Assembly (NCBI GenBank): GCA_002722455.1
Contig: PBMB01000019.1
Location: 51,855-115,854 of the forward strand
Length of the DNA: 64,000 bases
DNA from: Chloroflexota bacterium
GTDB taxonomy: Bacteria > Chloroflexota > Dehalococcoidia > Lucifugimonadales > GCA-2722455
Direction: 5' to 3'
The translations under genes were made by a program, and so were the position numbers. The notes beneath the pieces are model-generated. The model worked only from the letters and a program-made list of their open reading frames with translations. It had not been told where the DNA came from and did not search any database. Positions 1 through 64,000 of this stretch are shown piece by piece; the stretch's first letter is position 1, and every line of letters starts with the position of its first letter.

Positions 1-62
1 AGAATTATTCAAAATTCGCTTCTAATGTATCATTTCTCGATTTTTAAAACATTGGGCTAAAT

Positions 63-1079
63 ATGTGTAAACTTGAACAATTTAAATCAGAAGCAAGTGA
101 AAAAGGCTTAACTCTTCTTGGTAAGAGCAACAGCCCTGAATCTTATTTGTATCGGTTTAATTCATGTGGACACACGAAAGAATACAAGCCCTATGAACTC
201 AGAAACACTAATCCTGTCTGTAATGAGTGTAAACTCGAACAATTCAAACTTGAAGCCAACGAGAAAGGTTTAACTCTTCTTCACAAAAGTGACAAGCGAA
301 GCCATTACTGGTATCAGTTTGATAAATGTGGTCATCAAAAGGAATATAAGCCCTCCCACGTTAGACGTAGACAGCCAACTTGTGAAAGCTGTCAAATAGA
401 GCAATTCAAATTTGAAGCCAAAGAGAAAGGATTAACTCTTATTCGCAAAGCTGAGAAATTCGGTAATTATGTTTATCAATTTGACAAATGTGGTCATCAA
501 AAGGAATATCAAGCAGTCCACGTTCGAAAAAAACAGCCACATTGTGAGATTTGTCAATTTGAACAATTCAAACTTGAAGCTGACCAAAAAGATATGAGTA
601 TTATAAGCAAAGGGACTAAAACAGGATATTATCTCTATCAATTTAATGAATGTGGTCATCAAAAAGAATATCAACCTTCTGACATTCGACATAAAAGCGT
701 CTGTTGTGAGTTCTGTGGCAATTCTCATTTCCACCAAAAAACTTATGTTTACTTACTTCTCATACACAATGAAGAAAATTCATTCTTGAAACTTGGTATT
801 GCTAATAATATTTTAAGCCGACAAAAGAACTACAAACTTGATAAATCTTATACTGTTGAAGAATTAGATTCTGTTTTAGTCGATACTAAATTCATTGCTC
901 TTGAATATGAAAAAAACATTCATTCTAATTATACTTCAAACAACTTAGATCACTCTATTATGAATGAAATCATGGCTTCTGGTTATACAGAGTGTTATCC
1001 TGTTATTCTCGAAAAGGCGTTACTTGCAGAAATAGACCTTATCAAGATAAAAGAAAAAGAACTTAAAAAAGTTGCCTAA
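63..1079 (+). CDS. GIY-YIG nuclease-like protein with four zinc-finger repeats
   Basis: A 338-residue protein. Residues about 3-220 are four tandem copies of a unit of about 55 residues with the pattern EQFK.EA..KGL..., then CGH.KEY.P, then C..C. The conserved Cys/His spacing suggests one treble-clef zinc finger per copy. Residues about 226-338 begin with VYLLLIH and contain LKLGIANN and a following Arg-containing helix (LSRQKNY), the layout of a GIY-YIG endonuclease core. Phage GIY-YIG homing nucleases often carry such DNA-binding repeats, so a site-specific nuclease is likely. I could not place the catalytic Glu with certainty. An in-frame TAA lies at 45-47, so the start is within 20 nt; no strong ribosome-binding site is visible, and an older N-terminus may have been lost just upstream. 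Confidence 0.6.
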   Translation: MCKLEQFKSEASEKGLTLLGKSNSPESYLYRFNSCGHTKEYKPYELRNTNPVCNECKLEQFKLEANEKGLTLLHKSDKRSHYWYQFDKCGHQKEYKPSHVRRRQPTCESCQIEQFKFEAKEKGLTLIRKAEKFGNYVYQFDKCGHQKEYQAVHVRKKQPHCEICQFEQFKLEADQKDMSIISKGTKTGYYLYQFNECGHQKEYQPSDIRHKSVCCEFCGNSHFHQKTYVYLLLIHNEENSFLKLGIANNILSRQKNYKLDKSYTVEELDSVLVDTKFIALEYEKNIHSNYTSNNLDHSIMNEIMASGYTECYPVILEKALLAEIDLIKIKEKELKKVA

Positions 1080-1100
1080 ATCGACGTTTTTTGCTATGAT
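1072..1100 (+). promoter_or_regulatory. sigma70-type promoter
   Basis: TTGCCT at 1072-1077, a 17-bp spacer and TATGAT at 1095-1100, upstream of the gene starting at 1135. Confidence 0.65.
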
Positions 1101-1134
1101 AAACGCAGTTTAAAAACGATTGTAAGAGGTTTAA

Positions 1135-1500
1135 ATGTCAAAACTCAATGCAGAAAAAATCTTGCCTATCATAGAATCCGAACTTCATCTTGGTTCTGAT
1201 TTAGTTAGAAAGATTGCGCTTGTTTTTGATAAAACCATTTATTTTCGTGGTATTGGAGAAAAACGAGTTCTTCAAGCTCTCAACTTATTTCTTCAAAATA
1301 AGACCCCAAATCACAACTTGGCTGACTCTTTTTATAATTCGTCTTCTTCTGGATTTACAGCTATTCTTTCTTCTGTACGATACTTACATAAGCACGACTC
1401 CACAGAAGAGCAAGCATTGGCATTTCTTAAAAAATTCAGTGAAAACCTAACTAAATTAGAACGTGAACATTTGTTTACACAAGAAAAAATCAACCATTAA
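1135..1500 (+). CDS. hypothetical protein, 121 aa
   Basis: Not recognised. Predicted helical throughout, with a Ser-rich turn (SSSSG) near residue 70 and a charged C-terminal helix. It starts after AGAGGT and stands first in a three-gene run with the genes at 1510 (9-nt gap) and 1996. A promoter ends at 1100. Confidence 0.7.
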   Translation: MSKLNAEKILPIIESELHLGSDLVRKIALVFDKTIYFRGIGEKRVLQALNLFLQNKTPNHNLADSFYNSSSSGFTAILSSVRYLHKHDSTEEQALAFLKKFSENLTKLEREHLFTQEKINH

Positions 1501-1509
1501 GGAAAAGCA

Positions 1510-1986
1510 ATGAATCTTAAACCTCATCTAGTTCCAGAAATTTATGATGTTGCGCAAGTTTATGAAAGAACTAATTTGAAAAAATTCCCGATTTTTAAAG
1601 AACTGATTGATAAAATGGATCTCAATTCAGCAGAAGAAGAAGAAAACGTGTTTAACTCACTGCAAGATATTCTTGAAAATTATCAATCCACAACGCTTCT
1701 TCATTTTGAATCCAAAATCGTTCCTATCAATGACGAAGGCGACGAAATGCCTGTTTATTTTTACAATGAAGCATTGAACGAATCCGAAGAACAAAAGAAA
1801 ACAATGGATTATCTGTGTAAGTCTGTTCAGGTAGCTCATTACTTACACAATACAAAAGAACCGTTTAGTAAATTACCAAATGAAGTTAAATTTGTCGATT
1901 TCATGGCTAACGAAGGAAATTACAAAAAAATGATTAAGCATTTTTATTCTACGCCATTCATTATCCACATGGATCTGCTTTATTAA
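1510..1986 (+). CDS. hypothetical acidic protein, 158 aa
   Basis: Not recognised. Soluble and acidic, with a Glu-rich stretch near residues 42-48. It starts 9 nt after the previous gene with GGAAAAGC as ribosome-binding site. Its TAA is in the same frame as the next gene and only three codons before it, so the two could be halves of one interrupted gene; the different character of the proteins makes separate genes more likely. Confidence 0.65.
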   Translation: MNLKPHLVPEIYDVAQVYERTNLKKFPIFKELIDKMDLNSAEEEENVFNSLQDILENYQSTTLLHFESKIVPINDEGDEMPVYFYNEALNESEEQKKTMDYLCKSVQVAHYLHNTKEPFSKLPNEVKFVDFMANEGNYKKMIKHFYSTPFIIHMDLLY

Positions 1987-1995
1987 ATCTTTTTT

Positions 1996-2433
1996 ATGAT
2001 TTTTGTTAAAAATTACTATAAAGATTTTGGTGCAAGAGAATTAGCACACCGTGTTAAATCCAAAGACCAGAAATCATTACAATTAATGGCTGAAGAGATT
2101 TCAGCCATATTACCATCTGACGTTATTATTGTCCCTGTTCCTTCTCGAAATGGATATGCCACTGACACTTTAGACATTGCTCAGATTATTGTTCGCCTTA
2201 ATGGTGGCAAAGTTCTTGATATATTAAAAGGAAAAGAGAGAGAATCATTATATTCACTGAAAAAAAACAATAAAAAGATCGATGAAGACTTTTTTTGCTT
2301 TTATCTCGTTGGTAATGAACCTGATTCTGTATATTATGTTCTTGATACTGTTGTCGATACTGGACGAACATTAAACGAAATAAGTAAGTTACTCTCAAAC
2401 CCCTTGTTTGTTTGTCACTCAAAAGTTTTCTAA
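1996..2433 (+). CDS. phosphoribosyltransferase-like protein
   Basis: A 145-residue protein with the type I phosphoribosyltransferase core. A strand IIVPVPSRNG lies at residues 44-53, and the PRPP-binding loop VLDTVVDTGRT at 115-125 matches the family pattern of hydrophobics, two acidic/polar residues and TG.T. Such enzymes transfer ribose-5-phosphate from PRPP to a base; ComF-type relatives have less clear roles. The protein is shorter than most family members (about 180-220 aa), with little after the PRPP loop, so the C-terminal part may be missing. No clear ribosome-binding site precedes the ATG, only TCTTTTTT, so it may depend on coupling to the gene ending at 1986. Substrate unknown. Confidence 0.6.
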   Translation: MIFVKNYYKDFGARELAHRVKSKDQKSLQLMAEEISAILPSDVIIVPVPSRNGYATDTLDIAQIIVRLNGGKVLDILKGKERESLYSLKKNNKKIDEDFFCFYLVGNEPDSVYYVLDTVVDTGRTLNEISKLLSNPLFVCHSKVF

Positions 2434-2449
2434 CCAACCATAAAAAACG

Positions 2450-2478
2450 TTGTTTCGTTGGTCTTTTTATTGTATAAT
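2450..2478 (+). promoter_or_regulatory. sigma70-type promoter
   Basis: TTGTTT at 2450-2455, 17-bp spacer, TATAAT at 2473-2478; drives the pair of genes at 2512 and 2781. Confidence 0.75.
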
Positions 2479-2511
2479 TAACGTAGTTTAAAAACAAAAG
2501 GTTTTAAAGTT

Positions 2512-2778
2512 ATGGCTAAATTAGTATTAAGACACATTGATTTTCGTGAAAAAATTATTGAAATTTCCGATCAAGGTATTTGGGCTGATTATGTCCGTAA
2601 TGAAGTGACCTATAGTGAATTTATTGCTATGTCTACCGAAGATCGTAAACAAATGTTCAATGAATACATTATGGACGTAGATTTTGAAGAACTTATCGAT
2701 CAAAATCGTTGGGAAGGCATTTACAAAGAAGAACCAACATTTAACGATGAATTTGTTTCTGGATACGAAGAGGAATAA
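2512..2778 (+). CDS. hypothetical acidic protein, 88 aa
   Basis: Not recognised. A small acidic soluble protein, first in a two-gene operon; the next gene begins 2 nt after its stop. Start chosen after AAAGGTTTTAAAGTT, the typical leader of this replicon. Confidence 0.7.
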   Translation: MAKLVLRHIDFREKIIEISDQGIWADYVRNEVTYSEFIAMSTEDRKQMFNEYIMDVDFEELIDQNRWEGIYKEEPTFNDEFVSGYEEE

Positions 2779-2780
2779 TA

Positions 2781-3080
2781 ATGACTAAGTCAAAAGCAAC
2801 ACTAATGGAAACACTTGTCGCACCTAGTGGCAATTATGACGCATTTACCGATTCACAAGGTTTTACCATTGTTGATTTAAATACCAGTGGTGACAATTAT
2901 TGCCATCGAGCAGAAGCCAATGCCGCATTTGTATATAAAAACCACTTAATTAGTATGTCTACTTCTGGTCTAAATCATGGTGCTTGTCGAACAAAAATTG
3001 CTATTTTTGATAAAAATCGTAAAATTGTTACTGAAACTGACACTGTTGAAGAAGCCATTGAATACTTAAACGAAATGTAA
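2781..3080 (+). CDS. hypothetical protein, 99 aa
   Basis: Not recognised. Ends with a TVEEAIEYL helix typical of small single-domain alpha/beta proteins. Translation is probably coupled to the upstream gene, whose stop is 2 nt away. A terminator follows at 3111-3139. Confidence 0.7.
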   Translation: MTKSKATLMETLVAPSGNYDAFTDSQGFTIVDLNTSGDNYCHRAEANAAFVYKNHLISMSTSGLNHGACRTKIAIFDKNRKIVTETDTVEEAIEYLNEM

Positions 3081-3110
3081 TAAATTACATTCTTGATTAA
3101 TGAAATACGA

Positions 3111-3139
3111 AAAGCCTCTTATCATCAGAGGCTTTTTTT
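3111..3139 (+). terminator. intrinsic terminator
   Basis: AAAGCCTC / GAGGCTTT stem followed by a T-run, after the 2512-3080 operon. Confidence 0.85.
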
Positions 3140-3216
3140 CTTGTTTAACATTATCCTCATTACACTGTTTTACAAAACAAGTATCCCTATTTTTTAAATA
3201 ATAAATGCGTATTCAT

Positions 3217-3247
3217 TAAAAAAAGCAGCTCAAGCTGCTTTTTTTTA
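3217..3247 (-). terminator. intrinsic terminator (bidirectional form)
   Basis: AAAAGCAGCT, a 2-nt loop and AGCTGCTTTT; the A-run on the + strand gives a T-run for the minus-strand operon ending at 3245. Confidence 0.8.
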
Positions 3248-3712
3248 AATTGCTTCCAATTCTACTGCATATCCTGTTTCTCGCCAGTTTTCATCGAGAA
3301 TTAATAAATACATTTTTCCTTCATTTCTTTGAACTTTTACAAAACCTGACTCTACTTTATTCCAGAAATGAATAGATTGAGCGTTTTTTAATTTAAAACT
3401 CATTTCTGCATACTTGCTGTCAATGCCTGTTAATACACGGATAACAATATTCATATCAGGGCTTTTGTTTATTTTATGCAAAAAGTAATCAAATGGAAAA
3501 AATGCTTTTGTTGAGGCATTTGCATATTTAAAAGAACCATTTGTACTATTCATTCGTTTTAACTTATAAACGCCCCCTTCTCTCGGTGATTTTTGGCTCG
3601 GACTTCTACGACTCTCTAATTTTTCAACAAACAAAGAATCTGTATACTCAGATACATTATTTGAATAATGTTGTTTGCCCTCTTTGTCCAAATAAACTGC
3701 AACTGTCATCAT
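3245..3712 (-). CDS. hypothetical protein, 155 aa
   Basis: Not recognised. Starts with MMTVAVYLDKEGK after AAGGAAAAA. The middle is basic and Ser-rich (residues about 33-60); the C-terminal half looks like beta strands. Second gene of a minus-strand pair; its start lies 7 nt after the stop of the 3720-4220 gene. Confidence 0.65.
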   Translation of the reverse strand: MMTVAVYLDKEGKQHYSNNVSEYTDSLFVEKLESRRSPSQKSPREGGVYKLKRMNSTNGSFKYANASTKAFFPFDYFLHKINKSPDMNIVIRVLTGIDSKYAEMSFKLKNAQSIHFWNKVESGFVKVQRNEGKMYLLILDENWRETGYAVELEAI

Positions 3713-3719
3713 TTTTTCC

Positions 3720-4220
3720 TTACATTACAGGAATCAACATTTCTGATTCTTGATTGATTACGCTCATTACCATAACCAAATCTTTATCAGTGCCTACTAC
3801 AAGAGAAACCTTATCATTGATTAAAGACTGTTCTCCCATTTTTTCACAATTCGCTTTTGCTTCTGTCTCTTTGTAGCTTAAAGTGTCACACATTGATTCA
3901 AAATCAATATGTTTCAACAGTTTTCTGGTTAACGTAAGAACCTCTTGCTTTAATTCTTCTTTACTTAATTCTTCGACCTTTGATACTGGTGGAGTCACTT
4001 CAAAGAACAAAGTTTTCTGACCATACTGATCTACTTTGATTGAATACTTTTGAACACAATCTAAATTTTTCAAGTAATTGTTTACCTTAAAATCTAAAAC
4101 TTTTGGAATAGTGATTGAAACACCGACTTTAATCATGTTCTTACTTATAAATTCTTTAATCTCTGCTTTCAGTGATTCATCTTCAATTTTATTCATAATT
4201 GACACTAATGATAATGACAT
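3720..4220 (-). CDS. hypothetical protein, 166 aa
   Basis: Not recognised. A helical N-terminus (IMNKIEDESLKAEIKEF) is followed by a mixed region and an EELSKEELKQEVL helix. First gene of the minus-strand operon, with a strong promoter and an inverted repeat over its -35 region (see those entries). Confidence 0.65.
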   Translation of the reverse strand: MSLSLVSIMNKIEDESLKAEIKEFISKNMIKVGVSITIPKVLDFKVNNYLKNLDCVQKYSIKVDQYGQKTLFFEVTPPVSKVEELSKEELKQEVLTLTRKLLKHIDFESMCDTLSYKETEAKANCEKMGEQSLINDKVSLVVGTDKDLVMVMSVINQESEMLIPVM

Positions 4221-4253
4221 TTTTCAACCTTTAATATGTTTTTAATTTTATTA

Positions 4254-4289
4254 ATTATACCAAAATGATTCTTTAAAAACAATCATTTT
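4254..4289 (-). promoter_or_regulatory. minus-strand promoter with overlapping inverted repeat
   Basis: On the minus strand, TTGTTT (4282-4277), 17-bp spacer and TATAAT (4259-4254). AAAATGATT at 4262-4270 and AATCATTTT at 4281-4289 form a perfect 9-bp inverted repeat that covers the -35 box and spacer, a plausible repressor operator. Confidence 0.6.
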
Positions 4290-4362
4290 AATTTATTCTT
4301 TTCCTTGTTTTTTTTCTTTTTTTATTTTATAATTTGTTGATTCAAACAATGCAGGTTCTTCT

Positions 4363-4659
4363 ATGAAAAATAAAAAAGCACAACTGCTATTAAGCCAAAC
4401 AACAGAAAAAGGTCGAGTTTCAGTATCTGCAGAAGGTAAACGACTTAGACTCTATTTCTACAGCGAATCTCAATATCGAATGAAACATAATACTTCTAGT
4501 ATTTCTGATTCCTCTTACGAGTTTTGTTCAAATCCACAAAAAATTATGGTGAATGGTAAAGTTCAAAATTATTCTGAAGTTTGCGATGACGTAACACGTA
4601 AAAGTCAATTTCGTGACGCCAAGGTTTTGGCTGTTTCTACAAGTGACTCATTAGTTTAA
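4363..4659 (+). CDS. hypothetical protein, 98 aa, shares N-terminal motif with next gene
   Basis: Not recognised. Residues 1-30 follow the pattern MKN..A..LL...T..G.VS.SA.G.R, repeated at the start of the 264-residue protein encoded at 4727. The two genes are neighbours, so the motif may be a duplicated N-terminal module. The rest is basic and Ser-rich. Start chosen at the ATG after a TTCT-rich leader; no strong ribosome-binding site. Confidence 0.6.
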   Translation: MKNKKAQLLLSQTTEKGRVSVSAEGKRLRLYFYSESQYRMKHNTSSISDSSYEFCSNPQKIMVNGKVQNYSEVCDDVTRKSQFRDAKVLAVSTSDSLV

Positions 4660-4665
4660 AAACGC

Positions 4666-4694
4666 TTGTTTTTCTTGCGTTAATATTTTATAAT
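4666..4694 (+). promoter_or_regulatory. sigma70-type promoter
   Basis: TTGTTT at 4666-4671, 17-bp spacer, TATAAT at 4689-4694, before the gene at 4727. Confidence 0.75.
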
Positions 4695-4726
4695 TACCAC
4701 AACTTAAAAATAAATCGGTATTAAAA

Positions 4727-5521
4727 ATGAAAAATCGCTTTGCTAAGAGCCTTCTTAAAAAATCTACTGTAAGTGGAACAGTTTCTATTTCAGCGTCAGG
4801 CGAACGATACGTTTCGTATCGTGGTGTTCGACCAATCTTTGAATCCGAATTCAAAGATAACGCACTAACGACAGAAAACTACAAATCCCACTTTTTAGGT
4901 CATGCCATTGATATGAATGGCTACAAATCAGACCTTTATTTAATTGAATACGTTAAAGGCGGTTTTTCAGTTGATCGATATAATGCGATTATTAAATATG
5001 CAGAAGACGATCCTTGCTATTCTAGCGGTCTTTGCTTTATGATTAATGCTTTGGTTTACAAGCAATCTTACAATGAGGCTTTGATTACACTTTACAAACG
5101 TGCCGTTAAAGCAAGTATTCTTAAAGAAGAGTCCTACATTGTTGGTTATTCAGACAAACTAAACGATTTAGAGGACGAGAAGTATTACAACTCTGAGTAT
5201 TACCTAAATCGACCTGAAAATGTTAATTACTTGTCAAAAGAAGTTGAAGAAATGTCGGATGAAGACGTTGACCAACTGGAAAAAGAAACAAAACAAAAGC
5301 AAACTGACTATGATAACGCATATCGCAAAGAAAACGGATCTGTGCCTGTTGCTCCTGTATTAAAAAATCCTAAATATCATACATTTGAGTCAGAAAAAGA
5401 AGCTCAAAAATATTGTGGTAAATATTGGCGTAAAGTTAATGCTTTTTCAAAATCTCATCTTAATGAAATTGTTAAAGAGATTGATTTTAATAAAATGATT
5501 ATGAAAGACCTTTTTGCTTAA
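4727..5521 (+). CDS. hypothetical protein, 264 aa
   Basis: Not recognised. It opens with the same 30-residue module as the preceding gene (MKNRFAKSLLKKSTVSG...). Residues about 150-200 are highly charged and probably coiled coil (VEEMSDEDVDQLEKETKQ); the C-terminus is a KYWRKVNAF...EIVKEID helix. A terminator at 5542-5570 follows directly. Confidence 0.7.
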   Translation: MKNRFAKSLLKKSTVSGTVSISASGERYVSYRGVRPIFESEFKDNALTTENYKSHFLGHAIDMNGYKSDLYLIEYVKGGFSVDRYNAIIKYAEDDPCYSSGLCFMINALVYKQSYNEALITLYKRAVKASILKEESYIVGYSDKLNDLEDEKYYNSEYYLNRPENVNYLSKEVEEMSDEDVDQLEKETKQKQTDYDNAYRKENGSVPVAPVLKNPKYHTFESEKEAQKYCGKYWRKVNAFSKSHLNEIVKEIDFNKMIMKDLFA

Positions 5522-5541
5522 AAATTGACTTTATTTCTTTT

Positions 5542-5577
5542 AAAAGGTTGAACTGTTCAACCTTTTTTTTGTATAAT
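5542..5577 (+). promoter_or_regulatory. composite terminator-promoter
   Basis: The hairpin AAAAGGTTGAA / TTCAACCTTTT plus T-run ends the upstream gene. The same bases hold TTGAAC (5548-5553), and TATAAT follows at 5572-5577 (18-bp spacer). Confidence 0.65.
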
Positions 5578-5582
5578 TTCTT

Positions 5583-5697
5583 TATGTTTTTGATACTTAG
5601 AAAAAGAGCTAATAGAATATATCCAAGCGCACTTTATTACGACAGAACCGAAAAAAGAGAGTTTTTTCGAAAAAATATGGAATTCTCTTTTTTAAAT
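5583..5697 (+). ncRNA. possible small RNA or 43-codon mini-gene
   Basis: Between the composite promoter ending at 5577 and the next gene's promoter (-10 at 5711) lies a short transcription unit ending in an AAAAAGAGA / TCTCTTTTT hairpin with a T-run (about 5655-5696). A 43-codon leaderless ORF starts at the ATG at 5584 but runs through the hairpin, so an RNA product is the simpler reading. Uncertain. Confidence 0.35.
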
Positions 5698-5751
5698 GTA
5701 TGTTTTTTGCTATAATTTAAAAACAAATTAAAAATAAAAAGGTTTACTACA

Positions 5752-6036
5752 ATGTATCAAGATTATTCTTTGGAAACTTCTTTTGGTGACTTCGTGGTTT
5801 CTATTCCAGAAAATTCAAAAGACCCACATGCTGCAGCCGTTGAGGAAATGACTAATCAGTTAAACTCTGCTAATTGTCGTCAATCTTATCCTGACGAAAA
5901 TGGCACTATTCAATCTATTGACGTTGGTTTTTACTATGGTCATAGTGTTGTTGATATTGAATATGACACTAACAGTGAGTCTATTGCACTAGATATTGCT
6001 ACCGATAAATTAATTAAAGAACTTCAAGAACAATAA
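5752..6036 (+). CDS. hypothetical acidic protein, 94 aa
   Basis: Not recognised. Acidic alpha/beta protein with a C-terminal helix LDIATDKLIKELQEQ. -10 TATAAT at 5711-5716 and AAAAGGTTT before the ATG. Terminator at 6084-6106. Confidence 0.7.
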   Translation: MYQDYSLETSFGDFVVSIPENSKDPHAAAVEEMTNQLNSANCRQSYPDENGTIQSIDVGFYYGHSVVDIEYDTNSESIALDIATDKLIKELQEQ

Positions 6037-6083
6037 TCAATAAAATAAATTATACTTTTATAATATTTAATTCTAATTATTTT

Positions 6084-6108
6084 AAAGCCCTTTTCTTAGG
6101 GCTTTTTT
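6084..6108 (+). terminator. intrinsic terminator
   Basis: AAAGCCC / GGGCTTT stem with an 8-nt loop and T-run. Confidence 0.85.
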
Positions 6109-6348
6109 ATTTTAAATGTTTGTCTGCTTTTTATTTTGCTATTGTTTTTGCGTATTTTGTTTTTTATTCTCTTTTATTTCATAAACTTAAACTCCAATAT
6201 GTCATGTCTTTTATCCGCTTTGCATTTCTTTTGCTTTAAATAGTTAGAATTTTAATTCTTATATATAAATCCTTATTTTTTAAATTATTTGTTAATATAG
6301 TTTTTTATAATCTCATGTTTCTCATTTTTCCTTCTTTTTCTCTTTTTT

Positions 6349-6640
6349 GTGTTTTTTTAAAATAATTGTTTTTATTATCAATGTTTTATTGCTCATATAT
6401 AATATGTAATCCTTTGTTTTTTTCCGTCTTTCGTTTTTTTGTTTTTATTCAATATAGTCTTACATTTGTAAGACTATATTTAGAAGATTGAAAAATAAAA
6501 TCCTTATTTTAAAGCAATGGGAAGCCATTATTTATTTTCTTTTTTTATTATTATTGTTTTATTTATCTTTTTAAAAAACAATTCTTTTATTATCAGTGGT
6601 TTATTATTTATATATACAACATACAATCCTTTGTTTTTGT
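6349..6640 (+). repeat. diverged direct repeat pair flanking the palindrome
   Basis: The segments around 6349-6425 and 6558-6640 share TTTTTATTATCA.T..TTTATT, then TATATA, then ACAATCCTTTG-like blocks in the same order. The palindrome at 6451-6480 lies between the two copies. Confidence 0.5.
6451..6480. repeat. perfect 30-bp palindrome
   Basis: AATATAGTCTTACA, TT, TGTAAGACTATATT: 14-bp arms with a 2-bp centre. It is not followed by a T-run on + and does not follow a gene, so a protein-binding site or cruciform is more likely than a terminator. Confidence 0.85.
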
Positions 6641-7038
6641 TAGTTGTTTGCTTTACTTATTGTTATTTAATGTCTTTTGTTTTTCAAAAGTTAAATTTAA
6701 ATATCAACCAAATTAAATACTTATTTTTAAAGCTTTTTTTTAAATTGTATTTTTTACATTTTTTTAATTGCTCACTTTTTTTTGTTTTTTAAAATTATTT
6801 TGTTTTAGAACAATACCTTAGAGTTTATATAAAGAACCTAAATTTTGACACTTATTTCTCTCTACTATTTTTAAAGAAGATTTTATTATTATATATAGTT
6901 TTCATTTAAATAAAAAAACTTGTTTTTAGATAAAAAACAAATTCCTTTTGCATTATTGGCTTTCTTTTTATTGGTTTTTTTAGACTTTTTATTGGCTTTC
7001 TTTCATGAAACAGTAATTTAAGTCTTAAATAACCTCAA

Positions 7039-7066
7039 AAAAATGCTGCAAGCTGCAGCATCTTTA
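7039..7066 (-). terminator. intrinsic terminator for the minus-strand gene
   Basis: ATGCTGCA / TGCAGCAT stem; the A-run on the + strand at 7037-7042 gives a T-run on the minus strand, downstream of the 7081-8043 gene. Confidence 0.8.
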
Positions 7067-7080
7067 TTTTCTTGTCGGCT

Positions 7081-8043
7081 TTATCTTTCTATCACGAAAA
7101 ATTCTGCTATTTCGAGAGTTTTCTCTGATAATGATTTTGGTAATGTATCAAATACCTCCCCTAACAAATCACCTTCTTCATTTTGGTATTCAAAATATGG
7201 AGCTGTCATTACCTCAAAGCCTTCAAACAGATCATTGTCCTTACCATAAAGCCAAGACCAAAACTCTTTCTCTGCCCCTGCCTGTTTCATTTGAGCAATC
7301 ATTTCTTCTGGCTTTATAAATTGACCTTCTTCATTAGTTAAAATCCAAGTTCCAGATAAAGCGCAGTCTATTTCGCCTATTGTGTAAAACACCGTAGAAT
7401 CGCTTTCTAGTTCGTGTCCAAACAAATGAACAGCCTTGTAGTCTGAAATAGAATCGTTTTTGATACTTTCATAGTTGAAGCTAACCATTTCTTCAAAAAG
7501 AATATAACAGCTTCGAAATGCGTCTAATTCAGAACCATTATCAAAATATAAATCGGCTACAATCCCTTCGTCTGTTGTTTTCACTTCAACAAAATGCTCT
7601 TTATCTAATTTGATATGCCAACCGTTCCAAACGTCTTGATCTGTTAGCATCTTCTCAAAAGAACCAAAAGACAGATCTTTTATGAAACCTTCAGAGACAA
7701 TATTTTCGATAGAAAAACCCATATCTTTTGAAATACCGAGTTCTTTATCGTTTATTGCCACATAGTAACAAAATTCTTCTTCTTCGCTAAAACACTCAAA
7801 TTGTTTTGTGTTTACGACCAAAGGTAAATAAAGAATACCTGATATAACGACAGGAGAGCGTTCTTCTAGGTTTTTAGATAGTTTGTTTAAGGGTTTGTTG
7901 AATAAACTTCTAGATAGCGCATTTTGCGCTTCTGATAGCGTTTTAAATTTTGATTGTTTTTTTAATTTCTTCGCTTCGTTTTTAAGCGTAGATAGTGGTT
8001 TGCCGTTTGGCAGAAATGTGAAGTTTTTAGTTTTGTTTTGCAT
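7081..8043 (-). CDS. hypothetical protein, 320 aa
   Basis: Not recognised. A basic N-terminus contains LKKQSKFKTLSEAQNALSRS (residues about 27-46), a helix pair resembling the short N-terminal motif of many phage/plasmid proteins that carry a variable downstream domain. Residues 60-320 are acidic, mixed alpha/beta, rich in Phe and Trp. The ribosome-binding site on the minus strand is AGGAACTC. It is one of the longest genes in the window and isolated on the minus strand next to the non-coding region. Confidence 0.7.
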   Translation of the reverse strand: MQNKTKNFTFLPNGKPLSTLKNEAKKLKKQSKFKTLSEAQNALSRSLFNKPLNKLSKNLEERSPVVISGILYLPLVVNTKQFECFSEEEEFCYYVAINDKELGISKDMGFSIENIVSEGFIKDLSFGSFEKMLTDQDVWNGWHIKLDKEHFVEVKTTDEGIVADLYFDNGSELDAFRSCYILFEEMVSFNYESIKNDSISDYKAVHLFGHELESDSTVFYTIGEIDCALSGTWILTNEEGQFIKPEEMIAQMKQAGAEKEFWSWLYGKDNDLFEGFEVMTAPYFEYQNEEGDLLGEVFDTLPKSLSEKTLEIAEFFVIER

Positions 8044-8089
8044 AATGAGTTCCTATTATTTTGCAATACGAAACAGCCCATAGTTCTTA

Positions 8090-8278
8090 ATGCTTAGAAA
8101 AACATTAATGTTCGTGTTTGTTTATTTTGTTTTACTTCTCGTATCTAATACTTTACCAAGTGGGCTTGGAGGCTTAGAAGACAACCTACTCACTAATATT
8201 AACTCAAGATTATTTTTAGTACAAGCTTTTTTATTGTTGCTTTTTTGTTTGTTTTTTAGTATTATATGCGTATCTTAA
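8090..8278 (+). CDS. possible small membrane protein, 62 aa
   Basis: Two hydrophobic segments (residues about 5-20 and 42-60) separated by a polar loop NTLPSGLGGLEDNLLTNINSR. No ribosome-binding site is visible and the 3' half overlaps the promoter region of the next gene, so it may be a chance ORF in T-rich DNA; the peptide-like loop argues the other way. Confidence 0.3.
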   Translation: MLRKTLMFVFVYFVLLLVSNTLPSGLGGLEDNLLTNINSRLFLVQAFLLLLFCLFFSIICVS

Positions 8279-8296
8279 AAACAAATGAGAAATCAC

Positions 8297-8536
8297 ATGA
8301 GTAAAACAACAACCTTGAGCAGTCACAAATGTTTTAACTGTAAAGAATCTGATAAATATCACCTTGATGACTCATTTGGTGAAAATTGCTCTCAATGTTC
8401 AGAAAATTCTCTTTGTGAAGAATGTCTATTGGACAAAGAATACCCGCATGTTGTTTCTCATAGTAACCAACATTGTTCTTTTAAAGCCATTGCTCGTGGA
8501 AAAACAAAAAAAGAAGCTGTTGAAGCTTGGGAATAA
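8297..8536 (+). CDS. Lar-like zinc-ribbon protein
   Basis: A 79-residue protein with three Cys pairs (CFNC, CSQC, CEEC) and the C-terminal motif ARGKTKKEAVEAWE, which closely matches the end of Lar-family (restriction alleviation) and related phage zinc-ribbon proteins (G.T..EAI.AWN). Lar modulates type I restriction of phage DNA, but the label is used widely for small zinc ribbons, so anti-restriction is only a possibility. The ATG at 8297 is preferred over 8285 because TGAGAAA lies 5-8 nt upstream. Confidence 0.55.
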   Translation: MSKTTTLSSHKCFNCKESDKYHLDDSFGENCSQCSENSLCEECLLDKEYPHVVSHSNQHCSFKAIARGKTKKEAVEAWE

Positions 8537-8585
8537 AATAACAACGTTAAAAACGCAAGACAAACTTGTTAATTTTGGAGCTATT

Positions 8586-9245
8586 ATGATCGTCAAACGA
8601 CTTGAATGTGTTCTCGACAAAGATATGAAAAAACGATTTGTCGCCATCTTAAACTCAACTATGGAGAAGCTTAATTACAAGCCTTCTGATTATCACATTG
8701 TTGAACGAAATAACATGATTGGAGCATTTTACTCTCCTATTGATCTAGACCTTGATTATTCTAAAAATGAACCGAAATCAAAACCTTTATACATTGCTGA
8801 TACGTCTTTTTGTCTTTCCATAGGCAAACACGCTTTTAGCGATGAAATCCTGTTCGGTTTAGAACATAAAAACGCTAATTTCTTATTTGGCGCACAGACT
8901 CCATATAATGAATCTACTGAATATGCTTCTGTTAGAGCCATTATTGATAACTTTGTTCTTTTTACCGAAACAACATTAGAACATTTCTACTTTGGAAACG
9001 GCAAACCAGAGTTGTTATTGAAAAACAATCGTATTCTTATGGAAACAGACGATTATTTGAAATCTATGCTTAAAAAGATTATGCGCTCTAATCTTTATAC
9101 TGAAATGAATGAGGAAATTTATTTTAGTCAGCAAGAAATCAAAGCAAATTTTGAAAAACGCATTAAAGTCGTTGAAGAAATTTTAAAAAAAAAAACACAG
9201 CACAAAAAGCCGCCTCCAGTGGCTTTTTTCTTTTGTATTTTATAA
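8586..9245 (+). CDS. hypothetical protein, 219 aa, reading through its own terminator
   Basis: Not recognised. It starts at ATG 8586 after TTTTGGAGCTATT, a strong ribosome-binding site. The frame runs to TAA at 9243-9245, past a poly-A tract (about 9185-9195) and the hairpin AAAAGCC / GGCTTTT (9205-9227) that looks like its terminator, adding a KKKTQHKKPPPVAFFF tail. None of the three frames has an earlier stop after the A-run, so the true 3' end may have been lost by rearrangement; a gene remnant follows. Confidence 0.65.
   Translation: MIVKRLECVLDKDMKKRFVAILNSTMEKLNYKPSDYHIVERNNMIGAFYSPIDLDLDYSKNEPKSKPLYIADTSFCLSIGKHAFSDEILFGLEHKNANFLFGAQTPYNESTEYASVRAIIDNFVLFTETTLEHFYFGNGKPELLLKNNRILMETDDYLKSMLKKIMRSNLYTEMNEEIYFSQQEIKANFEKRIKVVEEILKKKTQHKKPPPVAFFFCIL
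9205..9231 (+). terminator. intrinsic terminator inside the 3' end of an ORF
   Basis: AAAAGCC / GGCTTTT stem, 9-nt loop and T-run; lies before the stop codon of the 8586 gene. Confidence 0.7.
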
Positions 9246-9269
9246 AATAATACAATCATTTAATCACAG

Positions 9270-9395
9270 GTATTAGAAATAGAATTACAAAGTTTTGTTG
9301 AGAAATTAAAAACAGCTTCAATTGATCAAATTAAAGATATGCAAACTTCAAGACATCACTTTGTTGAGAATTATTCTTTTTTTCGTCATGTCTGA
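9270..9395 (+). pseudogene. gene remnant, about 41 codons, no start
   Basis: Codons from 9270 to TGA at 9393-9395 encode a coding-like peptide (VLEIELQSFVEKLKTASI, then DQIKDMQTSRHHFVENYSFF) with no start codon and an in-frame TAA just before it. It looks like the C-terminal end of a lost gene. Confidence 0.4.
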
Positions 9396-9445
9396 AAACC
9401 AGTCAGTTTTTAAGAAGAAATACGTCAAAAATATAATTTCAAACA

Positions 9446-9474
9446 TTGTTTTGTAGTCTTTGTTTTGCTATAAT
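9446..9474 (+). promoter_or_regulatory. sigma70-type promoter
   Basis: TTGTTT at 9446-9451, 17-bp spacer, TATAAT at 9469-9474, before the gene at 9507. Confidence 0.75.
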
Positions 9475-9506
9475 ATTTAGACATTTTAAAGCAAAGAGAA
9501 ATCAAA

Positions 9507-9926
9507 ATGATTAAAGATAAATTAAATGCAATGCCGTATATTGGTGGACATACAGGGTTTGTCGCTAATTTCGAAACCATGACAAATAAAGACATTGACG
9601 TTTATCTTGCTTATTTACTAGGTGAAATTAACGCAGATCAGTTAATCAATGGTGTTACTGTTACTCGCTATACTGAATCTGAGACAGAAGCCTACAAACT
9701 CATTCATGAAAACAGCATTGCTATTATTCCTATTAAAGAGAATGGCTACCGTGCAGCAAAAATGGAGTTTAATGATTCCGAAGAAATGGAGTACGTCTCT
9801 GGTTACAAATCTTGTTCTGAAAATGATCTTGTCCCTATCGTTTCTGGATTAAAAACTCTTTGCCGAGTTCTTGAAATCGAAGAATTAGAAAAAGCAATTA
9901 ATCTGTTTGAAACTCTACAAAAATAG
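9507..9926 (+). CDS. hypothetical protein, 139 aa
   Basis: Not recognised. Soluble, with a C-terminal leucine-rich helix (LCRVLEIEELEKAINLFETLQ). It ends in TAG, a minority stop here; readthrough would add only five residues before TGA. Ribosome-binding site AAAGAGAAATCAAA. Confidence 0.7.
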   Translation: MIKDKLNAMPYIGGHTGFVANFETMTNKDIDVYLAYLLGEINADQLINGVTVTRYTESETEAYKLIHENSIAIIPIKENGYRAAKMEFNDSEEMEYVSGYKSCSENDLVPIVSGLKTLCRVLEIEELEKAINLFETLQK

Positions 9927-9998
9927 TGTTTTATTCGTTGATTATTATTTTGGATTAGGTTAAGATTAAAGCACATTTCGGAGATAGGAAGAAAAATT

Positions 9999-10337
9999 AT
10001 GAGCATGAACCTTCATTTAAAAATCGACGGTGAAGACATTCCATTGGAGCAGACCAAAACAAAAGAGACTTCTTTTGTCCTTGGTGTCGATGTTGAAAAA
10101 TGCACAGACGGTCAAGGTTATTCAACTGGATTTCAACTTTCTTCTATTAAAAATCCAGATTCATTTAATGAAGCTTACGAGCGACTAAAAGAATTGGCTT
10201 TTACAAAATCTGTTGAACATGGCAGTATTGATAACTTGCTAATTGAAGGAACTATCCGAATCAAAGACTCTTTAAACTATCTTAGTTATAAGGGTAATAT
10301 CCCTGTTCGTAGTGAAGCAGTTCTTTACTTTCTTTAA
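9999..10337 (+). CDS. hypothetical protein, 112 aa
   Basis: Not recognised. Starts after GGAGATAGGAAGAAAAATT. Predicted mostly beta with a short central helix (EAYERLKELAF). Confidence 0.7.
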   Translation: MSMNLHLKIDGEDIPLEQTKTKETSFVLGVDVEKCTDGQGYSTGFQLSSIKNPDSFNEAYERLKELAFTKSVEHGSIDNLLIEGTIRIKDSLNYLSYKGNIPVRSEAVLYFL

Positions 10338-10454
10338 TCTTTGATTTTTCTTATTAACATTTATTGGACAAAAAAAATAAAAATAATGTAACAGCCTTTT
10401 AATTTGTAGATTATTTGGCTATTATATTAAAACAATATATTCTCGGTTAAATAA

Positions 10455-11093
10455 ATGGACATGACACTAGACGATTTTCTAAACAAAGATAATGTTGAAG
10501 TTAAACACATTAGAAAAAATGTAAGAAAAGCAGGAAACGATACTTATTATTATTCAGTTGCTCTCATTATTACTATCAAGCAGGGATTTGAAAACAAAGA
10601 TTTAGAAATCGCATTCTTTCAAGAAAAAGATGAATCAAAAACCAATTTAATAATTGCACCTTCCATTAGACTTGGGAATAAAAACATTGGTTTGTTAAGT
10701 GTTTTTGAGATTGAACCCGATATTGCAAAAATCGTTAAAAATGAAATCGTTTCTTTTTTAACGGCTTTCGAATTTAACTTTTTGGGTTATGGCGAAACGC
10801 TTGACGATTTTAAAATCAAAAAACACAAAGATAATCAAGATATTTTCTCTATTCACCCGCTTAAAGACATTGGCTACAATGACTCATTAGAAATTGAAAA
10901 AAATATATTCCGACACTTTCTAAAATCCAATAAAGCATTGAACTTTGAAAATGAAAATGACATTGATTTTATCAAAGACCCAAAAATTTTTGATATTCTA
11001 TGCCATTTAAAAATGAAAGAAATTGAAAATTTACTGTCTGGACATTCTTCTAAAGATTGGGTTGATATTATTTTATTAAACAAAACTATCTAA
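10455..11093 (+). CDS. hypothetical protein, 212 aa
   Basis: Not recognised. Beta-rich N-terminal half, then helices; the C-terminus ends DWVDIILLNKTI. First gene of a pair with 11103 (9-nt gap). The second codon-aligned ATG at 10461 is an alternative start. Confidence 0.7.
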   Translation: MDMTLDDFLNKDNVEVKHIRKNVRKAGNDTYYYSVALIITIKQGFENKDLEIAFFQEKDESKTNLIIAPSIRLGNKNIGLLSVFEIEPDIAKIVKNEIVSFLTAFEFNFLGYGETLDDFKIKKHKDNQDIFSIHPLKDIGYNDSLEIEKNIFRHFLKSNKALNFENENDIDFIKDPKIFDILCHLKMKEIENLLSGHSSKDWVDIILLNKTI

Positions 11094-11102
11094 AGGTATT
11101 GT

Positions 11103-11318
11103 ATGACTGAAAAACGAGTTATGATTAAAAATCGACAAACTGGTAAGTATTGGTATGGGTTTGGAAAAGGTGAGTCAACCAGTAGTTTTTTTGAAGAACG
11201 AGATTATGAAGATACGACAATCAAACAAGCTACTCATTATGATCTAAATGACAAGCGAGAGTCTGATTATCTCAATGCAAACTTTAATGAAAAAGAGCAT
11301 GAACTTATTGAAGTTTAA
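11103..11318 (+). CDS. hypothetical protein, 71 aa
   Basis: Not recognised. The start (MTEKRVMIKNRQTGKYWYG) resembles small phage proteins with one beta hairpin followed by an acidic helix. It shares the promoter of the 10455 gene and starts after AAAGGTATTGT. Confidence 0.65.
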   Translation: MTEKRVMIKNRQTGKYWYGFGKGESTSSFFEERDYEDTTIKQATHYDLNDKRESDYLNANFNEKEHELIEV

Positions 11319-11328
11319 TAATTAAAAG

Positions 11329-11355
11329 AAAAGCCGCTTCAAGCGGCTTTTTTTG
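11329..11355 (+). terminator. intrinsic terminator between convergent genes
   Basis: AAGCCGCTT / AAGCGGCTT with a T-run on + and an A-run before it, so it can serve both 11103-11318 (+) and 11364-11561 (-). Confidence 0.85.
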
Positions 11356-11363
11356 ATTCTGAA

Positions 11364-11561
11364 TTATTCTTTCAACGATTCGTCTTTAATTTCCCAACGT
11401 CTATTACAGGTTGTGCAACAATCGTGGTTTTGATCGTAAATCAATGGCATACCAAAAGAACAAAAAGGACAAATCTCTGTCTCAGGCTTTTGTCTTACAG
11501 GTGGTTTCTTCTTTGGTTTTGAAAAAATTGCTTTAAGATTTGGAATTTTAATCGTCTTCAT
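11364..11561 (-). CDS. small zinc-ribbon protein, 65 aa
   Basis: A basic N-terminus (residues 1-25, Lys/Pro-rich) followed by CPFC and CTTC knuckles about 17 residues apart, a typical four-Cys zinc ribbon. Such proteins bind nucleic acid or partner proteins; the role is unknown. Minus strand, alone between two + genes. Confidence 0.6.
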   Translation of the reverse strand: MKTIKIPNLKAIFSKPKKKPPVRQKPETEICPFCSFGMPLIYDQNHDCCTTCNRRWEIKDESLKE

Positions 11562-11634
11562 TTTGCTAATCTCTTCTTTGTCTATTTGCTTTATTATAGC
11601 AAGAAATCACCATTAGAACAAGTTTGTTTTTTTA

Positions 11635-11663
11635 TTGCTTTAAATCTATTTTTATCGTATAAT
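11635..11663 (+). promoter_or_regulatory. sigma70-type promoter
   Basis: TTGCTT at 11635-11640, 17-bp spacer, TATAAT at 11658-11663. Confidence 0.8.
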
Positions 11664-11695
11664 TAACTTAGTTTAAAAATCAAAAGGGCGCAGAA

Positions 11696-12763
11696 ATGCT
11701 AGTTTCAGTTCAAGACGTTAAAGTAAGAAAGCACACAGATTCTCAACGTGAAAAAACGTATTATCTTGATTCTCTAATTAAAAGAAAAATCAAAGAGAAA
11801 GGCTCTGTTTTCCCTAAGCTTTTCCGTCACCTTGATACTTTTGACATGGAACAAGTTTCTAAGCACATTTCAGAAGATTTTGGTTTAAACATGCGTAAGC
11901 TGCAGGTTTCTACCTCTTACATTGGAAGCAGCCACACGGTAAGTTATGCAGAAGGTGGTGATATTTTCATTCACAACGGTCATAGACACTCTTTAATGGT
12001 TCTTCTTCATGAATACGCTCATATTTTTACAGATTTCTTTTTCCGTTCTGTAAATGGTTCTGCTCATGACGGTTATTTTAATGCTGCATACCGATTTTTA
12101 CTAAATCATTATCATATTTTGTCTTATGACGAATTTAATGAACTTGCTAAGATTGCAAAAGTTGAAGTCTATGTTGACGCAATCGCAGGTTTCGATTTTG
12201 TTACAGAAGACGTTTTTAACAGTCTCTATCAAGAACTTGTTGAAAATGATAAAGACGTTTACTTGCCGTATTGGGTTCGCTGTAATGGCTTAGAGCGCAA
12301 TATTTTCAATGGTAAAAGAACGGTTCATTACTTTATTAAAAACCCTATCACTGGTCAATTTATTGTTTCTTCTGTTAATAAGTGTCATTTTGAATATAGT
12401 CATGAATTTTCAGAAATGACAAAAGAAGAAATGAAAAATACTGTATTGCTATCACCTGTTTTCCTTATGGACGAAAGCGGTGAAAAAGTAACAGGTCGAG
12501 ATTTTGGTAGTCCAAGAGGTTGTTATGGCTATGCTATTGCTGATGGACGCAACATTGACAATGGCTTATGTGGCTTTCACTCAACTTCTGGCTTCTACTC
12601 ATACGGTTGCGAAAAAGAAGACAAAAAAGATTCCGCAAAAGAACTTAGCAATGATGTTAAATACTTTAAAAAATCTGGTCTTAATGTCATTAAAACCACT
12701 TCTGAAAAAGAATATCGTCGTTTATATTCACTTATGAGAGAACGTTATTACGATGTAAGATAA
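11696..12763 (+). CDS. putative zinc metallopeptidase (HExxH)
   Basis: A 355-residue protein. Residues 101-130 read MVLLHEYAHIF, then AHDGYF: His105 and His109 of HExxH with Glu106 as general base, and His124 as likely third zinc ligand, the arrangement of SprT/IrrE-like and other gluzincin-type small peptidases. The preceding strand (GGDIFIHNGHRHS) fits the edge strand of such a domain. The C-terminal 200 residues are unrecognised; residues about 270-300 are Gly/Tyr/Cys-rich. No signal peptide, so it would act in the cytoplasm. Starts after AAAAGGGCGCAGAA. Confidence 0.55.
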   Translation: MLVSVQDVKVRKHTDSQREKTYYLDSLIKRKIKEKGSVFPKLFRHLDTFDMEQVSKHISEDFGLNMRKLQVSTSYIGSSHTVSYAEGGDIFIHNGHRHSLMVLLHEYAHIFTDFFFRSVNGSAHDGYFNAAYRFLLNHYHILSYDEFNELAKIAKVEVYVDAIAGFDFVTEDVFNSLYQELVENDKDVYLPYWVRCNGLERNIFNGKRTVHYFIKNPITGQFIVSSVNKCHFEYSHEFSEMTKEEMKNTVLLSPVFLMDESGEKVTGRDFGSPRGCYGYAIADGRNIDNGLCGFHSTSGFYSYGCEKEDKKDSAKELSNDVKYFKKSGLNVIKTTSEKEYRRLYSLMRERYYDVR

Positions 12764-12831
12764 TTTGTTACAATTTAATCGACGATTAAAACAAAATCTT
12801 ATTTAAATAACCAATTTAAAAGACAACCAAT

Positions 12832-13134
12832 ATGACTATTCCTGAATACTGGTGTTGTTTGACTGACGAAGGCAACACCTTTTACACTGAACTTGCAAAA
12901 AAATACCAACCCATTTTCGAAAGCACCGAAGAACCTGTCGAATCAATGATTGCTTATTTGAAAGAAGGCGTTGCATTTGAAGCAACTCCTGATGGTCTTA
13001 ACGCAGACGTCACAAAAGAAGTTCAAGCGTTTGTTTACCAATTTGTTTCAGACTCATTAAAACGATTTAATGTAACAGAAGAACAAGTTAACGAACTTTA
13101 TTGGGAAGCGTATTATGACTACAATTTTACCTAA
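12832..13134 (+). CDS. hypothetical acidic protein, 100 aa
   Basis: Not recognised. Tyr/Trp-rich acidic protein; the C-terminus is RFNVTEEQVNELYWEAYYDY. -10-like TACAAT near 12770. Confidence 0.65.
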   Translation: MTIPEYWCCLTDEGNTFYTELAKKYQPIFESTEEPVESMIAYLKEGVAFEATPDGLNADVTKEVQAFVYQFVSDSLKRFNVTEEQVNELYWEAYYDYNFT

Positions 13135-13151
13135 TTTTTTATCTTTTACCT

Positions 13152-13180
13152 TTGATTCTTGTTTTTATTTTTGATATAAT
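13152..13180 (+). promoter_or_regulatory. sigma70-type promoter
   Basis: TTGATT at 13152-13157, 17-bp spacer, TATAAT at 13175-13180. Confidence 0.75.
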
Positions 13181-13223
13181 ACACGCATTCATTAAACAGT
13201 TATTTAGATTAAGGTTTAAGCCC

Positions 13224-13538
13224 ATGATTGAAGTTAAAAACAAGAGCATTGCTACTATTGTTCTAAAACTTGTGCAAAAAAAGAAAAAGAATCTTTTTGA
13301 AATCGATCTACACGAAGCTGTCGAGCGAATTAAAGGTAGCACTGTTTTCTTTGACGACTTAGAAATCAAACCTATTGTTTCAAACTGGCTTATGCTTAAT
13401 TCTGATAAACAACAAGAAGCTTTGAAAACAAATCCACATTTGAAAAAGTTTCAAAAAAACATTACAGAATCATTCGCAGAGTTCGACACTACTCCTGAAG
13501 AGTTTTTCACTACCATTCATAACACTTACAAAAAATAA
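13224..13538 (+). CDS. hypothetical protein, 104 aa
   Basis: Not recognised. The frame is open from 13152, but that is the promoter; the ATG at 13224, after AAGGTTTAAGCCC, is the start. A basic N-terminus (VQKKKKNLFEIDLH) is followed by helices. Operon with 13547 (8-nt gap). Confidence 0.65.
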   Translation: MIEVKNKSIATIVLKLVQKKKKNLFEIDLHEAVERIKGSTVFFDDLEIKPIVSNWLMLNSDKQQEALKTNPHLKKFQKNITESFAEFDTTPEEFFTTIHNTYKK

Positions 13539-13546
13539 GGCTTATT

Positions 13547-14038
13547 ATGCTTCTCGAAGAAAACGAAATTACAGAAGAAACCATTAACAAAAAAACACAT
13601 AGTCGAACCGTTTTAATCCTACCAACAGAAGGTGTTGAAATTGGAGCTGTTTTTGAAGCGAATTTTAACGTGGAAAAAGTCCTTGACGAAGAAGATTCAA
13701 ATTGTTTTCTTTCTGACACTTCTCTGATGGCAGAAGTTCGCCCGTCTAAACATGCTTTTATCATTTCCGATATTAGCACTATTAATTTTGATACTTTTGT
13801 CAAACCGCAAGAAGTTTTTGACTTTGAAGATATCAAAGAAGAATCAAAAGGTGTTATTTATCAATTTCCAATGGGTTTTGACACTGAAAATGATAGCTAT
13901 GACGAAGTTATGAAAAAAGTTGGCATTGACACTTTGCTTTCTTGGTTCGACGACGAAAAAGACCCATTTATGAGAATCTTTAACGAGATTCATAAAATTT
14001 ATGGCAATGACCCGAAAAACTTTATCTTAAAAAAATAA
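13547..14038 (+). CDS. hypothetical acidic protein, 163 aa
   Basis: Not recognised. Very acidic, mixed alpha/beta. Starts after AAGGCTTATT, 8 nt behind the previous gene. Confidence 0.65.
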   Translation: MLLEENEITEETINKKTHSRTVLILPTEGVEIGAVFEANFNVEKVLDEEDSNCFLSDTSLMAEVRPSKHAFIISDISTINFDTFVKPQEVFDFEDIKEESKGVIYQFPMGFDTENDSYDEVMKKVGIDTLLSWFDDEKDPFMRIFNEIHKIYGNDPKNFILKK

Positions 14039-14055
14039 TTGTTTTAAAAATAAAT

Positions 14056-14092
14056 AAAAAGCCTTGTCTATACAGGGCTTTTTTTGTATAAT
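14056..14092 (+). promoter_or_regulatory. composite terminator-promoter
   Basis: AAAAAGCC / GGCTTTTT hairpin and T-run; TTGTCT (14064-14069) sits in the hairpin, 17 bp before TATAAT at 14087-14092. Confidence 0.7.
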
Positions 14093-14121
14093 AGCCTTAT
14101 CGTTTTTTTTAAGGCTATCTC

Positions 14122-14571
14122 ATGATTTTTTATCGAATTGAATGCAATGGTTTAGGTCTTTATGATTCAGGTTGTGGTCATAGAGCGCAAGACTTAACAA
14201 CTGCAGAACATTCTATTTCTCAGCAATCACCTGAAAGAGCTTTTCCCGACATCTTCAATTATTTGAATGATGATCGCAAAAACTATTACTTTGCATTCCC
14301 TACCATTGAAGCAATTTATGAATGGTTCAACACTGTTGAATCTATTGCATATCTTGAGTTTAGAGAATGTGAAATTTTGAAATATGAAATTGATGGTGAT
14401 TATCATATTTCTGGCAATCAGCTTATCTATCGCAAAGGAAAAGAAACATTTATTGAAAAAGTGCCTTTTTCTTATGATAATCTGGAAAAACTTACACACA
14501 TTAAAATCCATATTCCTTATAAATTTCGAAATTACCTTATCGAAAACAACTTAACAGAGTATTCATTATGA
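14122..14571 (+). CDS. hypothetical protein, 149 aa
   Basis: Not recognised. The N-terminus (MIFYRIECNGLGLYDSGCG) resembles small phage proteins that begin with a beta strand and GLGLY-type turn. Its 3' end overlaps the next gene by 4 nt (ATGA), so translation is coupled. Confidence 0.7.
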   Translation: MIFYRIECNGLGLYDSGCGHRAQDLTTAEHSISQQSPERAFPDIFNYLNDDRKNYYFAFPTIEAIYEWFNTVESIAYLEFRECEILKYEIDGDYHISGNQLIYRKGKETFIEKVPFSYDNLEKLTHIKIHIPYKFRNYLIENNLTEYSL

Positions 14572-14984
14572 ATGAAATTGAAAAATTCCTAAAAGAACAA
14601 AACTTACCAAGCGACATTGAAAACGCTATCACCAAAGAATTTATCACTCGATTTTTTATAGATAATCCAGAAGAGTTTTCAAAGATTTCTCAGCGAGTTT
14701 TCAATCAACAAACACAAAAGATTAAAGACTTGGAACAGAAGCAAAAACAGACGCATGTTGCTTTAATGCCTGTCATTTCAATGTGCATGTTTGGCAATCA
14801 AAATTCAACAAACGTTTCATCGTTCCGTGGTCTTCTTGGTGATCGTAAAACAGAAGATCGAGTTGACGAAAATATGGAAAAAGTATTTCAACACTTAACT
14901 GTTGATAAAAAAATTGTTTTAAAATTGCGTGAAGATGGGGGATTAGACGTTCCAGATTCACTCAGAGAAGAAACAGAAGAGTAA
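14568..14984 (+). CDS. hypothetical protein, 138 aa
   Basis: Not recognised. A probable coiled coil spans residues about 42-62 (FNQQTQKIKDLEQKQKQ); the C-terminus is acidic. Starts inside the stop of the previous gene. A terminator lies at 15016-15043. Confidence 0.7.
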   Translation: MNEIEKFLKEQNLPSDIENAITKEFITRFFIDNPEEFSKISQRVFNQQTQKIKDLEQKQKQTHVALMPVISMCMFGNQNSTNVSSFRGLLGDRKTEDRVDENMEKVFQHLTVDKKIVLKLREDGGLDVPDSLREETEE

Positions 14985-15015
14985 CTGATTGATTTTAAAT
15001 AGATAATTTTATTTA

Positions 15016-15043
15016 AAAAGTCACATTATTGTGGCTTTTTTTA
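15016..15043 (+). terminator. intrinsic terminator
   Basis: AAAAAGTCAC / GTGGCTTTTT stem and T-run. Confidence 0.8.
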
Positions 15044-15118
15044 TTGATTTTTGATTTGTTTTATTGTATAATTAAGCCATAGATTAAATGATTAGGTTGA
15101 AACTAAATGGAGGTAAAA

Positions 15119-15610
15119 ATGACTTTAAAAAAACTTTTTTTGATTATCGTTTTGATTGTTTCTGCTCTATTGGTATGGTTTCTTGATAAACCCCTTGCAG
15201 TAGCTACTAATGGACTGCCTTTTCAATTAGAAAAAGAAATTGATTTTGAACATCGTGGGGAATACATTCAAATATCCGAGTATGCCCAAAAAGCAGGGTA
15301 TGACTTAGGCATTCGTTTTATTCCTGACGAAAATTTAGTTGGTGATTATAACTATGACGATTATTTCATTTTATATCAAAAAGATGAGATGCCGTCTAAT
15401 ATTGTAACTAGAAGAGTGTTTGACTCCATTGAGGAATGTCAAAAAAATGCTGAAAAAGTCTTTAATATTTTAAATAAAGACGAGATTTACGAAGAAAAAG
15501 CAAATGGTTCAGTCCTAACAAACAGAACCGAGAGCATTCAATGGTCTTGTCACCAAAGTATTAAAGAAAAAAACAAATTTCAACAATATATAAACTACTA
15601 CTTAAATTAA
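15119..15610 (+). CDS. hypothetical protein with N-terminal signal anchor, 163 aa
   Basis: Lys-rich start followed by a hydrophobic segment (LFLIIVLIVSALLVWFL, residues about 6-22), so it is exported or anchored in the inner membrane with an acidic periplasmic domain containing two Cys (about 107 and 147). Function unknown. The ATG at 15107 is rejected as start because GGAGG (15109-15113) lies at the right distance from 15119. Confidence 0.65.
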   Translation: MTLKKLFLIIVLIVSALLVWFLDKPLAVATNGLPFQLEKEIDFEHRGEYIQISEYAQKAGYDLGIRFIPDENLVGDYNYDDYFILYQKDEMPSNIVTRRVFDSIEECQKNAEKVFNILNKDEIYEEKANGSVLTNRTESIQWSCHQSIKEKNKFQQYINYYLN

Positions 15611-15617
15611 AAAAATA

Positions 15618-15650
15618 AACCTTGCTTTTTAAGCAGGGTTTTTTTATAAT
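15618..15650 (+). promoter_or_regulatory. composite terminator-promoter
   Basis: AACCTTGCTT / AAGCAGGGTT hairpin; TTGCTT at 15622-15627, 17-bp spacer made of the 3' arm and T-run, TATAAT at 15645-15650. Confidence 0.75.
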
Positions 15651-15685
15651 AAATATATCCTACATTTAGCAACTAAAGGTTTATT

Positions 15686-16255
15686 ATGAGCAAGAAATCT
15701 CGTCTTTTTGCCGACAAAAAACATCAAGAAGCAGGAACGCTATTTAACGGCAAAAGATACCGTGTTCATACTGATGGCGTTGCTAACATTGTTAAAAACA
15801 CAATTATCACTTACCCGTCATACGTAGACAGAATGCAACTATTAACCTATTCTGTTGAAACTGCCGATTTACACGATACACTTGAAGATACAGACACTAC
15901 ATTTGAAGAACTTGTTTCAGAATTTGGTGAAGTCGTTGCTAAGTCTGTTGATAACGTAACTGATATTGACGCAGAAAATCGTGAAGAACGTAAAAGACTT
16001 ACCATTCAAAGATTTGCTCATTTTGAAGTAAGTGTTCTATCCGAACTTATTGCATTGATTGTAAAACCTGCTGATCGCTACCATAACTGGTACACAGCTA
16101 TCAAGCTAAACCAGAAAAAATACATTAAAATGTATTACCGTGAATATCCTATATTCAAGCTTTCTGTCTACCGTCCTGATTTGGTCGAAAAGCTATGGAG
16201 CGACTTAGACGAACTTGATTTATATGTTCGAAAGAACTACAATTTTACTCGATAA
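15686..16255 (+). CDS. RelA/SpoT-type HD hydrolase-like protein
   Basis: A 189-residue HD-domain protein matching the hydrolase domain of RelA/SpoT and small alarmone hydrolases. It has a first His at residue 28, HD at 63-64 in ADLHDTLEDTD, the following Glu67/Asp68, the downstream EFGE.VA..VD.VTDI helix, and the late KPADRYHN motif (127-134), where the family has KLADR.HN. These enzymes remove the 3' pyrophosphate of (p)ppGpp in a Mn-dependent reaction. No synthetase or TGS domain is present. Expected in the cytoplasm, possibly dampening the host stringent response. Its own composite promoter precedes it. Confidence 0.75.
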   Translation: MSKKSRLFADKKHQEAGTLFNGKRYRVHTDGVANIVKNTIITYPSYVDRMQLLTYSVETADLHDTLEDTDTTFEELVSEFGEVVAKSVDNVTDIDAENREERKRLTIQRFAHFEVSVLSELIALIVKPADRYHNWYTAIKLNQKKYIKMYYREYPIFKLSVYRPDLVEKLWSDLDELDLYVRKNYNFTR

Positions 16256-16297
16256 TTAGATTTATTTTAAAAAAGGCTATTTTTATAGTCTTTTTTA

Positions 16298-16326
16298 TTG
16301 ACCTTTATTAATAATTCTAGTATTAT
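16298..16326 (+). promoter_or_regulatory. sigma70-type promoter
   Basis: TTGACC at 16298-16303, 17-bp spacer, TATTAT at 16321-16326; directly after a weak hairpin terminator at 16269-16296. Confidence 0.7.
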
Positions 16327-16371
16327 TTATGCAAATTAAAATATATTTTGTAAACAACAAAGGTAAATACC

Positions 16372-16896
16372 ATGTCAAAACAAGCTAAACAATTCGCTAT
16401 TGCTAAATCGTCAAATGGCACAATTGGTCTAATTACTTCAAAAGAAATGGTAGACCATACTTACCCAGATCAAACAGAACCGACTCAGGTTTGGAAAGGC
16501 GTTATCATCCAACCTAATACATTTACGGGACGTAATGGCTCGATCATCGAAGCAAAAGCAGGTGGTCTATGGACTTCTTCTAACCCAGAAGTTATTGGCT
16601 ATGCCGACCCTGAAATGATTGCACAGCTTGTGCAAGACTCTAATGAAGTTCAGCAGTTCTCTATCGCTAAATCATCAAATGGCACTGTCGGTCTAATCAC
16701 TTCAAAAGAAATGGTAGATCATATCTATCCTGACAAAGAAGAAGCAACTAAGGTCTGGAAAGGTGTTATCATTCAGCCTAATACCTTCACTGTTGGCGAA
16801 GACAAGGTTATTGAAGCAAAAGCGGGTGGTCTATGGACTTCTTCAAATCCACAAGTCGTTGGTCATATTGATCCTGCAATGATTGAAGCTGCTTAA
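16372..16896 (+). CDS. tandemly duplicated two-repeat protein, 174 aa
   Basis: Two near-identical halves (residues about 7-86 and 94-172) share QF.IAKSSNGT.GLITSKEM, then VWKGVIIQPNTFT, then IEAKAGGLWTSSNP. The protein looks like two copies of an 80-residue beta-rich domain. Codons such as GGTGGTCTATGG are less AT-biased than in the neighbours, which suggests high expression. The fold is not recognised; a structural or abundant binding protein is only a guess. Confidence 0.7.
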   Translation: MSKQAKQFAIAKSSNGTIGLITSKEMVDHTYPDQTEPTQVWKGVIIQPNTFTGRNGSIIEAKAGGLWTSSNPEVIGYADPEMIAQLVQDSNEVQQFSIAKSSNGTVGLITSKEMVDHIYPDKEEATKVWKGVIIQPNTFTVGEDKVIEAKAGGLWTSSNPQVVGHIDPAMIEAA

Positions 16897-16923
16897 AAAT
16901 AACTTGTTTTAAAAACAAATAAA

Positions 16924-16956
16924 AACCTTGCTTTCATAGCAGGGTTTTTTTATAAT
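16924..16956 (+). promoter_or_regulatory. composite terminator-promoter
   Basis: AACCTTGCT / AGCAGGGTT hairpin; TTGCTT at 16928-16933, 17-bp spacer, TATAAT at 16951-16956. Confidence 0.75.
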
Positions 16957-16985
16957 AGTCGTATCATAAATAACAAGGTTTTAAA

Positions 16986-17327
16986 ATGAAAAATTTATCA
17001 GTTTCTATTAAAGGCACTTATGAAAGTTGTGACCGTAGACGCTTATTCGTTTATCTCGAAAACGCTGATATGTCGAATATTGATAATGTTCCTTGTTATG
17101 CAGGTGAGCATCTTAGAGATGCTATCCAACAAGTTTTTCAACTTGCCGACTTTTTTGAGCTAGAACGACCTAGCCTTGATCACTTAATCTCTGACCGTCT
17201 TTTTTCAAAAGACGAAATCAATTCTGCAATTGAAGACGTTAGCGGAATGATTGAAATGTTTGAACGCAACAAACAAATGAGAATTGAAATGAAAAAAGAA
17301 AGTAAGAAACAATCAACTTCTAAATAA
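16986..17327 (+). CDS. hypothetical protein, 113 aa
   Basis: Not recognised. Beta-rich start, then helices; ends in a Lys-rich tail (MRIEMKKESKKQSTSK). Ribosome-binding site AAGGTTTTAAA. Confidence 0.7.
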   Translation: MKNLSVSIKGTYESCDRRRLFVYLENADMSNIDNVPCYAGEHLRDAIQQVFQLADFFELERPSLDHLISDRLFSKDEINSAIEDVSGMIEMFERNKQMRIEMKKESKKQSTSK

Positions 17328-17354
17328 TTTGTTTTAAAAATAGTAAAATAAACC

Positions 17355-17431
17355 TTGTTTTTTAATTTTTGTTTTGCTATTATATATTCTCAGTCAGGGC
17401 ATTCACCACTATCTAAGCAAAGGGCAAGATT
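17355..17431 (+). promoter_or_regulatory. promoter and conserved leader (AGTCAGGGC type)
   Basis: TTGTTT at 17355-17360, 17-bp spacer, TATTAT at 17378-17383, then CAGTCAGGGC at 17391-17400. This leader resembles those at 21682, 35345, 38813 and 60448. Confidence 0.65.
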
Positions 17432-17977
17432 ATGACTAACGCACAAAAAGAATTGGTTTCTCTAATTAACTCTCTAAACAACGCTAACAACGTTGAGGGT
17501 TCTTTATGGTTTCAAGCTTTGTCTACTGATCTAGCTTACTGGGCTAAGTTTGGTGTGGAAACTGTTAAAGATTTCCAAGCAAAAGCGGCTGCTTTTGCCG
17601 AGCATCTTGATGCTATGGCTAAAAAACAAGAGGTAGAAAATGTTTCTATTGGTCTTGTTACTGACCTAGAACACTGGAATGTTCGTGGTATCCAAACTGT
17701 TGAGCAATTGGATCATTACCTAGCTCAATCAACCCACTATGACCTTTACAAAGAGGTTAATGGGATTCGTCCACGTTGGTTTAAGTATGACGAAATGACC
17801 ACGGAAGAAATCGAAAAGGAAATCGACTCTCTTTGTAACCAAATGGAGAAAGAAGAACAATGGCAAAAGGAAATTGAAGAAGCGGAGCAAAAGGAACACG
17901 AAGAACGTAAAGCTCGTAATGCTTATCAGCCTAACTTGGCTTTGAGTGGCTTAAAAGATTTAATGGACAAGCAATAG
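17432..17977 (+). CDS. hypothetical protein, 181 aa, with duplicated N-terminal motif
   Basis: Residues about 28-50 (DLAYWAKFGVETVKDFQ) and 74-95 (DLEHWNVRGIQTVEQLD) are copies of one helical motif. A long charged helix follows (about 125-165). Codon use is less AT-biased than in neighbours and the gene has the conserved leader, both hinting at high expression. It ends in TAG inside the loop of its own terminator (17965-17984). Function unknown. Confidence 0.7.
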   Translation: MTNAQKELVSLINSLNNANNVEGSLWFQALSTDLAYWAKFGVETVKDFQAKAAAFAEHLDAMAKKQEVENVSIGLVTDLEHWNVRGIQTVEQLDHYLAQSTHYDLYKEVNGIRPRWFKYDEMTTEEIEKEIDSLCNQMEKEEQWQKEIEEAEQKEHEERKARNAYQPNLALSGLKDLMDKQ

Positions 17978-17990
17978 CTTGTCCTTTTAA
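17965..17990 (+). terminator. terminator overlapping the stop codon
   Basis: GGACAAGC / GCTTGTCC stem, 4-nt loop, followed by TTTTAAAA; the TAG stop spans loop and 3' arm. Confidence 0.65.
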
Positions 17991-18039
17991 AAAGTCCTTT
18001 CTCATTTTACTTCAAATCATAGATTAATCGAGAATAATC

Positions 18040-18588
18040 ATGAAAAAAAACAAAATCGATCTGATTAAGTTTCATCGAAATGCTATTTTTAAAAATGCAG
18101 CTAAAACATTTAAACCAAGTATTCGCAACGAGTTTATGCGTATCACTCAAATTATGTTAAATGAAAACCCTACTCTTTGGTTGAAGATTTTTGAATTTGA
18201 AACAATGAATCTAAATCGAAAAGAACTAGGCGAATTTCATAGTCAGGTTAATGAACTTCGAAAAAACCTTAGAATCAAAGATCACTACCCTATTCTTACA
18301 ACAGAGCAAGAAGAGCGAATTTATAAAGAGTTCTATTTCAGTTGTTTTATTCGAGACGAAGCGAACTCAAAATCTGCTTGTCTTACTACTTTGCGTGATG
18401 TTTCCTATCGTTATGACTTTCAATATTTCCCTGTTGAAAAGATTCAAAATCTGCATTACTTGCGCAGGAACATTCATGCAGAAAAGAAGATTCGTAAACA
18501 CCTTAACAATCTTCTGAAAATTTTGCCTAAAATGATTGTTAGTGAAATAAACAAAATTGACGCAAAAAAACATAATGTGGCTGTTTAA
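18040..18588 (+). CDS. hypothetical basic protein, 182 aa
   Basis: Not recognised. Helical and basic (many Lys/Arg) with no transmembrane segment; the composition suits a nucleic-acid-binding protein, but no motif is seen. Starts after GAGAATAATC. Confidence 0.65.
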   Translation: MKKNKIDLIKFHRNAIFKNAAKTFKPSIRNEFMRITQIMLNENPTLWLKIFEFETMNLNRKELGEFHSQVNELRKNLRIKDHYPILTTEQEERIYKEFYFSCFIRDEANSKSACLTTLRDVSYRYDFQYFPVEKIQNLHYLRRNIHAEKKIRKHLNNLLKILPKMIVSEINKIDAKKHNVAV

Positions 18589-18622
18589 TACAGCCTTAAA
18601 CACACGTTAAAAGGTTTTTGTT

Positions 18623-18892
18623 GTGAATCAGATTGATATTGCTAATCCACTTAATGCGGCTTTAATTGAAGATGCTGAAAGCGTTTCTAACACTCTTAAT
18701 CAATCTGGTTCTGAACCTTTTTCATTTCTTGCTTTGCTTGTTCTTTTAATTTGTGTTGCTCCTGTCCTATTTTTCTTCTTTCGTTCTCTTGGTAGCGACA
18801 CAAAAAACAATTCAACCCCATTGCACCTACCCGATAGTTTCCTTAAAAACTTAAAAATTAACGATATTCGTTTTAAAAACAAAAAAAAGTAA
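18623..18892 (+). CDS. single-pass membrane protein, 89 aa, GTG start
   Basis: Residues 1-33 are polar, 34-56 hydrophobic (FLALLVLLICVAPVLFFFF), and 57-89 basic, giving an N-out/C-in topology. It starts with GTG at 18623 after AAAAGGTTTTT. Function unknown. Confidence 0.6.
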   Translation: MNQIDIANPLNAALIEDAESVSNTLNQSGSEPFSFLALLVLLICVAPVLFFFFRSLGSDTKNNSTPLHLPDSFLKNLKINDIRFKNKKK

Positions 18893-18964
18893 ATTACCAT
18901 TATACTTCTCTTACTTGTTTTGATATAATATCTCTATCTTATAAAAGACAGAGAGAGTTTTGTT

Positions 18965-19303
18965 ATGTCAGAATTGATTAAACATGAAAACGGTGGTCAT
19001 TCTTTTTCAATCCCTAAAAGTGCAGTTGAAAAATTAGGTTCTCAACTTGTCCTTATCAACCTAGATCGAATTAAAAACTATTTTGAGACTATGGTTAAAC
19101 ACTATCCTGTTAAAGCCGAAAATCTTCCTGCTCTTAAAGACTATGCTAATATTCAAAGTGAAACATTGCCTAACACGTATGTAGTTTGTTCAGAGACAGA
19201 TTTTAAGGTATTTATTGACGGAATAAAAAACAATGTCGATTTGATCACTCGTAATGATTATTTGGCGAACAACAAAATTAATTCATACCACTTTGAGGTT
19301 TAA
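18965..19303 (+). CDS. hypothetical protein, 112 aa
   Basis: Not recognised. -10 TATAAT at 18924-18929 and AGAGAGAGTTTTGTT before the ATG. The next gene starts 1 nt after its stop. Confidence 0.7.
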   Translation: MSELIKHENGGHSFSIPKSAVEKLGSQLVLINLDRIKNYFETMVKHYPVKAENLPALKDYANIQSETLPNTYVVCSETDFKVFIDGIKNNVDLITRNDYLANNKINSYHFEV

Positions 19304-19304
19304 A

Positions 19305-19712
19305 ATGGATATTCGAAAAGCAAATGAACTACTGGCTTCTATGATTAAAGATATCTATGAAGACCATGACGGAAAACTTTCAAAGAAGACTGGTTTAAAA
19401 GCAATGAATCTTGTTGCTACAAGCCCAGAGATTCAACGTTTGATTAATATTGGTAATTATCCTGCATTTCGCAAACAAATCATTGCAGAGCTTAATGAGC
19501 AATCTGCAGAACTTAAAGAATCAAATGTTGTTTTTGCTGATTTACTTCGTGACCTATACACTAGTCGAACTGGTCGCTGTAAAAAATCAACTGCTAAAAA
19601 AGTTATGGTTTTTATGGAAAATAATTCAGATTTTCAACACCTTGCCAATATCGGAAATTACGAAAAACTAGAAACTCAGATTTCCGAAGATTTAAACAAA
19701 AAAGTTGCTTAA
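19305..19712 (+). CDS. two-repeat helical protein, 135 aa
   Basis: The open frame reaches back to 19254, but ATG 19305 follows GAGGTTTAAA. Residues about 4-66 and 71-133 are diverged copies: LL..MIKDIY...GK..KKT..KAM, then INIGNYPAF, versus FADLLRDLYTSRTGRCKKST, then ANIGNYEKL. An internal duplication of a helical domain; function unknown. Confidence 0.65.
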   Translation: MDIRKANELLASMIKDIYEDHDGKLSKKTGLKAMNLVATSPEIQRLINIGNYPAFRKQIIAELNEQSAELKESNVVFADLLRDLYTSRTGRCKKSTAKKVMVFMENNSDFQHLANIGNYEKLETQISEDLNKKVA

Positions 19713-19731
19713 TTTTTGTTTTTTTAAAACA

Positions 19732-19766
19732 AACCCCTTGCTATCCTAGTTAGGGGTTGCTATAAT
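19732..19766 (+). promoter_or_regulatory. composite terminator-promoter
   Basis: AACCCCT / AGGGGTT hairpin; TTGCTA at 19738-19743 in the hairpin, 17-bp spacer, TATAAT at 19761-19766. Confidence 0.7.
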
Positions 19767-19823
19767 TACCACTCACTTGCAAAGACATTCTTTGTTAATT
19801 ATCAAGCAAATTGGACGTTTATT

Positions 19824-20462
19824 ATGACTAGCCTATTTCACGTTGTTAAATTTGAAGAAATTCCTTACGAAAAATTTGATCACGCAGTTGTTTGCACAAC
19901 TCTTGATCTAGATAGTGCTATTGAAAAAGCGGAAGAAGTGCTTGAAAAAGATATCTTTGATAAGTTTGGATACCGAGCAGAAGAAGAATCTGGTGTTTAC
20001 ATCGCTGATTTTAGACGTATCGCTGAATATGCTTCAAAAGAGATTTTTAAGCGTAAAAGGTGTTATGGTAATGAGCAAAATGTATTCATTCTTGAAGTGA
20101 AAGCAGGAGAACTTATTTCACTGCCGACTTTAACACATGAAAACAAAGGTGTTATTTGGCAAGCAAACGACGAAACGTTGTTTAAAATCTTCAACAAACA
20201 CCTTGACCTTATTATGGTTCGAGACAATCTTGATATGCTTCCTAAATCTGAAAAAACGATTCTTTGGGAGCAATTCAAGAAAGAAAAAAGCCTTCTTTCC
20301 AATGTTAGCCCTACATTGGAGCGTTTAAAGGCTCTTGGTTGTAAAAATCGTCGCCTTTCTGTTAAGAACAAGCTTGAACTTAATATGAATGGTGCTGATA
20401 TTTGGGCTATGACTTCAATCAACAAGCAAGAAGAAATGCTTTATCAAACCTATGAAGCGTAA
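19824..20462 (+). CDS. hypothetical protein, 212 aa, paralogue of the 42302 gene
   Basis: Paralogous to the 202-residue product at 42302-42910. Both have a beta-alpha start with an aliphatic D-L-[DE]-[ST]-A-I helix, a central IF.KHLDLI..RD.L..LP..EK..FW..F block (residues about 118-152 here) and a C-terminal GA[DE][IL]W[AS]MT motif. The family is not recognised. The two copies lie 22 kb apart, so this is an old duplication. Confidence 0.7.
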   Translation: MTSLFHVVKFEEIPYEKFDHAVVCTTLDLDSAIEKAEEVLEKDIFDKFGYRAEEESGVYIADFRRIAEYASKEIFKRKRCYGNEQNVFILEVKAGELISLPTLTHENKGVIWQANDETLFKIFNKHLDLIMVRDNLDMLPKSEKTILWEQFKKEKSLLSNVSPTLERLKALGCKNRRLSVKNKLELNMNGADIWAMTSINKQEEMLYQTYEA

Positions 20463-20489
20463 TTAAAATCAAAAAAAAGATAACAAAAA

Positions 20490-20538
20490 GCACAATTCAT
20501 CCCCGCCCTAGAAACGGGCGAGGGTTTCTTGTGGTTTA
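20490..20538 (+). mobile_element. possible IS200/IS605-type right-end remnant
   Basis: AATTCATCCCCGCCC, TAGAAAC, GGGCGAGGGTTTCTTG resembles the terminal hairpin and conserved 3' sequence of IS200/IS605 (tnpB) elements in gammaproteobacteria. The local G+C is above the neighbourhood. No tnpA or tnpB frame is present and the other end was not found, so this is debris at most. Confidence 0.35.
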
Positions 20539-20634
20539 TTCGCTAAAATCATAAAATCCCTTTCAAATCTGGAGCCTTTTTGGGTTCAAGATAAACTTAA
20601 AAAAGGTGCAAAATACAAAGGAAATATTGCTTAA
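20530..20634 (+). pseudogene. C-terminal gene fragment next to the IS-like hairpin
   Basis: The frame ending at TAA 20632-20634 encodes a coding-like tail (CGLFAKIIKSLSNLEPF, then WVQDKLKKGAKYKGNIA) with no start codon, beginning exactly where the IS-like hairpin ends. It suggests a gene truncated by insertion. Confidence 0.4.
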
Positions 20635-20698
20635 TCACTTCACTTTTTAGTTATTTTTATTTATAATATAGGCACTTAACCAATGAGAGGAAATTTCA

Positions 20699-20914
20699 AT
20701 GTCTCTAAATACTTGTCCTTGTGGTAATGAAACAAAAAACAACTATATGTGTTCTCCTTGTATTGAGGATTCTTTTCCCGCTTATCTTGCCGACGAAAAT
20801 GGCAACGAAATGACAATTGAGGAAGTTATGGCAAACTCCGTTGTCGTTGACGAACAACCTTCAACTAATGATACAGAGGCTTCTTCGGAAGCCTCTAATC
20901 CTTCAGCCTTTTAG
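20699..20914 (+). CDS. small Cys-rich protein, 71 aa
   Basis: An N-terminal C.CGN.T.NNYMC..C knuckle (residues about 6-20) suggests one zinc site, followed by an acidic, Ser/Thr-rich tail likely disordered. The gene ends with tandem TAG TAA stops, of interest because the window also carries a CUA tRNA. -10 TATAAT at 20662-20667. Confidence 0.65.
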   Translation: MSLNTCPCGNETKNNYMCSPCIEDSFPAYLADENGNEMTIEEVMANSVVVDEQPSTNDTEASSEASNPSAF

Positions 20915-20984
20915 TAATATTTTCAAATCAACTTGATAAATCTAAATTTTTGTTTTAATATCGCAAAAAAAGGAATTATCAAAA

Positions 20985-21581
20985 ATGCAAGAAAACAACT
21001 CTGATTTTATTAATTATCCACTTTTAATTGAGAAGGTTAAACGCTCTTTCTTACGAAAAAAAATCAATGTAAATCATTTTAATTATCTTGATAAAAGAAC
21101 TGTTCGATCTGCTTTATTTGATTATTTCCTTAAATATCATAGCTTAGACATTTATGTTAACAAAGTTAACACAAATAATCCTTTCTGCATTAATAATTTA
21201 CATAAATCCAGTGAATATGCTGTCTTATGGTATTTTGCACACTATTCTTTCTCTGATATTTATCCTGAAACCATTGACGTAACTAGTGGCGAAGAAAAAG
21301 ACGAACTGCATTACTATTTAGATAATATTTCTGATTTTAATGGCTTCCTTAACTCTTATGAATCCCTTCTTGATATGAAAAAAATCAAAGATCACTGTTT
21401 TGCAAATGGCTTTAAAAATTTACAAGAACAATATTCTGAGATTCAAAAGGATATGAATGAAGAATTCAAAGAGTATTATTACTGGTTTTTCATTTGTTTC
21501 TCTAAATCAATCGCTTCGAAAGTGCCAAAGCAAATAAAAAAAGAAGCGTCCGAAATGGTTTTTTTACTTTCAAAGTCTTGA
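20985..21581 (+). CDS. hypothetical protein, 198 aa
   Basis: Not recognised. Helical, aromatic-rich (many Tyr/Phe), no membrane segment. Starts after AAAGGAATTATCAAAA; ends in TGA, a rare stop here. Confidence 0.7.
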   Translation: MQENNSDFINYPLLIEKVKRSFLRKKINVNHFNYLDKRTVRSALFDYFLKYHSLDIYVNKVNTNNPFCINNLHKSSEYAVLWYFAHYSFSDIYPETIDVTSGEEKDELHYYLDNISDFNGFLNSYESLLDMKKIKDHCFANGFKNLQEQYSEIQKDMNEEFKEYYYWFFICFSKSIASKVPKQIKKEASEMVFLLSKS

Positions 21582-21647
21582 TTCTAAAGGGTTTATTGAA
21601 AACTTCCTTTTTTTTCGAAAAAAAAGACAAAAAATGGTTTCTTTTTC

Positions 21648-21745
21648 TTGCTTTTTAAAAATAGGCTTGCTATTATATATCCATAGTCAAGGGGGCAACA
21701 ACGAAACGCTTCCAAATCAATCACTTAAATAGAGAGAACTTCACT
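21648..21745 (+). promoter_or_regulatory. promoter and conserved leader (CATAGTCAAGGGGGC)
   Basis: TTGCTT at 21648-21653, 17-bp spacer, TATTAT at 21671-21676, then CATAGTCAAGGGGGC at 21682-21696, placing the motif at the 5' end of the transcript. A 60-nt leader follows. Confidence 0.75.
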
Positions 21746-22231
21746 ATGACAGCTACTAAAACTACTTCAACTCGTGGTCGTAAATTCAACAAATCAAAAT
21801 ATGCTATCACTCGTGCTTGGGAAATCGCTCGAAACGCAGAAGTAGCGCATAACACTAACCCAGTAGACGTTGCTCAACGTGGTCTAGTTAAAGCGTCAGA
21901 ATATTTCGCTATTGCCCTAAAAGAAGCTTGGAAAGAAGCACGTCAAAAAGCGGCTAAACTTGAAAACATTGAAATGTATGTTCTTCATAAAGTGCCTAAG
22001 AAGAACCAGAAAAAGATTCTTAACGCTATCGACATGCTAATCGAAACAAAAGCGTCAATTGGTGAAACTCCAACAAACCAAATGATTGCGGAAACTGTTT
22101 TCCAAGCACGATACACTACACCGTCAGCTATCAGCTCACACCGTCATATCCGTGATTCAATCGCAGAAGTGGCAGCAACAAAAGAGCTATCAGAAGCGGT
22201 AATCGGTGAGTCTACTTACTCAGTAGCATAA
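21746..22231 (+). CDS. hypothetical basic protein, 161 aa, probably abundant
   Basis: The N-terminal half (RAWEIARNAE, then ASEYFAIALKEAWKEARQ) resembles a short helical motif common in phage proteins of unknown role. The basic, Ala-rich composition suits a DNA-binding protein. Codons are markedly less AT-biased than in neighbours and the gene has the conserved leader, so high expression is likely. Confidence 0.65.
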   Translation: MTATKTTSTRGRKFNKSKYAITRAWEIARNAEVAHNTNPVDVAQRGLVKASEYFAIALKEAWKEARQKAAKLENIEMYVLHKVPKKNQKKILNAIDMLIETKASIGETPTNQMIAETVFQARYTTPSAISSHRHIRDSIAEVAATKELSEAVIGESTYSVA

Positions 22232-22246
22232 AACCAAATTAAAGAA

Positions 22247-22278
22247 AAAGCCCTTGCATTGCAGGGGCTTTTTTTTGC
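22247..22278 (+). terminator. intrinsic terminator
   Basis: AAGCCCTTGC / GCAGGGGCTT hairpin and eight T's. Confidence 0.85.
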
Positions 22279-22358
22279 TTTTAAAAAACAAAATTGCCTG
22301 GTTTTTAATCGGATATGCTACTATAATACTATTAGAAACTAACGGAAAGGTTAAAATT

Positions 22359-22640
22359 ATGAACACTAAGGCAAGAAAAGAAACTATCATTAATATTCAT
22401 AGAGATTTAAACGCTACTCTGTCAAGCTATAAAGTCACTATTTTATTTACATTTATCTTTATTTCTGTTCATACATTATTTTCTTTGTCTTTTAGTAATG
22501 AAAATACGTTTGGTTATGAAATTGCTGCTAGAAATTTAATGATCATTGCCTTTGGTTTTTTCAATCTATTTATATGTTTCTTAAATGCTGCCACGCACAA
22601 AGAAAATCTAAAAAACAACATCGATTTACTTTTGAAATAA
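22359..22640 (+). CDS. two-pass membrane protein, 93 aa
   Basis: Two hydrophobic segments at residues about 26-46 and 58-78; both ends polar, N-in/C-in. The ATG at 22359 follows GGAAAGGTTAAAATT, and -10 TATAAT is at 22322-22327. First of four closely spaced genes (22359-23408). The next gene encodes another two-pass protein of similar size, possibly a partner. Confidence 0.6.
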   Translation: MNTKARKETIINIHRDLNATLSSYKVTILFTFIFISVHTLFSLSFSNENTFGYEIAARNLMIIAFGFFNLFICFLNAATHKENLKNNIDLLLK

Positions 22641-22652
22641 CAAGGTTAAAAT

Positions 22653-22952
22653 ATGCTTCTATTTACTCTTAGCGAAACAAATGTAAAACATGAACTTTAT
22701 CGAAACTATGATTGTTTTAAAAAAGCAAAGAAAAAACTAAATTCTTTTCTGAGCTTTTACATTTCCTTTATCATTGTCTGTTTCTCGGTTTTAACGGCTG
22801 TTGAGGCTCAACCCGTTACATTTGCTATTGCTTTTGTGTTTGCGTTTTTAGGTTTAATGTTCCTTTTCCCTATTCAACAAGTGTATATGATTAGAAAAGA
22901 AAACCTGAATGATTCTGTCGATTATTTTAAGGTCTTGTTAAAACATTCTTAA
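22653..22952 (+). CDS. two-pass membrane protein, 99 aa
   Basis: Hydrophobic segments at residues about 32-52 and 56-76 with a short periplasmic turn; a basic N-terminus keeps both ends inside. Same size and topology as the 22359 product, 12 nt downstream of it, with AAGGTTAAAAT as ribosome-binding site. Function unknown. Confidence 0.6.
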   Translation: MLLFTLSETNVKHELYRNYDCFKKAKKKLNSFLSFYISFIIVCFSVLTAVEAQPVTFAIAFVFAFLGLMFLFPIQQVYMIRKENLNDSVDYFKVLLKHS

Positions 22953-22968
22953 TAACGCAGAGGTCATT

Positions 22969-23163
22969 ATGGGTAGAGTTTCTAGCAAAAAGGCAAGACA
23001 TATAATGTGTAATGCTTGGAATGCTTCAACAAATGATTGCATAGCTCATGTGGTTCGTGGTAAAATAGTGTTCAACTTTGGGTTAGACGAAAGAATCCCA
23101 TATAACTATGTTGTCACCGATCCCGTTTCTTTAATAGGCGAAAAATTAAAGGTTAAAAAATGA
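22969..23163 (+). CDS. hypothetical basic protein, 64 aa
   Basis: Not recognised. Basic start (MGRVSSKKARHIM). Strong ribosome-binding site GCAGAGGTCATT; its stop overlaps the next start (ATGA). Confidence 0.65.
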   Translation: MGRVSSKKARHIMCNAWNASTNDCIAHVVRGKIVFNFGLDERIPYNYVVTDPVSLIGEKLKVKK

Positions 23164-23408
23164 AATATTTAGTTCACTTCATTACCAACGAAAAAGCACA
23201 ACTTGGCGAAAATCGCTATGCCAATGCTGTAATTACTGCCCCTACAAAAGAACAGGCTATTAAACAGGCTTCATTTCGTCCACATTTTAAAGAAGCTTTC
23301 TTAGTCGTTGTTAAGCACCATAGTCGAATTGAAAAAGTTATTGACGCTATGGTTGCTAAATATGGACACCATGACGGAATCCATGACATTCGAAAAGAAA
23401 CAGCTTAA
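23160..23408 (+). CDS. hypothetical basic protein, 82 aa
   Basis: Not recognised. Beta-alpha-beta pattern (YLVHFITNE...ANAVITAPTKEQAIKQA) like small phage proteins with a KEQA helix. Coupled to the upstream gene by a 4-nt overlap. Terminator at 23417-23446. Confidence 0.65.
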   Translation: MKYLVHFITNEKAQLGENRYANAVITAPTKEQAIKQASFRPHFKEAFLVVVKHHSRIEKVIDAMVAKYGHHDGIHDIRKETA

Positions 23409-23416
23409 ATTATTTA

Positions 23417-23446
23417 AAAAAAGACCTTTTCTAAGGTCTTTTTTTG
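23417..23446 (+). terminator. intrinsic terminator
   Basis: AAAAAGACCTT / AAGGTCTTTTT hairpin and T-run, after the four-gene cluster. Confidence 0.85.
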
Positions 23447-23472
23447 TTTTATTGTTTTATTTTTGCTATAAT
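23444..23472 (+). promoter_or_regulatory. sigma70-type promoter
   Basis: TTGTTT at 23444-23449, directly at the end of the terminator, 17-bp spacer, TATAAT at 23467-23472. Confidence 0.75.
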
Positions 23473-23502
23473 TAAGTCCTACCAATTAATCAGGATAGAA
23501 CA

Positions 23503-24096
23503 ATGCCTAAGCAATACAAAATCAAAGCAGAACTAAACAACATGACTCTTACTGTTTTCTCTGAAAGTCGTTATGGTAAAGATTTTCTTGGACGTATTAT
23601 CTTTATGTCTACTGAAAATAATTCTTCTGTCTATCAAATTTCATGTGTTGTTTCTCGTAAAGGTTTTGGCTTTATGACATATCAATGTTTGCTTATGGCT
23701 GCAAAAATTAACGGCTTCACTGTTTGTAGTGATCGTGACACTGAAACAACTGAAACTTGCTTTATTCTTTGGAATAAGCTTCACAAGCTTGATAAAGCAA
23801 TTCGCAACCCTTTATCTGAAAAACTAAACCATAAGTTTTTAGAGTTCACCTCAGAGGAAGAATCACCAGAAATGTTTGCTTCTTATTCATTAGAACCTAC
23901 GCCCTATTTCCTAGATAATTTCGGTGTTGTCAAGGAAGATAGTTTTGCAGAAACAGCCAAAGAACAAGGTTGGGATGATTTTTTTGAAAAAGCTTATTAT
24001 TCAAATGACGCTGAATATCGAGAGGAAAACCATTTTATTGATGCTGATTTTCCAATGAATATTGAAGTCGATAAATCACACGAAATTGTCTATTGA
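23503..24096 (+). CDS. hypothetical protein, 197 aa
   Basis: Not recognised. Beta-rich N-terminal 110 residues with four Cys; acidic C-terminal half. Ends in TGA. Confidence 0.7.
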   Translation: MPKQYKIKAELNNMTLTVFSESRYGKDFLGRIIFMSTENNSSVYQISCVVSRKGFGFMTYQCLLMAAKINGFTVCSDRDTETTETCFILWNKLHKLDKAIRNPLSEKLNHKFLEFTSEEESPEMFASYSLEPTPYFLDNFGVVKEDSFAETAKEQGWDDFFEKAYYSNDAEYREENHFIDADFPMNIEVDKSHEIVY

Positions 24097-24100
24097 TTTC

Positions 24101-24129
24101 TTGCTTTGTTGTTTTATTTTTTGTATAAT
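24101..24129 (+). promoter_or_regulatory. sigma70-type promoter
   Basis: TTGCTT at 24101-24106, 17-bp spacer, TATAAT at 24124-24129. Confidence 0.75.
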
Positions 24130-24165
24130 AAATCCAAGTTAATTAAAAGAGTTAGAGAATAAATT

Positions 24166-24600
24166 ATGCCAATACTATCAATTAAAAATCAACTAAAAAT
24201 CGTTTCTTTTGACGCAGAAGATGCAGTAATCAATGTTGCAAAAGGTGATTTTGAAGTCTTTGGAGCTGTTGAAGAAATCAATCTTGTTCTTCAAGGTCAA
24301 GAGTTTGATATTGAATCTGCAAATTGGGAATATGTTTACGAAGACGATCCTGAAAATGCTTCTATTTTCTCTGACTACTGTGTTCTTGCGGTTACAGACA
24401 GTAAAGATACTGGCTATCAAGTTGTAGACCCTTACAATGCGATTGACGAAGTTGATAACTACAAACATTGTGACAATTTTGGTCTTTTTGAGATTCCTTG
24501 TGGCAATGGAGGTTGTTGTTTTATTTACACAGCTAAAAATGATTCTGGTGAAATCATTGCTGTTAAAGTTTGTGGTGTTCACCCCGAAGATATGGAATAA
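24166..24600 (+). CDS. hypothetical acidic protein, 144 aa
   Basis: Not recognised. Very acidic, beta-rich, with a late Cys cluster (FEIPCGNGGCCFIY, residues about 108-121). Starts after AGAGAATAAATT. Confidence 0.7.
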   Translation: MPILSIKNQLKIVSFDAEDAVINVAKGDFEVFGAVEEINLVLQGQEFDIESANWEYVYEDDPENASIFSDYCVLAVTDSKDTGYQVVDPYNAIDEVDNYKHCDNFGLFEIPCGNGGCCFIYTAKNDSGEIIAVKVCGVHPEDME

Positions 24601-24618
24601 TGCCAATTTAACCAATTA

Positions 24619-24649
24619 AACGCCCTGTTACGCAGGGCGTTTTTTTTTA
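24619..24649 (+). terminator. intrinsic terminator
   Basis: AACGCCCTG / CAGGGCGTT hairpin and nine T's. Confidence 0.9.
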
Positions 24650-24669
24650 TTTTTTTTCCTTGCTTTTCT

Positions 24670-24865
24670 TTGTCTACTAACCTATAATTACTCTTAGATT
24701 AAGCAAACAAATAAGCCTTAGTCCAAGGTTGACAACCTAGCCGCTCTTACACTTGGTAAATCGTCTTTATACTACAAAAAAAGAAACTTTCACTTTATCT
24801 TAATTGATATTTGAAAGCTAACGAAAAGAGCAAGTTTATCAAATCAAACTTTTAGGAAAAACAAA
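24670..24865 (+). promoter_or_regulatory. promoter and long 5' leader
   Basis: TTGCTT-N17-TATAAT ends near 24692 and the ATG is at 24866, leaving about 165 nt of leader. It contains AGTCCAAGGTTGACAACC, like the CATAGTCAAGG leaders. No uORF or known riboswitch fold was recognised. Confidence 0.5.
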
Positions 24866-25435
24866 ATGAAAGCTAAAAATCTATTTTCTCTACTTACTCG
24901 CAAAGAACTAACCAACATCGCTACCGAAATTGCTAACTGCAAAGTTCACGGTATGAAAGTAAAAGCAAATCAATTTATTGAAGCTATCGCACAAATGAAC
25001 GGCAAAGGTTCAGAAGCTTTACTTAATGATATGAATAATGAATCATTGTTCTCGTTTAATGACTTACACGCTATCTTTGACCATTCTTCTGGTGAAACTG
25101 CACTTGCTGCTATTGGCTTCTCTATATCTGTTAACGGTTTCTGGGATCGCAGTAAAATCCGTGTGTGTGAAGGCACATTTGAAGAGAACTCTATCTTTAT
25201 GCGTGATGTCCGTGTTGAATTTACGGGTTCTTCTAATGGCGTTGATAATGATATTGACCTATCAACCAATGAACGCAATAGAAACTTACGTATGGCTATC
25301 AACGCAGCCTTTGAGCTTGCAGAAACAATCAACTCTAACAAAAGACAAATCAAAAGTGAAAAAGATCTTCAAAAGCTAATTCAGGAAGAATGGGAAATTC
25401 GACATATTCAAAAAGAAAAAGCAACTGTCTTATAA
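24866..25435 (+). CDS. hypothetical protein, 189 aa
   Basis: Not recognised. Helical ends and a beta-rich middle; the C-terminal helix (KDLQKLIQEEWEIRHIQKEK) is charged. The long leader and less AT-biased codons suggest abundant or regulated expression. Ribosome-binding site AGGAAAAACAAA. Confidence 0.65.
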   Translation: MKAKNLFSLLTRKELTNIATEIANCKVHGMKVKANQFIEAIAQMNGKGSEALLNDMNNESLFSFNDLHAIFDHSSGETALAAIGFSISVNGFWDRSKIRVCEGTFEENSIFMRDVRVEFTGSSNGVDNDIDLSTNERNRNLRMAINAAFELAETINSNKRQIKSEKDLQKLIQEEWEIRHIQKEKATVL

Positions 25436-25447
25436 TCTTAACATTAG

Positions 25448-25481
25448 AAGCCTTGATTCACTCAAGGCTTTGTTATACAAT
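25448..25481 (+). promoter_or_regulatory. composite terminator-promoter
   Basis: AAGCCTTGA / TCAAGGCTT hairpin; TTGATT at 25453-25458, 17-bp spacer, TACAAT at 25476-25481. Confidence 0.65.
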
Positions 25482-25515
25482 CAGACTATTAAATATTCTC
25501 TACAAGGAATAACCT

Positions 25516-25737
25516 ATGAAAACAAGTCTAGAAGTTTTGCTTGAAATTCACACTACGTATGCTGCTAATGTTGGCGGTAATTATCAAAGTGCAACCCTTT
25601 CTTTGAAAAAAGCTATGGATAATGGTTCATTGCATTCTGATATTGAAAAACTTGTTAAAAAACATGATCAATGGTCAAAAGACGTTGGTGGTAATTATCG
25701 TGATCTTGTTAAAACACTCAAAAAATTTGTTTCTTAG
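25516..25737 (+). CDS. hypothetical protein with two VGGNY repeats, 73 aa
   Basis: Residues about 14-31 and 52-69 both have an A/K-x-VGGNY core followed by a Leu/Lys helix, so the protein is two copies of a short alpha unit. Ends in TAG, immediately followed by seven G's. Function unknown. Confidence 0.65.
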   Translation: MKTSLEVLLEIHTTYAANVGGNYQSATLSLKKAMDNGSLHSDIEKLVKKHDQWSKDVGGNYRDLVKTLKKFVS

Positions 25738-25748
25738 GGGGGGGGTAT

Positions 25749-26120
25749 ATGGTTGAATTTTTAGACGAATCAGAAGAATTTTTAAAACTACAGCAGTCAA
25801 ATGCATTGGTTCGTAATCAAGTTCGTCAGATATTAAGATCTTCAGAATGCGACGAAGAAATCGAGAGAAAGAAAAAGCAACGATTAGAAAAAAGTTTTGT
25901 TCAGTTTAAAAAGTTTCTCAATAAAAACTTATCTGCCCTTTCTCATTATAAAATTGATATTGTTATTAACTGGTCTATTCGAATCCTTATTGGACAAGAA
26001 AAAGAATGGCTGTCCAGAACAACCTTTGAAGAACGAAAACGAATGGAAATGTTTCTTATTTTAGAAAATAAAGACCCAAAAGATATACACAATAAAAAGA
26101 CATTAGAAGCAAAATTCTAA
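25749..26120 (+). CDS. hypothetical basic protein, 123 aa
   Basis: Not recognised. Helical and basic; preceded by GGGGGGG (25738-25744), an unusual ribosome-binding site and the only long G-run in the AT-rich part. Operon with the gene before (11-nt gap). Confidence 0.6.
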   Translation: MVEFLDESEEFLKLQQSNALVRNQVRQILRSSECDEEIERKKKQRLEKSFVQFKKFLNKNLSALSHYKIDIVINWSIRILIGQEKEWLSRTTFEERKRMEMFLILENKDPKDIHNKKTLEAKF

Positions 26121-26202
26121 ACCAATAAGATTTAGTGTTGATTTTTGTTTTTAAACTTGATAATATATAGTCTCTTTCCTAATGACAAACAAGGTTATTG
26201 AA

Positions 26203-26445
26203 ATGATCAAGAATCAAGCAAAAATTGAAGAATTCCAAATTGACGTTCGCACTACACTAGACCCAGTGTGTGAGTATTCAGACGCTTATAAAAAACTTCA
26301 ACATATTCGAAGCGAAGCAATGAAAACGCTTGAAGCAACAGAAGAAGAAGTTGCTGAACTAATGGAATTACATTTCGGAAACTGTCTTGAAATCGATGAC
26401 GCACTTATTGCAATCTACCCTGAACAATTCGGTGATCGTGAATAA
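26203..26445 (+). CDS. duplicated small acidic protein, copy 1 (80 aa)
   Basis: Nearly identical over its last 40 residues to the 26700 gene (HFGNCLEIDDALIAIYPEQF). Promoter TTGATT (26138-26143), 17 bp, TAATAT (26161-26166). ATG 26203 is preferred over 26182 because ACAAGGTTATTGAA lies before it, whereas 26182 falls within a few bases of the transcription start. Function unknown. Confidence 0.65.
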   Translation: MIKNQAKIEEFQIDVRTTLDPVCEYSDAYKKLQHIRSEAMKTLEATEEEVAELMELHFGNCLEIDDALIAIYPEQFGDRE

Positions 26446-26699
26446 CAAAGCGTATACATAATCAAACTTAAAGAGCTTTTTGTTTCGCACACCAAGCTCT
26501 TTTTTGTTATAATATCACCATAAAAAATAATAGAGAGATTGCAAAATAATTAAACTATTCAACACTTTTTTGAATTCCCTAAAACTTCTTCAATATTTTA
26601 TAAAATTATTCAATTTGTTTTTTTTGTTTTAGTATTGATTTTTGTTTTTAAACTTGATAATATATAGTCTCTTTCCTAATGGCAAACAAGGTTACTAAA

Positions 26700-26942
26700 A
26701 TGATTAACAATCCAGAAAAAATTGAAAATTTTCAAATTAATGTTCGTATCGCACTAGACCCAATTTCTGATTATTCTGAAGCTTATGGAAAGCTTCAAGA
26801 AATCCGAAATGAAGCAATTGAAACACTTGACGCCACAAATGAAGAAGTCGCTGAAATGATGGAATCTCATTTTGGAAATTGCCTTGAAATCGATGACGCA
26901 CTTATTGCAATCTACCCTGAACAATTCGGTGATCGTGAATAA
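26700..26942 (+). CDS. duplicated small acidic protein, copy 2 (80 aa)
   Basis: Second copy of the 26203 gene. Promoter TTGATT (26635-26640), 17 bp, TAATAT (26658-26663); start after ACAAGGTTACTAAA. The first 45 residues differ at many positions while the last 25 are unchanged, suggesting selection or gene conversion on the C-terminal part. Confidence 0.65.
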   Translation: MINNPEKIENFQINVRIALDPISDYSEAYGKLQEIRNEAIETLDATNEEVAEMMESHFGNCLEIDDALIAIYPEQFGDRE

Positions 26943-27042
26943 TAAAGTATATACATAATTAAACTTAAAGAGCTTTTTGTTTTACACATTAGGCTCTTTT
27001 TTTTTATAATAACAACATTAAAAACAATAGCGAGATTCGATT

Positions 27043-27762
27043 ATGAAAAAAATCATTAATTCCCTTATCAAAGAATTATCAGACACAGCTACTATTCAAC
27101 TAATTCAAAAGCCCGACAATGAAAATCGAATTTTTTTGAAACTTACCTTTCACAATTCTCAATTCTTTGTTCCATTTAAACTTCAGTTTGCCAAATATAA
27201 TTGCGCTTATTATTTCGAAGATTTTTGTTCCGACTCCAATACTTCAAAAAATAATCTCTTCAATATTGTAGAACAGGCTTATAGAAAACATAACAATGTT
27301 CAAATAAATGACTCTGGAAATTATTTAGTTAGCGTTTGGATTAAAAAAAGACGAGTCTCATTTTTTGAAGAACTTTCTAAATCTGAATATTTTTCACGAG
27401 TTCTACGTCATTATGAGACAGTTTTTAATTCTTTAATACCAAAAATTGAAAAAGAAGTATCAACCACATTCCAAAACAATGCAGAAAATCTTTTTGACCT
27501 TGGTTTTTCGACAATAAACCTTGTTAAGAGATATCCTGAATTATTTCCTAATAGCAATCTGTTTATAGGTAAGGTCGATATTGATTCTTTTGATTTGCTT
27601 TATAAAGACGTTTTAAATTACGATTCAAAACAAGGGATTTCAGTTTATAAAACTCCTGACGGTTATCTTTATGCCGAGGGTGATTCTGATTTCATTTTTA
27701 TCAAAGCTCGATTCTTGAAAAATCTTTTTATAACCGAAGAACCCTTAGAACTCGAACCTTGA
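27043..27762 (+). CDS. hypothetical protein, 239 aa
   Basis: Not recognised. N-terminal beta-rich domain (about 1-110), then a helical segment and a beta-rich end. Not membrane-bound. TATAAT at 27005-27010 follows the terminator of the preceding unit. Ends in TGA. Confidence 0.7.
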   Translation: MKKIINSLIKELSDTATIQLIQKPDNENRIFLKLTFHNSQFFVPFKLQFAKYNCAYYFEDFCSDSNTSKNNLFNIVEQAYRKHNNVQINDSGNYLVSVWIKKRRVSFFEELSKSEYFSRVLRHYETVFNSLIPKIEKEVSTTFQNNAENLFDLGFSTINLVKRYPELFPNSNLFIGKVDIDSFDLLYKDVLNYDSKQGISVYKTPDGYLYAEGDSDFIFIKARFLKNLFITEEPLELEP

Positions 27763-27800
27763 TTTTATTTTAAATTTAGTATCTTTTTTGCTCATGTTTC

Positions 27801-27829
27801 TTGATTTTTAAAAGAAAGTCGCATATAAT
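27801..27829 (+). promoter_or_regulatory. sigma70-type promoter
   Basis: TTGATT at 27801-27806, 17-bp spacer, TATAAT at 27824-27829. Confidence 0.75.
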
Positions 27830-27870
27830 ATATTCATTCGATTGGCAAACCCTACTTTGGAGATATTTTT

Positions 27871-28086
27871 ATGGGACGCAAAACAAAAGCGCAAAAGAAA
27901 AAATTATCTGGTAAAGCATTGTCTAAGCAGGAGCAAGCGCAAGCTTCTAAGCCTCGCAACGAGTTGGTTCGCCAAATAGTTGAGCAAGGCGGCATAGGTG
28001 GTGCAGGTAAACACCGTGATCGTCGTTACGAAGCCAAAAATGGTGGTCGTCAAAAACACAAAGGCAAAGATTACGACGAGTATTAA
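27871..28086 (+). CDS. highly basic small protein, 71 aa
   Basis: Lys/Arg/Gly-rich throughout (MGRKTKAQKKKLSGKALSK; GKHRDRRYEAKNGG), without Cys. Composition like a ribosome-associated or nucleic-acid-binding protein. Higher G+C than its neighbours (GCGCAAGCTTCTAAGCC), consistent with high expression or recent transfer. Strong ribosome-binding site TTTGGAGATATTTTT. Confidence 0.65.
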   Translation: MGRKTKAQKKKLSGKALSKQEQAQASKPRNELVRQIVEQGGIGGAGKHRDRRYEAKNGGRQKHKGKDYDEY

Positions 28087-28100
28087 ACAGATATTAAAGA

Positions 28101-28127
28101 GCGACTCAATTGAGTCGTTTTTTTTAT
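28101..28127 (+). terminator. intrinsic terminator
   Basis: Palindrome CGACTCAATTGAGTCG followed by a T-run. Confidence 0.8.
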
Positions 28128-28143
28128 TTTTCCTTTTTTTGTT

Positions 28144-28285
28144 GCAAAAAAAAGAGACATTCAATGCCTCTTTTCTTTTTTTATTATTTGAATTTCGAAA
28201 TTTGAACCTTTCAAAACTCTAGCTGTTCATGTGCCAATTGCTCATAATCAAGCATTCAACCAAATCTTCAGGGGGTTGCAAGAGG
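28144..28285 (-). ncRNA. candidate minus-strand RNA with AGTCCTC at its 5' end
   Basis: An extended -10 TGCTATAAT lies on the minus strand (TATAAT 28297-28292) and an AGAGGCATT / AATGTCTCT hairpin with T-run at 28171-28144, defining a transcript of about 142 nt. Near its 5' end is AAAGTCCTCTTG, similar to the anti-SD-like motif of the sRNAs at 58642 and 59327. Alternatively the strand is a relic gene: one frame reads coding-like (PPEDLVECLIMSNWHMNS, TAG, SFERFKFRNSNNKKR). Confidence 0.4.
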
Positions 28286-28303
28286 ACTTTTATTATAGCA
28301 TAA

Positions 28304-28330
28304 AAAAACGACCCTTTCGAGTCGTTTTTC
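28304..28330 (-). terminator. intrinsic terminator of the protease gene
   Basis: AAAACGAC / GTCGTTTT hairpin; T-run on the minus strand. Confidence 0.8.
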
Positions 28331-28340
28331 TTTATTTGTT

Positions 28341-29435
28341 TTATTTTTTTCTACGCAAGGTCAATAAACTAAGACCAAGTAAAGTAAGTAATCCAGTAGA
28401 ACCACCCGAATCACCTGAATTACTTGAATCAACACTTGAGCTTGTTTTACCTGTATACCAATCACTATAATTAGCCCCATCACCATTTGACACATAACCA
28501 CCGTCATCCGTAGCTGCATTGTAGTTCAATGGAGTGCCACCATACATATAAGATAGAATCCAATCACGGTAAAATTCGATGTCTGTATATGCTGCTGCTG
28601 AACTTACTCTACAATTAGAAGGTCCGTATGAGGTTAGACCAATTTGTTGATAATTACCGTCTTTTAGATAGGTTATAGGACCGCCTGAGTCACCTCTACA
28701 AGTATCACCGCCAATCAAAGAACTACTGTGTAATTTTGCACAAAGAATATTCGAATCATTGCCAAAATTAGCACATTCATCGTCTAAAACATATTCTAAG
28801 TCTGCTTCTTTTACTTGTGACGGTTGAGCACCAAAACCTGTATCACCTAAACCGAAAGCCCTTAGTGTGTTACCTACGGTTGCATATTCACTTACATGTG
28901 TTGCGTCAGGTAAAGTAATAGATTGAACATTATCTGTAATCGGATATTTAAGCTTCACTACTGCAACATCACCAAAATAAAACATAAGTGTGCCATAATC
29001 TTCATGAATTTGAATTGATTCAACTTCTTTCAGCTCCGATCTCTGTATACCCATCATTGGATTACGAACAACAACACGCATTCTATAATCTTCGGTAATA
29101 CCTAATTCGTCTTCAGCAACGCAGTGTGCTGCAGTTAGAATATGCCTATCGTCGAGAATTGACGCACCACAGATATTTGAATACGCATAGCCATAATCCA
29201 CAATGATTCTCGCAAAAAACTTATGGTCTTCGGGATCGGCTGTTTGACCACCAAAAATATAAGCGGCAAAATCATTGCTTTGTTCCGCAATAAAAGCTTT
29301 TTCTTCTTCTAATGATACTTCACTAGACACAAAAGAAATTTTTTCTCTCTCACCAGTAGACACTTTATACTCTTCTGCTGCGAGAGCAGAACACGATAAA
29401 ACCATTCCTAAAAGACAAGCAATTTTACGCTTCAT
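28341..29435 (-). CDS. secreted trypsin-like serine protease with GlyGly-CTERM tail
   Basis: A 364-residue S1-family protease. Signal peptide about 1-20 (KIACLLGMVLSCSALA); the catalytic domain starts near IFGGQ (60-64). The triad is visible as His104 in LTAAHC, Asp156 in GDVAVVKL and Ser250 in CRGDSGGP. After the domain, a Ser/Gly-rich linker (331-345) leads to a GG.TG motif, a hydrophobic stretch (348-360) and RRKK, the layout of GlyGly-CTERM proteins that are processed by rhombosortase and delivered by type II secretion in Vibrio and Shewanella. So the protein should reach the host cell surface or medium. Rare cargo on a phage-like replicon; it probably benefits the host cell or acts on competitors. 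Promoter on minus: TTGAAA, 18 bp, TATAAT. Confidence 0.85.
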   Translation of the reverse strand: MKRKIACLLGMVLSCSALAAEEYKVSTGEREKISFVSSEVSLEEEKAFIAEQSNDFAAYIFGGQTADPEDHKFFARIIVDYGYAYSNICGASILDDRHILTAAHCVAEDELGITEDYRMRVVVRNPMMGIQRSELKEVESIQIHEDYGTLMFYFGDVAVVKLKYPITDNVQSITLPDATHVSEYATVGNTLRAFGLGDTGFGAQPSQVKEADLEYVLDDECANFGNDSNILCAKLHSSSLIGGDTCRGDSGGPITYLKDGNYQQIGLTSYGPSNCRVSSAAAYTDIEFYRDWILSYMYGGTPLNYNAATDDGGYVSNGDGANYSDWYTGKTSSSVDSSNSGDSGGSTGLLTLLGLSLLTLRRKK

Positions 29436-29567
29436 TTTTTAACCTTATATGTTGTTTTTGTAGTTGCTTATATTATAGCATTTTTCCATTCATTTTTTCA
29501 ATATTTAATTTGTCTTATTTATAAAAAGAACCTAAGTTTTTGTTTTTCTTCTTTGTTTTTTTTATTG

Positions 29568-29596
29568 TTGACTTTTCAACTCATTTTTGATAATAT
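29568..29596 (+). promoter_or_regulatory. sigma70-type promoter
   Basis: TTGACT at 29568-29573, 17-bp spacer, TAATAT at 29591-29596. Confidence 0.7.
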
Positions 29597-29625
29597 AGTT
29601 TTTTCTAAATCAAAGAGATTAAAAA

Positions 29626-29811
29626 ATGTCTAAATATTACATTAAAAATGATGACAACGGTAAGTTCCTTTACATTGACGAAGACGAAACTCATATCGAA
29701 GAGGTAGATAGAACTTCATTTGCTTCAGATTATGAATCGTTTCGTGTTGCAAACACTATTCGAAAAATCATTCTAGACAGGTTCCCTATGGCAAACGTTG
29801 TTTGTTCCTAA
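29626..29811 (+). CDS. hypothetical acidic protein, 61 aa
   Basis: Not recognised. Beta-hairpin-like start (YYIKNDDNGKFLYIDED) similar in style to the 11103 product, then a helix. Confidence 0.65.
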   Translation: MSKYYIKNDDNGKFLYIDEDETHIEEVDRTSFASDYESFRVANTIRKIILDRFPMANVVCS

Positions 29812-29958
29812 TTTTTTGTTCAAGCTAATTAACTGGTTTATCAAATAGTCTGATTCTACTTATTTTTACACTTTAAAAGAAAAAATAAAAAGGTTGTGTT
29901 TTTTTCTTTTTTTGTGTATTATTACTCTATCTTAAATAAAGCCGACAAAGGTATTGAA

Positions 29959-30747
29959 ATGCAACTATCTAAACTACTTCTTGAAAATGGTATTGATCTT
30001 AAAAAACGTCTTTCTTTTGGTGAAACTGTTGAAAAAACATTCCCGATTAAGGTCGATCAGGTTGATTTTGATATCACAGCAACTCTAAGTTGCAAAGGTG
30101 AAATCGAACTTTACTGTAAGACACCTATCAGCAGCTTTCCTAAACGTTTTATTGTTTCTTATGACGAATATCATAAAGTAACAAGTAAGCGTTCTCGAAT
30201 CAATATTTCAGAAGATTTTAGCCTTTCTGGTAGCCGTGACAATTTAGATAATGTAATTGCTATGGCTAAATTCAACATTCTTATTGCCGAGTTCATTAAA
30301 GAAATTGTTGCAGACGAAGATATCTTAGCTGTCTTTGAAAGCAATTGTGAAGACTTCCGATTGGCGGTTGACCAAAGAAACGAAGAAAACAAACTTAAAC
30401 GTAAAGTTGAGAAACAAGCTCGTAAAGTTGAGTTTGAAGCAAATGAGACAATTCTTACTGATAAAGAAATCTCTAAGCTTATTCGTGACGTAAAAGCTAA
30501 AAGTGAATCAGAGTATTGCAAACCTGCGTCTATCGTTTTTAAAGTCATTAATGATAGCTATGAAGTGCGCTTTGTTCGTGTTACATACAAAAATAGCAAC
30601 CTTCATGTTCAGCACGGAACTAAACTTGACGACGTTCCACAAGAAATGGCTCGAAACCATAATAAATCAACGCTTCGTAATGCAAAAGATCGCTTATTCG
30701 GAAAAGCGTTTGCAATTGCCGAAGATAAAATCAGAGAAAACGCTTAA
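29959..30747 (+). CDS. hypothetical protein, 262 aa
   Basis: The frame is open from 29896, but the promoter (TTGTGT 29894-29899, 17 bp, TATTAT 29917-29922) lies inside that stretch, so ATG 29959 after ACAAAGGTATTGAA is the start. Residues about 140-180 form a charged coiled-coil-like helix (LAVDQRNEENKLKRKVEKQ). Not recognised. Confidence 0.7.
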   Translation: MQLSKLLLENGIDLKKRLSFGETVEKTFPIKVDQVDFDITATLSCKGEIELYCKTPISSFPKRFIVSYDEYHKVTSKRSRINISEDFSLSGSRDNLDNVIAMAKFNILIAEFIKEIVADEDILAVFESNCEDFRLAVDQRNEENKLKRKVEKQARKVEFEANETILTDKEISKLIRDVKAKSESEYCKPASIVFKVINDSYEVRFVRVTYKNSNLHVQHGTKLDDVPQEMARNHNKSTLRNAKDRLFGKAFAIAEDKIRENA

Positions 30748-30758
30748 TTAAAAGACAA

Positions 30759-30793
30759 AAAGCCTTGCTTGCTGCGAGGCTTTGTTTTATAAT
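30759..30793 (+). promoter_or_regulatory. composite terminator-promoter
   Basis: AAAGCCTTGC / GCGAGGCTTT hairpin; TTGCTT at 30765-30770, 17-bp spacer, TATAAT at 30788-30793. Confidence 0.75.
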
Positions 30794-30830
30794 TACCTTA
30801 AATCAACCAAACAAAGAAAAGAGGTTTTTC

Positions 30831-31004
30831 ATGAAAAAAACTATTATGGCTACCAATAAAAATAATGGCAATAAGATTGTTTCTCGACACTGCTACAATA
30901 CTGTTGTAGATCGCATGCAAGACATCGTTGTCAATGAAGCAGCTCGAATTATTGGTAATTCTGAGGACGTAGAAATCACTATTACTGATAAAATTGAATT
31001 TTAA
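30831..31004 (+). CDS. hypothetical protein, 57 aa
   Basis: Not recognised. Start at ATG 30831 after AAAAGAGGTTTTTC; the open frame before it overlaps the promoter. Terminator at 31024-31053. Confidence 0.65.
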   Translation: MKKTIMATNKNNGNKIVSRHCYNTVVDRMQDIVVNEAARIIGNSEDVEITITDKIEF

Positions 31005-31023
31005 TTTAAACTAGATTCAAAAG

Positions 31024-31053
31024 AAAAAGTCGTGTTTTTACACGGCTTTTTTA
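31024..31053 (+). terminator. intrinsic terminator
   Basis: AAAGTCGTG / CACGGCTTT hairpin and T-run. Confidence 0.85.
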
Positions 31054-31082
31054 TTGCTTTTTATTCTTGTTTTATATATAAT
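31054..31082 (+). promoter_or_regulatory. sigma70-type promoter
   Basis: TTGCTT at 31054-31059, 17-bp spacer, TATAAT at 31077-31082, directly behind the terminator. Confidence 0.8.
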
Positions 31083-31113
31083 GATACTATTCTAAACAAC
31101 AGAGAGAAACACA

Positions 31114-31506
31114 ATGGAAATCATTGCAATTTCGAATCAACTAGCCGATTTCTCAGTAGATCGCCCTTGTTTGAAACAAACGGTAAAAGCGATTATCGTT
31201 ACACAAGATGGTCAAAGAATTCTTGGTAGTAATGCCATCAACAATGACGTTGATGTTTGTCCACGAGTTGTTGAAAATATGCCTACTGGCGAAGGTTATC
31301 ACCTTTGTAAAGATGTATGTAACCAAAATGAACATGCCGAAGTAACCGCACTTCAAAATGCAAAAGCTGCAGGTGTTGACGTTCAAGGTGCTACGCTTTA
31401 CATTACTGGTCATACATATTTCTGTGACAATTGCCAAAATGAAATGCGTAAGGCAGGTATCAAAGAAGCGGTTTGTCTGGATTCTGATATTAAACATTCA
31501 TTTTAA
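31114..31506 (+). CDS. cytidine/deoxycytidylate deaminase-like protein
   Basis: A 130-residue CDA-fold protein. His74-Ala-Glu76 in NEHAEVTAL and Cys104/Cys107 in TYFCDNCQNEM give the zinc-binding and proton-shuttle residues; the usual Pro before the first Cys is Phe. Deaminases of this fold convert dCMP to dUMP, or free (deoxy)cytidine to (deoxy)uridine; phage versions usually act on dCMP to supply dTMP precursors. The protein is shorter than typical dCMP deaminases (about 150-190 aa), so a nucleoside or unusual substrate is possible. Operon with 31521 (14-nt gap). Confidence 0.7.
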   Translation: MEIIAISNQLADFSVDRPCLKQTVKAIIVTQDGQRILGSNAINNDVDVCPRVVENMPTGEGYHLCKDVCNQNEHAEVTALQNAKAAGVDVQGATLYITGHTYFCDNCQNEMRKAGIKEAVCLDSDIKHSF

Positions 31507-31520
31507 AGGTCGTTTTAAAA

Positions 31521-31844
31521 ATGAAAAAGCAAGTTTTCATTCCTTGTAAATATCCTGAATTGCTGCATTATTATGTAAGATACGGCAATTCTTTTGTTGA
31601 TAAAAATTCTGAAAAAGAAGTTTATGAAAGATTTCGTGAATTTATGATCGCATTAGGTATTGAAGTAGAAGACGTTAGAGATGGCTCACCTTATCTTTGT
31701 TTTTCTGACAATACTGTTTATCATTATGACGAACCAAATAAGTATTGGGTTCAAGCCCTTGCAGGTGTCGGTTATAAAAGTACTGACAAACAAATCAAAA
31801 CTCTTGAAGATTTAGATAGATTTAAGAAATTAATTGGTAAATAA
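31521..31844 (+). CDS. hypothetical protein, 107 aa
   Basis: Not recognised. Follows the deaminase gene closely, with AAAGGTCGTTTTAAAA as ribosome-binding site. Tyr-rich, ends in a Lys-rich helix. Confidence 0.7.
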   Translation: MKKQVFIPCKYPELLHYYVRYGNSFVDKNSEKEVYERFREFMIALGIEVEDVRDGSPYLCFSDNTVYHYDEPNKYWVQALAGVGYKSTDKQIKTLEDLDRFKKLIGK

Positions 31845-31921
31845 TTGTTTTAAAATTTGCTTAATTATCTTCGTTTTGCTATAATTATCTTACTTTAAAA
31901 CAACAGCTTAAAGGTGTATTT

Positions 31922-32248
31922 ATGAAAACAGAAATTAAAAACTTTATCCTAAATGTTCTTGTAATTGGTGAAGATTACAGTGATAGTGGCGAACCTGAAT
32001 ATTCAGGGCGTGGCATGTATGGTGAAACAACTGATGCTATCAAAACAGAAGACCGCAACGAGATCAATGACGCTATCCAAGCACACATTGAAGATAACTA
32101 CGAAGATAATGTAGTTGAAGAACTTGAAGAACTTGGACTAATCAACACTGTATGGGATAAAAGCGATTCTGACTTTGAAGTCGAAGGTGAACTTTACGAA
32201 GTAAACCTACGTCGAGACAATCTTGGACTTGGCTATATCCACTATTAA
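31922..32248 (+). CDS. hypothetical acidic protein, 108 aa
   Basis: Not recognised. Very acidic, with a central helix DNVVEELEELGL. Codons slightly less AT-biased than in neighbours. TATAAT near 31880; terminator at 32259-32286. Confidence 0.7.
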   Translation: MKTEIKNFILNVLVIGEDYSDSGEPEYSGRGMYGETTDAIKTEDRNEINDAIQAHIEDNYEDNVVEELEELGLINTVWDKSDSDFEVEGELYEVNLRRDNLGLGYIHY

Positions 32249-32258
32249 AAAAACAATT

Positions 32259-32286
32259 AAAGGCAGGTTCTTCCTGCCTTTTTTAT
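32259..32286 (+). terminator. intrinsic terminator
   Basis: AAGGCAGG / CCTGCCTT hairpin and T-run. Confidence 0.85.
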
Positions 32287-32314
32287 TGACTTTAATTCAA
32301 AATTTTATTAATAT
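32286..32314 (+). promoter_or_regulatory. sigma70-type promoter
   Basis: TTGACT at 32286-32291, 17-bp spacer, TAATAT at 32309-32314; its -35 touches the T-run of the preceding terminator. Confidence 0.7.
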
Positions 32315-32349
32315 ATACCCATACCTTAAAGACATAAAGAGATAAAGAA

Positions 32350-32634
32350 ATGACTCAGCAATCAGAAACTATTAAAGTCGAAGAAGCAACTTTTAGTAAT
32401 TATGCTACAAACAAAGAAATTGCAGTAAATATTTCATTTCCTTATGTAAATCAAACTATTTTTGATTCAATTGAAGTTCACGATGATATTGATAACTACT
32501 TTTTCGAACAAGCAGAAAAAGGCAATATGTCTGGTGAAAAAGAAATCTACTGTCGTCGTAACGACTCTAATTTTACTATGAAATGGGAAATTACTGTCTA
32601 CTGTGATGCAGAAGACGAAGACGACGAAGAATAA
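32350..32634 (+). CDS. hypothetical acidic protein, 94 aa
   Basis: Not recognised. Acidic with an Asp/Glu tail (DAEDEDDEE). The GAAGACGAAGACGACGAAG stretch near its 3' end resembles the repeat at the GC switch at 63530. Confidence 0.7.
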   Translation: MTQQSETIKVEEATFSNYATNKEIAVNISFPYVNQTIFDSIEVHDDIDNYFFEQAEKGNMSGEKEIYCRRNDSNFTMKWEITVYCDAEDEDDEE

Positions 32635-32727
32635 TCTTTTAATAAACCGAAAAAGATAATTTTCATTGCTTTTAAAATCAATATTTGATATGGTTCTTTT
32701 ATCAAATCTAAACTTAAAAGGTTTTGT

Positions 32728-33381
32728 ATGGCTTCCATAATGGTATTAAACGAAAAAGGTTTTTTAACTGAAACCAAGTTCTATGACCCTATCTCTCCTG
32801 AAATGGTTGGTCAAGTTGTTAATACTCATTATAACGAGAATTTAATTCTTGTTGGTTACACAGAACCTAATAATGAAAATTCAATTCTTCTCTCTGGACA
32901 AGTTCTAACAAAAGAGCAATTGCAAAATCGTATTAACAAATCATACGGTTCGCTACTTAGTTCTATTGCCAGTATTCCAGAAAAAGATTATTTTTTATTA
33001 GACCTAAGATTAACTGGTTGTGATCAGCCTTCATATCTCAGATTGTGTGAAGCAATTCTTTTAGTTACCGATCCTGATTTTGTCTTTAAAAAATCAATAA
33101 CGCACGAGAAACACATTATTAGCTTACTTAATGAGACTAAAATGCTTCTTATTGCGGCTTCTCCATTGTTCTTAGATAAAGACAATAACACTTATGAGCG
33201 TAATTGGTTCTTTTCTGTTAAACGAACCCTATCAGCGATTAGAGATATTGTAGAGTATGAAACGATTGAAGGTTCTGATTATGAGCTAGTCAACTCAATG
33301 ATGAGCAGTTTTAACGCTGTTTTGTTCGGCACTTTTCAGCCCGATAATTCTTACTTTGAAAAAGACGATAAATATTTTTAA
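32728..33381 (+). CDS. hypothetical protein, 217 aa
   Basis: Not recognised. Beta-rich N-terminal 70 residues, then helices. No signal peptide. AAAAGGTTTTGT before the ATG. Confidence 0.7.
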   Translation: MASIMVLNEKGFLTETKFYDPISPEMVGQVVNTHYNENLILVGYTEPNNENSILLSGQVLTKEQLQNRINKSYGSLLSSIASIPEKDYFLLDLRLTGCDQPSYLRLCEAILLVTDPDFVFKKSITHEKHIISLLNETKMLLIAASPLFLDKDNNTYERNWFFSVKRTLSAIRDIVEYETIEGSDYELVNSMMSSFNAVLFGTFQPDNSYFEKDDKYF

Positions 33382-33449
33382 ACCTTGATTTTTTATAATC
33401 TTTTTGTTATCATTTGTTTTATCGAATTGAGGCATTTTAAGGCTATAAC

Positions 33450-33908
33450 ATGAATACTAAAAATCTTTTTCCAAAAGGCATTGTTAAAACGACATTTAGT
33501 TCAAGCGGTGCAATTGTTGTAGACATCCCGAAGAAAATTAAAATGATTAAAGCTTTTCGTTGCCAATTGGATAACTTAGGTTTTATTGTCTCTGGCTCAG
33601 ACGTTATTTCTTCAAGAAAGCCTATCAGTCAACTTATTAATGCTCAAATCAATAAATCTGACAGTAGTTATCAGGAAGACCGAAAATACCACAATGCTAG
33701 ACAAAGCATGTATCGTTATATTCAAAATCCTGAAAAACTTCATAAAGACCATAAGACATTAGGCAATTTCTTTAAAGCGATTGACGAAGTTTACAAAACA
33801 GGTGATTCTAAATCTGCTTCTGCTCATGTTGTTGTTTTAAATCGTATATTTAGAAAAAACAAAGGTGAAGCACTTTATAAAAAAATTGAAGAGCTTAAAG
33901 GCTTTTAA
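33450..33908 (+). CDS. hypothetical basic protein, 152 aa
   Basis: Not recognised. Basic and helical in its C-terminal half (residues about 70-150), beta-rich at the start (VKTTFSSSGAIVVDIPKK). Confidence 0.65.
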   Translation: MNTKNLFPKGIVKTTFSSSGAIVVDIPKKIKMIKAFRCQLDNLGFIVSGSDVISSRKPISQLINAQINKSDSSYQEDRKYHNARQSMYRYIQNPEKLHKDHKTLGNFFKAIDEVYKTGDSKSASAHVVVLNRIFRKNKGEALYKKIEELKGF

Positions 33909-33976
33909 TTCTTGATTTTTAAAACACATTGCCGTAAAATTATTGTTTTACGGTAATACTTTATTTAAGGTTTTCT

Positions 33977-34585
33977 ATGATTGTTTTTAAAAACAAAAAT
34001 GATAAACTCAATCGTCTTAATGAAATGAGACTGCTTACGTTCTCTCTCCAACTATCAGACTATTATATTGGTCAAGAAAATCTTAATCTTGAAATCTCAT
34101 TTGAAGAACTTGCTTTTCATAGTTATGCAATGGTTGGTTTTGATTCAAAAAACGAGACTTTTTGTATTTCTATTAACAACCGTATATTAGATTATTTCTT
34201 TCTTGCACTTCAAGCAGTATCACATGAGTTTATCCATATCAAACAACGTTTGGACGGTAGACTTACACAACCAATGAAACACTTACCCCATATTCTTTGT
34301 TGGCAAGATTCGCCCAACTCGAAGCCTGAGTTTTATCAGAACGTTGATTCAATAGAGAACAATGAGGCTTATTTGAACCTACCTTGGGAAAAAGAAGCAT
34401 TTGCTGAAATGGATAACCTTTGTTATAAGATTCAATCTCAATTCACAGATAAACAACTTAAATTTGGTTTATTCAAGATTTATGATTACTTCTTTAATCA
34501 AAATGATAAAATACTAAATCGTCTAAAAAAAGATTACAATATCACTTTAAGAGAATATCTAAGTCTTTATTCTTTAATTAACTAA
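33977..34585 (+). CDS. putative zinc metallopeptidase-like protein (HEFIH)
   Basis: A 202-residue protein with HEFIH at residues 83-87 (His83, Glu84, His87) in a hydrophobic helix and a downstream LPWEKEAFAEM segment (about 136-145) whose Glu could be the third zinc ligand, as in gluzincins and several phage HExxH proteins. Preceded by a beta strand (TFCISINNRILDYF). No signal peptide. Second such protein in the window, unrelated in sequence to the 11696 product. Confidence 0.5.
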   Translation: MIVFKNKNDKLNRLNEMRLLTFSLQLSDYYIGQENLNLEISFEELAFHSYAMVGFDSKNETFCISINNRILDYFFLALQAVSHEFIHIKQRLDGRLTQPMKHLPHILCWQDSPNSKPEFYQNVDSIENNEAYLNLPWEKEAFAEMDNLCYKIQSQFTDKQLKFGLFKIYDYFFNQNDKILNRLKKDYNITLREYLSLYSLIN

Positions 34586-34606
34586 CCTTGTATAGTGAGA
34601 CATAAT

Positions 34607-35209
34607 ATGATTACTCAACAACAAAATATTAATTTACTTCAATACATTTTCAACAAACTTAAGATAATGCTTCCTGCATCTTATTACATTTCAAAACACA
34701 AAACTATCTTTAAAAAAGTTAAGCATGATTTAAAATATGAAGATATGAGTTGCGAAGAACTAACCACGTTTTCTAAAATCTCTGGATTTTTAAAATCATT
34801 TCAAGAGGCATTAGATGATTATAAAATAAACTATAAAAAAATTGCTTTACAAAAATACATGCAATATTCTTTGTTTGAAATGGAAAGACACGAATACTAT
34901 GATTTCTTTTTTAAAAAATACATTGATTTTGACAAAGAGTATACACTTAAAGAATTTACGGATTTAATGAATAAAGAATCATTTTTGAATATTATTCAAT
35001 TCGAATCTGAAATACGAAAGCTTATACCCGTAGAAACAAAGAATCTGCGAGAAAAACAAAAAGACATTGAAAACTTTAACATTGATTATCTTATTGATAG
35101 TTTCCTAACTTTTGTTGACTCAGAAGGTATTCAAGATAATGTTCGAGTTATGCGAAGAGGAACAGAAGGTTCTGAATCTATTTTTGTTTTCTTAAAGTTT
35201 AACTCTTAG
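34607..35209 (+). CDS. hypothetical protein, 200 aa
   Basis: Not recognised. Helical, Lys/Tyr/Phe-rich. The ATG at 34607 is preferred over an upstream GTG at 34595 because GTGAGA lies 8 nt before it. Ends in TAG. Operon with the 33977 gene (21-nt gap). Confidence 0.65.
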   Translation: MITQQQNINLLQYIFNKLKIMLPASYYISKHKTIFKKVKHDLKYEDMSCEELTTFSKISGFLKSFQEALDDYKINYKKIALQKYMQYSLFEMERHEYYDFFFKKYIDFDKEYTLKEFTDLMNKESFLNIIQFESEIRKLIPVETKNLREKQKDIENFNIDYLIDSFLTFVDSEGIQDNVRVMRRGTEGSESIFVFLKFNS

Positions 35210-35221
35210 TCCTATCAGCTT

Positions 35222-35252
35222 TACAGCGATCCTTTCGTGATCGCTGTTTTAC
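35222..35252 (+). terminator. intrinsic terminator
   Basis: ACAGCGATC / GATCGCTGT hairpin followed by TTTTA. Confidence 0.75.
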
Positions 35253-35311
35253 TTTAAAATACATTAAAATAATTTATTTTACATTTTTATTTAAAAATAA
35301 AGTAAAAAAAC

Positions 35312-35418
35312 TTGTTATTTCCCTTATTTTTGCTATTATAAATACATAGTCAAGAGGGCATTACATTGACTCTTTGACTTAAATAACTAATTTTTGTTTT
35401 TTTGAAAAGGTATGTATT
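35312..35418 (+). promoter_or_regulatory. promoter and conserved leader (CATAGTCAAGAGGGC)
   Basis: TTGTTA at 35312-35317, 16-bp spacer, TATTAT at 35334-35339, then CATAGTCAAGAGGGC at 35345-35359. Confidence 0.7.
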
Positions 35419-35631
35419 ATGAAAAAAGTTATTGAAACCCTAGCTGCAGCAGTAGAGAAAAGCGCAACCGTTGATACTGTTCAAACCCTTTACCCACAAC
35501 TTAGCAATAAAGCAGCCGATATCGTTCTTACTGATGTTATTGATTATTTAAATAAAGAGATTAACCTAGATCAACTAGCAATGTTCCTAATGAATCAAGG
35601 TATTCAAGAAACAGAAAAACAAGTCGCTTAA
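35419..35631 (+). CDS. hypothetical protein, 70 aa
   Basis: Not recognised. A small helical protein, one of the genes with the conserved leader. Ribosome-binding site AAAAGGTATGTATT. Confidence 0.65.
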   Translation: MKKVIETLAAAVEKSATVDTVQTLYPQLSNKAADIVLTDVIDYLNKEINLDQLAMFLMNQGIQETEKQVA

Positions 35632-35649
35632 CTCTAACCTATTTTTAAC

Positions 35650-35684
35650 AAAACCCTTTGCTTTGCAGAGGGTTTTTTTATTGT
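35650..35684 (+). terminator. intrinsic terminator
   Basis: AAAACCCT / AGGGTTTT-type hairpin with internal TTGCTT and T-run. Confidence 0.75.
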
Positions 35685-35738
35685 ATTCTTATTCGTTTTC
35701 GTTTATAATTACTCTATTCCTAACCAAGAGGCTTAAAA

Positions 35739-36005
35739 ATGAAAGCAACAATTTGTCGTATTCCACGAATCGAAATCACCGATCTTCTCAATGCCTTCTC
35801 AGAAGCGACAGGTAAAGATTATGAAGAAATCGAACAAGTCTTTTTTGAGTGTAATATCTATCCACAGAATGGCTTCAAACCTAGTTTCTCAATCAAGAAT
35901 AAGATTCGAGTAACAAAAGAAAATTGTCCTTTCTGGTTAGAGCAAGCCTTTAAAGAGCTTTTCAAGGATAATGACCTTAAAGAACTTATCATTGTTGAAG
36001 ATTAA
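35739..36005 (+). CDS. hypothetical protein, 88 aa
   Basis: Not recognised. Alpha/beta; two Cys (31 and about 66). TATAAT near 35704; start after AAGAGGCTTAAAA. Confidence 0.7.
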   Translation: MKATICRIPRIEITDLLNAFSEATGKDYEEIEQVFFECNIYPQNGFKPSFSIKNKIRVTKENCPFWLEQAFKELFKDNDLKELIIVED

Positions 36006-36077
36006 AATAAATACTTGTTATTTGTTTTAGTCTTTGATATAATTTTTATTCTTTCTTAATCAATAGGTATTTTTTAA

Positions 36078-36572
36078 ATGAAAAACGTTAGTATCTTTCA
36101 GCAACCAAAATTAGAACGCATTACAGAACTTGTAGGTTCAAATTTTCACAGTGATTCAAAGTTTCTTTTTCCAGAAATCTTTGAAATGATTCAAGATACA
36201 AAAGAATTGCTTACTAGTTCTACTGGTGAAGAGGCTTTTAATCTTCAAAATCGTATCCTTGCTTCACTTAATTATTTCGCTAATGAGTACAAAGGTGAAG
36301 TTGACGTATTAATTAGCTTAGAAAAAGAAGATCCTGACGGTTTTCCTGTTCGTGTTATCCAAGATGAATCTTCTCGTGCTCACTTACGAAAACTTATTGA
36401 AGTTTACGTTGCATTCTCTCTTTGTGAAGACGGAATACATGAGGCGTTTTTACCTGCTCTAAAACTCCAAGACACAGAAGACCGCCTTTACAGTAATCCT
36501 GATTGGATGAAAAGAGCATTTGATAACTTTAAATTTATTGGTGTTTACTACCTTGTAGAACGTAAGTATTAA
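36078..36572 (+). CDS. hypothetical acidic protein, 164 aa
   Basis: Not recognised. Helical throughout; no motif seen. Confidence 0.7.
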   Translation: MKNVSIFQQPKLERITELVGSNFHSDSKFLFPEIFEMIQDTKELLTSSTGEEAFNLQNRILASLNYFANEYKGEVDVLISLEKEDPDGFPVRVIQDESSRAHLRKLIEVYVAFSLCEDGIHEAFLPALKLQDTEDRLYSNPDWMKRAFDNFKFIGVYYLVERKY

Positions 36573-36597
36573 TTGATTAATTTTTAAAAATAAACAA

Positions 36598-36634
36598 AAA
36601 AGCCCTAGTTTTTTAGTTAGGGCTTTGTTATAAT
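36598..36634 (+). promoter_or_regulatory. composite terminator-promoter
   Basis: AAAGCCCTA / TAGGGCTTT hairpin; TAGTTT at 36606-36611 as weak -35, 17-bp spacer, TATAAT at 36629-36634. Confidence 0.55.
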
Positions 36635-36670
36635 TGCCCTATCTTAAATAGTAAATGGAACGAACTTGTT

Positions 36671-37192
36671 ATGTCTAAACAAGAAACAAAAAAACAAATC
36701 CCACTTGTCGAACTTGAAAAAAATATTCGTGAAGTGTTTGGCGTATCTGCAATGATTCGAATCACAACCCTTGCTGTATCTGTTGAATATAAAGGTGTTC
36801 AATTTACTGTCAAACCTATGAAAGATACAAAGGTAAAAGCCGAATTTTTAGGTCAAGAAAAAGAACATTCATTGTTAACTATTAAGCAAATTCTTGACGT
36901 AATGAACGACGACGAAGCAGAAATCACTCCTAAAAGCAAGAAAACAGAGTTTAATTTTAGTTTTGAAAATGATTTATCTGCTGTTGCTGTTGTTTATGAA
37001 CGAGAAAATCGAAGTTCTACTGTTATTTATATTCAAAATTCATTTCAAGAAATTTACCTTGAATCAGAATACGAATATATGCTTTCTGAAAAACAGATCG
37101 AAACACTTGTTAAAAAAGGCTTTAAAAAGTGTGAAAATATGAGACACGCACCGTCTAAATATGGTGAAGATATACCAACAATTGAAGATTAA
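36671..37192 (+). CDS. hypothetical protein, 173 aa
   Basis: Not recognised. Lys-rich and beta-rich, ends in a charged tail. Terminator at 37204-37229. Confidence 0.7.
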   Translation: MSKQETKKQIPLVELEKNIREVFGVSAMIRITTLAVSVEYKGVQFTVKPMKDTKVKAEFLGQEKEHSLLTIKQILDVMNDDEAEITPKSKKTEFNFSFENDLSAVAVVYERENRSSTVIYIQNSFQEIYLESEYEYMLSEKQIETLVKKGFKKCENMRHAPSKYGEDIPTIED

Positions 37193-37203
37193 ATATTGTT
37201 TTA

Positions 37204-37229
37204 AAAAGGGCTTTAAGCCCTTTTTTTGT
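37204..37229 (+). terminator. intrinsic terminator
   Basis: AAAGGGCTT / AAGCCCTTT hairpin and T-run. Confidence 0.85.
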
Positions 37230-37289
37230 TGCTTTTTTTATCTTTTCTTGTTAATATACTTTTGTTTAAAAAATCATTCGAGGTTTATC

Positions 37290-37742
37290 ATGAAAATTGG
37301 ACAAAAAGTTTTTACTACATTTTATAATAAAATGAATAGAAAAGGTGTTGTTTGTGGTGAACCTAAAAAAAATGTCTATTCTGAAGATTTTAACGTTACA
37401 GAAGAAACTCAAATCCCTGTTCTTTTTGATTGTGGGACTACTGAAAATATCAACCTTAATTTTCTTATTGCATATGAAGATTGTTCTCAGCTACCAGAAC
37501 AATATATCTTACCCTCGTCACTAAATCTCCAAATTAGAAAATCAGAAATTGAAACAATAAAAGATGCTCAAAAAATTGTCAAACTAGAATCTATATACAG
37601 TGGTGATAATTTACCCAACATTAAAAGAACCTATCAGGGAACTAAAATCCTTTGTGAAAAGTTGTCGGTAGATTTCTTGGAAAAAATCAAGCATCTTGGT
37701 TATGATTTAGCAAATGATGTTTATTCTTTCAATGAAGATTAA
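37290..37742 (+). CDS. hypothetical protein, 150 aa
   Basis: The frame is open from 37161 but that part crosses the terminator; the ATG at 37290 follows CGAGGTTTATC. Starts with a beta-rich module (IGQKVFTTFYNKMNRKGVV) like a small beta barrel. Not recognised. Confidence 0.65.
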   Translation: MKIGQKVFTTFYNKMNRKGVVCGEPKKNVYSEDFNVTEETQIPVLFDCGTTENINLNFLIAYEDCSQLPEQYILPSSLNLQIRKSEIETIKDAQKIVKLESIYSGDNLPNIKRTYQGTKILCEKLSVDFLEKIKHLGYDLANDVYSFNED

Positions 37743-37793
37743 CAATAAATTTTTCTGTTCTAAACATTTATAATTTTTATCCAAGGTGATTTT

Positions 37794-38090
37794 ATGCCAA
37801 AACATAAGCTTTTTTGTTTTAACTGCAGAACTACAAAAAGAACGCTTCAAATTGCTTGCACAAATTATGAATTAAGTCGCCCTTCAAATATTTGTCAGCA
37901 TTGTCATGAAGAAATGTTTCTATCTTACAACTATCCAACTCCTAAAAAAAATGACGATAAAGGTTGGCGAAATCTAGAACGAACTATTTATCGTATCCTT
38001 AGAAAAAATGAAGTTAGTGAAGCTTGGAGCAATACAAACTATGTCAGAAATAAAATGAGAGATGAAGAAATGAAATATCGAACAAAATAA
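37794..38090 (+). CDS. small zinc-finger protein, 98 aa
   Basis: Four Cys in the first 45 residues (FCFNC and ICQHCHEE, about 25 apart) form a zinc site; the rest is basic and helical (residues 55-98). Likely nucleic-acid or protein binding; role unknown. Confidence 0.6.
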   Translation: MPKHKLFCFNCRTTKRTLQIACTNYELSRPSNICQHCHEEMFLSYNYPTPKKNDDKGWRNLERTIYRILRKNEVSEAWSNTNYVRNKMRDEEMKYRTK

Positions 38091-38151
38091 TTGTTTTTTT
38101 CTGTTTTAATTGCTAATATTATTACTCACTTTAAAAATTAAAGGTATCCAA

Positions 38152-38319
38152 ATGAAAACTGTTCAATTTAAAAACATTGCTGTCGGAGACTTTTTCAAAG
38201 AGCAAAATTGTAACGTATGGCAAATGAAAACAAGTAGCACGACTGCTTTGTATCATTCAAATGGTATTACTGGCGAACCACGCTTTAATCCAGAAGAATC
38301 GGTTTTAGTCGAAGCCTAA
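38152..38319 (+). CDS. hypothetical protein, 55 aa
   Basis: Not recognised. Beta-rich; resembles short phage proteins that begin V.FK.I.VGD.F. ATG 38152 after AAAGGTATCCAA; the frame upstream crosses the promoter. Confidence 0.6.
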   Translation: MKTVQFKNIAVGDFFKEQNCNVWQMKTSSTTALYHSNGITGEPRFNPEESVLVEA

Positions 38320-38337
38320 TTTCTCTACTTTAAAGAA

Positions 38338-38371
38338 AAACCTTGCTTTTAAAGCAGGGTTTTTTTATTAT
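38338..38371 (+). promoter_or_regulatory. composite terminator-promoter
   Basis: AACCTTGCTT / AAGCAGGGTT hairpin; TTGCTT at 38343-38348, 17-bp spacer, TATTAT at 38366-38371. Confidence 0.75.
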
Positions 38372-38407
38372 AGATACTCTTGAAAAGCAGCGATAGTGAG
38401 ATTCAAA

Positions 38408-38707
38408 ATGAAAAAACTTAGCCTTGAAAATATTGAACTTCCGACAGGTCCTGATTTTAACTTTAATCCAAAAACAAAAGAACTCATCGAATCAACTCAA
38501 ACTGCACCTATTCGACTAGTTGACGGCACTATCGTTTGTGGTGATAACAGTGGTAACAATCAATATTGGTTTGATTACTATGGTGAACTTCAACATGGCT
38601 GCACTTGGATTCGTGAAGACTTAGAAAAGTGGGCTATTGATAACTTTGGCAAAAATTCATACTGGGAATGGGAAAATCCTGAAATGCTATCTCTGGTTGT
38701 CGATTAA
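38408..38707 (+). CDS. hypothetical acidic protein, 99 aa
   Basis: Not recognised. Trp/Tyr-rich C-terminal half (SYWEWENPEML). ATG 38408 chosen over the upstream GTG at 38396. Confidence 0.65.
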   Translation: MKKLSLENIELPTGPDFNFNPKTKELIESTQTAPIRLVDGTIVCGDNSGNNQYWFDYYGELQHGCTWIREDLEKWAIDNFGKNSYWEWENPEMLSLVVD

Positions 38708-38716
38708 ATCTTTAAC

Positions 38717-38743
38717 AAAGCCTTGCTGCGGCAGGGCTTTGCC
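38717..38743 (+). terminator. terminator-like hairpin
   Basis: AAAGCCTTGC / GCAGGGCTTT stem with a weak T-run (TTTG). Confidence 0.55.
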
Positions 38744-38778
38744 ACTCTAATTTCCTTAAAAATAAAACAAAAAAAGAC

Positions 38779-38868
38779 TTGCTTTTAGAATCAATTTTTT
38801 GTATTATATCTCCATAGTCAAGGGGCAGTTAGCCACCTTAAATTGAAAATCCAAATAGGAATTAAATC
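38779..38868 (+). promoter_or_regulatory. promoter and conserved leader (CATAGTCAAGGGGC)
   Basis: TTGCTT at 38779-38784, 17-bp spacer, TATTAT at 38802-38807, then CATAGTCAAGGGGC at 38813-38826. Confidence 0.75.
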
Positions 38869-39210
38869 ATGAAAAACGTATTCGGCACAGAAAAAACAGT
38901 TCTTAATAATGATCTAACTCTTGTTGAAGCATTGGCACTACTTTCAGGTGACGCAGTGGAGGTTCTTCAAAAGGTTCTTTTGGATATTGACGCAGAAGAT
39001 TTGGCTAAATCGTCTAATCTAGACGCTCGTGGTTCTCGCATCGACAGTGAAGAATTTCAAACTGACGCTATCGAAGAACTTAAAGAAAGCGGTCTAGTCC
39101 TTGTTCACGAAGACAGCACAGAAGACGTTTCTTTTATGTCTACGAACAAAGACGTTTGGTATGCTGCAATCAATGCAAAAGTTTATGAAACATTTGACCT
39201 ATGTCCATAA
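38869..39210 (+). CDS. hypothetical acidic protein, 113 aa
   Basis: Not recognised. Acidic helical protein with less AT-biased codons and the conserved leader. Terminator at 39231-39259. Confidence 0.65.
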   Translation: MKNVFGTEKTVLNNDLTLVEALALLSGDAVEVLQKVLLDIDAEDLAKSSNLDARGSRIDSEEFQTDAIEELKESGLVLVHEDSTEDVSFMSTNKDVWYAAINAKVYETFDLCP

Positions 39211-39230
39211 TCTTTAACTGTAATTAATTT

Positions 39231-39260
39231 AACAAAGCCTCTTGTGAGGCTTTGTTTTTA
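39231..39260 (+). terminator. intrinsic terminator
   Basis: AACAAAGCCTC / GAGGCTTTGTT hairpin followed by TTTTA. Confidence 0.8.
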
Positions 39261-39278
39261 TATTTCTTGGAGAATTTT

Positions 39279-39704
39279 ATGGTTGTTTTTTATATTTTTT
39301 CATTAGGTTTCATTCTTATTTCTCTTTATCTCTTTTCTTTAAGATTTGATCCTATGCAAAAAGAAAAAGACGAAATTAATAAAGGAAAATCAAAAGAAAA
39401 AACAATTGCTCTTTTTGATAAAGCAAACAATGCCCTTTCTGAGAAAGAGAAAGAAATTGCCATAGAAACAATGCGAAAAATTGTATCTAACGAACTAAAA
39501 AGAAATCGTTTATCTGAAACTGTTATTTCTCATGTTAGCTTTCTTTCTAAATTTGAAAATAAAGATGCTTTTATTTATGCCCAATGCAAAACAAGATGTT
39601 TTGAAGAGCATTATCATAAACTTTTTTGTGACCCTCGAATTACTCATTATGATAGGTTTTATCTTAAATTACACCCTACATTCATGAGTTCGTTTCTGGC
39701 TTAA
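39279..39704 (+). CDS. membrane-anchored hypothetical protein, 141 aa
   Basis: One N-terminal transmembrane helix (residues about 2-23) followed by a basic, charged cytoplasmic domain. ATG 39279 after TTGGAGAATTTT. No promoter of its own is obvious behind the 39231 hairpin. Confidence 0.65.
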   Translation: MVVFYIFSLGFILISLYLFSLRFDPMQKEKDEINKGKSKEKTIALFDKANNALSEKEKEIAIETMRKIVSNELKRNRLSETVISHVSFLSKFENKDAFIYAQCKTRCFEEHYHKLFCDPRITHYDRFYLKLHPTFMSSFLA

Positions 39705-39709
39705 CTATC

Positions 39710-39795
39710 TTTGTTCATTTTTTTGTTCAAAAATAATGAACATTAAAATAAAATGAACATTAATAATAAAAGTCACAATACTTTGTAACTTTTAT
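39710..39795. repeat. TGTTCATT/AATGAACA repeats and bidirectional terminator
   Basis: TGTTCATT, then TTGTTCA, then two AATGAACATTAA copies within 50 bp form direct and inverted repeats. An AAAAGT..ACAA / TTGT..ACTTTT hairpin (about 39768-39795) serves as terminator, chiefly for the minus-strand gene ending at 39799. Confidence 0.5.
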
Positions 39796-39798
39796 TTT

Positions 39799-40974
39799 TT
39801 ATCTTACCCAAGTTTTCCAATTATAAAAAGACGCTGTGTTTTGTCTGTATCCACAACTCGGAGAAGTTATTCTATTTTGCCAATTTTTTTCTCCTTGACA
39901 GCCTTCCCTAAACAAATCGTCACTTAGTGTTCTTTCACTACAAGTACCATATATTGTTCCATTTGATTTTATAAATCTCAGACAAGTATGAACACCATAG
40001 ATACCTTTTATTTCATAATCACTTATTTTATGAGTTTGATACCAAGGATTCTGGCTCTCGTCTGAATATGTTAAGCCTGACTCTGTTGTTCCACCATTAG
40101 GTAAATCACACCTTACATGACCACGATAAGCCGTTGTAAAATGACAGTTTTGAAGATTGTAAGGGTTAGAATGTCCACTTCCAGTATAAACTACTTGATA
40201 GCTGCTTATTCCTACTGTTGCCAAGGTTTCACCTGAAACACCAGTGTTTGTAAAACTTGTCATTTTAATATGATTTTTGTATAAGCCAGTCTCACCTTCA
40301 TATATATTTCTTGATTCAGTAAATTCTATTGTCTTTCTGTTATCAACATGAGTCAAAAATGGTGTCTCCATATCAACAAACTTAAATACATCTTCGTAAA
40401 GATGACCATTTGTTTTATCGTAAGCTTCACCATACGCTCTCATTTCTTGATCTGTTGTGTTCTGGTTTATTGTCCCTGAATTTATCAGTGTCCAACCACC
40501 ACCATCATAATCCATGTCACAATATACTTCAAATGGTGTGTCTATTCCTGTTAAATGATAAACACCAGAACCAGTAGAAAAACCGTTGTTGAGAATATCT
40601 TTGCAACTACTTTCTGTATGTGTTCCTTTTGCCGTGTATTTTTGTTCTATTTCTATATCTTTAGTTTCTTCTTTTGTGCTTATTATTTCTTCTGAACCAT
40701 CACCATAAAATCGAGTTTTGGTCATCGTTCTTTTTTCTGTTTGAATACAATCATCGGTTTGTAAAAAATCATGCTGATAATAAATTACATTTGGGTTTAA
40801 TTGAGATACGCAAGAATGAATACTATCTACCGACCATTCTGTATATTCTGTTTTATCAGTAAAGATATCTACATCATAACTAACCTTATCTGATTTTATT
40901 ACCACGTTAAATTCATTTGCATAAGTGATTGACATAAATCCTGTTATTGCCAATATTAATAGACGTTTTTTCAT
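39799..40974 (-). CDS. secreted fibrinogen-like domain protein
   Basis: A 391-residue protein with signal peptide MKKRLLILAITGFMSITYA. Residues about 20-115 are a beta-rich, Thr-rich region. From about 123 a fibrinogen-related C-terminal domain begins: SCKDILNNG, STGSGVYHL, FEVYCDMDYDGGGWTLI, the typical opening of bacterial and animal fibrinogen-like domains, which bind carbohydrates and surface glycans. Later Cys pairs fit disulfide bonding outside the cytoplasm. The frame is open to 41043, but the ATG at 40974 has AAGGAATTTT before it and directly begins the signal peptide. Probably an adhesin or lectin exported by the host cell rather than a virion part. Confidence 0.75.
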   Translation of the reverse strand: MKKRLLILAITGFMSITYANEFNVVIKSDKVSYDVDIFTDKTEYTEWSVDSIHSCVSQLNPNVIYYQHDFLQTDDCIQTEKRTMTKTRFYGDGSEEIISTKEETKDIEIEQKYTAKGTHTESSCKDILNNGFSTGSGVYHLTGIDTPFEVYCDMDYDGGGWTLINSGTINQNTTDQEMRAYGEAYDKTNGHLYEDVFKFVDMETPFLTHVDNRKTIEFTESRNIYEGETGLYKNHIKMTSFTNTGVSGETLATVGISSYQVVYTGSGHSNPYNLQNCHFTTAYRGHVRCDLPNGGTTESGLTYSDESQNPWYQTHKISDYEIKGIYGVHTCLRFIKSNGTIYGTCSERTLSDDLFREGCQGEKNWQNRITSPSCGYRQNTASFYNWKTWVR

Positions 40975-41078
40975 AAAATTCCTTTTTAATACATTCATCT
41001 TTAACATATTACATTTAAAACATAATAAGGCAAGCTTGTTCATTTATTCATTTGTTTATTTTGCTTTAAAAATAAATA

Positions 41079-41106
41079 AAAAAAAACTCCTTTCGGAGTC
41101 TTTTTT
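41079..41106 (-). terminator. intrinsic terminator
   Basis: AAAAAGACTCC, GAAA loop, GGAGTTTTTTT on the minus strand, after the 41105-41494 gene; its last bases overlap that gene's stop. Confidence 0.8.
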
Positions 41107-41494
41107 AATAAATTTTTCCTGATTGCCATAATGAATATATGTATTCGAATGAATCCTTATATTCTTCTTTTTTTATTTTGCCATTTCTATCAAATATCAA
41201 ATTTGATATTTTAAATATTCTTATATTGAAAGAAAGCTCTATTATTCTAATTAATCTTCTTAAAGATTTATTATCAAGATCTTCTTCAAACATTTTTTCA
41301 TATATTTTTTTCAATTTATACTTTTCGAGAACTGGATTAAATACATTAAGTTCGAACAATTCATTGTCACTTCTTCTTCTATATGAATCTATATATTTTA
41401 TTACTTCAAAATTTTTATCTTTAAAATTTTTTTCTTTACATATTGTAAAATGTGATTTCGGTTTCTTAACCGTTCTTGTTTGTAATTCTACCAT
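41105..41494 (-). CDS. hypothetical basic protein, 129 aa
   Basis: Not recognised. Basic and helical, Lys/Arg/Ile-rich. Excellent ribosome-binding site GGAGGTAAC on the minus strand. An equally long frame on the + strand here has no ribosome-binding site and is rejected. The very AT-rich codons (ATA, AGA, AAA) differ from most neighbours. Confidence 0.6.
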   Translation of the reverse strand: MVELQTRTVKKPKSHFTICKEKNFKDKNFEVIKYIDSYRRRSDNELFELNVFNPVLEKYKLKKIYEKMFEEDLDNKSLRRLIRIIELSFNIRIFKISNLIFDRNGKIKKEEYKDSFEYIYSLWQSGKIY

Positions 41495-41933
41495 GTTACC
41501 TCCTTATTAACGTTATGATTCGTTACTAATATTTATTAGATTTGTAATTCATTTTTTTCTTTCATTTTTTTTTAATTTTTTTTTATCTAAAAAAAATAAG
41601 GTTTATTTTAATGGTTTTTTATTTCTATTTATGTTATTATTTTTTATGTTTGTTTTTGTTTGGCAGGACTCACTTCTGATTATTAAGAATGAAGAAAAAA
41701 CCCTTTCGGGTTTTTTCTTTTGTCACTTTTTCGCCATCAACATAACGATAAGCATCTTTGACTGTCTGGATTTCATTAAAACTTATTTATAAAAATCTGT
41801 CAAATATCACACTTTTATTAAGATTTCACTAAAAATGAATAAAAAATCTTGTCATTCCTTATTTATATATCTATAATTAACCTATCTTAAAGAGAGCAAT
41901 GTTTGTTCTTGGACTTTACACAAAGGTTGAAGT
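41495..41933 (+). other. 440-bp intergenic region with terminator and promoter
   Basis: It holds an AAAAAACCC / GGGTTTTTT hairpin (41696-41720) not preceded by any + gene, so a short + transcript from a TATTAT near 41637 (about 85 nt) is possible. A strong promoter TTGTCA (41849-41854), 17 bp, TATAAT (41872-41877) drives the next gene. Nothing else is seen. Confidence 0.5.
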
Positions 41934-42200
41934 ATGGAAGACCAGAAATTAATTGATTTGTATCTTGATTACTGTAATGATTTTTTAACAATCGAACGTT
42001 TTTCTGAATATCACAATTTGTCTGTTAATGAATCTCGAAGTATTATTGCTCGTGGGAAGGTTAAGTATTTGTCTCAAAACCCTAGCCAAAGACTATTCTT
42101 TACTCTAAACACGAAACCAATGAACGATGTCAGCCCTGCGAATGCTGCTTTCTTCAAAAAAAGATACGAAGATAAGTTATTATCAGAACATTCTGCATAA
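41934..42200 (+). CDS. hypothetical protein with helix-turn-helix-like start, 88 aa
   Basis: Residues about 17-50 (FLTIERFSEYHNLSVNESRS) have the spacing of a helix-turn-helix that enters a site by recognition helix NESRSIIARGK. It may be a small DNA-binding protein. ACAAAGGTTGAAGT precedes the ATG. Confidence 0.55.
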   Translation: MEDQKLIDLYLDYCNDFLTIERFSEYHNLSVNESRSIIARGKVKYLSQNPSQRLFFTLNTKPMNDVSPANAAFFKKRYEDKLLSEHSA

Positions 42201-42202
42201 CA

Positions 42203-42232
42203 AAAAAAATCGTCTTCAAGACGGCTTTTTTT
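42203..42232 (+). terminator. intrinsic terminator
   Basis: CGTCTTCAAGACGG hairpin with flanking A- and T-runs. Confidence 0.75.
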
Positions 42233-42301
42233 ATTGCCATTGTTTTAAAAAATCGGTATTATATGCCCATACTCAAAAAGCAATGATTAAAGGTAAGCAA
42301 A

Positions 42302-42910
42302 ATGACTAATCAAACTATTTTCCAAGTTGTTTTTTCAGATTACATGGAATGGGAATATGACAATCGAGATGTTGTTGCAAGTGCTACCGATCTTGAAACT
42401 GCTATTTCATTAGCAAAAGAATATTTATTGAAAACAATCTTTTCGCCTGTCAAAGATAATGACCAGAACGCATATTTTGTCCCTAACTTTCATCGTTTTA
42501 ACGATTTTAGCCCTGCTTTACCAGAACTTTTCAAGAACAAGAAAAAAAGTCGTATCGATGAACATACAAATATCTTTGTTTTTGCACAAGAGTTAAACAC
42601 CCTTGCAGACAAGAAAAGCTCAAATATTGTTTGGACTATGGATATTAATTTCTTATTCAACTTGTTTTCTGACAAGCTTGATCTTATTACTAAACGTGAT
42701 GGATTAGAAAATCTTCCTTTGGAAGAAAAAGTCTCTTTCTGGAATGCTTTTCGTAAAAATCCACGTATCTTTGAAACAGGTGTTTCTGTCTCATTCTGGG
42801 ACTCAAAAGGAATCGATTTTGGTGATTGCACTTTGTCAGGTGCAGAACTATGGTCTATGACCAAACAAAATCAAAAAGAAATCGAAATCTTTGAAAAATA
42901 TGAGCTTTAA
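42302..42910 (+). CDS. hypothetical protein, 202 aa, paralogue of the 19824 gene
   Basis: Shares with the 19824 product the IV.....LF..F.DKLDLI..RDGLENLP block (residues about 108-140) and the GAELWSMTKQN motif near the C-terminus. Family not recognised. Its last codons form part of a hairpin (CATATTTTTCAAA region mirrored by GAAAAATATGAGC). Confidence 0.7.
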   Translation: MTNQTIFQVVFSDYMEWEYDNRDVVASATDLETAISLAKEYLLKTIFSPVKDNDQNAYFVPNFHRFNDFSPALPELFKNKKKSRIDEHTNIFVFAQELNTLADKKSSNIVWTMDINFLFNLFSDKLDLITKRDGLENLPLEEKVSFWNAFRKNPRIFETGVSVSFWDSKGIDFGDCTLSGAELWSMTKQNQKEIEIFEKYEL

Positions 42911-42979
42911 GCTCATATTTTCTTTATCTTTATCGCTTATTTCGGTATAATAAGGACATTAAAAGAGAGAGACTTTATT

Positions 42980-43420
42980 ATGAGTCATGAAACTGCAAAA
43001 GCTGTAATTATCGACACTATTAACGGCATTCAAGCTACCTTGAAAGAGTCAAAAGAATTGTGTCAAAAACTTAATTCAGAAGAATACAATAGTTTAACGA
43101 GCTTTATTAATGAAGTCACTGATAATATTCGAGCTAGTTTAGTTTATATCTCTGTTCGATTTGATATCAAGTCTTATGACGAATCTCTAATCATTTGCCC
43201 TGTTAAGCTTAAATTTGTCCTTGGCAATGAAATGCTGTGTGATTTGCTATTAAAGGATCTTAAAAAAGTATCAGAACAAGGTATGCAGATTAATTTTGAT
43301 TTAACTATGGATCAAGACTCCCTTGACCGTGATAATGTTGATTTAGAAGAAATCTATAAAGCAACTAATCTTATGAGCAAAGCTTTTGAATACGTTAGCG
43401 TTGGTGTATACAAACCTTAA
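42980..43420 (+). CDS. hypothetical protein, 146 aa
   Basis: Not recognised. Helical N-terminus, beta centre. Start after AAAGAGAGAGACTTTATT. Confidence 0.7.
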   Translation: MSHETAKAVIIDTINGIQATLKESKELCQKLNSEEYNSLTSFINEVTDNIRASLVYISVRFDIKSYDESLIICPVKLKFVLGNEMLCDLLLKDLKKVSEQGMQINFDLTMDQDSLDRDNVDLEEIYKATNLMSKAFEYVSVGVYKP

Positions 43421-43508
43421 AAAATCGCAAAAAATATGGAAGAATATTAGACTTCCAAGGATATTGAACTATACTTGTTGTATGTAAAATAATTAAAGGC
43501 AAATCATT

Positions 43509-43745
43509 ATGTCGATAATGAAAATCAATACTCTTAATGAAGAAGCACAACATATTTTCCATTCTAACCTTGTAAGAGAGGGCGCAGCCTTTGCTAAATT
43601 TGGCACTGCCTTTCTTGTTGATTCGAACCTTGCTATGCAATACAGAAACGCTTTTGATGGTTTGTGGCAAGGTTATAACGCAAATATTGAAATGCAAGAA
43701 TTGACCGATTTTGATCTAAAACAAGAATTAAAAACTCAATGTTAA
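43509..43745 (+). CDS. hypothetical protein, 78 aa
   Basis: Not recognised. Preceded by TTGAAC-like and TATACT elements near 43460-43475 and AAAGGCAAATCATT. Confidence 0.65.
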   Translation: MSIMKINTLNEEAQHIFHSNLVREGAAFAKFGTAFLVDSNLAMQYRNAFDGLWQGYNANIEMQELTDFDLKQELKTQC

Positions 43746-43810
43746 TGGTTGTTTATTGTTTTAGTTTTTGGTATAATTTTTATTATCTTATCTAGCAAGA
43801 GTAATTAAAA

Positions 43811-44251
43811 ATGATTAAAATTGAAAACCACAAAGATATTGAGTCTAATGTTAAATCTATTATTGATTCTCATAATTTTGATGAGCTTGCTTGCGATGAT
43901 TTCAAAATGTCTTGGCAGATCTTGAAAAACGCTTGCGAACAAGATAATCATTCAGCATTCTTTGTTCTTCCTGCTGTTGTTAATCACTTATCTAAAATTC
44001 AAACGAAGAATAGAGATTTCTATGACTTCATTAACGCTGTTAAAGAAGTTAATGACGCTACTTCTGAGTTTGTTTCAAATGAAAACCCTATCACCTTAGA
44101 AGATTTAAAAGGTATGTTTGGTTTCGCAGGTTTGTCTTTCTACATTGACCGAAGAAATTGTGCAGACGATATCAGCGATGAACTATTAGAGCAGGTTTTA
44201 CAAAAAGTTTATACTGATAATTACTTAGATCTTACTCTAAAAGAAGAATAA
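43811..44251 (+). CDS. hypothetical acidic protein, 146 aa
   Basis: Not recognised. Helical, two Cys near residues 28 and 43. Confidence 0.7.
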   Translation: MIKIENHKDIESNVKSIIDSHNFDELACDDFKMSWQILKNACEQDNHSAFFVLPAVVNHLSKIQTKNRDFYDFINAVKEVNDATSEFVSNENPITLEDLKGMFGFAGLSFYIDRRNCADDISDELLEQVLQKVYTDNYLDLTLKEE

Positions 44252-44335
44252 AAAAATAACTTGATTTAATTCTCAAAGGCGGATATAATATGCGTCTTCA
44301 ATTTTTATAAATATTTAAATAGGAAAAATAAGAAC

Positions 44336-44608
44336 ATGAAAACACAAATTTCTGCAACAGTTAAAAACGCATTCCAAGCAGTTCTAAATCGTGTAATGCT
44401 TGAAACCAAAAAAGGCACTTCAAAAGAAGACGTAAAAGCAATGGTCGTTGATCACCTAACAAAAATGGCTAATAAATCTCAGAATCATTATGATAAAGAG
44501 CACCTACTTGATAAAACACTGTTCAATCATCACATTGAATCTGAATACATTAACCAAGTTATTCACGAAAACATGCGAAACTTCCTTAAAGACGAAGTTG
44601 TATACTAA
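44336..44608 (+). CDS. hypothetical protein, 90 aa
   Basis: Not recognised. Helical, His-rich middle (QNHYDKEHL...NHHIESEY). TATAAT near 44285. Confidence 0.65.
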   Translation: MKTQISATVKNAFQAVLNRVMLETKKGTSKEDVKAMVVDHLTKMANKSQNHYDKEHLLDKTLFNHHIESEYINQVIHENMRNFLKDEVVY

Positions 44609-44645
44609 AATAAACTGAATTATTTTTTAGATCAGATTTACTTTT

Positions 44646-44680
44646 AAACCGTAGTTTTTTAAAGCTACGGTTTTTATTAT
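44646..44680 (+). promoter_or_regulatory. composite terminator-promoter
   Basis: AACCGTAG / CTACGGTT hairpin ends the 44336 gene; TAGTTT (44652-44657), 17 bp, TATTAT (44675-44680) could drive the HPr gene. Confidence 0.5.
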
Positions 44681-44775
44681 TTTATATAAACAAATTATTT
44701 AATTTGTGCTACAAAAAAAAACTGATAGAATCAACCTTGAAATAATAACAATAATAAACAATTCTAGGAGGTATT

Positions 44776-45054
44776 ATGTCATTAGATGCTACATTCCAAA
44801 TTAAAAATCCACATGGACTACACGCAAGACCAGGGGCTTTATTGGTTGCAGAAGCGAAAAAATTCGAATCAAAAATAACAGTGCTTAATTTAGAAAACAA
44901 TTCAGAACCTGTCAGTGCTAAAAGTTTAATGAAAATAATGACGCTTGGTGTAAAAAACGGTCATAAACTTCAATTTACTGCTGACGGTGGAGACGCAAAA
45001 GAAGCGTTAGACGCTATTGGTAAAGCTATTGATTCTGGTTTAGGCGAATCATAA
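44776..45054 (+). CDS. ptsH: HPr-type phosphocarrier protein
   Basis: A 92-residue protein covering the whole HPr fold. The active-site motif NPHGLHARPGALLV has the phosphorylated His at residue 16 followed by Arg18-Pro19; SAKSLMKIMTLGV carries Ser50, equivalent to the regulatory Ser46; the end DAKEALDAIGKAI matches the last HPr helix. HPr passes phosphate from Enzyme I to sugar-specific EIIA proteins of the host PTS. The sequence resembles HPr domains of the FruB type (GLHARPGA rather than GLHTRPA). It has the strongest ribosome-binding site in the area, AGGAGGTATT. No Enzyme I or EII gene is nearby, so it would plug into or titrate host PTS and carbon-catabolite signalling. Confidence 0.9.
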   Translation: MSLDATFQIKNPHGLHARPGALLVAEAKKFESKITVLNLENNSEPVSAKSLMKIMTLGVKNGHKLQFTADGGDAKEALDAIGKAIDSGLGES

Positions 45055-45074
45055 CCTTAGAATAATTAACACAT

Positions 45075-45103
45075 TAAGACACTTTTTAGTGTCTTTTTTT
45101 TGT
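45075..45103 (+). terminator. intrinsic terminator
   Basis: AAGACACT / AGTGTCTT hairpin and eight T's, after the HPr gene. Confidence 0.85.
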
Positions 45104-45150
45104 ATTTTTGCTATAATAAAACAAATATTCAAACACTTAATAGGCTTAGA

Positions 45151-45444
45151 ATGATAGATTACACAGAAAGGGCATTAAAACAAAAAAATGCTTTCAGCAA
45201 AATTTTCAATCAGACTGACGTTAGATTTGTTGATAACATCAAAGCAACTTATTACGAACATAAAACATTACCTATTAAAGCACATTTGTTTTTTGTTTAT
45301 GGCGAAGAAGCAAAAGACAAAACAAAGCCTGTTATCGGTATTGAAGCTCGTATCGAACCTAAGCGAAACATAGAGCAAAATATGATCAAAACTGTTGAAA
45401 AAGAAATCAATTTACTAGGTGAAAAATACCTTATTCGTGATTAA
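45151..45444 (+). CDS. hypothetical basic protein, 97 aa
   Basis: The frame extends to 45100, but that overlaps the -10 (TATAAT near 45111); ATG 45151 after AGGCTTAGA is the start. Beta-rich middle (AHLFFVYGE...VIGIEARIEP). Not recognised. Confidence 0.65.
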   Translation: MIDYTERALKQKNAFSKIFNQTDVRFVDNIKATYYEHKTLPIKAHLFFVYGEEAKDKTKPVIGIEARIEPKRNIEQNMIKTVEKEINLLGEKYLIRD

Positions 45445-45510
45445 ATGGTTGTTTTTTGCTTTTAAAATTGATAAAATACTATCATTGAAATTAATCAATA
45501 AGGCATTCTT

Positions 45511-46134
45511 ATGAAACACGATAAAGCGAGAATCAAAGAAATATTCAATTTTCACTCAGAAGGTGAATCGTTATTTCATAGTTCTCAGTTTCAAGATCAT
45601 TGTTGCAACTTCTGCAGTGGTAACGCAGAAAAACATGACGAAGATTGCCTTGGCATGGAAATGCGCAAATGCTTAGAATACAGCGAATATTTCGAAAACA
45701 ACTACAAACGTGTTGCTCTTGAAATCGCTATTGGTATAGAATATCATGCTGTTGCTCATTATATCCATTTTGATTCTTGTGCTTTTTGTGGCGAAGAAGA
45801 CGACCACGATGAAGATTGTGCAATGTATGAAATGCGAGAGCTTGTTGCCGATCTATGGAAAGAACATTGTGAAAAAGTTGAAACCGAGAAAGCTGAAAAA
45901 GAACGCAAGGAAAAAGAAGCAAAAGCAAGAATAGATCGATTGAAACGCAGAAACGAAAATCGTAAAAAAAGTGAACGTGAAGCACACGAAGCACGTTGGG
46001 CAAGAGAAGCGGCTGAATCTGGCAAACACGTTTGTAAATACTGTAAACGTCCTGCTGCCAATCTGGAAGCACATTGGGCAGGGCGCAACTGCACAAGATT
46101 CCGTGAAAAGCACAATCTTAAATTTGTAGATTAA
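45511..46134 (+). CDS. multi-zinc-finger protein with charged coiled coil, 207 aa
   Basis: Two copies of a CxxC...HDEDC..MEMR motif (CCNFCSGNAEKHDEDC near 31-46 and CAFCGEEDDHDEDC near 90-103), a long Lys/Glu helix (about 120-165) and a C-terminal CKYCKRPAANLEAHWAGRNC zinc finger (about 175-198). The duplicated fingers flanking a coiled coil suggest a scaffold or nucleic-acid-binding role. Not recognised as a known family. Confidence 0.6.
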   Translation: MKHDKARIKEIFNFHSEGESLFHSSQFQDHCCNFCSGNAEKHDEDCLGMEMRKCLEYSEYFENNYKRVALEIAIGIEYHAVAHYIHFDSCAFCGEEDDHDEDCAMYEMRELVADLWKEHCEKVETEKAEKERKEKEAKARIDRLKRRNENRKKSEREAHEARWAREAAESGKHVCKYCKRPAANLEAHWAGRNCTRFREKHNLKFVD

Positions 46135-46156
46135 AGCCTTTCGGGGTTTTTTTACC
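46134..46156 (+). terminator. short terminator-like hairpin
   Basis: AAGCC, TTTC, GGGGTT followed by a T-run, directly at the stop codon. Confidence 0.5.
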
Positions 46157-46164
46157 GAGGTTTT

Positions 46165-46446
46165 ATGATCAAATTATTCAAAAAAAAATTAAGCTTTAAG
46201 AAAGAGAAAAGGTTAATTAAATACATTCCTTTTAGCCGCTACTGGACTATGTATTATGACAATGGTGATGTTTGTCGTTTTGAATCTCGTTATTGCATTA
46301 ACGTCTATGAAGACCATACAGTTGATTATGAAGTTCTTTGGTCGAACTATCCAAATTATCACCCTATTCACAAGCTTATTATCTTATTTAAAGAGCGAAA
46401 ATCCATTAGACAAATAGTTGACGAATTTAATAAAAAAGCCTTTTAA
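46165..46446 (+). CDS. hypothetical basic protein, 93 aa
   Basis: Not recognised. Lys-rich start, then a Tyr/Asp-rich beta segment. Its last codons form the 5' arm of its own terminator (46434-46461). Confidence 0.65.
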   Translation: MIKLFKKKLSFKKEKRLIKYIPFSRYWTMYYDNGDVCRFESRYCINVYEDHTVDYEVLWSNYPNYHPIHKLIILFKERKSIRQIVDEFNKKAF

Positions 46447-46461
46447 CTGCGGCTTTTTTAT
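46434..46461 (+). terminator. terminator overlapping the coding end
   Basis: AAAAAGCC / GGCTTTTT with the TAA stop in the loop. Confidence 0.75.
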
Positions 46462-46519
46462 TGATTTAAAAACAAAAAAATACTATAATACTTTCAGTTT
46501 AAACAAATGAGTAAAAATT

Positions 46520-47116
46520 ATGCTTTCTAAGAAAATCCAAGATAGTCTAATTAATAAAATGGCAGCAAATGGTGAGAAGTTTACACCAATGCAATCTTCA
46601 TACATTAACTCTATTATGCGTATTTCTGACGGGACACTTCAAACACTTTGTCGTGAATCGAATACCCTAAATACTGATAAGACAGATCAATATGATTTTT
46701 TATTTGTTGTCCGAATGATGTTTCAAAATTTTGTTGTAAATCAATATATTAATGATAATGTTATTTACCCTAATCATTGTGAAGCGTGGATCGCTTTCCG
46801 TGACGAACTACCACAAGTCCCTGAAAATAAGATTGTTCGTGTTGATTATATCAATTACGCTTCTGAGATTGAGTTAACAAAACTATTTACTGTTACATTC
46901 TCTCTCTTTGATATTGATTCTACGGAAGCAGATCAAATCAGTGACGTATTGGATAATAAAAATCAATTCTTTGCTTTCCAGTTAACAGAGCAAGAGCGAT
47001 TAAAGATTTTGACCAATACATTCACTTTTAAATGCGGCTTATTTGAAGAAATTGAAAATGCAAAAGCACTTGATCAGTCTTATGCAAGTCCTTATGGTCA
47101 AATGACATACGCCTAA
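46520..47116 (+). CDS. hypothetical protein, 198 aa
   Basis: Not recognised. Helical; no membrane segment. TATAAT near 46487. Confidence 0.7.
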   Translation: MLSKKIQDSLINKMAANGEKFTPMQSSYINSIMRISDGTLQTLCRESNTLNTDKTDQYDFLFVVRMMFQNFVVNQYINDNVIYPNHCEAWIAFRDELPQVPENKIVRVDYINYASEIELTKLFTVTFSLFDIDSTEADQISDVLDNKNQFFAFQLTEQERLKILTNTFTFKCGLFEEIENAKALDQSYASPYGQMTYA

Positions 47117-47211
47117 CTTTATTTATTAGGGCTGTTTGTTAATAGCCATATTTTTCTTGCTTTTTCTTTTATTTTTTGTTAATTTAATCCCACAATTTAT
47201 TGGGGAGGGTT

Positions 47212-47592
47212 ATGTTTGAACAAGTTTTAAAAAAAGACCAAGAAAATAGGAAAGATATTCAAAATCATATCTTAGACCTGATTAATTTGAAGTTTAAATC
47301 TGAAAGTGATTCTGTTCGCATTAGGATCGCAGAAAAAGACGATATCGATAAAGCCAGAGAAAGGCTTTCTAAAATGCACAATAATAAACTTTCAGGTATC
47401 ATATTTGAATATCCTGAACTATATGGCGGATATTCTGCACCTTATGACGAATATCGCCCTATTGATATTACTATAAGCTTAGAACCTGATACATATGACA
47501 TCACCATTGCTTCTTATGGCAAGCTATTCAACACAGAGCACTTATCTATTAAAGATTATCTCATGGTCTTTGGCTTTTTAAACGATATTTAA
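47212..47592 (+). CDS. hypothetical protein, 126 aa
   Basis: Not recognised. ATG 47212 lies behind a very strong ribosome-binding site, TTGGGGAGGGTT. A charged helical start is followed by a beta-rich end. Confidence 0.7.
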   Translation: MFEQVLKKDQENRKDIQNHILDLINLKFKSESDSVRIRIAEKDDIDKARERLSKMHNNKLSGIIFEYPELYGGYSAPYDEYRPIDITISLEPDTYDITIASYGKLFNTEHLSIKDYLMVFGFLNDI

Positions 47593-47599
47593 AACAAAA

Positions 47600-47629
47600 A
47601 AAAGATAGGTTTCTTACCTATCTTTTCTT
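47600..47629 (+). terminator. intrinsic terminator
   Basis: AAAGATAGGT / ACCTATCTTT hairpin and T-run. Confidence 0.85.
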
Positions 47630-47676
47630 TTTTGTGCTATAATTAACCTAAGTTAAAAACAACTAGGTTATCAAAT

Positions 47677-47895
47677 ATGTTAGAAAATAGTCTTAAAGTT
47701 ATTGTTTCTGCAATTTCAATGGTTCTTACCATTAAGTTCTTATTTTTAATCTTTCCTATGGAAATGACGAAACCTAACCATGATATGATTCTTATCCTTG
47801 TTGGCTTTATTACAGGTATATTTATCTATTATGGACTTGAAGAATTTATTACCAAAATTAAAATTATCCGAAGACAAAAACTTTGGCATGATTAA
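47677..47895 (+). CDS. two-pass membrane protein, 72 aa
   Basis: Hydrophobic segments at residues about 8-28 and 37-55, then a basic tail (KIKIIRRQKLW). Function unknown. Confidence 0.6.
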   Translation: MLENSLKVIVSAISMVLTIKFLFLIFPMEMTKPNHDMILILVGFITGIFIYYGLEEFITKIKIIRRQKLWHD

Positions 47896-47904
47896 AAACA
47901 AAAA

Positions 47905-47934
47905 AAGAAACCGCTAGATAGCGGTTTTTTTATT
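47905..47934 (+). terminator. intrinsic terminator
   Basis: AAACCGCT / AGCGGTTT hairpin and T-run. Confidence 0.85.
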
Positions 47935-47941
47935 TGCCTAT

Positions 47942-47972
47942 AAAAAAAGAGCCATTCGAGGCTCTTTTTTGT
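47942..47972 (-). terminator. intrinsic terminator of the minus-strand acetyltransferase gene
   Basis: AAAGAGCC / GGCTCTTT hairpin with an A-run on + (T-run on minus). Confidence 0.8.
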
Positions 47973-48419
47973 TTAACTGAAAAATTCATTAACTTCTGGT
48001 GCTTTTTCTTTATTTACCATTACCCATTCGTCTTCTGTTTCAAAGATTGATTCAAAACCTTGTCTTTTATAAAAGTCTTTTAGGTTAAAACCTTCTCTTT
48101 GTTTTATGTGTTTTCTGGCTACCACAAACTTAAAATCAATATCTTTTGTTACTTGATTGAATGATTTGACCAGATTACGACCTATGCCTTTGCCTCTATC
48201 TACCTCGTCAACGTGTAAAACAGATAGCATTGCACAAGACGATTGGTATTGCTCTATAAACATAAGAAAGTGATTTGCAAATTCGTCAGGTAAAATTGTG
48301 TATCTATCCAACTCCAAGCAGATCACGCCAAAATCAGACATATCAGTAACACTTACACCTTTAATTTGAGCGTATTTTTCTAATGTGTCATTTTCTCTTG
48401 TGAAAACTATTCGTTTCAT
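47973..48419 (-). CDS. GNAT-family acetyltransferase-like protein
   Basis: A 148-residue protein with the acetyl-CoA-binding motif A, HVDEVDRGKGIGRNLV (residues about 63-78, pattern R-G-x-G-I/L-G), then a helix and the end strand FVVARKHI...FYKRQGFE. The C-terminal FY.R.GF segment is typical of GNAT motif B. These enzymes transfer an acetyl group from acetyl-CoA to amines; the target is unknown. Minus-strand promoter TTGAAA, 17 bp, TATAAT ending near 48447. Confidence 0.75.
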   Translation of the reverse strand: MKRIVFTRENDTLEKYAQIKGVSVTDMSDFGVICLELDRYTILPDEFANHFLMFIEQYQSSCAMLSVLHVDEVDRGKGIGRNLVKSFNQVTKDIDFKFVVARKHIKQREGFNLKDFYKRQGFESIFETEDEWVMVNKEKAPEVNEFFS

Positions 48420-48785
48420 TTTAATAAACCTTGTTTTAAAAACTATGCTTATTATAGCCTATTCGTTTGGTTTTTTCAATTTTTTTGTTGTTTTTATATT
48501 CATTTTTGTTGAAAGTTTAGCCATGTTGGTTAAAGCTTGTTCGAACGTTCTTTTTATCAAAAAAAAACCTGGTTTTTGAAAACAGTCTTTACTATACTTA
48601 TTCTCGTTGTCAGGGAGAACTCTCTGATTTAACCTTTATGCTCTTTAAAAAAAGTAATTGTTGTTTGGTCTTTATTTAACCATTTGAAAATATTCGTTAA
48701 ATATCAAAAAAAAAGACTTGTAATTAGAAAAATCTTGTTCTATAATTACTTCACTTTCTTAGAGAGATAATCTTTAAATAAGTAT
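48420..48785 (+). promoter_or_regulatory. intergenic region with tRNA-cluster promoters
   Basis: It holds the divergent promoter of the acetyltransferase gene and two + promoters: TATACT near 48593, followed by a TCAGGGAG / CTCTCTGA hairpin, and TTGTAA (48718-48723), 17 bp, TATAAT (48741-48746), which drives the first tRNA. ATTCTCGTTGTCAGGGAG after the first -10 resembles the conserved mRNA leader (ATTCTCAGTCAGGG) at 17385. Confidence 0.6.
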
Positions 48786-48870
48786 GCGATCATGGTGGAA
48801 TTGGTAGACACAAGGGATTTAAAATCCCTCGCTATATGGCGTCCGAGTTCAAGTCTCGGTGGTCGCACCA
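48786..48870 (+). tRNA. tRNA-Leu (UAA)
   Basis: 85 nt with encoded CCA. Acceptor GCGATCA / TGGTCGC (one G-U), anticodon arm AGGGA, TTTAAAA, TCCCT with anticodon TAA, a class II variable arm and T-loop GTTCAAGTC. Copy almost identical to the gene at 50399. Confidence 0.95.
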
Positions 48871-48973
48871 AATAAAGTTGAAAAGTGAATAAAAAATCAT
48901 TTGACTCTTTGTTTGAAGGTAACTATAATTGATTACAGATAACAATAGTTATTTAAGAATTGTTTGGTTGATT

Positions 48974-49046
48974 GTTAAGTTCGTCTAGTGGTCAAGGACA
49001 CCAACCCTTCACGTTGGTAACAGTGGTTCGAATCCGCTACTTAACA
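48974..49046 (+). tRNA. tRNA-Glu (UUC)
   Basis: Acceptor GTTAAGT / ACTTAAC, anticodon arm CCAAC, CCTTCAC, GTTGG (anticodon TTC), T-arm GTGGTTCGAATCCGC. No encoded CCA, unlike its neighbours. Confidence 0.9.
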
Positions 49047-49060
49047 GTTATACATATTAT

Positions 49061-49137
49061 GCACCCTTAGCTCAGTTGGATAGAGCACGTGCCTTCTAAG
49101 CATGTGGTCGCAGGTTCGAATCCTGCAGGGTGTGCCA
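49061..49137 (+). tRNA. tRNA-Arg (UCU)
   Basis: 77 nt with encoded CCA. Acceptor GCACCCT / AGGGTGT, anticodon arm CGTGC, CTTCTAA, GCATG (TCT), T-arm GCAGGTTCGAATCCTGC. Reads AGA/AGG, codons common in this AT-rich replicon. Confidence 0.95.
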
Positions 49138-49172
49138 TCTTTAAGCACTTTTCACCAAGAGTGTTTAAAAAT

Positions 49173-49363
49173 GGTAAGGAAGGAAGGCTTTTATTCCAAT
49201 AGCTCGTAGCTATGTTCGCAGATAAGCCGTCAAATTAATAGTAGGTTAGTTAAATCCTGCCTCTCTACTTTTAAGAGGGAAAGAAGATTTACTCTGGGTG
49301 TCGAAAGCCTATTCGCAGGTTAACGAACTATTTAATGAGACTGGATGTAATTCTGCCCTTACC
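49173..49363 (+). ncRNA. folded 191-nt element inside the tRNA cluster
   Basis: GGTAAGG at 49173-49179 pairs with CCTTACC at 49357-49363 to close the element. Inside are GGCTT..AAGCC enclosing an ATAGCT / AGCTAT hairpin, CCTCT / AGAGG, and two half-units sharing TTCGCAG.T.A, then TTAAT, GG..GT, TC.TGCC. The segment GCCGTCA, then GTAGG..CCTGC, recalls the variable and T-arm of class II tRNAs. It lies 35 nt after tRNA-Arg and 10 nt before the next tRNA, so it is probably co-transcribed. No standard tRNA fold can be drawn. Confidence 0.5.
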
Positions 49364-49373
49364 TGAAATATAT

Positions 49374-49450
49374 GCTTCCTTAGCTCAGTTGGTTAGAGCG
49401 TCCGACTCATAATCGGTAGGTCACAAGTTCAAGTCTTGTAGGAAGCACCA
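49374..49450 (+). tRNA. tRNA with CAU anticodon (probably Ile2)
   Basis: 77 nt with CCA. Acceptor GCTTCCT / AGGAAGC, D-arm AGCTCAGTTGGTTAGAGC, anticodon loop CTCATAA, T-arm CAAGTTCAAGTCTTG. The CGACTCATAATCG core and CCTTAGCTCAG start resemble E. coli tRNA-Ile2 (lysidine-modified) more than tRNA-Met, but sequence alone cannot decide. Confidence 0.9.
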
Positions 49451-49481
49451 TTTTATTTAATTTTGGTTTAAAGGTATCAAG

Positions 49482-49817
49482 ATGAAAAGAATCACTCTTT
49501 TACAACAGGCTTTTCGAGAATTTCAATGTGCTTCACAATGGGTTACAAGTAATCCTAGCCGATACGTTGAATGTTTGAGCAAAGCAGAGTCAATTATCGA
49601 AATCTTAGAAATAGAAGATTGTGGATCAGTTGGCGGATTTGATAAAGAGAATAAATGTAAAGCTGTTACTGGCTTTAAACTTTATGACCGTTTTTTAACT
49701 GTTATAAGAAAAAACAATGAATATTCTGATTTGAAAGACGAATGTGAATTTACCGTTGAACTTCTTGGTGAATACTATAAGGTAATTCATAGTTTTCGAA
49801 GTGATATTTTGAGATAA
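49482..49817 (+). CDS. hypothetical protein inside the tRNA cluster, 111 aa
   Basis: Not recognised. Helical, four Cys (residues about 16, 29, 46, 58). Located 32 nt after a tRNA with AAAGGTATCAAG before the ATG, so it is probably read from the tRNA transcript. Confidence 0.65.
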   Translation: MKRITLLQQAFREFQCASQWVTSNPSRYVECLSKAESIIEILEIEDCGSVGGFDKENKCKAVTGFKLYDRFLTVIRKNNEYSDLKDECEFTVELLGEYYKVIHSFRSDILR

Positions 49818-49830
49818 TTTTTAAAATAAG

Positions 49831-49859
49831 TTGATTTCTAAAACGTTTTTAGGTATTAT
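49831..49859 (+). promoter_or_regulatory. promoter of the second half of the tRNA cluster
   Basis: TTGATT at 49831-49836, 17-bp spacer, TATTAT at 49854-49859. Confidence 0.65.
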
Positions 49860-49915
49860 ATCTTCATTAATTAACATCTTGAAAGTGTTTTTAAAAAATC
49901 AATTTTTAAAAGTTT

Positions 49916-49984
49916 AAATTGTATCTTCTAGCGGTCTAGAATACTCCGACTGTTGAAATGTTGGTTCCAATCCATCTACAATTT
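49916..49984 (+). ncRNA. tRNA-like RNA lacking one arm
   Basis: AAATTGTA / TACAATTT gives an 8-bp acceptor-like stem; TTCTAG, CGGT, CTAGAA is a D-arm-like hairpin; CCGAC, nine nt, GTTGG is an anticodon-like arm with TGA at its centre; GGTTCCAATCC is T-loop-like. The last two overlap, so only three arms can form at once. 69 nt, no CCA. Either a decayed tRNA or an armless tRNA. Confidence 0.5.
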
Positions 49985-50004
49985 AATAGTTTTTTAAACA
50001 ATAT

Positions 50005-50081
50005 GCTCCCTTAGCTCAGTTGGTTAGAGCGTCCGACTCATAATCGGTAGGTCAATGGTTCAAGTCCATTAGGGAGCACCA
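50005..50081 (+). tRNA. tRNA with CAU anticodon, second copy
   Basis: 77 nt with CCA. Acceptor GCTCCCT / AGGGAGC and T-arm AATGGTTCAAGTCCATT differ from the copy at 49374, but D- and anticodon arms are identical. Probably Ile2 as well. Confidence 0.9.
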
Positions 50082-50131
50082 TCTTTAAGACTATTTTTGA
50101 AAGTGTTTTTAAGATAAAACTTATTAAAAAT

Positions 50132-50200
50132 CGCTCTGTAAGGCTTTGTCAGGGACTCTAAATCCTACGGCAGAGGGTTCGAATCCCTCCAGAGCGACCA
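50132..50200 (+). tRNA. amber-reading tRNA (CUA anticodon), reduced D-arm
   Basis: 69 nt including CCA. Acceptor CGCTCTG / CAGAGCG with discriminator A; T-arm GAGGGTTCGAATCCCTC is perfect. The anticodon arm is GGGA, CTCTAAA, TCCT, so the anticodon is CUA with U33 and A37, reading UAG. Between acceptor and anticodon stem only about ten bases remain (AGGCTTTGTC), allowing at most a 3-bp D-stem. The identity of the charged amino acid cannot be read; a suppressor tRNA is the direct reading. Confidence 0.75.
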
Positions 50201-50215
50201 TTTTTATTTCAAGTC

Positions 50216-50262
50216 GTGCGCCCTTAGTTCAGTTGGGTGTGATACTTTTGAGCTGTGTATTT
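50216..50262 (+). pseudogene. truncated tRNA (5' half, possible UUG anticodon)
   Basis: GCGCCCTTAGTTCAGTTGGG is a clear acceptor 5' strand plus D-arm, followed by ATAC, TTTTGAG-containing loop, GTAT. No T-arm or acceptor 3' strand follows. Confidence 0.55.
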
Positions 50263-50328
50263 AATTTATTTTGCTCTTTTATAATAAAATATTACCAAAA
50301 AATGATTTAAAAATAGTTTATTTAATCC

Positions 50329-50357
50329 TTGTTATTCTTGATTATCTCAACTATAAT
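50329..50357 (+). promoter_or_regulatory. promoter of the second tRNA-Leu
   Basis: TTGTTA at 50329-50334, 17-bp spacer, TATAAT at 50352-50357. Confidence 0.65.
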
Positions 50358-50398
50358 TTCTTTATTAAATCGAGACAAGTTCTTGATTTGAAAAAAAT

Positions 50399-50483
50399 GC
50401 GGGTATGGTGGAATTGGTAGACACAAGGGATTTAAAATCCCTCGCTATTTGGCGTCCGAGTTCAAGTCTCGGTATCCGCACCA
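50399..50483 (+). tRNA. tRNA-Leu (UAA), second copy
   Basis: 85 nt with CCA, identical to the 48786 copy except in the acceptor (GCGGGTA / TATCCGC) and one base of the variable region. The matched change of both acceptor strands shows that it is under selection as a working tRNA. Confidence 0.95.
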
Positions 50484-50531
50484 AAAAAAATGATATAGAT
50501 ATTATATTCATATAGCATAAAAAGGCTACGT

Positions 50532-51014
50532 ATGTCTAATATTAACTTATTGGAAAAAATTTATGAACAATTTTTAATAGATAAGGATAAAGATAAAGCT
50601 TCTAACCTTATCTATGAAGAGTTTAAACGTTCTAATGAAACAGATTTTTCTGTTGTTACAGTTGTTTTTGGTAATGAATTTTTACCCATTCAAATAAGGT
50701 TAAAATGGGAACACATTCTTTCTGTTGCTTCTAAATCTTCTTTACCTACAATTATTTTATCAAATCTCATTATGGTTAATGAAGATTTCAAAGAAGAAGC
50801 TTATTTGGGATTAGAGTTCTTAAAAGAGTATAAGAAAGAACAATTTGAATCACTAAAAGAAGAAAGTATATCTTATTATATAGAAGTTCAAAAAGAAAAT
50901 AATTCAAAATTTGAAATGAACAAAGAATCTATATTTGGATACCTTGAATACTCTATTTCTGGCTCTCCTTTTTATGAGGAAATTGTTTCAAGATTTAAGA
51001 GTATTTATGATTAA
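50532..51014 (+). CDS. hypothetical acidic protein, 160 aa
   Basis: Not recognised. Helical; begins 48 nt after tRNA-Leu with AAAAAGGCTACGT before the ATG. HEAT-like alternation of helices is possible in the C-terminal half. Confidence 0.65.
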   Translation: MSNINLLEKIYEQFLIDKDKDKASNLIYEEFKRSNETDFSVVTVVFGNEFLPIQIRLKWEHILSVASKSSLPTIILSNLIMVNEDFKEEAYLGLEFLKEYKKEQFESLKEESISYYIEVQKENNSKFEMNKESIFGYLEYSISGSPFYEEIVSRFKSIYD

Positions 51015-51065
51015 ATGGTTTTTTAATTCATTTTAAATAAATTAGCGTAAAAAACAAAAAAACAC

Positions 51066-51140
51066 TTGATTTTTTAATGCTAAATAGGATATACTTTATA
51101 TCAAGGCGGTAAGGGAGACCTTACGAAAAACAATAACTAA
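51066..51140 (+). promoter_or_regulatory. promoter and leader hairpin of the ncRNA array
   Basis: TTGATT (51066-51071), 18 bp, TATACT (51090-51095). The leader starts ATATCAAGGCG and folds GTAAGG, GAGA, CCTTAC, a GNRA-tetraloop hairpin. Confidence 0.65.
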
Positions 51141-51320
51141 CTTAAAGGTGATTAGATATTTGACTTGGTTGATGTCCAAGTCACAGTAATGATAGCTTAA
51201 ATTACTTGCACATAAATAAGTCGAGTATAGCCAAAAGCAACAAAAAAACAGTTTCTAACTGGCTTTTGATTACTGGTAGAGCATTAGATATTACATTATT
51301 ATTTTATAATTTTAATTTAA
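51141..51320 (+). ncRNA. structured RNA array, diverged copy 0
   Basis: Starts CTTAAAGGTGATTAGATATTT and folds GACTTGG, TTGATGT, CCAAGTC, matching the central hairpin of copies 1 and 2, and ends ATTACTGGTAGAGC as they end ATTGTTGGTAGARC. An extra 60 nt with a CAGTT / AACTG hairpin is inserted. No open frame. Confidence 0.55.
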
Positions 51321-51504
51321 AGGTGCGACACTTGATTTGGAGGTTATCTGACTCGCTTCCATTGATGTCTTAGAGTCTATAACGAACTTAAAATGGTGAA
51401 TAGATATCTGGATTGGCTGACGCCCAATTCACAACAATGAAACTTAGCTGTCCCTTATTGTTGGTAGAACGTCTGGTTATAAAATTATAATTTTTTAACT
51501 TAAA
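51321..51504 (+). ncRNA. structured RNA array, copy 1 (184 bp)
   Basis: Begins AGGTGCGACACTTGATTTGG after an internal TATAAT (51305-51310). Helices: TGGAGG / CTTCCA, GACTC / GAGTC, TCTAT / ATAGA, GGATTGG with a 7-nt loop and CCAATTC, AACAAT / ATTGTT. Differences from copy 2 keep these pairs, for example TGGAGG versus TGGAAG opposite CTTCCA. No open frame. Confidence 0.65.
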
Positions 51505-51688
51505 AGGTGCGACACTTGATTTGGAAGTTCCCTGACTCGCTTCCATTGATGTCTTAGAGTCTTCACAAAACTAGAATGGTGAATAGATATCTGGATTGGT
51601 TAACGCCCAATTCACAACAGTAAAACTTAGTTGTCCTTTATTGTTGGTAGAGCGTTTGGAATTGAACATTTATTTAATTTTGAAAACT
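51505..51688 (+). ncRNA. structured RNA array, copy 2 (184 bp)
   Basis: About 85-90% identical to copy 1 with a conserved start (AGGTGCGACACTTGATTTGG) and end (ATTGTTGGTAGAGCGT). A TATAAT-like box (51486-51491) also precedes it, so each copy may have its own promoter. Confidence 0.65.
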
Positions 51689-51830
51689 AATAGAATCGAC
51701 AGAGGCTAACGATCAAAGCCTACTCCCTATGGAATCATTTGGTTCGTTCATTGCGGAGAGTCCAGAACCAAAACCGTTCGAACTCCTACCTCCGTGTAGG
51801 AGTTTGCCGCTTTAGACGTTTTTTTGTTGC
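51689..51830 (+). ncRNA. 3' element of the array with strong terminal hairpin
   Basis: AGGCT / AGCCT hairpin, GGTTC..GAACC pairing, then AACTCCTAC, six nt, GTAGGAGTT and, after TTGCCGCTTTAGACG, seven T's. Probably the end and terminator of the array transcript. Confidence 0.5.
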
Positions 51831-51892
51831 TTTCTTTTCCTAACTATCATATAATCTATTCACTCCTTAAAGATAATTCAAAAGAGATTATT

Positions 51893-52282
51893 ATGATTGA
51901 CACTACTGAAATTGATATCACTGACCTAATTCTTATTATCGACAAAAATCATAGACCAGAGCACCCTTCTTTGAAAGAAGTTGTTAAAGAAGAAGCGATT
52001 GATATGTTAATGTCAAATCTTCCTGAATCTTTTAAAAACTCCGCAAAGTTTCAAAAACTTATCAATAGTGATTCACCAGTTCAAGAGATACTTTTTGTTT
52101 TCTTTGGTAATCCAGATGAAGACGAACTTTCTATCGAACACCCTTACATTTCTATCGTTAATGATAAAATTGAAATGACGATCCATCATTACTATACTTG
52201 TGGGGCTAATGATGAGCTTAAAGGCGTAGATATCCTTACACACAGCTTTACATTAGAAGAATTTGAAAGCAAATTAGGATAA
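51893..52282 (+). CDS. hypothetical acidic protein, 129 aa
   Basis: The frame is open from 51824 but that part is the promoter (TTGCTT, 17 bp, TATAAT ending near 51855). ATG 51893 after AAAAGAGATTATT. Not recognised. Confidence 0.7.
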   Translation: MIDTTEIDITDLILIIDKNHRPEHPSLKEVVKEEAIDMLMSNLPESFKNSAKFQKLINSDSPVQEILFVFFGNPDEDELSIEHPYISIVNDKIEMTIHHYYTCGANDELKGVDILTHSFTLEEFESKLG

Positions 52283-52332
52283 TTTAAAATTCGAAGCTGA
52301 TAGATTGAAAAGAAAACTATTAGACGATATCT

Positions 52333-52361
52333 AAAAAAAGGCTACCTTGCAGCCTTTTTTG
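52333..52361 (+). terminator. intrinsic terminator
   Basis: AAGGCT / AGCCTT hairpin and T-run. Confidence 0.8.
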
Positions 52362-52422
52362 TTGTTTTAAAAACAATAAATTGCTATAATAATCTTATCT
52401 TAAACAAACAGAGATTAAAAAA

Positions 52423-52833
52423 ATGAGTCTAGTTAAAGTATATGTTTCAGCCAATTTAAAAGAAGACGCTCTAAAACAAGCAAAAGAACTTAAGACTAAA
52501 ACAAATCAAACTCATTATGTTTGGGAGTATCCTAACCACAAAATTTCTGTTGTTGGAACTAGTAAAGGTATTTCTAGCTTTTTTGTAAAAGAAGAAGACC
52601 TTTACCCACGACACAAAGACTATGTTTCTGGCAATGAAACTCCTATTAAAGTCATCCTTTCAGAAGACCCAAAAGAAGATGCAGATCGTGCTGCTCTTGC
52701 TGTTGCCTTTAATTCTAGTGACTCTATTACTGTTAAATCAATGTCTCCTGACATTGAAGGACAAGCACTTGTTGATTATGACAATCGAATTGTCGCTATT
52801 TTCCTAGACAAACGAAGAGAAATGATATTATAA
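52423..52833 (+). CDS. hypothetical protein, 136 aa
   Basis: Not recognised. Alpha/beta with a KEDADRAALAVAF helix. TATAAT near 52386. Confidence 0.7.
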   Translation: MSLVKVYVSANLKEDALKQAKELKTKTNQTHYVWEYPNHKISVVGTSKGISSFFVKEEDLYPRHKDYVSGNETPIKVILSEDPKEDADRAALAVAFNSSDSITVKSMSPDIEGQALVDYDNRIVAIFLDKRREMIL

Positions 52834-52974
52834 AATATTTAATAACATATTAAATATTTATTAAAATATTTAATATATTATTTTTTAGTATTGATTTTAT
52901 TTTTTATTTTGATATAATATTGCCTATTGATTGGATTTAATTCATTCAATTTGTTAAAAATAGAGAGGTAAATT

Positions 52975-53346
52975 ATGTTTGTAGTCGTAAATAAAGATAA
53001 TAATTCTGTAAATGTCGCTTTACAAGGTCTTGATTGTTTAGGTCTTGTTGAATCACACTGCATAAAAGTTAAAACAACTGGAAATAGTAAAAATGGCGTT
53101 GCTGAATTTGTTCCTGTCTTTGAAAGTGATTTTACTAACCTATTGCATGACGAACTTGAATATATGAAGCTTGAAGACTTCATTAATCAAACACACGTAT
53201 TGGAAGTCAACGAACTACCAATAACTAGTGAACAACGCAATACAGCAGTTAAATGGTATGCAGAAAATTGGAGCATTGAAACAATTGCACAAGAATTTGG
53301 CTTGCATGTTGAAGACATGAAAAAAGCCCTTCACAATAACCATTAA
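52975..53346 (+). CDS. hypothetical protein with C-terminal helix-turn-helix, 123 aa
   Basis: Residues about 95-121 (WYAENWSIETIAQEFGLHVEDM) have the spacing of a sigma-like or resolvase-like helix-turn-helix (S-x-E-x-I-A-x-x-F-G). The N-terminal 90 residues are beta-rich. It may be a small regulator. TATAAT near 52914. Confidence 0.55.
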   Translation: MFVVVNKDNNSVNVALQGLDCLGLVESHCIKVKTTGNSKNGVAEFVPVFESDFTNLLHDELEYMKLEDFINQTHVLEVNELPITSEQRNTAVKWYAENWSIETIAQEFGLHVEDMKKALHNNH

Positions 53347-53361
53347 ACTATTTTGAATAAA

Positions 53362-53391
53362 ATAAACGTCTCTTTTGAGGCGTTTTTTATT
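53362..53391 (+). terminator. intrinsic terminator
   Basis: AACGTCTC / GAGGCGTT hairpin and T-run. Confidence 0.8.
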
Positions 53392-53453
53392 GTTTTTAAT
53401 TCTTCTTTTTGCTATAATATGTTTATTAAAATTCATGAATTTAAGGATTCATT

Positions 53454-53828
53454 ATGAGTATCAAAATGTTTGACCACGAACCTATTTTAACCGTTATGTA
53501 TCTTTATATTACCGTTGACGGTCTTCCTAAACCTATCAAGTTTTACGAAAAAGAAGATCCATATAGTAATACAAGAAGTCCATCTGGTTCACTTTACGAA
53601 AGAACTGTCGAGTCTCGACACATTATAACGGTAGACAAGCTTTCAGAAGCTACAAAAATGACTTCTTTGATTACCTTTACTGATTTTCTTAAAGACCCAC
53701 AAGTAGAGTTTAATGCGTTTCTTGACGAACACGGAATTAAGAAAGAAGATATTAAAATCGTTCGAGTTGACTACGAAGAACCAAAAGAACACCATATGAG
53801 CGGTGATGCCATTTTTGCATTGTTGTAA
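53454..53828 (+). CDS. hypothetical protein, 124 aa
   Basis: Not recognised. Beta-rich start, helical middle. TATAAT near 53414. AAGGATTCATT precedes the ATG. Confidence 0.7.
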   Translation: MSIKMFDHEPILTVMYLYITVDGLPKPIKFYEKEDPYSNTRSPSGSLYERTVESRHIITVDKLSEATKMTSLITFTDFLKDPQVEFNAFLDEHGIKKEDIKIVRVDYEEPKEHHMSGDAIFALL

Positions 53829-53846
53829 TTTACTTAACAGTATATT

Positions 53847-53878
53847 AAAAACGTCTCAACCGAGGCGTTTTTTTTGTT
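53847..53878 (+). terminator. intrinsic terminator
   Basis: AAACGTCTC / GAGGCGTTT hairpin and T-run; nearly the same hairpin as at 53362. Confidence 0.85.
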
Positions 53879-53964
53879 TTAAAAATTGCTTTTTTACTTG
53901 ATTTTTAAAGGTTTAATTGCTATTATTGCCTTGTCGAAATGAGAGATAGAAAGAGGAATCTTTT

Positions 53965-54180
53965 ATGAGCTTCAATGTTAATACTGACGATTTTGGTACC
54001 ACAACAGTTTCAATTGAAGGCAAAAGCCACCCAGACTTTGATTTCAATCGTTGGAATCTAAGACGAGACGGTAACAGTGTTGATGTCGAGTTTTACATTC
54101 GTGGCGAACTAAAACAAGTGACTGTTAATTTCACTGAAAAAGAAGAGACTAAACGTTTGTACGTGAAAGACTATCTTTAA
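53965..54180 (+). CDS. hypothetical protein, 71 aa
   Basis: Not recognised. Beta-rich single domain. Start after AAGAGGAATCTTTT. Confidence 0.65.
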   Translation: MSFNVNTDDFGTTTVSIEGKSHPDFDFNRWNLRRDGNSVDVEFYIRGELKQVTVNFTEKEETKRLYVKDYL

Positions 54181-54188
54181 AAATTATT

Positions 54189-54218
54189 AAAAAAGGGGTT
54201 TTTCTAAACCCTTTTTTC
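54189..54218 (+). terminator. intrinsic terminator
   Basis: AAAGGGGTTT / AAACCCTTTT hairpin and T-run. Confidence 0.85.
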
Positions 54219-54284
54219 TTGCTTAATCCAAGCAAAAGAATTATAATAAAGTCATACAGTTAATAAGCCTTTTGAGGAAAAACA

Positions 54285-54827
54285 ATGCGAGAATTCAAGT
54301 CAATTAATCTTTCTCTACTTCTTTCAGAACTACAAGGTTCTATCTCAGAAGATGTTATTATGATTGCTTCTTGTAATTATGGTGATCACTGCTCAACTCA
54401 ACAAGTTATCCCACTTACGGGTGTTGAAATTGGCTACGTCCGTGAAAGTGCATATTCAAATTCAGGTTTCAAAATCATTGAAAACGATGATGAACGCCAA
54501 CCTGACGACCAAAAGGTTATTATTCTTAATCCAGAAACGAACACAAACGTTGATGACGCACTAACAGCGCAACAACTTGAAGAATGTATCGAAGAAATCC
54601 TAATGCAAGATACAGAGCTTCTAGAAACGCCTATTACCTTTGGTTCTCCATACGGTGATCGTGCAGGAACAATTCAAGCAAACAACGCTGACGTTTACGG
54701 TATGGGCGAATGTCGAGTTCAAGAATCTGCGTATTCTTCTTCTGGCATGGCTATCATTTGTGAAGAAGATGAAACGGAGTTTGATACTGACACCGACAAT
54801 GACACGAATTATTACACAATTGCTTAA
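54285..54827 (+). CDS. acidic two-repeat protein, 180 aa
   Basis: Residues about 29-70 and 120-163 are diverged copies: NYGD, then VRESAYSNSGFKIIENDDE, against PYGD, then VQESAYSSSGMAIICEEDE. Acidic linkers separate them. Codons are less AT-biased than in neighbours. Function unknown. Confidence 0.65.
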   Translation: MREFKSINLSLLLSELQGSISEDVIMIASCNYGDHCSTQQVIPLTGVEIGYVRESAYSNSGFKIIENDDERQPDDQKVIILNPETNTNVDDALTAQQLEECIEEILMQDTELLETPITFGSPYGDRAGTIQANNADVYGMGECRVQESAYSSSGMAIICEEDETEFDTDTDNDTNYYTIA

Positions 54828-54844
54828 ATAGGTTTAAACGATTG

Positions 54845-54872
54845 CAAAGCCGCCTCGTGCGGCTTTTTTTTT
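54845..54872 (+). terminator. intrinsic terminator
   Basis: AAGCCGC / GCGGCTT hairpin and nine T's. Confidence 0.85.
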
Positions 54873-54967
54873 GTGACTTAAATATCCTTTTAAAATAATT
54901 AGAGTTTTTACTCTTGCGTTCTCTTTTTTTTGGAATATCCTAAAAGGAAAAACTAGGAGAATCCAAA

Positions 54968-55132
54968 ATGGAAGCCGTTTATCCATCAAGCCGAAACCAC
55001 GACAAAATTCAAAAAACAAAACAAGAAGAAGAAAATATATGCTGTATCATTAAGAAAATGTTCGAACTGCAGAGCAAACATGACTTGAAGAAAATGACGG
55101 TTAAAGAAATTGAAGAACTTTTGAAAAAATAA
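54968..55132 (+). CDS. small basic protein, 54 aa
   Basis: A short gene between two terminators: ATG 54968 after an excellent ribosome-binding site CTAGGAGAATCCAAA, stop TAA at 55130-55132. Helical and charged, with a Cys-Cys pair (ENICCIIKKM) and a C-terminal TVKEIEELLKK helix. Not recognised. Confidence 0.6.
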   Translation: MEAVYPSSRNHDKIQKTKQEEENICCIIKKMFELQSKHDLKKMTVKEIEELLKK

Positions 55133-55137
55133 ATAAA

Positions 55138-55170
55138 AAAAGCACAAATTCCTATTTGTGCTTTCTTTTT
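55138..55170 (+). terminator. intrinsic terminator
   Basis: AAAGCACAAAT / ATTTGTGCTTT hairpin and T-run. Confidence 0.85.
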
Positions 55171-55179
55171 ATCTTTCTA

Positions 55180-55506
55180 TTAAAGGTAATCTGTTACTTT
55201 TCTAACCTTATAAGGAACAAGCTGATCTTCTCTTGCATTTTCCTTATAAATGTAATCAATAGGTACCGCTATGCTATAGACTCTATCAATTTCTTTCAAG
55301 ATTGCTTGTATTTTTCTTGACGATTCAACGTCTGTCATTACTTGATCCCACGTTAAAATAACACTAGGGACATCTGAATTGACTTCCTTTGCCTTATCAG
55401 AGACTATCTGTTTAAGCATTGAGTCTAATTTTTCAACCAACTCTTTTACCTCTAAACTGTATATTGGAACAAGAATAGGGACTTTATCCATTGTAACATT
55501 AATCAT
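55180..55506 (-). CDS. hypothetical protein, 108 aa
   Basis: Not recognised. Helical, Val-rich. Minus strand, ribosome-binding site TGAGGTTTAT; it shares the 55507-55620 spacer with the divergent gene at 55652. Confidence 0.65.
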   Translation of the reverse strand: MINVTMDKVPILVPIYSLEVKELVEKLDSMLKQIVSDKAKEVNSDVPSVILTWDQVMTDVESSRKIQAILKEIDRVYSIAVPIDYIYKENAREDQLVPYKVRKVTDYL

Positions 55507-55651
55507 ATATAAACCTCAATTATTATTAAACTACGAATATTTTATCATAACTTTATACAAAAAAAAGCTTATACAACTAACTTTTAAATTGTCATTGTTT
55601 TTTTATTTTGCTATAATTATTTCACATTCAAAGAGAATCAAGGTTATCAAA

Positions 55652-56206
55652 ATGACACCAAGTAACGCCACTGGTATTCGAGTCCCTTCTACTGCTACCG
55701 TTAGTGACGTTCAAGACAACGTTCGAGAATTTAAGCTTACTCCAAAAGAAATTGAAATCATTGTGTCTCAATTTCCCCGTAATACAGACTATTGTTTTTA
55801 CAATGACATTTTTGAAAGAGATAGTTTCATTTTTGTTATTAACGGTGAATGGAAATTCTTAAATACTAATGGTGATGTCATTCAAGATTGGGATTGGAAA
55901 AAAGATCTAGACGATATTTATAAATCTATCGAAAATGACGCTTGCGGTGACTTAGAAGAACAAAAAGAAGAAAATCAACGTTTTGAAGACGGTTGGAGTA
56001 TTACAAATGTAAATAGCCTTGAAACAACTTTCTGGAAAGAAGAGTTTGATAAGCTTGGTTTTGATAGTCTATTTGAAGATATGGATATCCCTGCCATTTT
56101 ATCAAAAGGAATGAGCATTGAGGAACGAGCTTTGCTTATTATGCGTGAAAGCTGCCTTTCTGACGAAGAACGTGTAAAAAGAATCCTTGCTTTAAAACCT
56201 AATTAA
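55652..56206 (+). CDS. hypothetical acidic protein, 184 aa
   Basis: The frame extends far upstream to 55379, but that part is antisense to the minus-strand gene and crosses the promoter (TATAAT near 55613). ATG 55652 after CAAGGTTATCAAA. Residues about 60-90 are Trp/Asp-rich. Not recognised. Confidence 0.7.
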   Translation: MTPSNATGIRVPSTATVSDVQDNVREFKLTPKEIEIIVSQFPRNTDYCFYNDIFERDSFIFVINGEWKFLNTNGDVIQDWDWKKDLDDIYKSIENDACGDLEEQKEENQRFEDGWSITNVNSLETTFWKEEFDKLGFDSLFEDMDIPAILSKGMSIEERALLIMRESCLSDEERVKRILALKPN

Positions 56207-56212
56207 AACAAA

Positions 56213-56239
56213 AAAAGGCTATCCTGATAGCCTTTTTTC
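56213..56239 (+). terminator. intrinsic terminator
   Basis: AAAGGCTAT / ATAGCCTTT hairpin and T-run. Confidence 0.85.
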
Positions 56240-56300
56240 TTGCTTAATTTCGAACATTTTATTATAATTATTCTATTGAAAACACATAGAGAATGTAAAA

Positions 56301-56684
56301 ATGAATATTCAAAACGCACAAGCAAAATCAGATATTAATTGGCGTCATTACCTTGCAATGTCTTTGAATGTTGCTAAATCTTTTGTTGACGCATTTTTTA
56401 CATTAATCTTTATTGGATTTGTTTTTTCAATCTGGCTTGAATTATTTGAAATGAGCGACTTTATTGTTAACTGCTATCTTTGCTTTTCTGTTGCTTTTGG
56501 GCTTCATAAGCTCGTTAAGGAATGGGAGCAAAAAGGACTTCCACTAGACAATGATATCACTAATTTAAATAAAAAATATTTTGTTGATATTTTAGGGAGA
56601 ATAGTTAAAATTGTTGTCTTTACTTTGGTTTTCTATTATATCTTTGAAGACACAATGATAGCTTATGCCGCAGCCAACAAATAA
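56301..56684 (+). CDS. three-pass membrane protein, 127 aa
   Basis: Hydrophobic segments at residues about 28-48, 53-70 and 97-118. Mixed polar loops with no motif. Function unknown. Confidence 0.6.
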   Translation: MNIQNAQAKSDINWRHYLAMSLNVAKSFVDAFFTLIFIGFVFSIWLELFEMSDFIVNCYLCFSVAFGLHKLVKEWEQKGLPLDNDITNLNKKYFVDILGRIVKIVVFTLVFYYIFEDTMIAYAAANK

Positions 56685-56707
56685 AAAAGCCCGAAAGGGC
56701 TTTTTCT
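56685..56707 (+). terminator. intrinsic terminator
   Basis: AAAGCCC, GAAA tetraloop, GGGCTTT, then TTCTG; immediately after the stop codon. Confidence 0.8.
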
Positions 56708-56771
56708 GTATGTTAATTATCCAATTTTTTTGCTATAATTAATACATTTTAACAACCATGAGAAACATGAC

Positions 56772-57296
56772 ATGAGTATTAAAAAGAAACTTTCAAGTAC
56801 CCTTTCTGATTTTCTTCTTCGAGTTAAATCACCTTACTATGATAATCTCATCAAAGAAGAAAAAAAATTTATAAAAAACATGGAAGAAATGCTTCAAGGT
56901 CTTAGGCACATAAATAAGTTTTTGTCAGATCTTGATACTGAGTTTAATACATACAATTCTCTTAAAAATGATTTTGATAAATTCCCTACTGAATTCAATT
57001 CAGATAAAGAAATAATGGTTGCAAAGAATAAACTAAGAAGTTTAATGACTTATTCTTTGTTTAATACGCAATCATTAAACTCTCAATGGGATAGAGTTAA
57101 AAACCTTAAAGTCAGATACGATAGTATATTAAAAAGTTACTCATTTAAGGAACTTGAAAAACGTGGTAACTGCTCCGATATGGTTCGTGAAATAAAAGAG
57201 GGGGTTCGTTATTTTGACGACAAACTGATTCAATTAGCCCAAGTTCTTTCTGACAGTAAAGGGCTTGACCACAAACTAGCACAAGTTAAGATTTAA
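56772..57296 (+). CDS. coiled-coil protein, 174 aa
   Basis: Almost entirely helical with heptad-like Leu/Ile spacing (residues about 25-60 and 85-170). No membrane segment. TATAAT near 56735. Confidence 0.65.
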   Translation: MSIKKKLSSTLSDFLLRVKSPYYDNLIKEEKKFIKNMEEMLQGLRHINKFLSDLDTEFNTYNSLKNDFDKFPTEFNSDKEIMVAKNKLRSLMTYSLFNTQSLNSQWDRVKNLKVRYDSILKSYSFKELEKRGNCSDMVREIKEGVRYFDDKLIQLAQVLSDSKGLDHKLAQVKI

Positions 57297-57305
57297 CGCT
57301 TAATA

Positions 57306-57336
57306 AAAAAGAGTCTCTACTGAGACTCTTTTTTTG
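57306..57336. terminator. bidirectional terminator between convergent genes
   Basis: AAAAGAGTCTC / GAGACTCTTTT hairpin with A- and T-runs on both sides. Confidence 0.85.
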
Positions 57337-57337
57337 C

Positions 57338-57616
57338 TTATAATAAGGGCTGTAATTTTTCTTCTTCAATTGATAATTCTTTCACATGAAATCCAAGCTC
57401 CAAATGAACCGCCTCTATCAAATCATCAATAAACTCAATTGCGCTTTTTTCTGTGCTTCTCAACGCTGCTGTAATTACAGATTCAGGGATAGATTGACTT
57501 TCTTCCATTTCGTCCGATTCTGGCACTTCTAGCTTTACTACAATGCCTTTTAAATAAGACTCTAAGTTCATTTGTTTAACCGTGGTTCGGTCTGCTGTTG
57601 CGAATGTGTTTTTCAT
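57338..57616 (-). CDS. hypothetical acidic protein, 92 aa, possibly Fur-regulated
   Basis: Not recognised. Acidic, helical; no metal-binding motif. On the minus strand, with AGAAGGATATT before the ATG and a Fur-box-like sequence 18-36 bp upstream of the start, so it may be expressed under iron limitation. Confidence 0.65.
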   Translation of the reverse strand: MKNTFATADRTTVKQMNLESYLKGIVVKLEVPESDEMEESQSIPESVITAALRSTEKSAIEFIDDLIEAVHLELGFHVKELSIEEEKLQPLL

Positions 57617-57633
57617 AATATATCCTTCTCTAT

Positions 57634-57652
57634 ATTGATAATGATTCTCAAT
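57634..57652. promoter_or_regulatory. Fur-box-like operator
   Basis: ATTGATAATGATTCTCAAT matches 15 of 19 positions of the Vibrio-type Fur consensus (AATGATAATAATTATCATT) and overlaps the promoter region of the minus-strand 57616 gene (TACAAT at 57656-57651). Confidence 0.55.
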
Positions 57653-57741
57653 TGTATCAAGTTTTTTTTTAAAATACTAGTTTTTATTTTGTTTTTTTTA
57701 ATGTTATAATTGCCTTGTTTTTAAAATAATAGAGGTTTGTT

Positions 57742-57972
57742 ATGACTACTGAAGAAATCTTAAAAAAACGTTGGCTTGAAAAACAATCTGAAGTAAATAT
57801 CAGCAATGTTAAAGTCAATATCCTTTCTTCTGAATACAATAACTTATCTACCAAATATCACTTTGAGGTCTGTTACTCTATTGAAAGTGAATTCGTTATT
57901 GAACACAAAAAAGACGTTTTCTTAACAGAAGATATTGAACACGAAATATACTTTAAAAAAGAAGTTATCTAG
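57742..57972 (+). CDS. hypothetical protein, 76 aa
   Basis: Not recognised. Starts MTTEEILKKRWLEKQ; beta-rich end. TATAAT near 57706. Ends in TAG. Confidence 0.65.
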   Translation: MTTEEILKKRWLEKQSEVNISNVKVNILSSEYNNLSTKYHFEVCYSIESEFVIEHKKDVFLTEDIEHEIYFKKEVI

Positions 57973-58069
57973 CGCACATTTTTGTTATGTTTGTTTTGAT
58001 TTTCTTGTTCTTTATTTGTTATAATTTTATTATCAAGTCAAGATATCTTTCAATAGTAAGAGGTGTATT

Positions 58070-58255
58070 ATGTTTGTAGAAACTAATGAAATTGTTAGCT
58101 ATAATTGTTCTAACTGTGGTTCGCAATCTAAACTTGAAGTAAATTGTGTTTTCAAACCCGATCACAGTATGGAATGTTCTTGCGGTCAACACTTAAAATT
58201 TGCGGAAAACTTTAAAGACAAACGCAACACATATGGATTCGAAGAAGAATTCTAA
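58070..58255 (+). CDS. small zinc-ribbon protein, 61 aa
   Basis: Two knuckles, YNCSNCGSQ (residues about 13-21) and MECSCGQHL (about 38-46), give a four-Cys zinc site. Nearly the whole protein is the ribbon. Ribosome-binding site AAGAGGTGTATT. Confidence 0.65.
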   Translation: MFVETNEIVSYNCSNCGSQSKLEVNCVFKPDHSMECSCGQHLKFAENFKDKRNTYGFEEEF

Positions 58256-58333
58256 AACAAAAAATCGGGTATTCGGATTAAAATTACATTATCAAATTAA
58301 TCAAAAACTAACGAAAAGACGAGGATATGAGTT

Positions 58334-58570
58334 ATGACAACCTCATTCACGGTTGAAACGGCACACCTACCTGAAAATGATGACATTACAGTTTACCTTG
58401 AATTACTCGATAAATTCTCAGTCGAGAAATTTGGCAAAACAGCAGATCTTATGGTTGATATGTTTGATACAGATATTGAAACAGAAGATATATTAAAAGG
58501 TTACTTCAGTAACTGCATACCAATTATTGAAGCGATAAACGATATAGAAAAAAAATCATTATCTAAATAA
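58334..58570 (+). CDS. hypothetical acidic protein, 78 aa
   Basis: Not recognised. Acidic and helical. Its leader (AACTAACGAAAAGACGAGGATATGAGTT) resembles the end of the 24866 leader (AGCTAACGAAAAGAGC). Confidence 0.65.
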   Translation: MTTSFTVETAHLPENDDITVYLELLDKFSVEKFGKTADLMVDMFDTDIETEDILKGYFSNCIPIIEAINDIEKKSLSK

Positions 58571-58591
58571 TCCGAATATCCAAAAAATTAA

Positions 58592-58623
58592 TAAAAAGGC
58601 ACTCTTTCGAGTGTCTTTTTTTA
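58592..58623 (+). terminator. intrinsic terminator
   Basis: AAAGGCACTC / GAGTGTCTTT hairpin and T-run. Confidence 0.8.
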
Positions 58624-58641
58624 TGTCTAGATTTTATGCAT

Positions 58642-58737
58642 AAAAAAAAGGCGACTTCAACCTGAAATCACCTTATGGTCATTAAATTAATGACGAGGAA
58701 ACAATATGAGGACTATTTAAACCTTCGCCTAAACAGT
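58642..58737 (-). ncRNA. small RNA, family A, copy 1
   Basis: Minus-strand promoter TTGATT (58772-58767), 17 bp, TATAAT (58749-58744); terminator AGGTGATTT / GAAGTCGCCT-type hairpin with T-run at 58672-58642. The ~96-nt RNA has a first hairpin CTGTTTA / TAAATAG, a linker with AGTCCTCATATTGT and TCCTCGTC, a TCATTA / TAATGA hairpin and the terminator. Same plan as the RNA at 59327-59423. The CCUC motif could pair with GAGG ribosome-binding sites. No open frame. Confidence 0.65.
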
Positions 58738-58795
58738 GAAATTATTATATCTCAATTAGATTTTAAAATCAATATAAAAAATACACTTTTTTGCA

Positions 58796-59242
58796 TTAAT
58801 TCCACGATATACCCGACCCTAGCTTTTTACATTCTTCTAGCTTGGCGTCATACGCCTTCGTAAAACCAGATAATGTGACTGTTTGAGTCGAATCACTTAC
58901 ATTACCTGTAATTGTAATTGTATTACTTTCTTTCATTGCCAACACCATTTTTTCTTCAAAACTGTATTTTGAAGGTGTTAGCTTTGTTCCTGTTCGACCA
59001 TAAGCCACACCTTTTAAATAAGCGTCTTTATGACCTTTATCTGTTGTATACTTGACGAATTTTGTAGAAGACTTCAATGAAGTTTTGAAGTCAATAATCA
59101 AAGAAGGCATTGCATATGGATTACCGTAACCTATTTCACAGCCTAATTTTAAGACAGATTGTTTGTTTTCCCAATTACTTGCAGCTATTGAAGGTGTCGA
59201 AAATGCTAGACCTAATGTAAAAATTGCGATTTTTATTTTCAT
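58796..59242 (-). CDS. periplasmic hypothetical protein, 148 aa
   Basis: Signal peptide MKIKIAIFTLGLAFSTPSIA with cleavage before ASNW; two Cys (about 34 and 138) could form a disulfide. No lipobox. The gene lies between two homologous sRNA genes on the same strand. Ribosome-binding site AAGGTAATCAA. Function unknown. Confidence 0.7.
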   Translation of the reverse strand: MKIKIAIFTLGLAFSTPSIAASNWENKQSVLKLGCEIGYGNPYAMPSLIIDFKTSLKSSTKFVKYTTDKGHKDAYLKGVAYGRTGTKLTPSKYSFEEKMVLAMKESNTITITGNVSDSTQTVTLSGFTKAYDAKLEECKKLGSGISWN

Positions 59243-59326
59243 TTGATTACCTTGTTTTGTTTGATTTTGGTTTTGTGTGACTATTGTAGCATATTCTATT
59301 TTATAAATCTAATTCTATTTTGGAAA

Positions 59327-59423
59327 TAAAAAAGGGATAGTCCCACTTGGGGCTATCCCGTATCACCAGTACAAGTGACTAAGTACAATATGAGGAGGAC
59401 TTTCTAAGTTTCCCCTAGAAAGT
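59327..59423 (-). ncRNA. small RNA, family A, copy 2
   Basis: Minus-strand promoter TTGATT (59458-59453), 17 bp, TATAAT (59435-59430); terminator GGGATAG..CCC / GGGG..CTATCCC with T-run at 59359-59327. First hairpin CTTTCTA / TAGAAAG differs from copy 1 by paired changes; the linker AGTCCTCCTCATATTGT is conserved; second hairpin TCAC / GTGA. About 97 nt, no open frame. Confidence 0.7.
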
Positions 59424-59519
59424 GAAATCATTATAAACAATCGATTTTTAAAAATCAACCCTAAAAATGCATTTTTTTGTATTTTTTTTCTATGTTTATA
59501 TTTTGTTAAAAAAGTACTT

Positions 59520-59612
59520 ATGAGAATGCTTCTTTCTCAACAAAAGACTTACATAAACCAACCGATTGAAGATTGGTTAGAAAGGCAGTCAGAAACGATG
59601 CAGATCAGGTAA
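59520..59612 (+). CDS. possible 30-aa peptide
   Basis: ATG 59520 to TAA 59612 encodes a polar, coding-like peptide (MRMLLSQQKTYINQPIEDWL...). No ribosome-binding site, so it may be a gene remnant. Confidence 0.25.
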   Translation: MRMLLSQQKTYINQPIEDWLERQSETMQIR

Positions 59613-59722
59613 GATATTTAAAAGATTTTCTTTTTTCTGTTTTTTTCATGACTTATTGCTTTTATCTCTTATTGTTGCTATACTTACTTCATATTATTTA
59701 TTACAACAATTAAGGTTTAAAA

Positions 59723-60331
59723 ATGCTTAAAAAAATAACATTAGGGTTAGCTGTTATTGCCGCTTCTTTAACTGCCAATGCGTCTGACATTACAACCACT
59801 GTCGTTAAAAACGATAATCTTACTATTGAGCACACTTTTACACCTGCTGTTAGTGCTTTTGGTGTTCCTTTTGGCGTTAAGTATGACGTCACAGAAGAAA
59901 ACCCTAATGTTAGAAGCATTGTTTCAAAAGGCAACAATAATTTAATTCAACTATCTGTTGATAAAAATCCTTACTTTAAAACCGCTTATGTAAATACCAA
60001 TCAGAATCAAATGCCTTATGAAGTTAGCGCAACTAGCACCATCTTTGAAAGTGTAAAAAAAGCAAGTGAGGCTTTTAATAATGTCGCTATGGTTCTAAGT
60101 GATAAATATGAAATAGTCAAAGACGTAACTAAAAAAGAAAATTCAAATGGCACTTTTTATTACTTATCTGAACATAAGAAAGATACTGTTTCTATTTTAC
60201 TTAAAATGCAAGAGTATGAAAAACTCATTAATGGTCGAAAAAGCACTTATTACAAGATAATCATCAATTACACCGATTCTAAATACAAGAGTAACAAGAT
60301 GCAATCCGATCCATTGTTCAATATTTTGTAA
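59723..60331 (+). CDS. exported hypothetical protein, 202 aa
   Basis: Signal peptide MLKKITLGLAVIAASLTANA followed by SDITT; a beta-rich mature part without Cys, so periplasmic or secreted. TTGTTGCTATAC promoter region near 59685 and AAGGTTTAAAA before the ATG. Not recognised. Together with 58796 it forms a small export-related patch. Confidence 0.7.
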   Translation: MLKKITLGLAVIAASLTANASDITTTVVKNDNLTIEHTFTPAVSAFGVPFGVKYDVTEENPNVRSIVSKGNNNLIQLSVDKNPYFKTAYVNTNQNQMPYEVSATSTIFESVKKASEAFNNVAMVLSDKYEIVKDVTKKENSNGTFYYLSEHKKDTVSILLKMQEYEKLINGRKSTYYKIIINYTDSKYKSNKMQSDPLFNIL

Positions 60332-60350
60332 AACAAAAACTTACATTTAA

Positions 60351-60378
60351 TTAGCCGCTTCATGCGGCTTTTTTTGTT
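60351..60378 (+). terminator. intrinsic terminator
   Basis: AGCCGC / GCGGCT hairpin and seven T's. Confidence 0.85.
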
Positions 60379-60436
60379 TTAAAACTTGAAAAATAAAAAA
60401 TAATAAATTATTGTTGTTTTTCAAGTTCGAGTTTGT

Positions 60437-60629
60437 TATAATGATTTCATAGTCGGACTTCAAGTAAACACCCACTTGATTGGACGCTATGAGTGGGTAC
60501 GCTCGACCTCTTCTGAAATAGTCGATATACGTTCAAATCTAAATACATTTAAGCTAAGTGGTTTCCAATTTTAGGCTTAAATAGTAACGAAGAGAGCTAT
60601 TACAATGCCTAGTTATTGAGGACAAACTT
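60437..60629 (+). promoter_or_regulatory. promoter and long structured leader (CATAGTC type)
   Basis: TATAAT at 60437-60442, then CATAGTCGGACTTCAAG at 60448. The leader is about 180 nt with complementary blocks CCCACTTGATT..., ATGAGTGGG and TTCAAGT. Five bases separate -10 and CATAGTC, as in the leaders at 21682, 35345 and 38813. Confidence 0.6.
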
Positions 60630-61259
60630 ATGCATAACATGTTTAATATTTCTACTGTATCAGAACTAGAATCCGCTTTTCAACACTACCTTAAACACTT
60701 AAGCGTTGATCACAGCATTACTCTAAGCAAGAAAACAAAAGCCCAAAACACCTTTGCGCACTTTTTAGGGTATGAAAACTATTCTCTTGCTCTTTCTGAG
60801 ATCGAGAAAAAAGAAAATTCAAAATTACTATTAGAGAATGGAACACCAACGGAAAATATTTATTGTTCAAGAGTTTCTAAAGGTTATGAAATTGAAACAA
60901 CAATGATAACAGATGATGGAACACACACTGTTCATTTTGATTCTTCACCTATTTTTTTAGAACTTCTTTCAAAAGGTAATCACAAAGGAATTGTTGATTT
61001 GGTTCATCGATTGAAAGAAGACGATTTTATGTCGGGTTATGGCACTGATGACCTTGCTCTGCACTTCTCTAACTATGACGGTTCTAATGAACAATATCTT
61101 CAAGTCCGTTATGCTTTCGAACATAATGAACAATTACCAGAAGATATTGAAGAACGTGGTTTTTCTGTTAATGTAGACGAGCACCAGATCTTAAAATGGT
61201 GTCAACGATTCTGTGACTCTAATACTGTTAAGTCTGTTAAATCAATTATTCTTGAATAA
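60630..61259 (+). CDS. hypothetical protein, 209 aa
   Basis: The first 60 residues (SKKTKAQNTFAHFLGYENY) resemble an N-terminal helical motif found on many plasmid and phage proteins with variable C-termini. The rest is acidic and unrecognised. Start after GAGGACAAACTT. Long leader suggests regulated expression. Confidence 0.65.
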   Translation: MHNMFNISTVSELESAFQHYLKHLSVDHSITLSKKTKAQNTFAHFLGYENYSLALSEIEKKENSKLLLENGTPTENIYCSRVSKGYEIETTMITDDGTHTVHFDSSPIFLELLSKGNHKGIVDLVHRLKEDDFMSGYGTDDLALHFSNYDGSNEQYLQVRYAFEHNEQLPEDIEERGFSVNVDEHQILKWCQRFCDSNTVKSVKSIILE

Positions 61260-61277
61260 TTAATTATTATATCAATA

Positions 61278-61309
61278 AAGCTAGGCGTTGATTCGTCTAG
61301 CTTTTTTTA
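61278..61309 (+). terminator. intrinsic terminator
   Basis: AAGCTAG / CTAGCTT hairpin and T-run. Confidence 0.8.
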
Positions 61310-61322
61310 TTTTTAAAGAACC

Positions 61323-61352
61323 AAAAAAAAACCTGTCCAAAGACAGGCTTTT
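61323..61352 (-). terminator. intrinsic terminator of the minus-strand gene
   Basis: AAACCTGTC / GACAGGCTT hairpin with an A-run on +. Confidence 0.8.
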
Positions 61353-61363
61353 TTCTTTGTATT

Positions 61364-61798
61364 TTAAGCTGAATGATTTTCTATCTGCTTTTGCACTTTT
61401 GTTAAAAATATATGAGTTCCATTAACAGTCACACCTCTTTCATCTTGAATTGTTATGAATTTTTTTGTTCCCTCGACTAATTCATCTGTTGTCGGAAACG
61501 GGTTCAAAGCTTTTACTGATAATTTAACTCTTGATAGTTTTACTTTACATTTTTCAATGCTTTCTAAAATCGGTACAACAGCAGCGATCATATCATATTT
61601 TGGAAAGATACTTGATTTCTTATAACCCACAACTATTTCTAGTGGAGTATCAAGAATATTCATTACAATTTCAACAGAGTCTTTATTTCTATTCTCAATC
61701 AATTCGAAATCTTTGTTCAACTTATTCATTGGGTGTATACCAACGATATGAGCTTTAAATTCAGACGTTGATTCAAAAGAAATTGGAAATTTTGACAT
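61364..61798 (-). CDS. hypothetical protein, 144 aa
   Basis: Not recognised. Beta-rich with a helical C-terminus. Minus-strand promoter TTGTTT, 17 bp, TATAAT near 61838-61833. Confidence 0.7.
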   Translation of the reverse strand: MSKFPISFESTSEFKAHIVGIHPMNKLNKDFELIENRNKDSVEIVMNILDTPLEIVVGYKKSSIFPKYDMIAAVVPILESIEKCKVKLSRVKLSVKALNPFPTTDELVEGTKKFITIQDERGVTVNGTHIFLTKVQKQIENHSA

Positions 61799-61882
61799 TT
61801 TTGATACCTATCGGTCATTAATATAGAATTATTATAACAATGTTTTTCTTTAAAAACAAACAATTTGATTGCTTTTTTTGTG

Positions 61883-61911
61883 TTGCTTTTTTTGGTTTGT
61901 TTTGCTATTAT
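61883..61911 (+). promoter_or_regulatory. sigma70-type promoter
   Basis: TTGCTT at 61883-61888, 17-bp spacer, TATTAT at 61906-61911; drives the amber-containing gene at 61945. Confidence 0.75.
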
Positions 61912-61944
61912 TTGTTTAATTCTTAACCTTGTTAGGGAAATGAA

Positions 61945-62097
61945 ATGATTGATTCAGCTTACGGTGAAGGACAGGTCAGCGTTTACAAAGAAAGTAAACA
62001 CATTTGTAACGTCAGTTACTAGGGTGGAAAATTTCAAAAACCTGTTTCTTCGCACTTATCGAAATACATTGTTAAAATTATCGATGAATATGGCTGA
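61945..62097 (+). CDS. 50-codon gene with an in-frame TAG
   Basis: ATG 61945, after TTAGGGAAATGAA, opens a frame that meets TAG at codon 26 (62020-62022) and then continues coding-like for 24 codons to TGA at 62095-62097. Before TAG: MIDSAYGEGQVSVYKESKHI, then CNVSY; after: GGKFQKPVSSHLSKYIVKII, then DEYG. Codon choice is alike on both sides, a full promoter precedes it, and the window encodes a CUA tRNA, so UAG may be read as an amino acid. The alternative is a recent amber mutation in a pseudogene. Confidence 0.5.
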
Positions 62098-62125
62098 AGC
62101 TAAACTACAGATATAGGAATAAAAA

Positions 62126-62446
62126 ATGAAATATTTTATGGTCAATGTTAAGCTTTATACCCTTGACGAAAAAGGTGTTGAAAACGGAACTATCACTACA
62201 ACACATGTTCCTACTATTGCAAAAGATAGTCTAAGCGCAAAAGCTTGTGCTGTTGTGTGGCAAAGTGACGGTGGTATTGCTACTATTGATAATCAACGTC
62301 CAGAAGATTTTGTTTGCATTGAAAAAGAACGTGGTTATTCTTGGGTTGTCACTCGCTGTATTGAAGTTACACAAGAAGAATTTGATATTTTTCGTTCTAT
62401 AACAAGCGGTATTTCAGAAAACGCTTATTGCAAACAAGAAGATTAA
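62126..62446 (+). CDS. hypothetical protein, 106 aa
   Basis: Not recognised. Beta-rich start (YFMVNVKLYTLDEKG), helical end. It follows the amber-containing gene by 28 nt with ATAGGAATAAAAA before the ATG and no promoter of its own, so both are probably one operon. Confidence 0.7.
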   Translation: MKYFMVNVKLYTLDEKGVENGTITTTHVPTIAKDSLSAKACAVVWQSDGGIATIDNQRPEDFVCIEKERGYSWVVTRCIEVTQEEFDIFRSITSGISENAYCKQED

Positions 62447-62452
62447 AAACAA

Positions 62453-62483
62453 AAAAAGCCTTGATTCGGAGTCAAGGCTTTTC
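62453..62483. terminator. bidirectional terminator
   Basis: AAAGCCTTGA / TCAAGGCTTT hairpin with A-run and T-rich sides; serves the + operon and a minus-strand transcript. Confidence 0.75.
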
Positions 62484-62659
62484 TTTGATACTTATAACTG
62501 AATCTCGTGTGCTCAATTATTTTTCAATATTGAGTTAACTAGCAAAACTAATTATCCTGATTCTTTTGTGAATTCTTTCGAATGGTAATAACACAATAGC
62601 TCACGTGGACAACAGGGATTACCATATTGCTACCCACCTCACCTTCTTAGGCTATAAGT
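62453..62659 (-). ncRNA. candidate minus-strand transcript of about 207 nt
   Basis: Minus-strand promoter TTGATT (62694-62689), 17 bp, TATAAT (62671-62666), the same as at the two family A sRNAs; ends at the terminator at 62453. It contains a 25-codon frame (62625-62548, GGTGAGG upstream, stop TAG). It could be an sRNA or a mini-mRNA. Confidence 0.45.
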
Positions 62660-62788
62660 CTTTTTATTATAGTCTCATATCAAAGATAAATCAAGAGATT
62701 TTTTTTGCTTTAAATTTTAATTAAAACTAGATTTTTACCCCTATCTCTTATATAATATAATCTCTTTAAACGAATGAGGTTTTTTACA

Positions 62789-62992
62789 ATGCAAGCCAAT
62801 TCAAAACTGCACAAATGGTTTCAGCAACGTTTCCCAAATATTGCTGATAAAACAACTGTTCAAAACGGAGAAGTCGTTTCTGCAGAACCTAGCAATTCCA
62901 ATATTGCTAATGCTCTAATTATCGCTAGTGAATCTTGGGACGAGGGTTACGATCAAGGCTGTTATGAATCAACAAATTCAACAGGTGAGTAA
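62789..62992 (+). CDS. hypothetical protein, 67 aa
   Basis: Not recognised. ATG 62789 is preferred over 62774, because GAGGTTTTTTACA lies between them. Ends with a SWDEGYDQGCYE motif common in small phage proteins. Its stop overlaps the next start (TAATG). Confidence 0.6.
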   Translation: MQANSKLHKWFQQRFPNIADKTTVQNGEVVSAEPSNSNIANALIIASESWDEGYDQGCYESTNSTGE

Positions 62993-63285
62993 TGAAAGTT
63001 TATCACGGAACAACAAAAGCAAAGCTTGAACGAATTAAAGAAGAGGGTATTAATCCACCGTCTTATTGGGGAGACCTTGATATCGCAAGTGATTATTCAG
63101 ATGGCGTTATCTTAGCTGTCGAACTTGAAGATTTCCCCTTTATTGCCAATGTTCAACTTTCTGAAGCTATCGCAGAATCAGACGAAGAACACGTTGTTTT
63201 AAAAGAAGAAGAAGTGCAACGTTCGCTAGAAGAACTAGACAGCGTTGTTTGTAATGATCGTATTTTTAATTTTGAGGTAATTTAA
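62992..63285 (+). CDS. ADP-ribosyltransferase-like (YHGT) protein
   Basis: A 97-residue acidic protein beginning MKVYHGTTKAKLERIKEEGI, the [LVF]-Y-H-G-T start that marks many ADP-ribosyltransferase-fold enzymes, followed by an I...GI.P turn and DIASDYSDGVILAVEL, which fits the T.....A..YA strand-helix of the fold. A Glu lies in the expected C-terminal strand region, but I cannot assign the catalytic one. The protein is short, so it may be a minimal or degenerate member. Translationally coupled to the gene before; the next gene starts 1 nt after its stop. Confidence 0.55.
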   Translation: MKVYHGTTKAKLERIKEEGINPPSYWGDLDIASDYSDGVILAVELEDFPFIANVQLSEAIAESDEEHVVLKEEEVQRSLEELDSVVCNDRIFNFEVI

Positions 63286-63286
63286 A

Positions 63287-63718
63287 ATGTCTAATCAAAT
63301 CACAGAAGTAACTGAAGCAATCTCTGAGTTTCTTGATTCACACCGTAATCAAGAAGTTGAAACAAATCTTTGTTCTTGTGGTGCAATCACAATGACAACG
63401 TTTGAAAGTAGTGATTCTATTCAATTTAAATCTGAAAATGCACCATTTATCAAGTCTACCAATAATATGATCTTAGATAACTGCAATCATTGTGTTAACA
63501 ATTGGGGCGTGGACATTGATGAAGAATACGAAGACGAGGAAGACGAGGAAGACGAGGAGGTGGCTGGTGTTGTCACCCCGGCTGCAAACCCCTCGGCGGA
63601 GGGTGTCGTGGAACGTCAGGAAACGGAGATGCATTGTCCCCACTGTTTTCTGCTGGTGAAGACGGCCTCTGTCGCCGAGACCGGTGAGTGCGGACACTGT
63701 GGGGGGCCGATCTCGTAG
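63287..63718 (+). CDS. chimeric ORF across the GC switch
   Basis: Residues 1 to about 90 are AT-rich-coded and match the local style, with CSCG and CNHC knuckles (zinc) and an acidic tail made of EDE repeats. From base 63557 (after three GAAGACGAG repeats) the frame continues in GC-rich codons and ends MHCPHCFLLVK...CGHCGGPIS, a different zinc knuckle. The two halves probably come from different molecules joined at the acidic repeat. Confidence 0.5.
   Translation: MSNQITEVTEAISEFLDSHRNQEVETNLCSCGAITMTTFESSDSIQFKSENAPFIKSTNNMILDNCNHCVNNWGVDIDEEYEDEEDEEDEEVAGVVTPAANPSAEGVVERQETEMHCPHCFLLVKTASVAETGECGHCGGPIS
63530..63556 (+). repeat. three GAAGACGAG repeats at the composition break
   Basis: Three perfect 9-bp copies encoding Glu-Asp-Glu; AT-rich DNA ends and GC-rich DNA starts directly after them. 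Confidence 0.85.
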
Positions 63719-63746
63719 GGTTCCCTGCGGCGATCGGCTTACTGCT

Positions 63747-63941
63747 ATGGAGGAGTCGACGAGGCCTGCAGGTGCCGACGACCAGGATGTCCTGCGTCGG
63801 TTAGCTGGAGCAGCCCGGGCCGACCTCGACGGCAAGCGGGGCGGCGACGTCAAAGTCCACGTCGCCGCTCACGGCAAGCTGTCCCTCTGCGGCCTCGAGG
63901 CACACATCCTGCTCGTCGAAGAGACGCGTCATGCGTCCTGA
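63747..63941 (+). CDS. hypothetical protein in GC-rich segment, 64 aa
   Basis: ATG 63747 to TGA 63941, with GC-rich third positions. Helical start (DDQDVLRRLAGAARADL) and a beta-rich end (VKVHVAAHGKLSL). Overlaps the convergent gene by 13 nt. Not recognised. Confidence 0.5.
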   Translation: MEESTRPAGADDQDVLRRLAGAARADLDGKRGGDVKVHVAAHGKLSLCGLEAHILLVEETRHAS

Positions 63942-64000
63942 CCTTCTTTCGTGACGTCGACATCGGGCGACCAGCCATCGATGGTGGCATCGTAGTCTCG
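63929..64000 (-). CDS. C-terminal part of a gene in the GC-rich segment
   Basis: On the minus strand the last 23 codons (RDYDATIDGWSPDVDV, then TKEGQDA) end in TGA at 63931-63929; the gene continues beyond the window. Confidence 0.45.
   Translation of the reverse strand, partial: RDYDATIDGWSPDVDVTKEGQDA

Follow-up and report, generated by a model that had tools for sequence, protein, structure and literature searches.

Why phages and giant plasmids carry islands of tRNA genes is an old question, and to our knowledge no job has been found for the RNAs of such islands, such as GOLLD, ROOL and RNAs C and D of phage T4. The locus described here raises that question in a stretch of 64,000 nucleotides (the window), which forms the end of contig C19 (115,854 bp) in a genome of 2.48 Mb and 30 contigs. 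Downstream of a cluster of seven tRNA genes come an ORF of 160 codons and some 800 nt in which no long ORF is present; this latter stretch contains an array of repeats (Table 1). What does the array encode, and what might its product do? The evidence supports a structured non-coding RNA with compensated base changes, no match in Rfam and no long ORF; it is a conserved RNA sequence of about 155 nt with four helices backed by covariation, accompanied in the array by two short forms.

The original prediction described a tandem array of two copies and a diverged third. Two near-identical copies are indeed present, and the third is real, but it represents the core module alone, in extended form. 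Each 184-nt unit is made of two modules, a 5′ domain of about 70 nt and a core. Compared between units, the first halves (51310-51378 and 51494-51562) are 91% identical at a spacing of 184, and the second halves (51382-51476 and 51565-51659) are 87% identical at a spacing of 183. Copy 1 corresponds to the core, the second half of the unit, with two extra arms, and its start, AAAGGTG, merely resembles the start of the 184-nt unit. The 5′ domain of unit 2 folds, as a single strand, no better than shuffled sequence (z +0.54), and that domain is represented by just two near-identical copies.

Table 1. Positions of the tRNA cluster, the RNA copies and their parts in the window
Feature	Position	Strand	Basis
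tRNA cluster upstream of the array, 7 genes (Leu-TAA, Glu-TTC, Arg-TCT, Met/CAT x2, CTA anticodon, Leu-TAA)	48786..50483	+	ARAGORN, Rfam
Promoter-like TTGATT-18-TATACT before copy 1	51066..51095	+	9/12 consensus matches only
Copy 1, full-length RNA (H1, H2, H3, H4 and likely pseudoknot)	51142..51298	+	Covariance model R1, 173 bits (copy 1 itself in model); covariation
H1 of copy 1, 51161-51168 with 51176-51183, loop UUGAUGU 51169-51175	51161..51183	+	4/8 pairs doubly changed, 100% of cells paired
H2 of copy 1, 51184-51190/51269-51275, closing a junction with H3 (51203-51208/51222-51227) and H4 (51232-51238/51262-51268)	51184..51275	+	Covariation, RNAalifold
Likely pseudoknot, 3′ strand GCAUUAG, partner the H1 loop	51281..51287	+	93.9% of cells paired; 1/7 pairs doubly changed
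5′ domain of unit 2: GACA/TGTC, hairpin TGGAGG/CTTCCA, loop GACTC that can pair with downstream GAGTC	51319..51388	+	Sequence
Copy 2, short core (H1, H2, likely pseudoknot; without H3/H4)	51390..51486	+	60.2 bits, E 3.6e-14, model built without copy 2
5′ domain of unit 3, like unit 2 but TGGAAG/CTTCCA	51502..51570	+	Sequence
Copy 3, short core	51573..51669	+	60.5 bits, E 3e-14, model built without copy 3
Folded terminal domain, hairpin GAACTCCTAC...GTAGGAGTTT, T-run 51821-51827; possible transcript end	51690..51828	+	Fold z -2.46

That no ORF fits the array, as had been proposed, is borne out by a longest stop-free run of 66 codons within 51100-51830. A five-codon frame common to the full-length copies (AUG UCC AAN NNN CAG UAA) was rejected; both short copies read ACG in place of its AUG, and its letters are accounted for by helices H1 and H2. 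The proposed Rfam search returned tRNAs alone for the window, and in the array no score came close to the gathering threshold, in agreement with the claim that the RNA belongs to no known family, and neither a tRNA cloverleaf (RF00005) nor a tmRNA was matched in the array by ARAGORN or Rfam. The tRNA-like parts that had been remarked upon come down to the string GGTAGAGC, which is kept in six of seven distinct copies (GGTAGAAC in the remaining one); the resemblance goes no further. In the tRNA cluster itself, the gene with a CTA (amber) anticodon (50132-50200, 69 nt) has a D-arm that looks reduced by eye, and a further tRNA-like gene with that anticodon lies on another contig of the assembly, C11 (L008 10399-10475).

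The expected transcription signals fared less well. A TATAAT box had been claimed ahead of each copy. Such boxes do precede copies 2 and 3 (at 51305 and 51486), but the scan finds no two-box site there, and the window contains 112 TATAAT on its two strands, a number reached in none of 100 shuffles, which average 78; since the window is AT-rich, the presence of TATAAT before each copy means little. The site before copy 1 (Table 1) is the sole plus-strand two-box site preceding any window copy. None of the promoter scans rose above shuffles: sites numbered 4 in the window region versus 7.4 in shuffles, 3 versus 2.5 for C11 and 0 versus 3.6 for the phage contig described below. The strong hairpin predicted at the end of the array exists, within a folded domain of 139 nt (3 of 200 shuffles equally stable), but the terminator scan called no terminator at this position.

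The case for a conserved fold rests on comparison of homologues. The structure was assigned by reading the sequences, and five distinct full-length sequences were aligned with MAFFT (alignment A2); 95.9% of 193 pair cells hold, whereas slid partners give 26-44%. RNAalifold, given A2 and no hints, recovered H1, H2, H3 and H4 together with five further pairs. The covariance model R1, built from the five full-length sequences with the short copies outside it, nevertheless detects both short copies at about 60 bits (E about 3e-14). When all seven distinct sequences are aligned (A3, whose fit to R1 took no account of the pseudoknot), 95.3% of 235 cells are paired, against 27-44% with slid structures. 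Of 39 pairs, 12 have changed on both sides, and these include two pairs of H2, a helix that is invariant in A2. None of 500 shuffles reached the paired percentage, the doubly changed pairs, the doubly changed cells or the covariation score of A3, so that covariation exceeds the controls by four of five measures; the fifth, the number of pair types, was matched by 190 of 500 shuffles for A3 and by 94 of 500 for A2. Covariation among homologues, the other proposed test, is thus found in seven distinct sequences. The pairings first named within the array hold: GGATTGG/CCAATTC is H1, and TGGARG/CTTCCA is the hairpin of the 5′ domain, with a G-U pair in one copy and an A-U pair in the other. For copy 1 alone, the minimum-energy fold misses the conserved fold (z -1.23; 24 of 200 shuffles equally stable). 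Helix 6, at the tip of H4, is paired in half of its cells and is not claimed, and an outer helix proposed by eye (GAUAUU/GGUAUU) was dropped, being lost in the short copies. Among the unpaired stretches of the full-length copies, conservation is strongest in AAGGUGAUUAGAUAU (5′ end) and GGUAGAGCAUUAGGUAUU (3′ end).

It is likely, but not proven, that the H1 loop pairs with the 3′ strand as a pseudoknot, for which the support is thinner than for the helices. Loop and strand read UUGAUGU/GCAUUAG in the full-length copies and CUGACGC/ACGUCUG and UUAACGC/GCGUUUG in the short ones; 93.9% of 49 cells are paired, versus 27-49% when the strand is slid. Taken alone the pseudoknot fails to beat column shuffles, 187 of 500 of which reach its paired percentage, because its variation is confined to the two short copies.

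In total the family occupies eight places and has seven distinct sequences (two Vibrio records share one), distributed over four settings: the window, contig C11, plasmids of Vibrio and a phage contig. The C11 copy is 88% identical by blastn within the window's own genome and is flanked by a TTGATT-17-TATAAT site and a terminator-like hairpin of 14 pairs, after which comes a gene on the opposite strand. Three plasmids of Vibrio parahaemolyticus, 882-939 kb in size, contain sequences 78-79% identical over about 150 nt; the plasmid collection in which they were found lists no gene at this spot, and its tables hold no RNA genes. The Vibrio copies sit inside a tRNA array, 8 nt before tRNA-Leu, with 18 tRNA genes called around them by ARAGORN in two plasmids and 16 in a shorter stretch of the third. 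The remaining copy, from a motif scan of IMG/VR, stands 79 nt before tRNA-Arg on a contig of 124,877 bp, which is a tailed phage, since it encodes a terminase along with a portal protein and a major capsid protein of the SU10 type. The RNA is near a tRNA island in the phage contig, the plasmids and the window. Co-expression with tRNAs is nevertheless not a general rule, because the tRNA gene closest to the C11 copy is 3.9 kb away, and 658 nt with an ORF separate the window copy from the closest one there.

The family is either uncommon or limited to elements mostly missing from species-representative genomes. Model R1, run over 147 relatives and 393 genomes of the class, and model R2, run over 250 genomes from the order and 400 from the phylum (overlapping samples, searched with filters that for large sets lose weak matches), found the window's own genome only, as did blastn of 59 relatives. 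Five phage records taken from 310 with a homologous portal protein, together with T4, gave none of six with the RNA; blastn against phages returned nothing apart from three records at E 0.05 and one at E 0.2, and the short copies had no blastn match among plasmids. Pattern scans of IMG/VR yielded the one phage contig and 60 further loci, which were rejected as coding-like by eye and scored at most 23.1 bits with the model (E 0.032), compared with 80.9-178.7 bits for members; the 38 matches at E<=1 in these 60 loci come from sequences preselected for part of the motif. Pattern scans of genome contigs gave 0 and 23 matches, the best model score in the 23 loci being 18.2 bits (E 0.022). Weak model matches at CP099927 880206 (E 0.06), phage contig 60793 (E 0.24), L118 8737 (E 1.5), L008 11225 on C11 (E 0.28) and window 47905 (E 0.55) were not counted. 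No description of the window RNA was found in the open-licence literature searched.

What sort of element does the RNA travel on? A giant plasmid is a likelier source for the window than a phage, because a PHROGs scan of ten proteins from C11 and C19 gave a single marginal match, to a methyltransferase, and the terminase family PF03237 has no match in the genome; both contigs are fragments. The 882,852-bp Vibrio plasmid carries homologues of 34 of the 407 mechanical ORFs (>=70 aa) from C11 and C19, at a median amino-acid identity of 32.7% and 60% at most, against none in a reversed-sequence control, and two of the 407 have a homologue on the phage contig; of the 220 mechanical ORFs of the phage contig, five have a homologue on the Vibrio plasmid. 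A calcineurin-like phosphoesterase is one protein seen in C11/C19, the Vibrio plasmid and the phage contig, and no protein adjoining the RNA is conserved in all settings. The RNA retains 61.7-71.4% gapped identity across element types. Since tRNA genes common to the elements are conserved about equally (72-87%), the conservation of the RNA alone says nothing about its role. The window element also carries a PTS HPr gene (PF00381; 44776-45054), and C11 two SIR2-family genes (L007 16138-16857 and L008 17024-17815), the second having a homologue of 39% identity on the Vibrio plasmid.

NZ_CP097357.1, the V. parahaemolyticus plasmid of 882,852 bp (L120-L164), has 85 tRNA genes in several arrays, a tmRNA and, by annotation, an RNA 2′-phosphotransferase (KptA), an RNA ligase family protein and the replication genes dnaE, dnaB, dnaQ and ssb; the KptA of C11 is 38% identical to that of the plasmid. 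From the tRNA genes, the tmRNA, KptA and the RNA ligase family protein we suspect that the RNA travels on elements which supply tRNAs of their own and possibly repair them. Further RNA genes besides this family may lie hidden in the Vibrio tRNA array, because some of its spacers are nearly unchanged between two plasmids (22 differences in 2,043 bases at L003 4015-6736, and 106 in 860 at 2696-3938). Patchy recombination could produce the same pattern, since four CDSs near the array differ by anything from 0.7% to 5.6% between the plasmids. By eye, small T-arm-bearing sequences of the GGTTCGAGTCC type, uncalled by ARAGORN, occur between tRNA genes (L007 17810-17756 and 18140-18020, minus strand; L003 5768-5840 and 6330-6376), and a repeated RNA-like sequence, GGACAC...GTCACTCAAAAAA, looks capable of forming an H-type pseudoknot (L007 9360-9290 and 9230-9170, L008 8320-8230, minus strand).

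How do these RNAs compare with those already known from tRNA islands? GOLLD and ROOL are, like the window RNA, structured and often adjoin the tRNA islands of phages and prophages; PMC12286853 describes them as phage and prophage RNAs of unknown function, ROOL with predicted pseudoknots, and says that GOLLD binds ribosomes in pull-downs. They are longer (many GOLLD exceed 800 nt, and one ROOL is about 660 nt), and Rfam searches covering the window, its array and the tRNA region of the Vibrio plasmid gave no match to their models. The stable RNAs C and D of T4 (species 1 and 2) are, by annotation, small RNAs beside a phage tRNA cluster as well, but RNA C ends by eye in a T-arm-like stretch, unlike the window RNA. 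With filters off, R1 gave 26 matches at E<=10 in T4 69500-75000, the best at 11.5 bits and none in rnaC or rnaD, and R2 gave none at E 1 over the whole T4 record. The best reading is that the window RNA is comparable to all of these and forms a separate family.

As to function, what follows the RNA differs from one setting to the next: the terminal hairpin and a 129-aa ORF in the window, the terminator-like hairpin and an opposite-strand gene on C11, tRNA-Leu in Vibrio, tRNA-Arg in the phage. A cis-acting switch is therefore unlikely and action in trans is favored. We propose, at about an even chance of being right, that this RNA of the tRNA islands of mobile elements is stable and acts in trans, likely by binding a protein or the ribosome in the machinery for translation and tRNA upkeep that such an element imports. 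The array copies would be transcribed as stable RNAs; the helices would hold a fixed scaffold, with AAGGUGAUUAGAUAU and GGUAGAGCAUUAGGUAUU as its contact surfaces. A binding partner is suggested by the conserved unpaired ends; the nearest precedent is GOLLD, which is reported to bind ribosomes in pull-downs (PMC12286853).

Four other explanations deserve consideration. The RNA could serve counter-defense, as a decoy or inhibitor that occupies a host effector such as a tRNA-cutting nuclease and so protects the element and its tRNAs. We think this unlikely, yet it would suit an RNA found in or near tRNA islands, and RNA repair is suggested by KptA on two elements and by the RNA ligase family protein of the Vibrio plasmid. 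Phage tRNAs are proposed to evade tRNA-targeting defenses (PMC10264068), and tRNA array units of mycobacteria, which likewise reside on giant non-chromosomal replicons (linear plasmids) in another phylum, are considered putative antidefense systems (PMC12803027). A decoy should diverge fast, however, and this RNA is well conserved; moreover, the array has neither an RF00005 match nor an ARAGORN tRNA, and no target effector was found.

Somewhat less probable is a regulatory small RNA that acts in trans by pairing with mRNAs, or with the 3′ end of 16S rRNA through the Shine-Dalgarno-like 5′ motif AAGGUGAUU. The C11 copy does have a promoter-like site on one side and a terminator-like hairpin on the other, and AAGGUGAUU can form eight pairs with GGAUCACCUCC, a sequence at the 3′ end of this genome's 16S gene; but in all seven sequences that complementarity fails to exceed dinucleotide shuffles (6-76% are as good) and it is weak in the short copies and C11, while an antisense RNA needs neither four covarying helices nor invariant loops. 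We consider a cis-acting element (a riboswitch, a leader or a signal for tRNA-precursor processing) improbable: in the Vibrio plasmids and the phage the next gene after the RNA is a tRNA gene, directly downstream, but no tRNA directly follows the C11 or window copies, and no conserved class of downstream gene emerges from the four contexts.

ToxI-type RNA antitoxins consist of tandem pseudoknotted repeats of about 36 nt followed by a hairpin, with an adjacent toxin gene. The window shares tandem repeats that are probably pseudoknotted, and the hairpin, in the order promoter-like site, copies, terminal hairpin and ORF 51893-52282, but an antitoxin of a type III system is very improbable, given that no toxin gene is recognized here (the 129-aa product of that ORF has no Pfam match and is acidic, with 26 D/E and 10 K/R), that the array has no match at an Rfam gathering score, and that elsewhere the RNA precedes tRNA genes or an opposite-strand gene.

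The trans-acting RNA of tRNA islands that we prefer has practical advantages as a subject for study. The family is small, at about 155 nt, its fold is backed by covariation, and its short forms show a minimal core; the RNA is present in a phage and in plasmids of a cultured species and is thus directly testable in laboratory strains. In a larger context, we tentatively suggest, as a possibility that we rate well short of probable, that this is a new class of compact pseudoknotted RNA and works as part of a portable translation kit of giant plasmids and phages, as tRNAs and tmRNA are, that its sequence has been held while the neighboring proteins drift, and that several more RNA genes may be hidden in tRNA islands.
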